DNA from: Terriglobia bacterium
GTDB taxonomy: Bacteria; Acidobacteriota; Terriglobia; UBA7540
Direction: 5' to 3'
DNA length: 33,873 nucleotides
NCBI GenBank assembly: GCA_020072655.1
Contig: JAIQGH010000009.1
Coordinates: 1-33,873, forward strand
Positions 1 through 33,873 of the stretch are shown here, in pieces. The position numbers were made by a program, and so were the translations under genes. A model generated the notes under the pieces. The model worked only from the letters and a program-made list of their open reading frames with translations, was not told where the DNA came from and searched no databases. Position 1 is the stretch's first letter, and every line of letters starts with the position of its first letter.

Positions 1-175
1 GATCGAGCGCGCGCACCAGGACGAGAGCCTGCCGCCAGCCGGCCGCCGCGACGCCGTTCATCGGCGTTGCCACCAGGATGATAGGGCCGGAGGCACGCGT
101 CTCCTCCGCATGGAGCAGCCGAAGCTTGCCCTGGCCGAGGCTAATCAGGCGGCGTATGAGCGCGTAGCCGCTCAA
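1..175 (-). CDS. Partial unknown protein running off the left edge
   Basis: One minus-strand frame is open from the left edge past position 240, with very strong G/C preference at third codon positions. That favours it over the plus-strand frames that are also open here. It reads as a basic N-terminal part (SGYALIRRLISLGQGK) followed by a hydrophobic stretch (GPIILVATPMNGVAAAGW). The start is uncertain: a TTG at 173-175 is the only plausible initiation codon and has no clear ribosome binding site. The SH3 protein upstream ends 66 bases away on the same strand, so the two could be cotranscribed. I do not recognise the family. Coding status itself is only moderately likely. Confidence 0.3.
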   Translation of the reverse strand, partial: MSGYALIRRLISLGQGKLRLLHAEETRASGPIILVATPMNGVAAAGWRQALVLVRALD

Positions 176-240
176 TTTTGCGGCCGTTTCGCGTGTGGTC
201 TCTCGAGATGTCGCGATGGCTGTCTGCCTCCGAAGAAAGA

Positions 241-1125
241 TCAGCGTCGCCGGCGGTACGCCGCGTGCACTTGGCGGGAGGGCATGGCGTCGCTCTCCCA
301 CCCCTCAACGGTGCCGACGGGGCGCACGATGGTGTCGTTCAGGCGGTAGACCTTCTGAAACTTGGCGCCGTTCTCATCCACCAGGCGCAAACGGAAGTAC
401 GGCACACCATCGATCTGGCGCACGCGAATGGGAAAATGGCCCTCGAGATTGCTCTCCACGTAGGCCGTCACGTATTCCTGCCTTTTGCTCCACCAGGTGA
501 AAACCCGGATGTGGTTGAAGTCGAATTCCTGCGTGCCGATGCGGTCGGCGACGAGGTACTGAGGGACGTGACGGTCGCCATCCTGAACGGTGTCGAGCAC
601 GAGCCAAGCCACCATGTTGAAGCTTTGCACGTAGCCGGAGATGGCTGCGGGCACGTCGAGCGAAATCAACCGGCCGAGGACCCAGCCGGACTGGCGGCCC
701 GCGCGCACCAGATACCAAACGTCGCGCACCGGCTCCGCGGCGGGTGCCTCGGGCTGCGGTGTGCGGTCCACGAGTCGCCGGTCAAAGATTTCGACTCGTT
801 GATTGGCGGCAAGCTGGCCGATCTGCGGCGCCTCGCGAGACGGCTCCGCGCGCAGGTTGGCCGCACCTGCCGGGTGCCCCGTGGCCTGAGGCTGTTCCTT
901 CTGGATATTCAGCCATAGCTGCCGCCCCCTATTATAGGTGGCGCCATTGAGGAGGGCCTCGGCCTCCAGCCACCCTGAGCGTCCGTCGGCCATGCGCACT
1001 TGCGCCCAATGAGCGGTCCTCTTCAGGATCTCGACGCGGTCGCCCTGAGCGAGCGTGGCCACCCCCAGGCGAATCTCCGCCGGCGAGTCAAAAACCGCTG
1101 CGGTCTCCGGCAGGACATAACCCAT
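241..1125 (-). CDS. SH3-domain (SH3b-like) envelope protein
   Basis: The 294-residue protein has two bacterial SH3-like segments near the N-terminus. The first (about 5-60) contains LAQGDRVEILKRTAHWAQVRM and ends in SGWLEAE. The second (about 85-155) contains LRAEPSREAPQIGQLAANQRVEI and ends in SGWVLGR. The remaining ~140 residues form an unrecognised beta-rich domain. SH3b modules of this kind usually bind cell-wall or other surface ligands outside the cytoplasm. The same frame stays open upstream to about 1259 and there encodes a convincing membrane anchor (IKRIVIIVLILAGAVGTYF), but no ATG, GTG or TTG lies in that extension. The ATG at 1125 is therefore only the best conventional start. Either a rare start codon or a sequence error upstream would restore an anchored protein. 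Confidence 0.72.
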   Translation of the reverse strand: MGYVLPETAAVFDSPAEIRLGVATLAQGDRVEILKRTAHWAQVRMADGRSGWLEAEALLNGATYNRGRQLWLNIQKEQPQATGHPAGAANLRAEPSREAPQIGQLAANQRVEIFDRRLVDRTPQPEAPAAEPVRDVWYLVRAGRQSGWVLGRLISLDVPAAISGYVQSFNMVAWLVLDTVQDGDRHVPQYLVADRIGTQEFDFNHIRVFTWWSKRQEYVTAYVESNLEGHFPIRVRQIDGVPYFRLRLVDENGAKFQKVYRLNDTIVRPVGTVEGWESDAMPSRQVHAAYRRRR

Positions 1126-1283
1126 CTCCGTCGGGACGGTCTTCGCCGGGCGGTGATGGAATCCGAAATAGGTGCCGACTGCCCCAGCCAGAATCAGAAC
1201 GATGATGACAATGCGCTTGATCGTCTCGCTCCAGAGTGCCTGATCCGGATTTTCATTTTACACTAATGAGGACAGCATGTTGC

Positions 1284-1333
1284 AGTAGGGCGATGCCTGC
1301 ATCGCCCTGAGCAGGGCGAGCTCCGCCCCTACT
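1284..1333. repeat. Intergenic hairpin element, AGTAGGG...CCCTACT ends
   Basis: The block begins AGTAGGG and ends CCCTACT. Internally it has a perfect hairpin, GGGCGATGC-CT-GCATCGCCC (1288-1307), and a second GGGCGAG/CTCCGCCC pairing. It belongs to the same class as the elements at 10524-10571, 16176-16307 and 17601-17689 (GTAG... / ...CTAC ends). It lies between divergently oriented genes and may add a terminator-like structure, but it looks like a dispersed REP/MITE-type repeat. Confidence 0.6.
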
Positions 1334-1337
1334 CCAA

Positions 1338-2027
1338 ATGGCAAGAGCGGGCGTCGTAGCTGTGGAGGTGAAGACGAAAGTCGAGCGGTTCTACATTTCC
1401 GGCCCGGCGGGCCGGCTGGAAGCGCTGTTGGAGTTCGACCCCAGGTGGCACCCGCGAGCGACGGCCATGGTGTGCCATCCTCATCCGCTCTTTGGCGGGA
1501 CGATGCACAACAAGGTGGTCTTCCGCGCGGCCAAAGCCGCGCTACAGGCGGGGCTGCCCACGCTGCGTTTCAATTTCCGCGGTACGGGGAAAAGCCAGGG
1601 CAAGTTCGCCGACGGGATCGGCGAGCGCGAGGATGTCGGCGCCGCACTGGGTCTCCTGAGCGCGCGATATCCGCAAGCTCCCGTCTGCCTCATCGGATTC
1701 TCGTTTGGGGCTGGGGTAGGCTTGGCGGTCGGCGTGCGTGAACCCCGGGTCGTTGCCCTCGTGGGGCTCGCAGTGCCGGTCGGTTCGTGGGATTTCGATT
1801 TCCTGCGCGCGAGCCGGAAACCGCTGTTGATCGTGCAAGGGACGGAAGATATTTACGGCCCGCGCGACAAGCTCGAACCATTTTTCGCCTCGCTCTCCGA
1901 GCCGAAGCGCCTACACTGGGTTGAAGGTGCAGATCACTTCTTCACAGGAAAGCTCGAGGCGATCCGGAGAGCCATTCGAACCTTTCTGGAAGAAATCACC
2001 CGTGAGCTGCCGCAGCCAGGCACATAG
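1338..2027 (+). CDS. Alpha/beta hydrolase (COG2945-type)
   Basis: This is a small serine hydrolase of 229 residues. The family pattern is clear: CHPHPLFGGTMHNKVV early (about 46-61), RFNFRGTGKSQG with GIGEREDV (about 77-100), the nucleophile elbow GFSFGAG (Ser about 124), a late acidic residue in QGTEDIYGP and the catalytic His in GADHFF. Proteins of this group are cytoplasmic esterases or lipases of unknown physiological substrate. No export signal is visible. The start is uncertain: ATG 1338 has no good ribosome binding site, and GTG codons a few residues later (at GTGGAGGTG) are alternatives. A small zinc-ribbon gene follows 56 bases downstream on the same strand and may be cotranscribed. 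Confidence 0.9.
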   Translation: MARAGVVAVEVKTKVERFYISGPAGRLEALLEFDPRWHPRATAMVCHPHPLFGGTMHNKVVFRAAKAALQAGLPTLRFNFRGTGKSQGKFADGIGEREDVGAALGLLSARYPQAPVCLIGFSFGAGVGLAVGVREPRVVALVGLAVPVGSWDFDFLRASRKPLLIVQGTEDIYGPRDKLEPFFASLSEPKRLHWVEGADHFFTGKLEAIRRAIRTFLEEITRELPQPGT

Positions 2028-2083
2028 ACTTGGCCGCTCGCCGAATTTGGAGTAGATTGGCCTTGGAGCCAAAAGGGGAGAAT

Positions 2084-2239
2084 ATGGCAGAAAACGAAGG
2101 CGAAGAACCGGCCACCCTCTACTGCCCAAACTGTGAACAGGAAGTCGACAACCCGCTGGTGTGCGGCGACTGCGCAGCGGTCATCTGCCGCACGTGCGGC
2201 ACACCGCTAGAAAAGATGGATGAGTTGGGAATTGGATGA
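2084..2239 (+). CDS. Small zinc-ribbon protein
   Basis: This is a 51-residue acidic protein with three cysteine pairs: CPNC (about 14-17), CGDC (about 27-30) and CRTC (about 35-38). They are arranged as a treble-clef or zinc-ribbon-like zinc site. ATG 2084 is chosen because AGGGGAG precedes it at normal spacing; an upstream ATG at 2030 gives a non-conserved-looking extension and has no such site. Function is unknown. Such small zinc ribbons often act as regulators or as detached subunit domains. It lies just downstream of the hydrolase. Confidence 0.78.
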   Translation: MAENEGEEPATLYCPNCEQEVDNPLVCGDCAAVICRTCGTPLEKMDELGIG

Positions 2240-2304
2240 GAACGACCGCGGTTCGGGATTCGGTGGTCGGATTTCGGGAAAGAACTAATCCGGGGCCTGT
2301 CTTG

Positions 2305-2378
2305 CGAAACGCGATTCCCAACCTCCGAATCCCGAATCGCGAGTCCCGAGTCGCGAATCCCGAGTCGCGAATCCCGCT
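2305..2378. repeat. Low-complexity degenerate repeat (GAATCCCGAGTCGC type)
   Basis: Alternating words CGAATCCC and CGAGTCGC are repeated about five times right up to the stop codon of the E1 dehydrogenase gene. It is one of seven stretches in the window built from the same short words (GAATCC, GAGTC, CAGAA); see 4661, 5870, 12385, 13194, 13618 and 15830. Confidence 0.7.
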
Positions 2379-2380
2379 AC

Positions 2381-4495
2381 TCAATACTTCAGCAGATCCC
2401 TGGTTATCGCCACAATATCCGCCGGCTGGGGCAGCACTGCTTCTTCCAGCACCGGATGGTAAGGAATGAAGACATCCTTCCCTGCCAGCCGCTTCACCGG
2501 GGCATCGAGGAATTCGAAGAGCTCATCGGCAATGCGGGCGGCGATTTCCGCGCCGTAGCCCCACGAGAGGTTGTCCTCATGCAGCACCAACGCGCGGCTG
2601 GTCTTCTTGACGGATGCTGCGATTAACTCCCAGTCGTAGGGATTGAGCGAACGGAGATCCAGGATTTCCGTCCGGACCCCTTCCTGCTCGAGGGTTTTCG
2701 CTGCCTGCACGGCGCGCACCACCAGCGATCCGAAGGTGATGATGGTGACGTCCGTGCCCTCGCGCACCAGCTTCGCCTTCCCGAAGGGAATCATGTAATC
2801 GGGCCCGGGGTACGGGGCCCGGTTGTGCGTCTGCCGGTAGAGGTGCTTGGGCTCGAGAAACAGCACCGGGTCATCCGAGCGGATGGCGGTGCGCAGCAGG
2901 CCGTTGGCATCGAGCGCGGTCGCGGGCATCACCACGCGCAGGCCTGGCTGGTGCGTGAAAAGCGATTCGCCGGACTGGCTGTGATAGATGGCGCCGCCCG
3001 CCAGGTACCCGCCGATGGGCGCGCGGATGACCAGCGGGCAGGAATAAACATTGTTCGAGCGCCAGCGCAGGTTGATCAGCTCGTCGCGGATCTGCATCAT
3101 CGCCGGCCAGATGTAATCGAAAAACTGGATTTCGGCTACGGGCTTCAGCCCGCGCGTCGCCATGCCGATGGCGCGGCCGACGATGCTCGCCTCAGCGATG
3201 GGCGCGTTGAAGCAGCGGGCGCTGCCGAAGCGACGCTGCAGGCCGTGCGTGACTTTGAAGACGCCGCCTTTGCCCTTCAATTTGGCGAGATCCTCGGCGT
3301 GACTGCAATCCGCCACATCTTCGCCGAAGACGACCACGCGCGGGTCGCGTGCCATCTCATCGCGCAGGCAGGCGTTGATGAGGTCCACCATCGTCTTCGG
3401 CTCGCCGTGCGACTTGGGGGGATGGTCGAAGTGCTCGCCGGTAGGGTCCACGCTGGGCGAGTAGAGATAGGCCATCACGGTGGAGGGCGAAGGCGGTTCG
3501 GCGGCCAGGGCCTGGTCGGCAGCCTCGCGCACTTCGCTTTCGACGGAGGTCTGCAGTTCCTTCAATTCCTTTTCTGTGATCAGCCGCTCGCTGAGCAGAA
3601 GCTTCGCTAGGCGCGCGAGCGGATCGCGCTTGGCTTCCTGCCGCCGGACCTCCTCCGGCTTGTAGACCCGCTCGTCGTCGGAAAGCGAATGCGATAACGG
3701 CCGGATGCAGTGCGCGTGAACGAATGCCGGGCCGCGCCGCTGGCGGATGTATTCGACCGCCTGCCGGCAATTCTCATAGCTCTCGACAAAATCTGTGCCG
3801 TCACATTCGAGCACCAGGAGGTCAGGGAAGTTCCGCACCAGCCGCGAAATACTGCCGCCGGCGGTCTGCGCGTCCACGGGGACGGAGATCGCGTAGCCGT
3901 TGTCCTGAATCACATAGAGCACGGGCAACTTGCGCAGGCAGGCCCAGTTCAGCGACTCCCAGAACTCGCCCTCGCTGGTCGAGCCGTCGCCGGTCGAGAC
4001 GTAGACCACCTCGTCGGCGTAGAAGCCCGAGGCGAGTTGCGCTGCCTCCTGCACAACGGAAAAATACACGCTCGCATCCGCGGCGCCGACCGCCTGGAGA
4101 ACCTGCGTGCCGGTCGGGCTCGACTGCGAAACGATGTGCAGCGATTTCGAGCACCAGTGCGACGGCATCTGCCGTCCGCCGGAGCAAGGGTCGCCCTTCG
4201 AACCGACGGCCTGCAGCAGCATGTCGAGCGGCGTCTGCCCGATTTGCAGGACGAATGCCCGGTCGCGATAGTAAGGGTAAAACCAGTCGTAGCCCGGCTT
4301 CAGGTGCAAGGCCGCGGCGACACCGATGGCCTCGTGTCCGACACCGTTGATTTGAAAGTAGGAGCGGTTCTGGCGCTTGAATTGGATTTCTTTATCGTCC
4401 ACCTGCCGCGCCAGATACATCGTGCGGTACGCGCCGACAAGCAACTCCCGCGAAAGCTTTTGGGCTTTCTGGACTTGATTCGCAATCGTCGCCAT
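2381..4495 (-). CDS. 2-oxoacid dehydrogenase E1, alpha and beta subunits fused
   Basis: The 704-residue thiamine-diphosphate enzyme carries both E1 subunits in one chain. The N-terminal half (about 15-345) is E1-alpha, with the TPP/Mg motif starting GDGSTSEG at about 169 and ending at DNGYAIS (about 198-204). The C-terminal half (from about 365) is E1-beta, with [29 protein letters not shown] and a transketolase C-terminal domain ([13 protein letters not shown]). It should decarboxylate a 2-oxoacid and acylate the lipoyl group of an E2 partner. Fused E1 chains of this kind act in branched-chain 2-oxoacid, pyruvate or acetoin dehydrogenase complexes, and the sequence does not settle which. No E2 or E3 gene is adjacent, so partners must be elsewhere. 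GAGG lies just upstream of ATG 4495, and a strong promoter sits at 4567-4595. Confidence 0.94.
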
Positions 4496-4566
4496 TGAAC
4501 CTCGCTGGAGGTGAGGTGGTGATGCTTAGCCTTCACCGCTGGCTCTGGTCCCGCCTTACCCCCCAA

Positions 4567-4595
4567 ATTATCAAATTCTGAGAAAGCAAAGTCAA
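4567..4595 (-). promoter_or_regulatory. Sigma70-type promoter for the E1 gene
   Basis: On the minus strand TTGACT (4590-4595) and GATAAT (4567-4572) are separated by exactly 17 bases, an almost ideal housekeeping promoter. Transcription would start near 4560, giving a leader of about 65 bases before the E1 start codon. Confidence 0.62.
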
Positions 4596-4660
4596 CCGCC
4601 AGTGTGTCCCTTTTTGACCGAACGGTCGGGAATCAGGGCCAGGCGTCGGGTGCTAAGAAG

Positions 4661-4700
4661 GGCAGGAGCAAGGAGTCTGGAGTCAGAAGCCAGGAGTCGG
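4661..4700. repeat. Low-complexity degenerate repeat (GGAGTCAGAAG type)
   Basis: Words such as GGAGTCTGGAGTCAGAAG and CCAGGAGTCGG recur here between the E1 promoter and the end of the next gene. They match the repeat family described at 12385-12625. Confidence 0.55.
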
Positions 4701-4710
4701 TAGGTGGCCG

Positions 4711-5622
4711 TCAAGGGCGGATGCCGGCCATGGTCAATCCGGCCTGTGGATTAACCGGAGTCCCTCTGTTGGGAAAGGCCGCGCTTGAAAACCACACCAG
4801 GCGTGGCCACCCGAGGAGGGCCGCGAAACCCATGCCGCCGCATCCCCAACAGCCCGGCCAGGCCAAGGGAATTATCTTTAGAACCCTCACCTCTCCCCAA
4901 CCCTTGATACGCGGTTTATTCGCTAGCCGCAAGAAAGAATCCAGGCGCGGTTTGACCTGGAACGCGACCATGTACTCCCAGAGGAACCCTCCTGCCAACT
5001 GGTCGTTTCTGACCTTAAAGGCGGCAAATCCGTGTCCCGAGCTCCAGTCAAAGTCCGCAGCAAAATCGCGAGCGCAGAGATCCGACAGGTTGGACGCGGG
5101 TGTGGAAAGAGGCGGATTGAACCATCTGGCGGCGCACAACGAGAGAGGCACGCCCAGTGCCAAGCCGACCATAACCGCTCTGAGATAGAACCAGGACTTC
5201 CATAGGCGCAGTCTGGAATGAGCCGTCCCGCGAGTCCGAGAGGGTCCGCCAATTACCAGCCGAAGGTAAGCGATGGTCAGGAGGATGCAGCCTGCCAAGA
5301 AGATAGCCCAAGCCGGGACATCGAGCAAACGGGACCACCAGACCACCCCCACGGCGTGAAGCAACCAGGGCAGCAAAATACTACCCGCCATCGTGAGAAC
5401 CCCCGCTAGAGCCAAGCCTAGAAGGTCAACCGTCGCAGCCACGCCGACGCAACCGGACCATACGAGCAAGGTCCCCGCGCATAGGCATATTACGGCCGGT
5501 CGGTCCGGCGAGTCGATGAAAGGCGAGGGTACCTTCGGTCCGACCGTCTGCATGATGCCAACTATCAAGACAGCGAGCCCGGTGGCCAATACAATCCTGG
5601 AAATCCTAATGAGAATCCCCAT
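4711..5622 (-). CDS. Predicted integral membrane protein, unknown
   Basis: This is a 303-residue protein with four or five hydrophobic helices in its first ~165 residues: IVLATGLAVLIVGIM, AVICLCAGTLLVWSG, LGLALAGVLTMAGSILLPWLL, WAIFLAGCILLTIAYLRLVI and YLRAVMVGLALGVPLSL. A soluble stretch with several cysteines and a short hydrophobic tail follow. The membrane pattern appears only in this frame, which is the main argument that it is real; codon third positions are less GC-biased than in neighbouring genes. The ribosome binding site before ATG 5622 is weak. The family is not recognised and no function can be assigned. Confidence 0.58.
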   Translation of the reverse strand: MGILIRISRIVLATGLAVLIVGIMQTVGPKVPSPFIDSPDRPAVICLCAGTLLVWSGCVGVAATVDLLGLALAGVLTMAGSILLPWLLHAVGVVWWSRLLDVPAWAIFLAGCILLTIAYLRLVIGGPSRTRGTAHSRLRLWKSWFYLRAVMVGLALGVPLSLCAARWFNPPLSTPASNLSDLCARDFAADFDWSSGHGFAAFKVRNDQLAGGFLWEYMVAFQVKPRLDSFLRLANKPRIKGWGEVRVLKIIPLAWPGCWGCGGMGFAALLGWPRLVWFSSAAFPNRGTPVNPQAGLTMAGIRP

Positions 5623-5777
5623 CCTGAAGCACCCACTGAGCTACACGCCAACCCACCGCGTACATCGCGCTTCCTGCAATCTGTGCAATCGGTATAGTAC
5701 CGCCGCGTTTCGCTTCGCGATATACAACTACTCGGGCAACGATGCAAGTGACAGGAGTGGGGAAAGTGGGCTCAAAA

Positions 5778-5819
5778 TGTCAGGTACCGAGGGCCGGGGC
5801 GTCTGAGGTACGCCTGACA
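5778..5819. other. Imperfect inverted repeat in a 338-base gap
   Basis: TGTCAGGTACC is followed, after about 18 bases, by GGTACGCCTGACA. The arms pair with a two-base bulge. It lies in the gap 5623-5960, downstream of the glycine-zipper gene on the minus strand. It could be a terminator stem (no T-run is seen) or the end of a small mobile repeat. The rest of the gap holds only the low-complexity repeat noted below. Confidence 0.4.
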
Positions 5820-5869
5820 GGAGGCAGGTGACTGGGACAGGGAAAGCAGAAGTGAAGGGGGAGAGGATG

Positions 5870-5947
5870 AAGGGTCAACGATTCAGGATCAAGGACCAGG
5901 GTTTAAGGATTTTGGGTTCTGAGTTCTGGCTTCTGACTTCTGGATTC
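5870..5947. repeat. Low-complexity degenerate repeat (GGATTC/GACTTCTGG type)
   Basis: Words such as GATTCAGGATCAAGG, GGTTCTGAGTTCTGG and CTTCTGACTTCTGGATTC run to just before the stop codon of the next gene. The right part is the reverse complement of the CAGAAGTCAGAA words seen at 12385-12625, so the family occurs in both orientations. Confidence 0.6.
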
Positions 5948-5960
5948 TCCGCGGTGCTCG

Positions 5961-6713
5961 TCACTTCTCGCTGTTTTCGGGCGTGCTAGCTGGTTGGTCA
6001 TCGGGACGGTGGGGCAAGCCCGGGTTTGAGGCATCCACAGCGCGGTTGACCACGAAGGTCAATTGCGAGCCGGAAAGGAGAATGATTTCCTTCTGCTTCT
6101 TAAAGAGGTTGTAGAGTAAGGCCGTGCCGGCGCCGATGCCAGCGCCGTAGCCAATACTCGTGCCGATGCCCGGTCCGCCACAGTTGCCGTAGTACTCGCA
6201 CTCAATCGCTGAGCCCATGCCGACGGTCGCGCCGGCCCCCGCCCCCATGGCGCCCGCGATGGCGGCATCCTTCGCGGCGTCTTTCTTGCTCTTGCCGCAA
6301 CCCTGGATGGTGCCTTCGTCATCGCTGGGCGAGTTGCCGCAGACGCCGCCCTTGCTGTCTTCGAGTGTGCTGGAAAGCCGGATCGTCTGGTCGTCGGGCG
6401 TCATGATGGAATCCAGCACCACGCGCATCTGCGCCTTGGCCTTGATGCGTCCCGCGGGCTTCAAGTAGGCCACATGACCAGTCACCAGGCTTCCCTGGGG
6501 CACAATGGTCTCCGTGCCGGACATGACGTCTTGGGCCACCAGGCCCGTAAAGGTGTCGCCCGGCTTATTCGTTTTGGAGGTGATCGTGGTGTTCAACTTG
6601 ACGTGCAGGATAGTGCCCGGGGGAATCGTGAGCGCTTCGGCAGCGTAGGCGCTCGGAATCGAGAGTACGACTGCCAACGCCAGTGCCGCCAAGGTGGGAA
6701 TTGTCCGTTTCAT
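5961..6713 (-). CDS. Exported glycine-zipper protein
   Basis: Starting at ATG 6713, the protein has a clear signal peptide (KRTIPTLAALALAVVLS, then PSAYAAEA) and about 250 residues in total. The mature N-terminal part (LTIPPGTILHVKLNT, then KPGDTFTGLVAQDV) is a beta-rich domain like those of many acidobacterial secreted proteins. A glycine-zipper region follows (AAIAGAMGAGAGATVGMG and IGTSIGYGAGIGAGTALL), typical of membrane-inserting or outer-membrane-associated segments. Several cysteines (VCGNS, GCGK, IECEYYGNCGG) could form disulphides. An in-frame ATG 12 codons upstream would only lengthen the region before the signal peptide. The likely location is periplasm or outer membrane; its function is unknown. 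Confidence 0.78.
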   Translation of the reverse strand: MKRTIPTLAALALAVVLSIPSAYAAEALTIPPGTILHVKLNTTITSKTNKPGDTFTGLVAQDVMSGTETIVPQGSLVTGHVAYLKPAGRIKAKAQMRVVLDSIMTPDDQTIRLSSTLEDSKGGVCGNSPSDDEGTIQGCGKSKKDAAKDAAIAGAMGAGAGATVGMGSAIECEYYGNCGGPGIGTSIGYGAGIGAGTALLYNLFKKQKEIILLSGSQLTFVVNRAVDASNPGLPHRPDDQPASTPENSEK

Positions 6714-6909
6714 GGCTCTTACCGTCCTTTCCACGCGGCCCCGGGCCACCGTTCACAGGCTAGCCACTCAAAACAACAGGTCTTGCCGTCTTTCCTTTGT
6801 TCCACGAGATCCCGACCGACCGTTGCCAAGGTTCTTCCTTCCATTCGATTCGCGGCGCGTCGCCTTGGTTGCACCTCCTGACATACTCTCGTCGCCCTCC
6901 GTCTGCGCG

Positions 6910-7461
6910 CTATTTCTTCGCCGGCCCAGAGGCGGGAGCCGCGGGCGCAGGGGGCGGAACGAAAGTGAGCGCCTGCTTCACGGTATCCGGCAGTTTATCC
7001 GCGTTGGCCAGCATGAGGCTGACCTGCCAGAGCTGCTCCTCCGATAGCGCTGCCTGAGAACTCGGCATTCCGGAGAGCCGAATGCCGTTCTTGGCCACCC
7101 AGAAGGTCTCACCTGGCGGATCATCGGTCACCATCGAATTGGGCTCGAGAAGCTGCGGGGGAGAAGGCGACATCGCTCTGACCAGCGGCGATTCCGGCCG
7201 GTTGAGCAGGCCGTGGCAGCCCCCGCAATGGTGCCGGTAGACCTCGGCACCCGCCAGATAGGTGGCTTCATTGGCCTGAAGAGGCACGCTGGCAGGCATC
7301 TCTTTCTCCGCCCGGGCGTGGATCGCCGTCATGGCAAGGAACCGCTCGAGCGGCAGCGGCGGATCGGACACCCTCACCGGCGCGCGCCCGGAAAGGAAGT
7401 AAACGTACAACGCCACAGGAACCAGAACTATCCCCACGATCAGTCCGGTGATGAATTTCAT
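6910..7461 (-). CDS. Membrane-anchored cytochrome c
   Basis: This 183-residue protein has an N-terminal anchor (FITGLIVGIVLVPVALYVYFL) and one cytochrome c domain with the haem site CGGCH at about residues 79-83. A late Met in LSGMPSS is the probable sixth ligand, and the tail is rich in Pro and Ala. It should carry electrons on the outer face of the cytoplasmic membrane. ATG 7461 is chosen because AGGAGG lies about 13 bases upstream and the anchor starts right after it. It is 62 bases downstream of the alpha-galactosidase gene and could be cotranscribed with it, although no functional link is obvious. Confidence 0.9.
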   Translation of the reverse strand: MKFITGLIVGIVLVPVALYVYFLSGRAPVRVSDPPLPLERFLAMTAIHARAEKEMPASVPLQANEATYLAGAEVYRHHCGGCHGLLNRPESPLVRAMSPSPPQLLEPNSMVTDDPPGETFWVAKNGIRLSGMPSSQAALSEEQLWQVSLMLANADKLPDTVKQALTFVPPPAPAAPASGPAKK

Positions 7462-7523
7462 CGCGATTGTCCACACCTCCTTTGAAAATTTCCGGACGCT
7501 TCTCCACACTACTTGCGCCGCGT

Positions 7524-8675
7524 CTATTCGCGGACGACTTTCACCATCACCACAGCGTGCGCCGGCACGTTGGCGCGGAGCACTCCATCGGCGGAGAGCC
7601 TCAGATCCTGATGTTTCCACAGATCGCGAACCTGTTTGGCGGAACGGAGCGGCACGGAAATCTCTTTCGGCGTGTCGCTCCGGTTAAGCAGCCCGTAGGC
7701 GGCGCTGTGCCCACTCAGTTCCTTCCGCCAAACCTCGGTATCCCCGTAATCGCGCGCCTTCACGGCTTGGCGGCCGAGGGGATCCTGATCCACCGCGATC
7801 ACCTCGGGATTGGTCAGGATCTCTCGGATCTCGGGCGGCATGGTGCGCAGATCGTTGCCGGCCATCAAGGGTGCGGCCAGCATACACCACAGGCTGAAAT
7901 GCGCGCGGCTTTCCTCCAGCGAGAGTCCGGGATTGCCGACTTCCAGCATGTCTGGATCGTTCCAGTGGCCGGGCCCCGCGAACCTCCCGAGGTCCACCTC
8001 CAGATCCAGAATTTGCATCACCCCCAACCCCGCGAGACCCGTGCAATCCCAGCAGTCGGTGATATCCTCCGTCGTACGCCACAAGTTGCCGATGTCGGCG
8101 CCCCACTTCCACGGCTCCTCCAATCCCCAATCGCACAGGCTGAAAACGATCGGGCGGCCGGCGGCCTTGAGCGCGTCGCGCATGATGGCGTAAGAAGATT
8201 TCACTTCCTGCGTGCTGTGGTTGCACCAATCGTATTTAAGGTAGTCCACGCCCCAGGCGGCGTACTGCCGGGCGTCCTGGAATTCATAGCCGCGGCTGCC
8301 GGGCCGGTTTTGGCACGTCCCGGTGCCCGCGTCGGAATATATTCCAAACTTCAGACCTTTGGAGTGGATGTAGTCCCCCAGGGCCTTTATTCCGGAAGGA
8401 AACCGCTCCGGGTCAGGCACGATGTTGCCTTGATCGTCGCGCCTCACCTGCCAGCAGTCGTCGATCACGACGTACTGGTAGCCGGCGTCTTTCATGCCGC
8501 TTGTGACCATGGCGTCCGCCATCTCTTTGATGAGCTTTTCGCTCACGTCACAACCGAAGCGGTTCCAACTGTTCCACCCCAGGGGCGGAGTGAGCGCCAT
8601 CCCGTTCTCCAGCGCCCGCGCCGGCACCACCACGAAAAACAGCAAGGTCAGAATGGACAGGATGAATCGCTTCAT
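7524..8675 (-). CDS. Secreted GH27 alpha-galactosidase
   Basis: This 383-residue glycoside hydrolase of family 27 removes terminal alpha-linked galactose from oligo- and polysaccharides. It has a signal peptide (KRFILSILTLLFFVVVPARA) and then the family start TPPLGWNSWNRFGCD. The catalytic nucleophile is Asp in YLKYDWCN (about 149), and the acid/base Asp lies in WNDPDMLEVGN (about 242). A beta-sandwich C-terminal domain ends in MVKVVRE. ATG 8675 is used because a purine-rich site (GGGGGGAA) precedes it and the signal peptide starts there; a longer in-frame ORF upstream looks non-coding. With the GH3 enzyme at 17717 it suggests growth on plant material. Confidence 0.94.
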   Translation of the reverse strand: MKRFILSILTLLFFVVVPARALENGMALTPPLGWNSWNRFGCDVSEKLIKEMADAMVTSGMKDAGYQYVVIDDCWQVRRDDQGNIVPDPERFPSGIKALGDYIHSKGLKFGIYSDAGTGTCQNRPGSRGYEFQDARQYAAWGVDYLKYDWCNHSTQEVKSSYAIMRDALKAAGRPIVFSLCDWGLEEPWKWGADIGNLWRTTEDITDCWDCTGLAGLGVMQILDLEVDLGRFAGPGHWNDPDMLEVGNPGLSLEESRAHFSLWCMLAAPLMAGNDLRTMPPEIREILTNPEVIAVDQDPLGRQAVKARDYGDTEVWRKELSGHSAAYGLLNRSDTPKEISVPLRSAKQVRDLWKHQDLRLSADGVLRANVPAHAVVMVKVVRE

Positions 8676-8941
8676 TGGTGTTTCCCCCCTTTGTCCCGCA
8701 GTTATGCTTTCTGCCCGCCCCAAAGACAGGCCCGTTCCGCAGGGCAACATGGGTCCCACTCTCCCGAGCGCGCGGCTTCTTGGGCCCCTCGCCACCCGTT
8801 TTCCCCGACGACCCTGGGGGCGCCATGTGGAACGAGGATAGCATCAATTGCCTGGGGGCGCGTAGCGAGACTTGGCGTGGAAGTCGGCGGTCGCTCGCTG
8901 CGGATAAAGGAAGGCACGCCCCCATGCAGTTCATCGGCGCA

Positions 8942-10273
8942 CTACCGCTTCTTCAAGACCAGTCTCACTCCGGGACGCGGGCGAAGCGTCAGGGAGGGAT
9001 TCACGTGGACGCGGTAGCCGGGCGCGGGGCGGAACTGAAATCTCCGCACGATCGCGGGCACGAGCAGCGCCAGCTCGGTGAGTGCAAAGGTGTTGCCGAT
9101 GCACACGCGCGGCCCCACGCTGAACGGGAAATAGGCGCATCGCGGCAGGCGCTTGGCGAGGCCGTCGGCCCAGCGGTCGGGGACAAATTCCTCCGGCCGC
9201 TCGAAGTAGCGGGGGTCGCGGTGGACCGACCACGGGAAGATCGCGAGCGACGCGCCCGCCGGCACCGTGTAGCCACCGATCTGGCAATCCTTCACGGCCT
9301 GCCGGACGATCCCGTAAGCGGGCGGGTAGAGGCGCAGCGATTCCTTGATGACCGCGTCCACCAGGCGCAGTTGTGGGAGGTCTTCGAGCGTGGGCGCGCG
9401 CTCGCCCAGGACGCCGCGCACTTCCTTGTAAACCCTCTCTTGCACTTCGGGATGGTGGGAGAGCAGATGCCAGGTCCAAGCCAGCGCCAGGGCCGTGGTT
9501 TCGTGCCCGGTAAAAAACAGCGTCATCATTTCATCGCGAAGCTGGCGTTCGCTCAGGCGGCTGCCATCCTCGTCCTGGACGCGCAGCAGCATCGAAAGGA
9601 TGTCGCCGGAGTCGTGGCCATTCGAGCGGCGGGCGCGGATCACTCGTTCCAACAGATCATCCAGGCGCCGAATGGCGCGGCGATAGCGAATATTGCCGGG
9701 CGTCGGCAGCCATTCCGGAAGCAGGTAAAGCCCGAACCGCTCGTCGAACTGCTCGAAGAAGACGCGCAACGCGGCACTGGCCTGCGCCGTCTCCGACGCG
9801 AGGTCGTTGCCAAAGAGGACCTGGGCGATGATTTCCATGGTCAGCCGGATCATGTCGTCAAAGACGTCGCGCGTCTCGCCGTCCTGCCAGGCACCGAGCA
9901 GGCGCTCGGCGTGGTCCACCATGATGCGGCTGTAAGCGGCTACCCGCTCGTGATGAAACGACGGCTGGAGGAGGCGTCGCTGGCGGACCCAGGCCTTGCC
10001 GTCGGCCGTGAGTAGGCCGTCGCCGAAGAGGGCCTGACTTTCACGCAGGAAGACGGACTTCACGAAGTTGCTGTAATTCGTGAGGAGAACCTCTTCGATA
10101 TCGCGCGGATGGCTGAGGATGAAGACGGGATGGTTGACGACGCGCAGGAAAACCACGTCGCCGTATTCGCGCACCAGGAACTTAAGGTAATCGAGTTCGT
10201 CTCTGCGGATTTCCGGCAAGACGCCCAGCAAGAAGTGGCCCTTGGGCCCAGGCGGCAAGGTCGACGTCGGCAA
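8942..10273 (-). CDS. Cytochrome P450
   Basis: A full-length P450 monooxygenase of about 443 residues. The I-helix oxygen-binding motif is FFTGHETTA, the K-helix ExxR is ESLR, and the haem-ligand loop is FSVGPRVCIGNTFA (Cys about 391). The N-terminus (LPPGPKGHFLLG) lacks a membrane anchor, so it is a soluble bacterial enzyme. Overall it resembles the CYP4/CYP102-like bacterial group acting on lipophilic substrates, but the substrate cannot be read from sequence. The start is a TTG: GGGAGG lies 7 bases before the TTG at 10273, while the TTG two codons earlier (10279) is too close to that site. No ferredoxin or reductase gene is adjacent. Confidence 0.94.
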   Translation of the reverse strand: MPTSTLPPGPKGHFLLGVLPEIRRDELDYLKFLVREYGDVVFLRVVNHPVFILSHPRDIEEVLLTNYSNFVKSVFLRESQALFGDGLLTADGKAWVRQRRLLQPSFHHERVAAYSRIMVDHAERLLGAWQDGETRDVFDDMIRLTMEIIAQVLFGNDLASETAQASAALRVFFEQFDERFGLYLLPEWLPTPGNIRYRRAIRRLDDLLERVIRARRSNGHDSGDILSMLLRVQDEDGSRLSERQLRDEMMTLFFTGHETTALALAWTWHLLSHHPEVQERVYKEVRGVLGERAPTLEDLPQLRLVDAVIKESLRLYPPAYGIVRQAVKDCQIGGYTVPAGASLAIFPWSVHRDPRYFERPEEFVPDRWADGLAKRLPRCAYFPFSVGPRVCIGNTFALTELALLVPAIVRRFQFRPAPGYRVHVNPSLTLRPRPGVRLVLKKR

Positions 10274-10523
10274 GCACAAACCTCCCTGAGAGCATTCGCG
10301 TGCACCGCAACACCCGGTCCGCCTTCATGGCCTACGCGGAAAACCGGCTAAGGTCGCAGTTGGATGTCTATCGATACGAGAGCCCAAAGCCCCAGCGCGG
10401 CTCACCTCTCAGTCAATCGGAACCCACCGAGTCGCGCCACCCTGCCGTATATCCCTATGATGCTAAGAAATGCCGTGGGGAAATATGAAGAGTAGGCGCG
10501 CCGCTCGCCGCGCCGCGTAGGTT

Positions 10524-10571
10524 GTAGGGGAGCCCTCCGGGCTCCCGCGGGAGGGCGAAGCCCTCCCCTAC
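10524..10571. repeat. Intergenic hairpin element, GTAGGGGAG...CTCCCCTAC ends
   Basis: This is a 48-base palindromic element with terminal GTAGGGGAG/CTCCCCTAC, an inner GAGCCCTCC-GGGCTC hairpin and a GGGAGGGCGAAGCCCTCCC hairpin. It belongs to the same general class as the element at 1284. The gap 10280-10720 holds only this element, the repeat at 10631 and no gene that I can support. Confidence 0.65.
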
Positions 10572-10630
10572 CACCCCTCGCAGCCGTCAAGCCGTCATCG
10601 GGCGATGTCTGCGCCAGCCCCCCGGCAGTT

Positions 10631-10660
10631 GTCATTCTGAGCGCGCAGCGAAGAATCTGC
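10631..10660. repeat. Dispersed GTCATTCTGAGCG repeat
   Basis: GTCATTCTGAGCGCGCAGCG followed by AAGAATCTGC matches a motif I recall as a common intergenic repeat in acidobacterial and some other soil genomes. Only one copy is present here. It is used as a weak taxonomic hint. Confidence 0.45.
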
Positions 10661-10720
10661 AGTTTCCTGTCCCGCCATCACCCAAGCCGCGGACTTGCAC
10701 ACCAAGTCCGTGCTACCCTG

Positions 10721-11254
10721 CTAAGGGAGCCTTACACTAAGCCCGGAGTTCGGTCCGGGAGGCAGGCCGAGTGCGGGCTCTACCCCCGGATGTGACCTAA
10801 GATCCAGCAACAGTTGGGCCGCGTCAATCCTCCTACCGATTTTTGTTTGAGATTCCGGGCGCGGGCTCGCCACTTCTTTAGCGCGATAGATTTCAACCTC
10901 CTTAACCCCCTCGGCGAGAGCCCTTCGACAAAGCCCACGAGCATAAAATCTGTTGAATTCTCCTTCAGCCAACGTTTCCGGGGCGGTCACCGGTACGCGC
11001 ACAATCGTAATCCGTCCGCTCCGAGTCCTCCTTTCTTCTGACTGTCGGATGCGCCCGCTGCCGCGCAGCACGGTTGCGAGGGTTACCTCATTGCCTGACC
11101 TGCTGGCGGTTCTGAGGGCGTCCGGGTAGTCCCGCAGGCCGGCCTCGCTGAGGCGAGGACTAAGGTACAGGTTATTATTAGCTAGGTCTTGTTCGACCTC
11201 ATCGAGCATGAACCGCCGAGTTTGGTCGTCCAGGTCTGCAAAATGGAAAGGCAT
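10721..11254 (-). CDS. Conserved unknown, second gene of a defence-like pair
   Basis: This is a 177-residue soluble protein. GGAGGAG five bases before ATG 11254 fixes the start. Regions that look conserved are DYPDALRTASRSGNE, the segment VPVTAPETLAEGEFNRFY, ARGLCRRALAEGV, EIYRAKEV with PRPESQTKIG, and the C-terminal ALGLPPGPNSGLSVRL. I recall similar proteins as conserved hypotheticals of patchy distribution, with no known function. It lies 69 bases downstream of the deoxyribosyltransferase-like gene on the same strand, and the two probably form an operon. The mixed charge and lack of signal peptide suggest a cytoplasmic protein. Confidence 0.78.
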   Translation of the reverse strand: MPFHFADLDDQTRRFMLDEVEQDLANNNLYLSPRLSEAGLRDYPDALRTASRSGNEVTLATVLRGSGRIRQSEERRTRSGRITIVRVPVTAPETLAEGEFNRFYARGLCRRALAEGVKEVEIYRAKEVASPRPESQTKIGRRIDAAQLLLDLRSHPGVEPALGLPPGPNSGLSVRLP

Positions 11255-11323
11255 TGTCACTCCTCCAGCGCTGGTCGGCAGGCACACAGGATCTCTCCTC
11301 TGCTAATCTGCCATGTCGCCCAG

Positions 11324-12253
11324 CTACCCAGGTTTCTGGAACTGGCCAGGCCCTTCACCCTCAATAGCAAGGATCCGGTTGTACAAGCGCGTCTTGGCGT
11401 CTTCGGGAGATTCATAGGCAATGAAATTGAATTGGCGCACGTCGAAATGAAGCTTGTCCTCGTCCAATTCATTCTTGTCGCACATCCAGATTACCGTTCG
11501 GCCCAGGCCTAACATCATGCCGGCCTCGAAATAGACGCCGTAGCGTTGACCAGTGAAGTCGGCAACCATGAACCGCGAACGTCTAATCTGCGCGATGATT
11601 TCGTCATCAATTCGGTTTACATGCTCGTGTCGGTCAATTCGGAGGGCGTGGTAACCAGCTTTGCTAATCGCTGGCTCGATTGCGTTGTTATACAGCGTGT
11701 TCATGCTTTCATGGAACCACATGGCCACGAAGGCTCTGTTCGACGCACGCCCGGCCTTCCTGATTTCCTCTAAGCGTTTCCACCCGTCTAAAGTAACGAG
11801 GAAACCATCATTTGTCCCGGTGATGTACCCGAGCTCGGTCAATCCAGACCTAAGGAAGGTCACTTCATCTGCATCCCTTGCGATGAGCAGTGGATAGTCC
11901 CTTTTCGCACTGAATGTCGTATAGTCGCCTAACCCGGCGGTCATCTGGGCGATTAGGACCAGGAGGTTGTCAAGCTTCTCCGGAGGTGTGTATTCAGGGA
12001 GTGTGCGTATGAGTTCCTCGATATTGGTGCTCAGAATCGTGGGCGCTTCAGGTCCTGTCGGCACCCTTCTGCAATAAGCTGAGAGGAGTGGCTTTTGTTT
12101 TGGTTCCAAGATACACAAGGCCTGTTCAGTAATGCTAAATAGGCCGCATCGCTCGCACTGGACACATATCGCATCGCGACCGGTACGATCCCTGCCTATG
12201 TGGAATGGCACAGCGTCACAGAGCGGACAGGTCTTCATTATTACAGCGGGCAT
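11324..12253 (-). CDS. Zinc ribbon fused to nucleoside-deoxyribosyltransferase-like domain
   Basis: The protein has 309 residues. The N-terminus carries a four-cysteine zinc ribbon (CPLC about 8-11, CVQC-ERC about 31-37). A helical middle section (about 60-165) contains LLIARDADEVTFLRSGL. The C-terminal domain (about 170-300) has FVAMWFHESMN, HVNRIDDEIIAQIRRSRFMVADF, the segment GQRYGVYFEAGMMLGLG and LHFDVRQFNFI. This is the Rossmann-like nucleoside 2-deoxyribosyltransferase/TIR-related fold, and the Glu of YFEAG sits where the family has its catalytic Glu. Such domains hydrolyse or transfer glycosidic bonds of nucleosides or NAD-like molecules and often serve as effectors in anti-phage systems; that role here is inference. 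GGGGGAG precedes ATG 12253; ATG 12238 is an alternative start. Confidence 0.82.
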   Translation of the reverse strand: MPAVIMKTCPLCDAVPFHIGRDRTGRDAICVQCERCGLFSITEQALCILEPKQKPLLSAYCRRVPTGPEAPTILSTNIEELIRTLPEYTPPEKLDNLLVLIAQMTAGLGDYTTFSAKRDYPLLIARDADEVTFLRSGLTELGYITGTNDGFLVTLDGWKRLEEIRKAGRASNRAFVAMWFHESMNTLYNNAIEPAISKAGYHALRIDRHEHVNRIDDEIIAQIRRSRFMVADFTGQRYGVYFEAGMMLGLGRTVIWMCDKNELDEDKLHFDVRQFNFIAYESPEDAKTRLYNRILAIEGEGPGQFQKPG

Positions 12254-12384
12254 GTGCGTTGGGCTCCCCCTTTCGAGATCGGCCGCATACTCGCGTTTTG
12301 CGCGATGTGCGCGACCGCGAACGCGCTGTCACCAAAACGTCACGTCCACGCCTTATACACCTCGAGGGGGGACTAAGCAAGGGG

Positions 12385-12625
12385 GAAAGAGGCAAAAGAC
12401 GGTAGGCGGTAGATGGTAGGTGGTAGAAGGGGGAGGGCCCGAATCCCGAGTCGCGAGTCCCGGAGCCCAAGCCAGGAGTTCCGAACCCCGTGGGTGCCCT
12501 TGACGGGAATGGGCAAGGATGATAGGCTAGGAAGCTCAGAATTCAGAATTCAGAATTCAGAAGTCAGAATTCAGGAGCCAGAAGGCAGAAGAGCAGGGAC
12601 TAGGGGTTAGGGACAACGGGCTAGG
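12385..12625. repeat. Low-complexity degenerate repeat, longest tract
   Basis: A run of three related word types: GGTAGGCGGTAGATGGTAGG; then GAATCCCGAGTCGCGAGTCC; then CAGAATTCAGAATTCAGAA followed by GTCAGAATTCAGG, and finally GGGACTAGGGGTTAGGG. There are no open frames of interest. It lies upstream of the deoxyribosyltransferase-like gene, and the region 12254-13250 has no gene that I can support apart from the decayed-looking ORFs of the tandem repeat. Confidence 0.72.
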
Positions 12626-12862
12626 GAGAAGACGAGCGGAAACACAAAAAACTGGAGGTATGATTATCATGCTAGCTCCGGCGAAGGCGTTGGCACGCGG
12701 CGTTCGGCCTTTTGCGGCGGCATTTCATCCGCCCTGTGAACCGGGACGCTCTCTTTCCTGACGTTTGGGGTCGAGGATCTCAGGCCCAGGAACGAATTTT
12801 GCAACGGAAGACCCGCTTCCAGCAGCCACGACGAGGGTGCCGGAGCTAATCTGATATTCATG

Positions 12863-13125
12863 ACTCGAGGAACGAAGCCACGATGTCCTTTAGAATAAAC
12901 GTCAGTTCAGGAACAGAACTCCAAGTGGCGACCTCCAAAGCCAGGCGCCGTTGTCCTTGTTCCGTTACCGGACGGGCTCAGATCGAAACTTCGAACTCGA
13001 GGAACGAAGCCACCATCTCCTTTAGAATGAGCGGCCGTTCAAAAAAACGAACCCAAAATGACGCCGTCAGAGGCGAGTTCCCGCGATCCTTCATGCGTCA
13101 CCGGACGGGCTGAGAACGACACTCC
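12863..13125. repeat. 132-bp tandem duplication with protein-like conservation
   Basis: Two diverged copies start ACTCGAGGAACGAAGCCAC at 12863 and again at 12995, a period of 132-133 bases. Each contains CTCCTTTAGAAT or TCCTTTAGAAT and ends near CCGGACGGGCT. Read on the minus strand, both copies encode a matching peptide end (ILKEMVASFLE in one, ILKDIVASFLE in the other), and the two differences are conservative. Upstream parts (SARPVTHEG and SARPVTEQG) also match but need a one-base shift in one copy. A stop codon separates the copies. This is probably a decayed repeated coding module or a dispersed repeat with residual coding signal. No family is recognised. Confidence 0.7.
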
Positions 13126-13193
13126 TGCCATCCTCCGTCAGCTTCTCGGCGCAAAGCAGAGCTCCCAGTAGCGACAAATTGTCCTAGTCGCAA

Positions 13194-13238
13194 TTCCCCA
13201 ACCCCGAGCCCCGCGTCGCGAGTCCCGGAGCCCGCCGC
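13194..13238. repeat. Low-complexity degenerate repeat (CGCGAGTCCCGGAGCC type)
   Basis: Words CCCCGAGCCCCGCGTCGCG and AGTCCCGGAGCCCG repeat those at 12434-12480, just before the end of the GlsB gene. Confidence 0.55.
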
Positions 13239-13250
13239 GCACGCCGCACC

Positions 13251-13505
13251 TCAATCGTGCGCGCCGGCGAGGAGGCGGCCAATCCCGACGAGGACCACAG
13301 CGCCCACGGTGGCGGCGGCGAGCCCTCCGATAAAGCCGAAGGACTCGACCCCGAGCCGTCCGAAGATCCACCCGCCGATCACCGCGCCCACCAGGCCGAG
13401 AAACAAGTTGGCCAGCAGGCCGAAGCCTTTGCCGCGCGTGACTTTGCCGCCCAGCCAGCCGGCAATCAGACCGATCAAAACCCACCCGATGAAGCTATGG
13501 TACAT
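13251..13505 (-). CDS. GlsB/YeaQ/YmgE-family membrane protein
   Basis: This 84-residue protein is almost entirely membrane-embedded: SFIGWVLIGLIAGWLGGKVT, then GLLANLFLGLVGAVIGGWIFG, then FIGGLAAATVGAVVLVGIGRL. Three Gly-rich helices with the GKVTRGKGFG loop are diagnostic of the transglycosylase-associated/GlsB family. It is linked in other bacteria to envelope stress, but its biochemical role is unknown. GAGGGG precedes ATG 13505. The gene stands alone between repeats and is divergent from the helicase gene. Confidence 0.9.
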   Translation of the reverse strand: MYHSFIGWVLIGLIAGWLGGKVTRGKGFGLLANLFLGLVGAVIGGWIFGRLGVESFGFIGGLAAATVGAVVLVGIGRLLAGAHD

Positions 13506-13563
13506 TGGTGCCCCCTCGCCCTCGCGCAGTCGGCAATCGTCCCATTCTACCCTTGGGCAGCCG

Positions 13564-13592
13564 TTGGCGGCGCGCTCGACTTGTGCTAGCAT
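13564..13592 (+). promoter_or_regulatory. Possible promoter for the helicase-exonuclease pair
   Basis: TTGGCG (13564-13569) and TAGCAT (13587-13592) are separated by 17 bases, about 150 bases before the helicase start. The hexamers match only moderately, and no other candidate stands out in the divergent spacer. Confidence 0.3.
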
Positions 13593-13617
13593 GAGCGAAG
13601 AAAAGGCGAAGAAGGCC

Positions 13618-13677
13618 AGGGATTAGGTGCTAGGGATTAGGGGCTGGGGAAGGGAAGCCGGGAGTCAGGATTTAGGC
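13618..13677. repeat. Low-complexity degenerate repeat (GGGATTAGG type)
   Basis: GGGATTAGGTGCTAGGGATT, AGGGGCTGGGG and GGAGTCAGGATTTAGGC form another tract of the family, between the putative promoter and the helicase start. Confidence 0.55.
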
Positions 13678-13740
13678 AAAAGCAGCGGAACACGGGTGGC
13701 GGAGCCGGGTAGAATGTAACGAACGAGAGAGAGGCGGACG

Positions 13741-16179
13741 GTGGACGAGGAGACGAAATCGTTGGAGGTTGTAGGGGCGCGGGAGTTGGCGCCCATCGAG
13801 CGCGCGCTGGAGGAAATCCGCCGGCAGGCCGGGCGCGGCGGCGTGACGGCAATCCAGCACTTTCCCGCGCGCGAGGCGAAGAGCGCGGGCTTTCCGGAGT
13901 TTCTGCCCGCGCGGCTTGCGGAGATTCTGCGCGCGCGCGGGATCGAGAGTCTTTACACGCATCAGGTGACGGCTTGCGAGCTGGCGCGGGCGGGCAAGAA
14001 CTTCGTGGTGGTGACGCCCACCGCCAGCGGCAAGACGCTTTGCTACAACTTGCCGATCCTGACGGCGCTCGTCGAGGATCCCGAGGCGCGCGCCATGTAC
14101 CTCTTTCCCACCAAGGCGCTGGCGCAGGACCAGCTCGCGGAACTAAATCGCTGGACCGAGCGGCTGGGCGACGAAGTCCGGACCTTCACCTACGACGGGG
14201 ATACACCCCAGGACGCTCGCCGGGCCATCCGCGCGCGCGGCAACCTGGTCATCACCAATCCCGACATGCTACATACCGGCATTTTGCCTCATCACACGAA
14301 GTGGGAACGCCTCTTTGAGAACTTGCGATATGTAGTGATTGATGAATTGCATTATTACCGAGGAGTGTTTGGCAGCCATCTCGCGAACGTCCTGCGGCGG
14401 CTGAAGCGCATCGCGCGCTTCTATGGCAGCAAGCCACAGTTCATCTGCTCGTCGGCGACCATCGCCAATCCCCAGGAACTGGCCACACGCATCGTCGAGG
14501 AAGACGTCACGCTCCTCGATGAAAACGGCGCGCCGGCGGTGGAGAAATTCTTCGTTTTCTACAATCCACCCGTGGTGAATCCGCAGCTGGGCATTCGCCG
14601 CTCGTATCTTAACGAATCGCGGCGCGTGGCGCGCACGTTCCTGGGGCGCGGGCTGCAGACGATCGTCTTCGCCAACACGCGGCTGGCGACGGAGATTCTG
14701 GTGACGTACCTAAAAGAAGATTTCGCGCGCCTGCCCCTCGGCGCGGACGCCGTGCGCGGCTACCGCGGCGGTTACCTGCCTCGCGAGCGGCGCGAAATCG
14801 AGCGCGACCTGCGCGAGGGCCGGCTGCTCGGCGTGGTAGCGACGAACGCGCTCGAACTCGGCATCGATATCGGCTCGCTCGATGTGGCGGTGCTGGCCGG
14901 ATACCCGGGCACCATCGCCTCGACTTGGCAGCGCGCGGGCCGCGCCGGCCGCCGGCAGGGCAACTCCGCCGCGGTGCTCGTTGCGTCCAGCGCGCCGCTC
15001 GACCAGTTCATGGTGCAGAATCCTGAGTACTTCTTCGGCCGCTCGCCCGAGCACGGCTTCGTCAATCCGGATAATCTTCAAATCCTTTTGAATCACCTCA
15101 AGTGCGCCGCCTTCGAGCTGCCTCTGCGCGCGGAGGAGAAGTTCGGCTCGCTCGATTTGCGACGGCTCTGCGAGCACCTCGCGGAGGTCGGCTTCCTCCA
15201 CGAATCGAGCGACGGCTGGCATTGGGTCTCGGAAACCTACCCTGCCGACGCAATCAGCTTGAGATCAGTTTCGTCGGACAACTTTGTGATCGTCGATAGC
15301 ACCGCCGAGCCGCAGGTGATCGGCGAGGTGGATTTCTCCAGCGCGCTTACCACCGTTCACGAAAAGGCCATCTACATCCAGGACGGGCAGCAGTATCACG
15401 TCGAGCGGCTCGACTACGACGATCGTAAGGCGTATGTACGACAGTGCGACTCGGATTACTATACGGATGCTATCGATTATACTCATATTACTGTCTTGGA
15501 GTCGTTCGACGCCGCCTCGGCCGGCTCGGCCCGAAAGAACCACGGCGAAGTGCAGGTGAACACGCAGATCGTGGGCTTCAAGAAAATCAAGTTCCACACC
15601 AACGAAAACGTCGGCTCGGGTGAGCTGACATTGCCCGAACAGGAAATGCACACGACGGCCTTCTGGCTGACGCTGCCGCGGGAAATGCTGGAAGGGCTGC
15701 CTTACGACCGCGGAGAGCGTCCGGACGGGGTTGCGGGATTAGCTAACGCGCTCCAGGCCATCGCCACGCTACTGTTGATGTGCGACGCGCGTGACTTGGG
15801 GGCCGCGGTGGGAGAGAACGACGAAAGAGGGAGTCGGGGGTCAGAGGTCAGAGGTCAGGATGAGGAATCCAGAATCCAGAATTCAGAATACGGCAGAAGG
15901 CGACCGGGCCGGGGGCAACGGACTTCGGATTACGGACGACCGACCAATATCTTTGAGCCGAACATCTATCTGTATGATAAGTACCCTGGCGGCGTGGGCT
16001 TCAGCGAGCCGCTTTTCCGCATGAGCGAGATGCTTCTGCGGAACACGTACAAACTCATCGCCGGCTGCCCCTGCTCGTCGGGCTGTCCGTCGTGCGTCGG
16101 CCCGGTGGGCGAGATTGGAGAGAAAGGCAAGGAAGTGGCATTAGTGATTCTGAAGAAGCTGGTCTCGGGCGATCAGTAG
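13741..16179 (+). CDS. mrfA: MrfA/YprA-type DEAD/DEAH helicase (DUF1998)
   Basis: The 812-residue superfamily 2 DNA helicase has Walker A TPTASGKT (about 92-99), the DEAH-box variant DELH (about 201), motif III SSATIANP and motif VI QRAGRAGRRQG. The DUF1998-type C-terminal region has CDARDLG, IYLYDKYPGGVGFSE and the four-cysteine zinc motif CPCSSGCPSC (about 776-785). In Bacillus subtilis MrfA (YprA) unwinds DNA in nucleotide-excision repair of mitomycin crosslinks, together with the exonuclease MrfB. Here the MrfB homologue follows 135 bases downstream. The start is GTG 13741 with GAGAGG upstream. Oddities: about 39 residues (697-735) between CDARDLG and the YPGG motif are encoded by the low-complexity repeat, and the TAG stop lies in an inverted-repeat element. 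Confidence 0.9.
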   Translation: MDEETKSLEVVGARELAPIERALEEIRRQAGRGGVTAIQHFPAREAKSAGFPEFLPARLAEILRARGIESLYTHQVTACELARAGKNFVVVTPTASGKTLCYNLPILTALVEDPEARAMYLFPTKALAQDQLAELNRWTERLGDEVRTFTYDGDTPQDARRAIRARGNLVITNPDMLHTGILPHHTKWERLFENLRYVVIDELHYYRGVFGSHLANVLRRLKRIARFYGSKPQFICSSATIANPQELATRIVEEDVTLLDENGAPAVEKFFVFYNPPVVNPQLGIRRSYLNESRRVARTFLGRGLQTIVFANTRLATEILVTYLKEDFARLPLGADAVRGYRGGYLPRERREIERDLREGRLLGVVATNALELGIDIGSLDVAVLAGYPGTIASTWQRAGRAGRRQGNSAAVLVASSAPLDQFMVQNPEYFFGRSPEHGFVNPDNLQILLNHLKCAAFELPLRAEEKFGSLDLRRLCEHLAEVGFLHESSDGWHWVSETYPADAISLRSVSSDNFVIVDSTAEPQVIGEVDFSSALTTVHEKAIYIQDGQQYHVERLDYDDRKAYVRQCDSDYYTDAIDYTHITVLESFDAASAGSARKNHGEVQVNTQIVGFKKIKFHTNENVGSGELTLPEQEMHTTAFWLTLPREMLEGLPYDRGERPDGVAGLANALQAIATLLLMCDARDLGAAVGENDERGSRGSEVRGQDEESRIQNSEYGRRRPGRGQRTSDYGRPTNIFEPNIYLYDKYPGGVGFSEPLFRMSEMLLRNTYKLIAGCPCSSGCPSCVGPVGEIGEKGKEVALVILKKLVSGDQ
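15830..15945. repeat. Low-complexity repeat inserted in frame in the helicase gene
   Basis: GGAGTCGGGGGTCAGAGGTC, then GGAATCCAGAATCCAGAATT and CAGAATACGGCAG carry the same words as the intergenic tracts. The helicase frame stays open through it and gives a hydrophilic, low-complexity loop (GSRGSEVRGQ, ESRIQNSEYGRR) between two conserved blocks. Confidence 0.75.
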
Positions 16180-16307
16180 CGCCGGGCTTCGGTTCGACTT
16201 CGCTCACGCTTCGACTTCGCTCAGCGTCCCTGAGCAACGCCGAAGGGACCGCCCCGAGCCTGCCGAGGGGCAGCCCGGCACGGTGCCCCTGTGAATGGGG
16301 GCGCTAC
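16176..16307. repeat. Inverted-repeat element at the end of mrfA
   Basis: GTAGCGCC (16176-16183) at the left end pairs with GGCGCTAC (16300-16307) at the right. Between them are CTTCGGTTCGACTTCGCTC-type direct repeats and GCCCCGAG/GAGGGGC pairings. The TAG in the left end is the stop codon of the helicase gene. The same ends flank the element at 17601-17689. Confidence 0.6.
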
Positions 16308-16314
16308 ACCGGCC

Positions 16315-17604
16315 ATGAACCTGGAAGAAAAACTCAAGCAACTCAAGAAAGCCGCGGCGAAAGGCGTGCGCGACGCGGAACTCGAGCGGCAACTCGATTA
16401 TCTGCGACGCCTCGAACAAAGCCCGCGGAAACTGCCTGCCCAACGAGCGCCCAAAGGAATCGAAGAATACGTCGAAGGTCGCAGCGAGGACAACAGTTGG
16501 GGCAAGTTCTTCCTGGCGCGACAGGCGCTGCCCTTCGGTCGGCCCTATGGCAAGCTGCGCATCGGCGATCTGGCGGGGGCCGATCTCTCCCCGCTGCGCC
16601 TGGTGTTTGGAAACGCCGACCTGCCTGACCCGGCGAAACTGGTTTACCTCGACACGGAAACGACGGGCTTGGCGGGCGGTACGGGCACTTGCGCGTTTCT
16701 CATCGGTATCGGGGCGCTGGAGGGCTCGCAATTTGTGGTGCGGCAGTTTTTCCTGCGGGACTACCCGGAAGAGAAAGCGGCGCTGGTCGCCTTGACCGAA
16801 GCCCTCGAGGACTACGAAGGCGTGGTCACGTTCAACGGCAAAACTTTCGATATCCCGCTGCTCGAGACGCGTTACTCGCTGGCGCGGCTGAAGTCGCCGT
16901 TCGAGCGCTTGGCGCACTTCGACGTGCTCCACCCCTCACGCCGACTCTGGAAGCTGCGCCTCGTGAGCTGCGAGCTGACGAATCTGGAAAAGCACGTCCT
17001 GGGCATCGCGCGAGAAGGTGATGTTGCCGGATCCGATATTCCGCAGATCTATTTTGACTATCTGCGTACCGGAAACGCGCAGGCGCTCCAAGCCGTTTTC
17101 TATCACAACGCCCTCGATATCGTGACGCTCGCGGCGCTGACCGCGGAGTTGGGTCGCGCGTTGAGCGACGAGAGCGCCCTTGGCCCTTCCAGCCTGGATC
17201 TCTTCAGCCTGAGCCGCATCCTGGACCGCGCGCGCGTGACGGACCGGTCGAGCGCGGCCTGCCGCCAGGCGCTTGACCTGGGTCTGCCGGAGACGGTCGA
17301 AGCCCAGGCACTCTGGCAGCTCGCGATTCAGCACAAGCGACGGCGAGAGCATGACCGGGCGGTGGAGCTCTGGTCCCAACTTGCGCGGCGGGAAGAGCCG
17401 GTCGCTCTCAAGGCGCTGGAGGAGCTGGCGATCTACTACGAACACCGGCGGCGCGATGCCACGACTGCCTTGGTCTTTACCACCGCGGCGCTTGACCGCC
17501 TAAGGGAAGATTCGGCCGCGCTTTCCTTAAGGAAACGGTTCGCATGGCGTCGCGAAAGGTTGGAGAAGAAGGCCCGGCGGCTCGGAACCTCGACACTTCT
17601 GTAG
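16315..17604 (+). CDS. mrfB: MrfB/YprB-type RNase H-like exonuclease
   Basis: The 429-residue protein has an RNase_H-like DEDD exonuclease domain: YLDTETTGLAGGTG (Asp and Glu about 113 and 115), VVTFNGKTFDIPLLETR (Asp about 179) and YHNALDIVTL (Asp about 268). A helical, TPR-like tail (about 300-425) contains ALWQLAIQHKRRREHDRAVE. An N-terminal charged coiled-coil stretch (EEKLKQLKKAAAKG) precedes the nuclease. Known MrfB is a metal-dependent nuclease working with MrfA in DNA repair, and the shared order and strand here support that pairing. ATG 16315 is chosen because the family-like sequence starts there. Its TAG stop is also supplied by the end of an inverted-repeat element. Confidence 0.86.
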   Translation: MNLEEKLKQLKKAAAKGVRDAELERQLDYLRRLEQSPRKLPAQRAPKGIEEYVEGRSEDNSWGKFFLARQALPFGRPYGKLRIGDLAGADLSPLRLVFGNADLPDPAKLVYLDTETTGLAGGTGTCAFLIGIGALEGSQFVVRQFFLRDYPEEKAALVALTEALEDYEGVVTFNGKTFDIPLLETRYSLARLKSPFERLAHFDVLHPSRRLWKLRLVSCELTNLEKHVLGIAREGDVAGSDIPQIYFDYLRTGNAQALQAVFYHNALDIVTLAALTAELGRALSDESALGPSSLDLFSLSRILDRARVTDRSSAACRQALDLGLPETVEAQALWQLAIQHKRRREHDRAVELWSQLARREEPVALKALEELAIYYEHRRRDATTALVFTTAALDRLREDSAALSLRKRFAWRRERLEKKARRLGTSTLL

Positions 17605-17689
17605 CGCCGGGCGGAGCCTGCCCCGACTCGGTCGGGGACCGGCGGCCTTTGGTATTGAGGAGGTTCGCCCCGATGCATCGGGGCGCTAC
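17601..17689. repeat. Inverted-repeat element at the end of mrfB
   Basis: The ends are GTAGCGCC (17601-17608) and GGCGCTAC (17682-17689). Inside are the perfect palindrome CGCCCCGATGCATCGGGGCG (17666-17685) and CCCCGAC-TCG-GTCGGGG. It lies between convergent genes and can fold into strong stems on both strands, so it may also act as a bidirectional terminator. Confidence 0.65.
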
Positions 17690-17716
17690 AGCCGTCAGTA
17701 CGACCTCTTTCAGCAG

Positions 17717-20401
17717 CTACCGTGGCAGCTCTTGCTGGCCAGCGATTTGGAACGTCGTCTGAATGCCAGGGACGCCCTCGGCGGGCTGGCTGCCGCCGAC
17801 GAAGATCCTGTAATTGCCAGGCAGAATCATGTGCTCGCCCGCCTCCGTAACCTGGCTCAAGTCGCGCGGGGTGAGCGCGAAGCTCACGTGTCGTGTCTCG
17901 CCCGGCGCGAGGTGGACACGCTCAAACCCTTTGAGTGCGCGGCGGGGCGCGCCCGCCGCAGTCGGATATTCCAGGTAGAGTTCAGCCACCTCGTCGCCCG
18001 CGATCTGGCTCGTATTGCGGACGTCCACCTCGACATTGAGTGGTTGGCCGGCTGGGAGCTTGGTGGTCGAAGGCTTGAGATTGCTGTACCCGAAGGTGGA
18101 GTAGCTCAAGCCGTAGCCAAACCCATAGAGAGGCCGCCCCCCAAAATACCGATACGTCCGGTTCCGCATGGAGTAATCCTCGAAGGGCGGAAGCTGATCG
18201 AGCGAGGCATAGAAAGTGACGGGCAGTCTTCCGGCGGGATTGTTGATCCCGGCCAAAGTTCCCGCGATGGCCGTGCCACCTTCTTCGCCTGGGTACCACG
18301 CCTCCAGAATCGCCGCGGCGTGCTGCTCGGCCCAATTGACCGCCACCGCGCTGCCGCTCATCAGCACGACCACCAAAGGCTTGCCGGTCGCGGCGAGCGC
18401 CTCCAGTAGATACTGCTGGACACGCGGCAAGCCGATCTCCGTGCGATCACCGCCGCTGAAGCCCTCCACATGGATGGGCATTTCCTCGCCTTCAAGGTTG
18501 GGGGACAACCCGACGAAAGCCACAGCCACGTCAGCGCGTTGAGCGATCTTCACGGCTTCTTCCCGCAAGACCTCGGCCGGAGGCCCCCAGACAAGGGTAA
18601 CGCCGGCGCCAAAGAGCGGCGCGCGATGTGTGTACTCCAGCCGGAAGCTGTGGCGCTTCGTGTCGGCGAATTGCGTTTGGAATTGCGGCACCTCAGGCCG
18701 GCGATTATCCTGAGTGCTGCTGATCACGAGCTTATCGTCCAGATACACGCGGAAAGACTCCTGATCCTGGCAAGGCCAGCAGGAAGGCTGGTGGATTCCG
18801 AGCGTATAATCGCCGGGCCCCGGTGGGGTCAGGGTGCCGGTCCAGCGCACGCCGAAGGCGCGCATGGGAACTCCTGGCACGGGCGAGGCCGCGTTCCAAT
18901 CGAACTGAATCTGCGGGTCAATACGCTCTAGTGCTGGCGCGCCGGAGAAGTCGGTGTTCGCAAAATACTCGGCCTTGAGTCCTGAGGCCATCGCGCCGGC
19001 GGCAGGATGAAACACGGTTCGGGGCATTGGCACTGGTAGCTCGGCCACATGGGCCGAGCCTTGCGCGTAAAGGACCTGCGCCCGGCCTGCGAACTGCTCG
19101 AGCATTCCCTCCAAGGGCAGCACCGGCTGGGACGGCACGCCGTTGTAATTGCCCTCCAGCGCCAGGAGCGACTCGGCATTGGGCCCGACGACGGCAATCG
19201 TCTTCACGCTCGGCTTGAGGGGCAGCACCCCGTCTTGGTTCTTAAGGAGCACCATGGATTCACGCGCCGCGCGGAGCGCCAGCAGGCGATGCTCGGCTGA
19301 GTCATTCTGGGACATGGGAATCTCATTGAAGGAGACAGCGTCCGGTGGGTCGAACATGCCAAGACGCATGCGAGCGGTGAACAGGCGCCGCAGCGCCGTA
19401 TCGAGCTCGCTCTCCTTGACGAGCCCATCGTGCACGGCCTTGACCAGCGTGACGTACTCGTCGCCGCAGGTAGTGTCCGTCCCAGCTCGCACGGCCGCTA
19501 CCGAACCGTGCTCGTTGTCGGCAGTGAAGTGGTGTCCGGAGGTGATGTCGGCCACCGCTGTGCAGTCGGAGGTCACATAGCCCTGGAAGCGCCAGGCTTC
19601 GCGGAGGGTCTTCTGGAGCAGGTAGGTGTTCGCGCAAGCCGGTTCGCCATCAACGGCGTTGTACGCACACATGATGGAGTCCGCCGGACCTTCCGTGATC
19701 GTCGCGCGAAAGGCCGGAAGATACGTGTCTTCGAGATCGTGCGGGGGGACATTGACGTTGAACCCATGCCGCGCGGGCTCCGGGCCGCTGTGGACAGCGT
19801 AATGCTTGGGCGTGGCCACAGTTTGCAGATACTTCGGGTCGTCGCCCTGCAGCCCTTTTACAAAAGCCACACCCAGCTTCGCGGTCAGGAAGGGATCTTC
19901 TCCGTAAGTCTCCTGGCCACGTCCCCAACGAGGATCGCGAAAAATGTTGATGTTGGGTGACCAGAACGTGAGCCCGTAGTAGATGCTGTGGTTGCCTTCC
20001 CGCTGCGCCTGATTGTACTTGGCCCGGGCTTCGGTCGAGATCACCCTGCCCTCGCGATGCACGAGGTCAGCGTCCCAGGTGGCCGCCATGCCGATCGCCT
20101 GGGGAAACACCGTCGCGTGGCCGGAGCGCGCCACGCCATGCAGCGCTTCGTTGCACCAATCGTAAGCGGGAATCCCCAGACGGGGGATGGCCGGAGCGGT
20201 GTGCTGCATTTGCAGCACCTTTTCCCCCAGCGTCATGCGCGAGACGAGGTCATCCACCCGCCGCTCAATCGGCAGGGGCGCGTTGCGATAGGGTGGCAAA
20301 CTTTCCTGAGCATTCGAATGCTGAGCAACTCCGAACACGATCGGGGCTGCAAAGCAGTAGACAAAGACCTTGGACAGAATTTCGCGTCTTGTCGTGTTCA
20401 C
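17717..20401 (-). CDS. Secreted GH3 beta-glycosidase with PA14 domain
   Basis: This is a family 3 glycoside hydrolase of about 894 residues, most like beta-glucosidases/beta-xylosidases that trim oligosaccharides from plant cell walls. After an export signal (KVFVYCFAAPIVFGVAQ then HSNAQ), the N-terminal TIM-barrel domain contains EALHGVARSG, DPRWGRGQETYGEDP, KHYAVHSGPEPARHG and the nucleophile Asp in YVTSDCTAV (about 279). The C-terminal GH3 domain (SMVLLKNQDGVLPL onward) is interrupted by a PA14 carbohydrate-binding insert (about 470-625, SGLKAEYFANTDFSG to LVWGPP). An FnIII-like domain closes the chain. GTG 20401 is preferred because AGGAGGG lies just upstream; an in-frame ATG at 20449 is less likely. 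The permease and kinase genes upstream suggest it feeds a sugar-uptake route. Confidence 0.94.
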   Translation of the reverse strand: MNTTRREILSKVFVYCFAAPIVFGVAQHSNAQESLPPYRNAPLPIERRVDDLVSRMTLGEKVLQMQHTAPAIPRLGIPAYDWCNEALHGVARSGHATVFPQAIGMAATWDADLVHREGRVISTEARAKYNQAQREGNHSIYYGLTFWSPNINIFRDPRWGRGQETYGEDPFLTAKLGVAFVKGLQGDDPKYLQTVATPKHYAVHSGPEPARHGFNVNVPPHDLEDTYLPAFRATITEGPADSIMCAYNAVDGEPACANTYLLQKTLREAWRFQGYVTSDCTAVADITSGHHFTADNEHGSVAAVRAGTDTTCGDEYVTLVKAVHDGLVKESELDTALRRLFTARMRLGMFDPPDAVSFNEIPMSQNDSAEHRLLALRAARESMVLLKNQDGVLPLKPSVKTIAVVGPNAESLLALEGNYNGVPSQPVLPLEGMLEQFAGRAQVLYAQGSAHVAELPVPMPRTVFHPAAGAMASGLKAEYFANTDFSGAPALERIDPQIQFDWNAASPVPGVPMRAFGVRWTGTLTPPGPGDYTLGIHQPSCWPCQDQESFRVYLDDKLVISSTQDNRRPEVPQFQTQFADTKRHSFRLEYTHRAPLFGAGVTLVWGPPAEVLREEAVKIAQRADVAVAFVGLSPNLEGEEMPIHVEGFSGGDRTEIGLPRVQQYLLEALAATGKPLVVVLMSGSAVAVNWAEQHAAAILEAWYPGEEGGTAIAGTLAGINNPAGRLPVTFYASLDQLPPFEDYSMRNRTYRYFGGRPLYGFGYGLSYSTFGYSNLKPSTTKLPAGQPLNVEVDVRNTSQIAGDEVAELYLEYPTAAGAPRRALKGFERVHLAPGETRHVSFALTPRDLSQVTEAGEHMILPGNYRIFVGGSQPAEGVPGIQTTFQIAGQQELPR

Positions 20402-20547
20402 AATGCCCTCCTGCCACGTCTGCAATCGAGCATTGAATCGGCCTGCCAAACACTCAGGAAAAGACTGGCTGCGTCATTCCCTCGAGGCGAACCGACCCCT
20501 TGCGCCTGGCACGTTCGGAGAAGGTCTTGGGCCGTGCGGTAGCTTGG

Positions 20548-21813
20548 CTACGCCGCCCCTGGGTCCTCCGGAACCTTCATGAACATTGTCAATACCGCGC
20601 TGATGGCGTAGAGCACAGCGAAGATCCACATTACGCCTCCGACACCCAGCAACGGCAGAAAGACACCGACGATCGCCGGGCCGACCCAGGTGCTCGCCCC
20701 GGCGCCTAAGTTGAGGATTGACATGGCTGCGCCCTTGCGGCCCGGCGCCAGGGCAGCCATGATCGCCCCGAGCGGGGTGTAAGCCGAAAGCGTGGCTCCA
20801 TAGAACATGCCGGCAATTACCGCCAACGTGTAGTTTGCTGGGTGTCCCTGCAGCGAGTAATAGAGCATGAGGGTCGTGAGCGCACAGCCGACGCCGCCGA
20901 ACAGCACAACGGTCCTCCGCCATCCGAATTTGTCCCCAATTACTCCGAACAAAACATTCCAGATGACGTTGGTCACCGACAGCATGGTCAGCAAACGTAG
21001 CCACTGCGTGAGGGTGAAGCCGACGGTCGTCGTGCAATAGACCGGCAGGAACACCAGAAACCCAAGTTGGGCCGCCGTGTTGATCGTTCGCACGATGCCG
21101 CCGATTCCGATCTTCGGGATCTGCCAGGCAATCGTTGCACTGGAAAGGAGCGTTTTGATCGGATTCTCCCCCGCGGGAGCGAGCCTCCGCGTTCCCGACG
21201 GATCCCGAACCCCGACGAGAGCCAAGCCGGCAGCGACGACGAAAATAAGCGCCCACCAGAGGGTTTGGTACGGGCCGATCGCCGGCACCAGGTAACTCGC
21301 GAGCAGGGAGCCAAGGGTCGGGAAGCCCGCGGCGAAGGCAAACCAAAACCAGCCTAGCGATGTGCCGAGATTTCGGGCCGGCGTTGCCACCGTGATCCAT
21401 ACCAGAAAGCCGTAGACGAAGAGGGGAAAGCCGAACCCGCGTATTCCGTAGAAGAGCAGTATGAGCGGATAGTTGCCCGGCGCGACCCCGAGTAAGAGAA
21501 AGGCCACATGGAAGGCGAGCCAGATGCCCACACCAATGAACATCACCCGCTTCGATCCCCAGAGGTCGGAGAGGGCTCCGGCGAGCCATGCTGCAAACGT
21601 AGCGGTAACGCCGTACACCGTGAACACCAGCGCCACGGCCGATGCCGATACTCCTTTGCCGGCGAGATAAGCTGACAGAAACCCCGATTCAACGCCGCAA
21701 GCGCACATCAGCAGCAGGACAGCAGGAAAGCCCCAGGCGAGTGGGGGGTAAATGCCGAGTCGCTCGAGGGAGGACGAGGGCGGCTTCGTGGGTCTGACGG
21801 TCGTGGCTTCCAT
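20548..21813 (-). CDS. MFS sugar/polyol permease
   Basis: This is a twelve-helix major facilitator of about 421 residues. Typical MFS features are the loop GALSDLWGSKRVMF after helix 2 and the related GDKFGWRRTVVLF after helix 8. The overall sequence resembles the RbtT/DalT/CsbX polyol-permease group, though the substrate is inference. ATG 21813 has GGGAGAG eight bases upstream. An alternative ATG at 21906 overlaps the kinase stop codon as ATGA, which would couple translation, but the extra 31 residues are Arg-rich and look non-coding. It lies directly downstream of the rhamnulokinase-like gene on the same strand, so uptake and phosphorylation of one sugar are probably linked. Confidence 0.9.
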   Translation of the reverse strand: MEATTVRPTKPPSSSLERLGIYPPLAWGFPAVLLLMCACGVESGFLSAYLAGKGVSASAVALVFTVYGVTATFAAWLAGALSDLWGSKRVMFIGVGIWLAFHVAFLLLGVAPGNYPLILLFYGIRGFGFPLFVYGFLVWITVATPARNLGTSLGWFWFAFAAGFPTLGSLLASYLVPAIGPYQTLWWALIFVVAAGLALVGVRDPSGTRRLAPAGENPIKTLLSSATIAWQIPKIGIGGIVRTINTAAQLGFLVFLPVYCTTTVGFTLTQWLRLLTMLSVTNVIWNVLFGVIGDKFGWRRTVVLFGGVGCALTTLMLYYSLQGHPANYTLAVIAGMFYGATLSAYTPLGAIMAALAPGRKGAAMSILNLGAGASTWVGPAIVGVFLPLLGVGGVMWIFAVLYAISAVLTMFMKVPEDPGAA

Positions 21814-21902
21814 AGCGGCGACTCTCCCTTCGGGCCCCGTCACTCTACCAATGGCCTCGCGCAGATTTCGATGTCTACCTCGGTTTGAGCGAAGTTTCCT
21901 GG

Positions 21903-23345
21903 TCATGCACTCGATGCCGTTGTCCCGTCCCCTTCCTCGAACCTTAGCCGGGAGGCGATCGACTGGATATCTTCCAGAGATTGGGTGTTCTCCAGCGCAG
22001 CGATTTGCATCGCGGCGTTGCCGATCAGCGTGGCTTCACTCGAACCCTTCAACAACTCCAGGCCGGTAGCCTCTTGCGCCAGCCGGTTGAGGACTACGTT
22101 CCTCACTCCGCCTCCGACAATGCAAAGGCGCTCGAGGGGCTCGCCGGTGCAACGTTGAATCCCGTTGAAAACTTCGCTGTAGCGTTTAGCCAGGCTGCGG
22201 AAGACGACGCAGGCAAGCTCGTGGGGCTGCTTGACCTCCGGAAAACCTCGGGCCTTTAACTCGGTGTTAATACGGGCCGTCATATTCCCGGGCGCGAGGA
22301 AAGGCTTCTCATCGCTGAGATCGACCCACGCGCCGGCAAGCGGAGCGCAGAGACAATCTTGAGCCAATTGCCCTGCGGAGACGCGCAATCCTTGCGAGTT
22401 CCATTCTCTTAGCAATTCTTGAAGCATCCACAATCCAATAACATTGCGCAAGAACCGGATCGTGTCCCCCACACCGCCTTCATTCGTGATGTTAAGCTGG
22501 AATCCTAATTCCGAGATGAGGGGGCGGCGCTGCACCGTCCCCACCAGGGACCACGTTCCGGAGCTTATGAACGCCAAGCGATCGTGCGCATAAGGTATCG
22601 CGGCAACTGCCGAGGCGGTGTCGTGGCACGCGGGCGCGACGACCTTTGTGCTCTTCAGCCCCACCTCGTCGGCGAGTTCTGCCCGGAGCCGTCCGAGTAT
22701 CGTCCCTGGCGGCACGATGGGAGGATACTTCTCGAGACTGAGGCCAAAGGCGTTGCACAGCTCCTTCGACCAGTTCTTCGAATGTGCGTCCACCATTTGC
22801 GAGTTCGGCGCGTTGGTGTACTCGGCCACCGGGACTCCAGTCATCCGAAACAAGAAGTACTCCGGCGTGCCGAGCCACAGCCAGGTCTTTTCCCACTCCT
22901 CGGGCAGCTCTTGGATGTGTGCCAGCAAACCGTAGAGCGTGTTGACGGGCATTACCTGAATTCCGGTAATGTCGTAGATCCTCCTCACCGGAACAATCCG
23001 AAAAGCCCGGTCCATCGCCAACGCGTTGCGCGGGTCGCGGAGCGAGTAAGCATGGCCGACGCGATTTCCCGCACGATCGATCAGAATGTATTCTGCCCCC
23101 CAACTATCAAACCCCAGGCTTTCAACCTTACCCTGGGTTATTGAGGAGGCGATGTGTAGACCTTTGAGGATTTCACCCCAGATGCGTTCTATGTCCCAGA
23201 CGATGTGTGGGCCAACCGTCGCGGGAGCGTTCGCGAACTGATAAATCTCGCGCAAACTGCCCCCCTTCCCGTCCCATTCACACAGTGCAAAGCGTCCGCT
23301 GGAATTGCCCAAATCGATGGCGACGATGTTATGTGCAACGCGCAT
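21903..23345 (-). CDS. FGGY carbohydrate kinase, rhamnulokinase-like
   Basis: The 480-residue kinase belongs to the FGGY family. The N-terminal phosphate loop is DLGNSSGR (11-18). SLGFDSWGAEYILID, PACHDTASAV and FISSGTWSLVG match the rhamnulokinase branch. The strongest RhaB sign is NITNEGGVGDTIRFLRNVIG, followed by LWMLQE. The C-terminal ATP site is IVGGGVRNVVLNRLAQEATG, and GNAAMQ follows. It should phosphorylate a ketose such as L-rhamnulose at the terminal hydroxyl in the cytoplasm; other deoxyketoses are possible. No RhaA or RhaD homologue is nearby. ATG 23345 has no obvious ribosome binding site. A 34-bp block shared with the isomerase operon lies about 140 bases upstream. Confidence 0.9.
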   Translation of the reverse strand: MRVAHNIVAIDLGNSSGRFALCEWDGKGGSLREIYQFANAPATVGPHIVWDIERIWGEILKGLHIASSITQGKVESLGFDSWGAEYILIDRAGNRVGHAYSLRDPRNALAMDRAFRIVPVRRIYDITGIQVMPVNTLYGLLAHIQELPEEWEKTWLWLGTPEYFLFRMTGVPVAEYTNAPNSQMVDAHSKNWSKELCNAFGLSLEKYPPIVPPGTILGRLRAELADEVGLKSTKVVAPACHDTASAVAAIPYAHDRLAFISSGTWSLVGTVQRRPLISELGFQLNITNEGGVGDTIRFLRNVIGLWMLQELLREWNSQGLRVSAGQLAQDCLCAPLAGAWVDLSDEKPFLAPGNMTARINTELKARGFPEVKQPHELACVVFRSLAKRYSEVFNGIQRCTGEPLERLCIVGGGVRNVVLNRLAQEATGLELLKGSSEATLIGNAAMQIAALENTQSLEDIQSIASRLRFEEGDGTTASSA

Positions 23346-23379
23346 TGGGGCTGTGTCTCTGCATCACGTATCCCGGATA

Positions 23380-23397
23380 CCCAGGAGATGACCTGGG
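23380..23397. other. Short perfect hairpin upstream of the kinase gene
   Basis: CCCAGG and CCTGGG flank a six-base loop, 35 bases before the kinase start. It could be an operator half-site pair or a leader hairpin; nothing more can be said. Confidence 0.3.
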
Positions 23398-23483
23398 CCG
23401 TATCGCCCGCCCTCCTGTCATCGGGTTGAAGGCGAGAAGCGATATCCTAAGCCGTTTTTTACTCCAGGGGAAGTGACACCGGC

Positions 23484-23517
23484 GGACCATTGCGGACCTG
23501 GACGCGCAGAATACACA
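23484..23517. promoter_or_regulatory. 34-bp block shared with 28420-28453, copy 1
   Basis: 29 of 34 positions match the block upstream of the isomerase operon. The core is TGCGGACCTGGACGCGCAG here and TGCGGACATGGACGTGCAG there. Both copies have the same orientation relative to the minus-strand gene that follows (140 and 92 bases upstream). It may be a common regulatory site or a remnant of a dispersed repeat. Confidence 0.45.
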
Positions 23518-23619
23518 TGCATCAATTCAGGCGCTGGGTACTGACCTGTCCCCAAACGCAGGCCTACGAAAATCTGCTTAAGCCTTCGACAAGAGGAAGT
23601 TCTCGCCGCTTCGACGTCT

Positions 23620-24957
23620 TCAATAATATTGTCCTGCAGGCCGGAGCGCCCGATCGATCGTGCGGCGAGCATCCTGCTTGAACTGGTCTTGCAAGAAGGG
23701 GTGCGCCCGGAGGAAATCCCGGAGTTCTTTGTTCTCGTTAAGGAAATCCGTGCTGGTGGCGCGCGACGGCTTCTCCTTCAATTGATTTGCGATCCACTGA
23801 TGATTCTGCATGAACAGGTTCAACGACTCGTAGTCCGAGGCGTGAGGGCGGGAAGGGCCCGGTGGTGGCGCTCCGGTCGCAAACGCTCGCGCCCGCTCCA
23901 TGAAGGCGTCGGGGTCGGCGCGGAATTGCGACTGCACATAAGGGTGCGAGTTCAGAAATTCCGCGAGCGGCGGATTATCGTACATGAATTCGCGACTGTT
24001 GGCGAGCGCGGGATTCTGCCGCAACTTATCGGCAATCCAGGGATGGTCGTTAAGGAACTGAGCCAGGTCCCGAACTTCCAGCTTTTGTTGCCCAGCGCTC
24101 CTGGAGTCCCAATCGCCTCCCGAGGGCCCTGCCGGAGACATATTCTGCTGTTGCACCCAGAGCATGAAGCCTGTGGCATCCGACTGGAGTGCATGCTGGA
24201 CATAGGGATGGGTTTTGAGGAACTCTCGGAAGTCATCATTCTCGTTCAGGAAGTCCTGGTTGTTTGCGAGTGCCGGATCGTCTTGCAGGTTGCTGGCAAG
24301 CCACGTGTGAGCGTCCAAGAAGTCCTGGAAGGCTCTGATCGCCTGGCGACTCTCGGAGTCATACAAGGCCTCCGGGCGCTCCTTAGGCGGCGCCGGAGGC
24401 GCGGCGGCGAAATCCTGCATCCTGAGCATAAAGCCCATCGCATCCGCCTTTAGGCTCGACTGGATGTAAGGGTGGACATTGAGAAACTCCGGTAGCTCAC
24501 GATTCCCCTTCAGGAAATCCGCATCGTTGGCGAGCGAAGGATTCTGCCGCACCTTGTTGGCGATCCAAGGGTGGTTCGCAAGGAATTGCTGGAAATCCTG
24601 CATCTCCTGATAGTTTGCGGGTTTGTCCCCGGAGGGCCAGTCGCTCTGTTGAGCGCGGGACATCACACCCCCCGCATCTGTCTTGATGCTGGATTGGACG
24701 AACGGGTGGGCGTTGAGGAACTGTGGGAGCTCAGGATTGTCGTGCAGGAAGCCCTGGTTGTTGGCGAGGGATGGATTCTCCTGCAGTTTCTTGGCAATCC
24801 AGGGATGCTTGGTGAGGAATTGCCGGAAACCTTGCATCTCCTGACGCTCAGCCGGGCTGCTCCGGTCGGTCGCTTGGGAGCGCAATTCCGGCAACCCCAC
24901 CACGAGGAACATGATGGCTAAGATCGGTCCTGCCAATCCGGGAATCAGTCTGGGCAT
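23620..24957 (-). CDS. Exported protein of five HPW-type helical repeats
   Basis: The 445-residue protein starts at ATG 24957 (GAGGAGG six bases upstream) and has a signal peptide (PGLAGPILAIMFLVVGLPEL). The rest is five repeats of about 80-85 residues. Each follows the pattern FxxFLxxHPWIAxxLxxNP, then LANxxxFLxxNxxLxxFL, then HPxxQxxxxxDAxxFM. Linkers are rich in Pro, Gly and Ser. The fourth repeat keeps HPWIADKLRQNPALAN, and the third changes HPW to HTW. No catalytic motif or Cys is evident, so a scaffold or binding role outside the cytoplasm is the likeliest reading. I do not recognise a named family. It is flanked by sugar genes but separated by gaps on both sides, so it probably has its own promoter. 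Confidence 0.83.
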   Translation of the reverse strand: MPRLIPGLAGPILAIMFLVVGLPELRSQATDRSSPAERQEMQGFRQFLTKHPWIAKKLQENPSLANNQGFLHDNPELPQFLNAHPFVQSSIKTDAGGVMSRAQQSDWPSGDKPANYQEMQDFQQFLANHPWIANKVRQNPSLANDADFLKGNRELPEFLNVHPYIQSSLKADAMGFMLRMQDFAAAPPAPPKERPEALYDSESRQAIRAFQDFLDAHTWLASNLQDDPALANNQDFLNENDDFREFLKTHPYVQHALQSDATGFMLWVQQQNMSPAGPSGGDWDSRSAGQQKLEVRDLAQFLNDHPWIADKLRQNPALANSREFMYDNPPLAEFLNSHPYVQSQFRADPDAFMERARAFATGAPPPGPSRPHASDYESLNLFMQNHQWIANQLKEKPSRATSTDFLNENKELRDFLRAHPFLQDQFKQDARRTIDRALRPAGQYY

Positions 24958-25017
24958 GGTGGGCCTCCTCGAGGGGTCTTGGGCGGAATTCCCATTGTGG
25001 ACTCCCACCCGACCGAC

Positions 25018-25046
25018 AACATACGACTCTCCGCCCCCGAATGCAA
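25018..25046 (-). promoter_or_regulatory. Possible promoter for the HPW-repeat gene
   Basis: On the minus strand TTGCAT (25041-25046) and TATGTT (25018-25023) are 17 bases apart, about 60 bases before the start codon. The match is moderate. Confidence 0.3.
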
Positions 25047-25421
25047 TCGCCAGCCGGGCTTTCAGCATTCGGAGCCTCCAGCGCGGGCGGAAGGGGCCAG
25101 TCTTACCACTTCTTAGAACGGCAAAGCCCGAAACGGCCTCTCTCTCGGCCGATTCCTCCGCCACCTTTCCGTCCCGAAGAACTGCGAAGCTTCTCTGGCC
25201 ATGGCCCCGAAGTCGCCGGTCCCGTCGGGCGTATGCAGGGATCGATGCTATAGTCTGGATTCTTTGGCCAAGCTAACCGGCTGATGTCCTGTCGTCTGCC
25301 CGGGCCGCGGGCCGAAATTCCTTGTGCTAAGATAAGTTGACGTGCTCCACCCTTCTGCGTCGGCAGAGGGCGCCCGCCTCCCTGCTTCTCGGGGCCACCG
25401 CAGGACGCTGCTGGGCCCGCC
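25047..25421. other. Spacer with no recognised feature
   Basis: I see no supported gene, hairpin element or repeat of the families described here between the putative promoter of the HPW-repeat gene and the end of the MFS gene. Open frames in it show no coding signature. Confidence 0.4.
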
Positions 25422-26696
25422 TTACACCGTTTCTTTTAAGTCAAGCGGCTTCACCACGCGGATGGTCAGCAGGATGATCAGAAACGCCAGTACATGAAAC
25501 GAGCTCACAGCGGCAAATACGGGGCCATATCCAAATCCATGGTCAAGCGTCCATCCGACGATCAAGCCGAAGACAACTCCTCCCATGGCTCCGCCAAAGC
25601 CCACCAACCCCGCGACTGACCCAACGGCACGGTGGGGGAAGAGGTCGGCCGGCAGGATCATCACAAGTGTCGACCAGGATTGTTGGCCGAAAAACGCAAT
25701 GCTGAACAGCGCCAGCGCGAGCTGCACCGGCGCTTCCGTGACAAAGAAGATGAGCGGCATCACGGCCGCGCTGGCGCCGAGCGCGACCTTCCGGGAGAGA
25801 TTGACCGAATGCCCCCGCTCGATGAGATAGCTCGAGAACCAGCCCCCGGCGAGACAACCGATTCCCGCCGCCGCATAAGGAATCCAGGCATAGTAGCCTA
25901 CGCTCTTCGTGTCAAAACTGCGGACGTCATAGAGATACTTGGGCAACCAGAAGAGATAGAAATACCAGGCGGCGTCACTGAGAAACTTTGCCGTGACGAG
26001 CCCCCATACCTGGGGGAAGCCAAACAGACGCAACCAGGGAATGCCGGGCTCCTGGGGCTTGTCTGCCGAAAAAACTTCCCTGATCTTATCCCGCTCGGCC
26101 TCGGTGAGTCGGGGATGTTGGGCCGGCGGATAGTAGTCGCGCCGCCACCAGAAAGTCCAGAGCAGCCCGGCAGTTCCTGAGAGGAAGAACACCCAGCGCC
26201 AGTTGGCTGCCGCCAGGATCATCGCAATCGCGGGGGGAGCGATGACGGCGCCGATGGCCGTGCCGGCGTTGATGATGCCCATCGCCTTGGAGCGCTCATG
26301 TGCCGGGAACCACTCCGCCACGGCCTTGGTGGCCGCCGGAAAACCGCCGCCTTCGCCCATCCCCAGCAGCAGGCGGCTGGCGGCAAGCATCACGAAGCTG
26401 GCGGCCAAACCGTGGCTGGCGCACGCCAGAGACCACCAGACCATGATGGCCAGGAACCCCCGCCGGGTTCCAAGAACATCCATCAGTTTCCCGCCCCCGG
26501 CGTACATCAGGGCATAGGCAATCAGGAACCAGGAATTCAGCCACGAGAATTGCTCGTTGGATAAAGGGATCTCCGGCTGAATCGCTCTGATGGCCACAGG
26601 CAGCGTTTGCCGGTCGAGATAACTGAGGGCAATCGCCGCGCTGGTTAATAACGTGATGGTCCAGCGAAGCGAACTACCGCGGCGCTCTTGTGTCAT
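25422..26696 (-). CDS. MFS carrier, anion:cation symporter (ExuT-like) family
   Basis: A 424-residue, twelve-helix major facilitator of the ACS type, which moves hexuronates, glucarate and related sugar acids with protons. Family signs are SYLDRQTLPVAI in helix 1, GKLMDVLGTRRG after helix 2, GMGEGGGFPAATKAVAEWFP in helix 4 to 5 and RAVGSVAGLVGFGGAMGG later. It starts four bases after the stop codon of the racemase-like gene, so the two are translated from one message. Its position as third gene after the sugar isomerase makes a sugar acid or its degradation product the likely cargo. Confidence 0.92.
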   Translation of the reverse strand: MTQERRGSSLRWTITLLTSAAIALSYLDRQTLPVAIRAIQPEIPLSNEQFSWLNSWFLIAYALMYAGGGKLMDVLGTRRGFLAIMVWWSLACASHGLAASFVMLAASRLLLGMGEGGGFPAATKAVAEWFPAHERSKAMGIINAGTAIGAVIAPPAIAMILAAANWRWVFFLSGTAGLLWTFWWRRDYYPPAQHPRLTEAERDKIREVFSADKPQEPGIPWLRLFGFPQVWGLVTAKFLSDAAWYFYLFWLPKYLYDVRSFDTKSVGYYAWIPYAAAGIGCLAGGWFSSYLIERGHSVNLSRKVALGASAAVMPLIFFVTEAPVQLALALFSIAFFGQQSWSTLVMILPADLFPHRAVGSVAGLVGFGGAMGGVVFGLIVGWTLDHGFGYGPVFAAVSSFHVLAFLIILLTIRVVKPLDLKETV

Positions 26697-26700
26697 GAGG

Positions 26701-27384
26701 TCAGCTCATGGATTCCAGGATTTGCCGGATTTTGTTAAAGGCAGTCCGTCCGCTGTTGTAGACAGGCACTTTCGTGCCTGTCAGCAAAGGCTCCAACGCG
26801 CTCATCGAAAGTTGAGCCATCACCATGGCGTCCACTCTGCCGGATAACGCAGCAATTTCCTCGAGCAGCAGCTCGTTGTGTCTGGCGGCGTTCCCGGCCT
26901 TAATCGCCGCGAACGCCTCGCTGCACAAGCGCGTTTCGATCTCGATTTCTTTTCCGGCGTCTTCCGCTGCCAGCCGCAGCAACCGCGCGGATGCCGGGAC
27001 GGTCGTCGGGACCGTGGCGAGCAAACCAATTCGCCTGCCATCCTGCACCGCGAGATCCATCATCGGGCGGTCGATCTGCAGCATGGGCGTGTTGACCATC
27101 GGGCGGGCATGCTCGACCGCCCGGTTGAACGTCGAACAAGCCAATAGAATCAGGTCCACTCCATATTCTTCCTGGGACAACGCGGCCTGAACGAATTTGT
27201 GATAGTTCTTCTTGGGGATGACACCGGGTTCGCAGGCAAAATTGGTGTTCTGAATGGTGTCGTCCACCCAGTGAACCACTTCCACTTCCGGGATGATTTC
27301 GTCGATGTACTTCTGCACCGCCCGGGCGGTGATGAGCGCCGCATGAATGATCCCCAACTTTTTCTTGCTTAGATCTTTAGCCAT
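26701..27384 (-). CDS. Asp/Glu racemase-superfamily protein with a single catalytic Cys
   Basis: The 227-residue protein has the racemase-superfamily fold. The first-lobe cysteine loop is LLACSTFNRA (Cys 83), and the N-terminus reads KKLGIIHAALITA. In the second lobe, where two-base racemases have another Cys, the sequence is VMAQLSMSAL, so Ser or none replaces it. Enzymes with one Cys include arylmalonate-decarboxylase and isomerase relatives, so racemisation of an amino acid is doubtful. An isomerase or lyase acting on a sugar-acid intermediate fits the operon better, but this is inference. GGGAGCG precedes ATG 27384. The gene follows the TIM-barrel isomerase and is coupled to the MFS carrier. 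Confidence 0.82.
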   Translation of the reverse strand: MAKDLSKKKLGIIHAALITARAVQKYIDEIIPEVEVVHWVDDTIQNTNFACEPGVIPKKNYHKFVQAALSQEEYGVDLILLACSTFNRAVEHARPMVNTPMLQIDRPMMDLAVQDGRRIGLLATVPTTVPASARLLRLAAEDAGKEIEIETRLCSEAFAAIKAGNAARHNELLLEEIAALSGRVDAMVMAQLSMSALEPLLTGTKVPVYNSGRTAFNKIRQILESMS

Positions 27385-27399
27385 GGTTTCGCTCCCCTG

Positions 27400-27462
27400 T
27401 CACACAATGAGGTCGAGGTGTTTCACCGTCTTGCCGATGGGAATCAACTGATCCACCTCCAT
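27400..27462 (-). CDS. Possible 20-codon ORF between isomerase and racemase genes
   Basis: ATG 27462 lies two bases after the isomerase stop codon, with GGAG at good spacing. The ORF encodes MEVDQLIPIGKTVKHLDLIV and ends 15 bases before the racemase start. It could be a coupling leader peptide or a gene remnant. It is too short to assess further. Confidence 0.22.
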   Translation of the reverse strand: MEVDQLIPIGKTVKHLDLIV

Positions 27463-27464
27463 AT

Positions 27465-28328
27465 TCACTCCAACCATGCCCGCGGCCTTTCCGCCATTTC
27501 TTTCAGGATGCGCAGCGAGCGCCGCGCGTCGGCCTCGAAGCTGCTGGTGTACGCCTCGATGCTGCACCTTCTCGAGTATCGGATGCGCTCCAAATAGGAG
27601 AAAAGCCGACAAAGCTCGTCGTCCGTCTCTGTGGGAAACCGCCGGCCCTCCAACTTGGCCAGATGCACGTGGTGGATGAAGGGGCCGGCCTGGAGAATGA
27701 TCTCGGGAGCTTCCCTCTCCATCATGAGATGATAGAAGTCCAGAAGCAGGTGAACATTGGGGTGATCCACCTCCCGCGCGAGTCGCAGCCCTTCGGAAGC
27801 CAGGTTGATAATGTTTGACTCCAGCTTGTTGAGAGGCTCGATCGTGATTGTGATTCCGTGTGTTTTCGCCATGGGCCCCAGGTTCCCAAGCAGGTCAACG
27901 AGTTGTCGCCACGCCTTGTCCATCGGGAATCCGTAGGGAACGTTCCGGGAGGCGGAACTGCCAAATACCACGACGCGCGCGCCAAGCCGGGCCGCCCTAC
28001 CCAGGGCTCTGCTGGCATAGTTCAAAGCTTCGGCGAAATCCGCAGCTTCCCCGGTCAGGCGGATTTGACGGGGAAAGAAATTATTGCAGGCTTCGCAGCG
28101 AATTCCTGAGCGCTCCAGGCGGCCGGCAAGAAGTGTCAGTTCCGACTCGGAAAGCGATATGAGATCCCGCAGCGATAGCTCGATGTAGTCGAATCCGATT
28201 TCCGCCAGCCGTTCGATGATCTCCGCGCCGGTTGGATCCGCGGGGGGCGCATTCATGCTGGCGCAATAACCAAACCGTATGGCCTGCGGTGAATTCTCCG
28301 GCCCGCGTGGTGATTTATTGCTTGGCAT
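27465..28328 (-). CDS. Sugar phosphate isomerase/epimerase (xylose-isomerase-like TIM barrel)
   Basis: This is a 287-residue protein of the AP_endonuc_2/xylose-isomerase-like superfamily. Strand-end motifs are IRFGYCAS, GFDYIELSLRDL, GARVVVFGSSASRN, GITITIEPLNKLESN with the metal-binding Glu, VHLLLDFYHL with the metal Asp and His, FIHHVHLAKLEGR and CSIEAYTSSFE. The enzyme should epimerise or isomerise a keto-sugar (or its phosphate) using a divalent metal. ATG 28328 is favoured because the promoter at 28364-28392 would start transcription about 28 bases upstream. A TTG at 28355 would lie at the transcript start. It is the first gene of an operon with the racemase-like and MFS genes. Confidence 0.86.
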   Translation of the reverse strand: MPSNKSPRGPENSPQAIRFGYCASMNAPPADPTGAEIIERLAEIGFDYIELSLRDLISLSESELTLLAGRLERSGIRCEACNNFFPRQIRLTGEAADFAEALNYASRALGRAARLGARVVVFGSSASRNVPYGFPMDKAWRQLVDLLGNLGPMAKTHGITITIEPLNKLESNIINLASEGLRLAREVDHPNVHLLLDFYHLMMEREAPEIILQAGPFIHHVHLAKLEGRRFPTETDDELCRLFSYLERIRYSRRCSIEAYTSSFEADARRSLRILKEMAERPRAWLE

Positions 28329-28348
28329 TCGGCAATTGGGTGTGCTGT

Positions 28349-28367
28349 CGGTCAACCGCGTTGACCG
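28349..28367. promoter_or_regulatory. 19-bp palindromic operator over the isomerase promoter
   Basis: CGGTCAAC-CGC-GTTGACCG is a perfect inverted repeat with 8-bp arms. It overlaps the -10 hexamer and the predicted transcript start, the classic position for a repressor of the LacI, GntR or TetR kind. No regulator gene is seen in the window. Confidence 0.6.
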
Positions 28368-28392
28368 TAGGCCAGCTCCTATAGTTTGTCAA
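28364..28392 (-). promoter_or_regulatory. Promoter of the isomerase-racemase-MFS operon
   Basis: A perfect -35 hexamer TTGACA (minus strand, 28387-28392) and a 17-base spacer lead to TACGGT (28364-28369), a weaker -10. The overlap with the palindrome supports a regulated promoter. Confidence 0.5.
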
Positions 28393-28419
28393 GTGTTCTC
28401 TTGGCGTGGGTTCTGTGGT

Positions 28420-28453
28420 GGACAAATGCGGACATGGACGTGCAGAATAGACA
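28420..28453. promoter_or_regulatory. 34-bp block shared with 23484-23517, copy 2
   Basis: This copy lies 28 bases upstream of the -35 hexamer of the isomerase operon, where an activator would bind. See copy 1 for the comparison. Confidence 0.45.
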
Positions 28454-28637
28454 GGAATTGATACCGGTGGCGTCGCGCAACATCATGCTAACACTGCCTT
28501 CTCACCCGCGTTGTCCACGGCAAGCCGACAGGCTGCGCTCGCTATATGGGGGCCGTTGAGGGGTAGTGCGGGCACGATTTGGTCGCCAGAAAGTTGGCAG
28601 CGAAGCCCACTCTTGATAGTCTTTGCGTTTTCACCGG

Positions 28638-28680
28638 GCGGGGGTGGCGGAACTGGTAGACGCAAGGGACTTAAAAATCC
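28638..28680 (+). pseudogene. tRNA-Leu(UAA) 5' half
   Basis: GCGGGGGTGGCGGAACTGGT, then AGACGCAAGGGACTTAAAA, has the tRNA-Leu acceptor strand, D arm and anticodon arm with anticodon TAA at 28672-28674. After that the sequence departs: the anticodon stem does not close properly, and no T arm, acceptor 3' strand or CCA follows. A degenerate T-arm-like stretch (GGAGTTGAAAATCCTC, about 28704-28719) may be the decayed remainder. It marks the transition to AT-rich, foreign-looking DNA and is a plausible former integration site. Confidence 0.6.
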
Positions 28681-28843
28681 TTGTACTTACTTAATCAACG
28701 TGCATGGAGTTGAAAATCCTCAAGATAGTATTGAATTGACGTGAATAGAATTGCACCAAACTGAAGATCGATTGGTATCCTGAATGGCCACCGGAATTCG
28801 ATCGGTCCACGCTATCCGTTGTGCATTTCACATCACAAGAAAA

Positions 28844-29011
28844 TAACCAACGTAACCTTAGGTTACCTTCTGAAATCTAGCGTAAGCCATTTATCGTTAT
28901 CGGCTTAGACCATTTTGGTTACGTTGGTTACGTCAATTTGGCAAACTAAGCAAATTTTCTTGTATATAGGAAGTATTTTCTAGCGACGTAACCGGCGTAA
29001 CCAACGTAACC
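28844..29011. repeat. Iterated GTAACC / GGTTAC motifs
   Basis: TAACCAACGTAACC (28844-28857) is followed by the half-palindrome GTAACC-TTA-GGTTAC. The inverted copy GGTTACGTTGGTTACGTC lies at 28917-28934, and GACGTAACCGGCGTAACC with AACGTAACC at 28985-29011. The inverted and last copies can pair as a long hairpin. The surroundings are AT-rich and without genes. Such iterons usually bind a replication, excision or regulatory protein. The rest of 28681-29249 holds only a small hairpin, CCAGA-TTCA-TCTGG, at 29102-29115. Confidence 0.6.
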
Positions 29012-29249
29012 TGGCATCCCGCCAAAAACACTTAGAACGCCCCCGGACGCCCAAACCGTGGCGACGCGCGCGTAGGCCTCCCTCGGGCCTCCTACGGGTC
29101 ACCAGATTCATCTGGGGCGGGTTCTGGAGGAGTGTCAGGGGAGCCATCGAGCTCGCTGGCAGGGCCTAATGGGCCTTTAGAAGGAACCATGGATGGGGTG
29201 CTTCAGATTCGCTCGTCCAGACCTTCACTCGGCTATCGCAACTCGTTTG

Positions 29250-29879
29250 TCAATCCACCTCCGCCGTTCGCTCAAATCGTCTATAAAGGCGCGCCGCCTT
29301 GGCGCACTTCGCCCGCATGCGTTTGCTGGACCCTGACCATTTGAAGTCTTTGCCGGTTCTCAGGTCCATGCACCAAATGGTTTGCGAAGGTTTTCGGAAT
29401 CTCTGTTGGACTATGATCGAGAGTAACTCTAGGTACGCTTTCAAGTCCTTGGTCTTCCACTTTGCCGCAAGAAGGAATACGTACCTTTCCTTGTCGTTCT
29501 CGTCGATAACCTGGAAGTGCGGTGCACCAGTAAGTTGAAGCCCCTCGAAGTTAACTGACTTCTGGGCATCTCTTAACAAATTGCGCTGAAACCTCCTGAT
29601 CCGCGGATAGAAGAGAGTCTCGAATTTATCGAAAGCATCTTCATTTGCCTTCGCCACCTCCGGGCCGCGGGATCCCCACATTGATAGGGCTCGGGAACGC
29701 ATTATCCTTACGATTGTGTCCCGGCCAGCCCCCTTGGCTTGGCAATAGGAGACCACTGCTTCACGGAGGGGCTGATACCAGCCGAATGCATATTCCTTGC
29801 CTTCCTCGATTGAATTGAGTAGGTCTTCCCAGCCTACAGGCTGGGCGTGAACCAGACGACTCAGGGGATAAATGTGCAT
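29250..29879 (-). CDS. Unknown 209-aa protein, last gene of the kinase-PurZ operon
   Basis: AAGGAG precedes ATG 29879, and 209 residues follow. The protein begins MHIYPLSRLVHAQPVGWEDL. The middle reads GAPHFQVIDENDKERYVFLL, then AAKWKTKDLKAYLELLSIIV. Near the end is TIWCMDLRTGKDFKW, and the tail is very basic. The alternation of a beta-hairpin carrying D/E, a following K and a long helix is loosely like a PD-(D/E)xK nuclease core, but no clean motif is present, so this is only a suggestion. The basic tail would suit nucleic-acid binding. It is the last gene of the island operon, 33 bases after the small 53-aa ORF. The family is not recognised. Confidence 0.7.
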   Translation of the reverse strand: MHIYPLSRLVHAQPVGWEDLLNSIEEGKEYAFGWYQPLREAVVSYCQAKGAGRDTIVRIMRSRALSMWGSRGPEVAKANEDAFDKFETLFYPRIRRFQRNLLRDAQKSVNFEGLQLTGAPHFQVIDENDKERYVFLLAAKWKTKDLKAYLELLSIIVQQRFRKPSQTIWCMDLRTGKDFKWSGSSKRMRAKCAKAARLYRRFERTAEVD

Positions 29880-29912
29880 GAGTTCTCCTTGGCCGACGAA
29901 AGATGCGGCAAT

Positions 29913-30074
29913 TCACGGCTTTGTTTTCTTGGCATCCCCTCCCGCGCGCGCCGGGTCCGTCGGGTACGGGAGAGGCACAGGGTCAAACGCGCAATGCGTG
30001 AGCCACCCGAGGAGTCTTCGGACCGCCGTTTCTCTCCTCGGAGGGCTGGCTGTCCCCGACTTCAATCTGCGCAT
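29913..30074 (-). CDS. Possible 53-aa basic protein
   Basis: ATG 30074 lies four bases after the stop codon of the ART-like gene and is preceded by AGGAGAG at good spacing. The product is small and basic (MRRLKSGTASPPRRETAVRR, then LLGWLTHCAFDPVPLPYP). The position, spacing and ribosome binding site argue for a translated ORF within the operon, although the composition (Arg, Pro) resembles chance ORFs in GC-rich DNA. It could be a small partner or antitoxin-like peptide, or simply spacer. Confidence 0.38.
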   Translation of the reverse strand: MRRLKSGTASPPRRETAVRRLLGWLTHCAFDPVPLPYPTDPARAGGDAKKTKP

Positions 30075-30078
30075 GGTC

Positions 30079-30756
30079 TTAGGCTCTCCTGAAAAGGCTG
30101 CTGAGTATCTTGATATCCGTTCCGGCACATTGCATTAAATCGACAGAAACAATCGAGTCCACAACCTCGACACCCCCTTCTATTGCCAACTCCACTACTT
30201 GGTAGTAATCCCCACGCCCGGCCCGTTCCTTGAACGGGTAGTCCTGCATCTTTTGAAATGTTTCCGGACCGCGCGGATGAGCGATGGGCTGTGTATTCCC
30301 AGAATTCATGGGCGAAAGCGTGATCTGATCTTCGTACCGTTTCACAAGAGTAAGTGTATCGAGCGTGAGCACCGCGTGAGCCTCATCCCGATATTCGCGA
30401 GCGCACAGAAGAGTATGCAGTCTCTCTTTAGTCAACCAGAAAAACACGTGCTTGTTTAGAAGGTAATACCATTCCCGAAGAGTGCATCCCCTGAGCGACT
30501 TCGCAAGCTTCGATTCAATTAATGGTTTTTGATCGCGGATTACCGCGTGGCCATATGCAGAATGCTCTATCACCACCCTCTCAGGCCGCCGCCGACTCTC
30601 GATTTCGGCTCGTTCTTTGCCGTTTACTTCAAATAGGTCCAACAGTGCGGACGTGCTGAGAAGGCCGTGCTTGCGAATGCTTTCCCAACTTTGGGCATCT
30701 GCCATGTGATAGAGAAGTGGATATGTCTGGGCGAGTTCCTCTGGAGTGACGCCCAT
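30079..30756 (-). CDS. ADP-ribosyltransferase-like protein (DUF7002-type)
   Basis: The 225-residue protein starts LLYHMADAQSWESIRKHGLL STSALLD, the pattern of DarT-like and other ADP-ribosyltransferase folds in which an H/Y and a GLLS turn build the NAD pocket. Further conserved-looking blocks are AVIRDQKPL, LREWYYLLNKHVFFWLTKER, AHAVLTLDTLTLV and SPMNSGNTQ with PRGPETF. This matches what I recall as DUF7002. Enzymatic activity is inference from the fold. Its ATG directly follows the TGA of the kinase-PurZ gene with no base between, so translation is coupled and the products are expected to act together. GGAGG lies inside the end of the upstream gene. Confidence 0.76.
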   Translation of the reverse strand: MGVTPEELAQTYPLLYHMADAQSWESIRKHGLLSTSALLDLFEVNGKERAEIESRRRPERVVIEHSAYGHAVIRDQKPLIESKLAKSLRGCTLREWYYLLNKHVFFWLTKERLHTLLCAREYRDEAHAVLTLDTLTLVKRYEDQITLSPMNSGNTQPIAHPRGPETFQKMQDYPFKERAGRGDYYQVVELAIEGGVEVVDSIVSVDLMQCAGTDIKILSSLFRRA

Positions 30757-31655
30757 TCACCAGGCCCTCCGGTCTATAATGCTGCGGAACTCAAAGCGTG
30801 TCGAAATAAGTGATACCGGCGCGGCCCCGACCCGTTCCACTTCCTCGATGAATTGCTTTGTCTCCGGGTCCAATTGTTCATACCGCCTCGCCTTTTCGTT
30901 TTTGCGATTGAGATAATCCACAAACGTCAGGGCCAGGTCGGTGGGCCCGTTCAAGGCGGCTGCCCGCTTCAGTAATGCCCAATCAAATTCACCAACACGC
31001 CTTTTCCGATGGGTGGTGGTGGTCTTTTCCGTTTTCTCCAATTGGTTAAGCGGAATACGCGAACGTTTCGCGACGACGTCCCAATTGATTTCGAGATCCA
31101 TCGGGCCTGAGGTTGCCTTTTGAGGACTTTCCACCCGAATGGGATACGTCCTGATCACCATAACGACTTTTCGTACTCGCCTGGGGGCCACCCCCACCTC
31201 CGACAAGCACCCGGCGACACTTGTGTCTCGCGACGTGACATGTGGATAACTGCCGTGATAGAGACTCAGACCAGCACCTTGCGTTCCCTCAATGAGAATT
31301 TTCTTCCCGGCTCTGTAAGCTTCCTCCAGCAGTTTCCACGTTTCCCGTATGAAGGGTCTGAGATCCTTCACATCTCGCGCAAGCGTCTCTTTGCCAACTC
31401 GGCCCTTGATTCTACGTGCAGTCGCAAATCCAACCCCCTGTCCTGTAGAGCCAATTTGCTCGACCAACGGGGCTTCGCCCTTTATGTCTCCGGGGCTAAT
31501 AATCATTGCCTGAGGATCGATGGACAGCCGTTCAGAGTCGACGCCATACTTAGCTATTTCTTCCATCAATTTCCTCGCGTTTAGAACGCACCCTGGAGCT
31601 AAACGCAGCGTCATAAGTAATTGCGCATGCTGAAGATTTGTGGTTTCATGTAGTC

Positions 31656-32180
31656 ATGAGACCACTGCAAATCGCTGATGCCAGGACGATGATTTTGGGA
31701 CTGCAAGACGAGATTCGCCGTTCGGAAGAATCTCGGTATGATCACCGGCTCCACGGGGTGCTGTTGGTGGCCCAGGGAGCGACCTGTCCAGAGGTCAGCC
31801 GCTTGCTCGGAGACGCCCCTCGCACGGTGGAGTACTGGGTTCGACGGTTTGAAGCCAAGGGTCTGGCCGGGCTGACCGAAGGGCAACGCTCTGGGCGCCC
31901 CCCGCGTCTGCGCGATGCGCAATTGCGGGAGGTGGACCGGGCCCTGCGCCAGACCCCTCGCGACCTGGGGTTGACGGGCACGCTGTGGGATGGGAAAACG
32001 CTGAGCGCCTGGATCGAGCAACGCTTCCAGGTCCACTTGAGGGTGCGTCAATGCCAGCGTCTGTTCCGGCAGCGGGGCTTTCGACTGCGCAAGCCCCGCC
32101 CGCTGATCGCCCATGCGGATTGGGAACGGCAGAAGGCGCATAAAAAAACTCCAGGGGCTAAGCCTCGACCCCACGGTTGA
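31656..32180 (+). CDS. IS630 transposase, N-terminal frame (helix-turn-helix)
   Basis: This frame carries the DNA-binding part of the transposase. It has RLHGVLLVAQGATCPEVSRL, then LGDAPRTVEYWVRRFEAKGL, a homeodomain-like helix-turn-helix, followed by GLTEGQRSGRPPRL and the winged-helix region LSAWIEQRFQVHLRVRQCQR. It ends just after a run of seven A (32142-32148), where the frame must change to reach the catalytic part. ATG 31656 is chosen as start; ATG 31638 is also in frame and neither has a clear ribosome binding site. Confidence 0.85.
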   Translation: MRPLQIADARTMILGLQDEIRRSEESRYDHRLHGVLLVAQGATCPEVSRLLGDAPRTVEYWVRRFEAKGLAGLTEGQRSGRPPRLRDAQLREVDRALRQTPRDLGLTGTLWDGKTLSAWIEQRFQVHLRVRQCQRLFRQRGFRLRKPRPLIAHADWERQKAHKKTPGAKPRPHG

Positions 32181-32700
32181 TCTCTGGGCCATGGACGAAG
32201 TGCATTTTCAACAACACGGTTCGCGCTGTCGGATGTGGGTCCCGCCCGAAACCAAGGACCCCGTGCTGCTTCACCCGCCCACTCGGAAGAGCGTGGGCTA
32301 TTATGGAGCGGTCCGCCTGCGCGACGGCCAATTCTTCTTCCGGCGTGAGGCGGGCAAGTTCAACGCCCTGACCTGCTGGGAGTTCTTGAAGGAGCTTTGT
32401 GCCCTCAGCACTCGCACGCGTCGACAGGTGGTGGTGATTGCCGACAACGCCCGCTATCACCACGCCCGACTGCACCGGGACTGGAGGCAGCAAAAGGCTG
32501 AACGCTTCAGCGTGGACTTCTTGCCGCCCTACAGTCCGGAGCTGAACCCCACGGAGCGCATCTGGAAACTCACGCGTCGCCTTTGTGTCCACAACCGTTA
32601 CTTTCCCAGCTTGGGCGATGTCGCTCTTGCAGTCGAAACCGAGTTCGTGAACTGGACTGAACCGAATGATACGCTGCGCCGACTATGCGCAATTACTTAA
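32142..32700 (+). CDS. IS630 transposase, catalytic DDE frame
   Basis: The catalytic half is read in the +1 frame relative to the first ORF. The triad is visible: WAMDEVHFQQHG (first Asp), VVIADNARYHHA (second Asp) and PPYSPELNPTERIWK (Glu). The frame has its own ATG at 32113, but fusion to the helix-turn-helix half by slippage on the A7 run (32142-32148), losing one A or shifting +1, gives a normal ~350-residue transposase. The TAA stop lies inside the right inverted repeat. Confidence 0.88.
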
Positions 32701-33532
32701 GACGCTGCGTTTAGTATCAGATGCGCAGAGGGGTTTCGAGACGTCCCTGCAGGGAGTTGATGGTGAGTGTATGGGTCGGGCTCCTGAAACACCTTGTGAC
32801 CCGCGTTCGGACCGCCCACCCGCACCAGGACGTCGTACTCGCGCGAAAGATACGAAGTAATATGTCCTTTCCCTTCGCTGCCGTATTGCCCACCAACGAC
32901 GACATCCACGCGTTTGTCATAGGCTCGCGAAAACAGGCCGAGATGCGTAGCAGCTCTGACAAGAACCGCTTGCTGCAAGCATCGGCTGGTGTCAATTACG
33001 AAATCTGCGGGGTCTTCCAGCTCCTTGACTCGAGCCTCGGTTTTGTCCTTTTGGGCCTCTGAGAACGACACCAGCTCAGCAGAGCCCGCTGACGGTCGTC
33101 GCTTATAGCGCTCCTCGAGTACTTTGTCAGGTGCTTTTAAGTGGATGTGAACGACACTGAAGGAATATGCCTGTCGTATCGCTCTGATCTGGTCAGGAAT
33201 CCGCACCGCGTCCACCACGAGCCTCGCGTCGGGGCCGGCCGAACCAAGGTCCCTTATGGCGCGCGCCAAAGCATCCCTCACCCAGCGCCCTCTGGTCTCA
33301 TGGTCAAGAGTATTGCCAAACTTCTGCATTTCGAGGCGATCGGACTCAATCTCCCTGCCGAGCCTCTCGCGAGCGAGGGTTCGAATCACGTCCTTGGTTT
33401 TCACCACTTGAAAACCGAATTGGTCTTTCAGCAGATTTGAGAGGGTTGACTTTCCCGACCGAATCTTCCCCGAAAGCAACACAATCTGCTTTGGCACGGA
33501 ATACACCTCTCACCAGCGGTCTGGGCTCCCTA

Positions 33533-33672
33533 CTAAATTGGCAAGGTTGATTGCCGCGCAGTTGCTCTTTCCGCTGACGACGGCAAATCGTAGACGGTCA
33601 CCTCAATGCCCCTGTGGCAGAGTGTCTCCTCGACGATCTCGCTCACAATGTCCCATGACCCGCCAGCTTCGC
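33533..33672 (-). pseudogene. C-terminal remnant of a gene truncated by the IS3 element
   Basis: Between the IS3 end and the kinase-PurZ gene one minus-strand frame reads EAGGSWDIVSEIVEETLC, HRGIEVTVYDLP, then SSAERATARQSTLPI and a stop at 33533. The heptad-like helix and beta-strand alternation look like real protein, and its stop lies 35 bases before the kinase start. It is probably the end of an upstream operon gene cut off by the IS3. The family is not recognisable from about 45 residues. Confidence 0.5.
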
Positions 33673-33873
33673 TGACCTGCCCCCTTCTGTGGTCCAATCA
33701 TAATGTGAGTTCCGGGGTTGAAATCAACTCCTTAGTCAGGAAGGCGAGGGGCGTGGGGGGAGACGCCCCTCGCGCGGCGGCCTGGGCCGCGAACTCCTCG
33801 GGCGTCTGATACCCCAGCGCGCTATGCGGGCGCGCCTGGTTGTAATCCCTCCGCCACATCTCGATCTTCTCTC
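33673..33873 (-). mobile_element. IS3-family insertion sequence, partial
   Basis: The transposase end and a terminal sequence starting TGACCTGCCCCCTTCTGTGG, with TG at the outer edge as in IS3 elements, mark one terminus. The rest lies beyond the right edge of the window. Confidence 0.78.
33698..33873 (-). CDS. IS3-family transposase OrfB, C-terminal part
   Basis: The frame entering from the right edge reads EKIEMWRRDYNQARPHSALG, then YQTPEEFAAQ, the characteristic end of the IS3-group integrase-like OrfB (DYN..RPHSALGY.TP.EFA). About 25 less conserved residues and a TGA at 33698-33700 follow. The DDE catalytic residues lie outside the window. Confidence 0.9.
   Translation of the reverse strand, partial: EKIEMWRRDYNQARPHSALGYQTPEEFAAQAAARGASPPTPLAFLTKELISTPELTL

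Follow-up and report, generated by a model that had tools for sequence, protein, structure and literature searches.

Synthesis of the DNA base 2-aminoadenine (Z) is described as a phage trait. PurZ of phiVC8 and S-2L (6FM1, 7ODX) carries the motif GSTGKG, a Ser pocket residue, a PIRV motif followed by an SG insert, and Gln/Asn at the donor site (ATP), and it is encoded without a kinase in a phage Z-cluster with DatZ and MazZ. PurZ0 of Arthrobacter/Gordonia/Streptomyces phages (7VF6) carries GSEAKG, with Ser in place of the PurA Asp, the PIRV and SG insert, and Asp at the donor site; it also lacks a kinase domain, and its partners are DutZ/DmtZ. The short archaeal PurA (Pyrococcus horikoshii, 5K7X) is a housekeeping, unfused enzyme with the catalytic Asp (GDEGKG), the GTP-site Asp and no SG insert. 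DarTG systems pair a DarT toxin with an antitoxin bearing a macrodomain, while anti-phage dCTP deaminase/dGTPase systems act by nucleotide depletion. Here, we analyzed a 33,873-nucleotide stretch of a Terriglobia bacterium contig (JAIQGH010000009.1; hereafter, the window), which contains a (d)NMP kinase fused to a PurA-superfamily domain, adjacent to a DUF7002 gene (Table 1). Compared with PurZ0 and PurZ, the fusion shares the Ser and the larger clade but has an added kinase domain and the motif GSEGKG; compared with the archaeal PurA, it lacks the catalytic Asp. Compared with DarTG, DUF7002 is predicted to have the DarT fold but is a separate Pfam family, the macrodomain of the partner is fused to an IrrE peptidase, and a kinase-PurZ enzyme lies between them. 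As in the dCTP deaminase/dGTPase systems, a kinase-like P-loop domain is fused to a nucleotide enzyme, and the kinase half matched the PADLOC dCTPase model (2.7e-10), although the second domain and its chemistry are different and an ADP-ribosyltransferase (ART) is the partner. Overall, many unrelated bacteria carry a small cassette of this kind, joining an enzyme that resembles PurZ with a likely DNA-modifying toxin and its likely antidote, and the copy in the window has been broken by two insertion elements.

Table 1. Features of the kinase-PurZ locus in the window
Position	Strand	Feature	Evidence
30757-33506	-	Kinase-PurZ-like fusion gene, interrupted; start GTG 33506 or in-frame GTG at 33497	Frames 32697-33506 (269 aa) and 30757-31614 (285 aa)
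32919-33506	-	P-loop (d)NMP kinase domain (about residues 1-195 of the fusion)	Pfam AAA_18 1.7e-8; phrog_139 dNMP kinase 8.2e-14; kinase half of the modelled homologue matches NMP kinases, best 3lw7 Z 19.1
32714-32918	-	Start of the PurZ-like domain (GGQYGSEGKG, GGPNAGHKV), up to the insertion	PF00709 1.5e-14; PHROG 1211 (phage PurZ) 1.8e-17; NCBIfam PurZ NF038379 1.7e-16
31602-32711	+	IS630-type element inside the PurZ-like domain; transposase frames 31638-32180 and 32113-32700	Inverted ends of 30 bp, 31599-31628/32685-32714, 97% identical; TA at both junctions (31600-31601, 32712-32713); HTH_32 and DDE_3 hits; only full copy in this assembly
30757-31601	-	Rest of the PurZ-like domain (STGQGVG, EGTQGAG, RTYPIRV-ESPQKATSGP, LTFVDYL)	PF00709 8.3e-39; PHROG 1211 2.2e-50; NF038379 6e-39; tree and residues
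30079-30756	-	DUF7002 protein, 225 aa, intact; start codon abuts the stop of the fusion; predicted DarT-like ADP-ribosyltransferase fold, inferred toxin/effector	PF22531 3.2e-67; AlphaFold2 pLDDT 97.5; best seven structural matches are DarT entries, Z 8.7-10.9
33533-33670	-	3' remnant of the IrrE-macrodomain gene (AGGSWDIVSEIVEETLCHRGIEVTVYDLP); the rest is lost to the second element/contig end	Aligns to the C-terminus of the upstream partner, closest to that of locus L078; too short for a Pfam hit; boundary with the element approximate
33671-33873	-	End of a second insertion element (integrase core fragment), running off the contig	PF13683 rve_3 9.4e-10
29250-29879		Frame of 209 aa downstream of DUF7002	No family match; no counterpart seen beside the cassette elsewhere

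The two pieces are one gene interrupted by the IS630-type element, and the gene is therefore not intact. The fusion is not chance or a frame artefact, as intact fusions of about 520-600 aa occur in dozens of other genomes. A misassembled housekeeping PurA was also rejected, since the genome holds a separate, full-length PurA. Given that both the fusion and the macrodomain gene are disrupted, the cassette cannot work in this genome unless the inserts excise. The preliminary description, which proposed from the sequence alone that a kinase-PurZ fusion acting on a deoxynucleotide lies next to an ART-like gene without DatZ or MazZ nearby, was supported in its main points: the PurZ-like domain did not cluster inside canonical PurA, DUF7002 was modelled as a DarT-type ART, and neither DatZ nor MazZ is in the window. 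Several points require correction, however: the phage PurZ motif is GSTGKG (GSEAKG in PurZ0), not GSEGKG; the phosphate donor is predicted to be GTP, as in PurA; the gene, for which the start at 33497 had been chosen, is a pseudogene; and the remnant of the upstream macrodomain partner had been missed.

Searches of plasmids and genomes first yielded intact fusions in rhizobia and a close relative in the phylum of the window. We then scanned 84,980 species genomes with an alignment of the domain and found 406 bacterial and archaeal contigs encoding a relative. The best 80, at 49% identity or more over the domain, came from Alpha-, Beta- and Gammaproteobacteria, Actinomycetota, Acidobacteriota, Myxococcota, Verrucomicrobiota, Planctomycetota, Chloroflexota, Synergistota and archaeal MAGs, and showed a conserved cassette. 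The distribution was sporadic; among 41 genomes related to the host, 3 had DUF7002. An archaeal MAG (locus L066) carried two fusion genes (7440-9047 and 9820-11424) facing each other around one DUF7002 gene, with one IrrE-macro gene. In locus L016 (about 5500-6300; same contig as locus L095), the kinase half was missing and an array of palindromic repeats (GATTGATATGGGGCCATATCAATC type) lay directly upstream of the PurZ-like frame. Two loci in the class of the window and one Sinorhizobium plasmid (L011 7095-9856; L017 5272-9550; L018 6023-10117) held a second arrangement, in which an unfused GSEGKG PurZ-like enzyme accompanies a dCTP-deaminase-like protein with a membrane-type C-terminus; the two loci of the window's class also have a separate kinase and an exonuclease-DUF429 protein.

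The broken gene was not rejoined, and intact relatives were used for folding and trees. In a maximum-likelihood tree of 59 sequences, the fusions, the dCTP-deaminase-linked set, phage PurZ and phage PurZ0 separated from long PurA, short archaeal PurA and a deazapurine-cluster PurA at 100/99, although the order among the four Ser-bearing groups was not resolved. The fusions formed their own clade (100/100), outside that of PurZ0, and the window piece paired with an Acidobacteriaceae protein. The closest homologue (locus L052) missed the NCBIfam cut-offs for both PurZ (211.6 of 300 bits) and PurA (TIGR00184, 214 of 395.55; NF003295, 295 of 368). We mapped the pocket residues published for cyanophage S-2L PurZ (PMC8342488) onto the alignment. 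All 82 intact fusions tested had Ser at S23, Asn-Ala-Gly-His at 49-52, Gln at 190, Arg-Val at 240-241, Phe at 306, and Asp at 308 (S-2L Q308), where PurZ has Gln/Asn and PurA has Asp; the column for S-2L R146 did not align reliably. In every fusion sequence inspected at this position, the Arg-Val was followed by an insert ending in SG, as in PurZ/PurZ0, which PurA lacks and which has been tied to deoxyribose choice (PMC8342488). We therefore infer a dGMP-specific acceptor site with a GTP donor site, although the 2-amino pocket and the deoxy-specificity rest on residues alone. PurZ0 probably also uses GTP, but PMC12884076 gives the two donors in an order that conflicts with its own introduction. 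Canonical PurA was present in all 10 fusion-bearing genomes checked, and a third PurA-superfamily protein, GDEGKG but otherwise divergent, was noted in Amycolatopsis. The AlphaFold2 model of an intact fusion (pLDDT 92.9) matched P. horikoshii PurA (Z 45.0, 38% identity, the best solved match), PurZ0 (Z 40.4) and phiVC8 PurZ (Z 40.4), as well as adenylate-kinase-type NMP kinases.

Profile searches over 84 fusion loci found DUF7002 in 83, and chance co-location was rejected. Two DUF7002 genes on plasmids (Streptomyces goshikiensis and Caballeronia insecticola) had no cassette partners, so DUF7002 can occur alone. The closest structural matches to the DUF7002 model were E. coli DarT1 (8baq, Z 10.9, 162 aligned, 3.2 A) and Thermosipho DarTG (7omu, Z 10.0), followed by Thermus and M. 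tuberculosis DarT, with Tpt1/KptA and other ARTs behind; E189 is suggested as the catalytic glutamate. Sequence models of DarT did not recognize it: Pfam gave only DUF7002, PADLOC gave no hit at the thresholds used, and the PDB profile hit to DarT1 had an E-value of only 0.23. The IrrE-macro gene was found (strong hits) in 41 loci and a ~470 aa unknown protein in 34, never both, while an HD phosphatase was found in 32 of the 34 and none of the 41. The IrrE-macro protein of the relatives matched macrodomains (2fg1, 1.8e-43; ALC1, 2.9e-21; TARG1, 5e-11; DarG, 6.4e-6) and IrrE (2.7e-11), and, in PADLOC, CapP (3.8e-22), RmrA and DarG (8.9e-7). The ~470 aa partner of the Rhizobiales-type cassette had no Pfam, PHROG or convincing PDB match, although by eye its end recalls ATP-grasp proteins. 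DatZ proper was absent, the HD gene being closer to dNMP phosphatases, and seven loci carried a MazG-like pyrophosphatase. Four actinobacterial loci carried an extra PurB above the TIGR00928 cut-off, close to the cassette; each of their genomes had at least one other, about 30%-identical lyase of the family, in two cases near canonical purA. PurB near Bradyrhizobium fusions was not counted, as it is of the E. coli type, lies some kilobases away with other genes between, and is probably housekeeping. Several Beta/Gamma loci carried a second free-standing kinase, and a metallophosphoesterase plus a ~310 aa gene of unknown function recurred beside several Rhizobiales cassettes (6 loci each; e.g., L010 9660-12037, L013 3966-6421 and L015 4600-6962).

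A single-protein scan of viral contigs with the C-terminal piece from the window found nothing, whereas a profile scan found eleven viral contigs (L175-L185; ten after removing a duplicate) carrying the fusion. Three also had DUF7002 (two with IrrE-macro) and nested among bacterial copies. Seven lacked DUF7002 in the stretch analyzed; five of those records had a family-A DNA polymerase match (four over the cut-off), a setting like that of Z-phages, one had a nucleoside-deoxyribosyltransferase-like gene next door, and several branched near the base of the fusion clade, although this was a quick tree and the branch order is tentative. These are possible undescribed Z-DNA phages, and the pattern fits use of the same enzyme for Z-DNA in phages and its recruitment into, or exchange with, cellular cassettes. 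Regarding the genomic context, 127 flanking proteins matched 127 PADLOC families, headed by type I and II methyltransferases, specificity subunits and Gabija GajA, while 123 proteins from arbitrary places in seven genomes (most of them carrying the fusion) matched 2. As PADLOC counts families, many of them redundant, rather than independent systems, this shows enrichment without a rate. Plasmid neighbours included SIR2, AbiE, SbcCD and UvrD genes.

The window thus most likely holds a degraded copy of a mobile cassette consisting of an IrrE-macrodomain protein, a (d)NMP kinase-PurZ0-like fusion, and a DUF7002 DarT-like ART. From homology, residues and partners, and without measured activity, we infer that the fusion joins aspartate to dGMP, using GTP, to give N6-succino-2-amino-dAMP (dSMP), that host or cassette PurB turns this into dZMP, and that the fused kinase phosphorylates dZMP towards dZTP. 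From the domains, we infer that DUF7002 is an ADP-ribosylating effector and that the IrrE-macro protein is a sensor-protease plus ADP-ribosyl hydrolase that restrains or reverses the ART. Together they would act as a DarTG-like toxin-antitoxin or anti-phage system. Whether making 2-aminoadenine nucleotides is part of the attack (dGMP drain and poisonous dZTP), marks the DNA the ART acts on, or provides the substrate of the ART is speculative; the S-2L Z-cluster is toxic to E. coli (PMC8342488), but nothing shows that Z is in the DNA of these hosts, nor what DUF7002 modifies. We regard the dGMP-type chemistry as very likely and a role in conflict as probable, and hold the reading as a whole with moderate confidence.

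Other readings appear less likely. Low-level 2-aminoadenine in host DNA might protect it, or its newly made strands, from the ART, which would attack unmarked invading DNA in a restriction-modification logic. The fused kinase, extra PurB and MazG-like partners do point to a triphosphate for DNA, the HD phosphatase could lower dAMP, and the ART is an almost obligate partner; however, the toxicity of the Z-cluster in E. coli, the absence of any Z-selective polymerase seen in the bacterial cassettes, and the high substitution that protection would need make this unlikely. It is similarly doubtful that the kinase-PurZ enzyme is only a sensor or antidote of the ART, binding or processing a nucleotide such as dGMP from phage-driven host DNA breakdown, or handling an ADP-ribosylated guanine nucleotide, without making Z in quantity. 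In the IrrE-macro type it sits between the macro and ART genes, and DarT1, the nearest solved ART, attaches ADP-ribose to the guanine 2-amino group (PMC11543638), a group that 2-aminoadenine also carries, which is a coincidence and nothing more at present. Yet nearly all catalytic pocket residues compared are kept, and the extra PurB and MazG-like genes fit synthesis, not sensing.

A purine nucleoside natural product pathway, or an ordinary salvage variant of PurA, is very unlikely. A Rhizobium leguminosarum plasmid cluster (L012 4200-15521) with folE, queC/D/E-like genes, a PurA-like (GDEAKG) and PurB-like pair and an IMP dehydrogenase-like gene probably represents a deazapurine nucleoside or DNA-modification pathway, but its PurA-like protein keeps the Asp and falls outside the Ser clade, no transport or tailoring genes recur beside the fusions, and the flanks are defence-rich. 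A leftover of Z-DNA prophages without a host role is about as improbable: fusions without DUF7002 do occur in phage contigs with DNA polymerase A, some near the base of the fusion clade, but DUF7002 is present in nearly all bacterial loci and the cassette recurs intact across many phyla. A more far-reaching possibility, less improbable than these readings but raised only tentatively, is that cellular bacteria and archaea make 2-aminoadenine deoxynucleotides on purpose, as one arm of an innate anti-phage system whose other arm is the DarT-like ART, with the Z nucleotide incorporated into, or withheld from, replicating DNA and thereby controlling what the ART modifies.

Each part of the cassette is of a known kind, and judged by the ART-macro pair alone it might be classed with DarTG; the combination, however, was not found described, nor was DUF7002, in the open literature searched, which leaves out most subscription papers and preprints. 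A recent PurZ survey, which sampled up to two PurA per prokaryotic phylum, reported 147 phage sequences and only four archaeal ones (Ser/Gly) in the PurZ group (PMC12884076). The present finding also corrects a standing annotation, since the annotated plasmid copies inspected are named 'adenylosuccinate synthetase', and makes the origin of PurZ, whether cellular, phage, or exchanged between them, directly testable. A Ser-bearing, kinase-fused PurZ lineage in many cellular genomes, tied almost without exception to a protein with a predicted DarT fold, would move the Z pathway into cellular life and link unusual-base nucleotides to ADP-ribosylation toxins.
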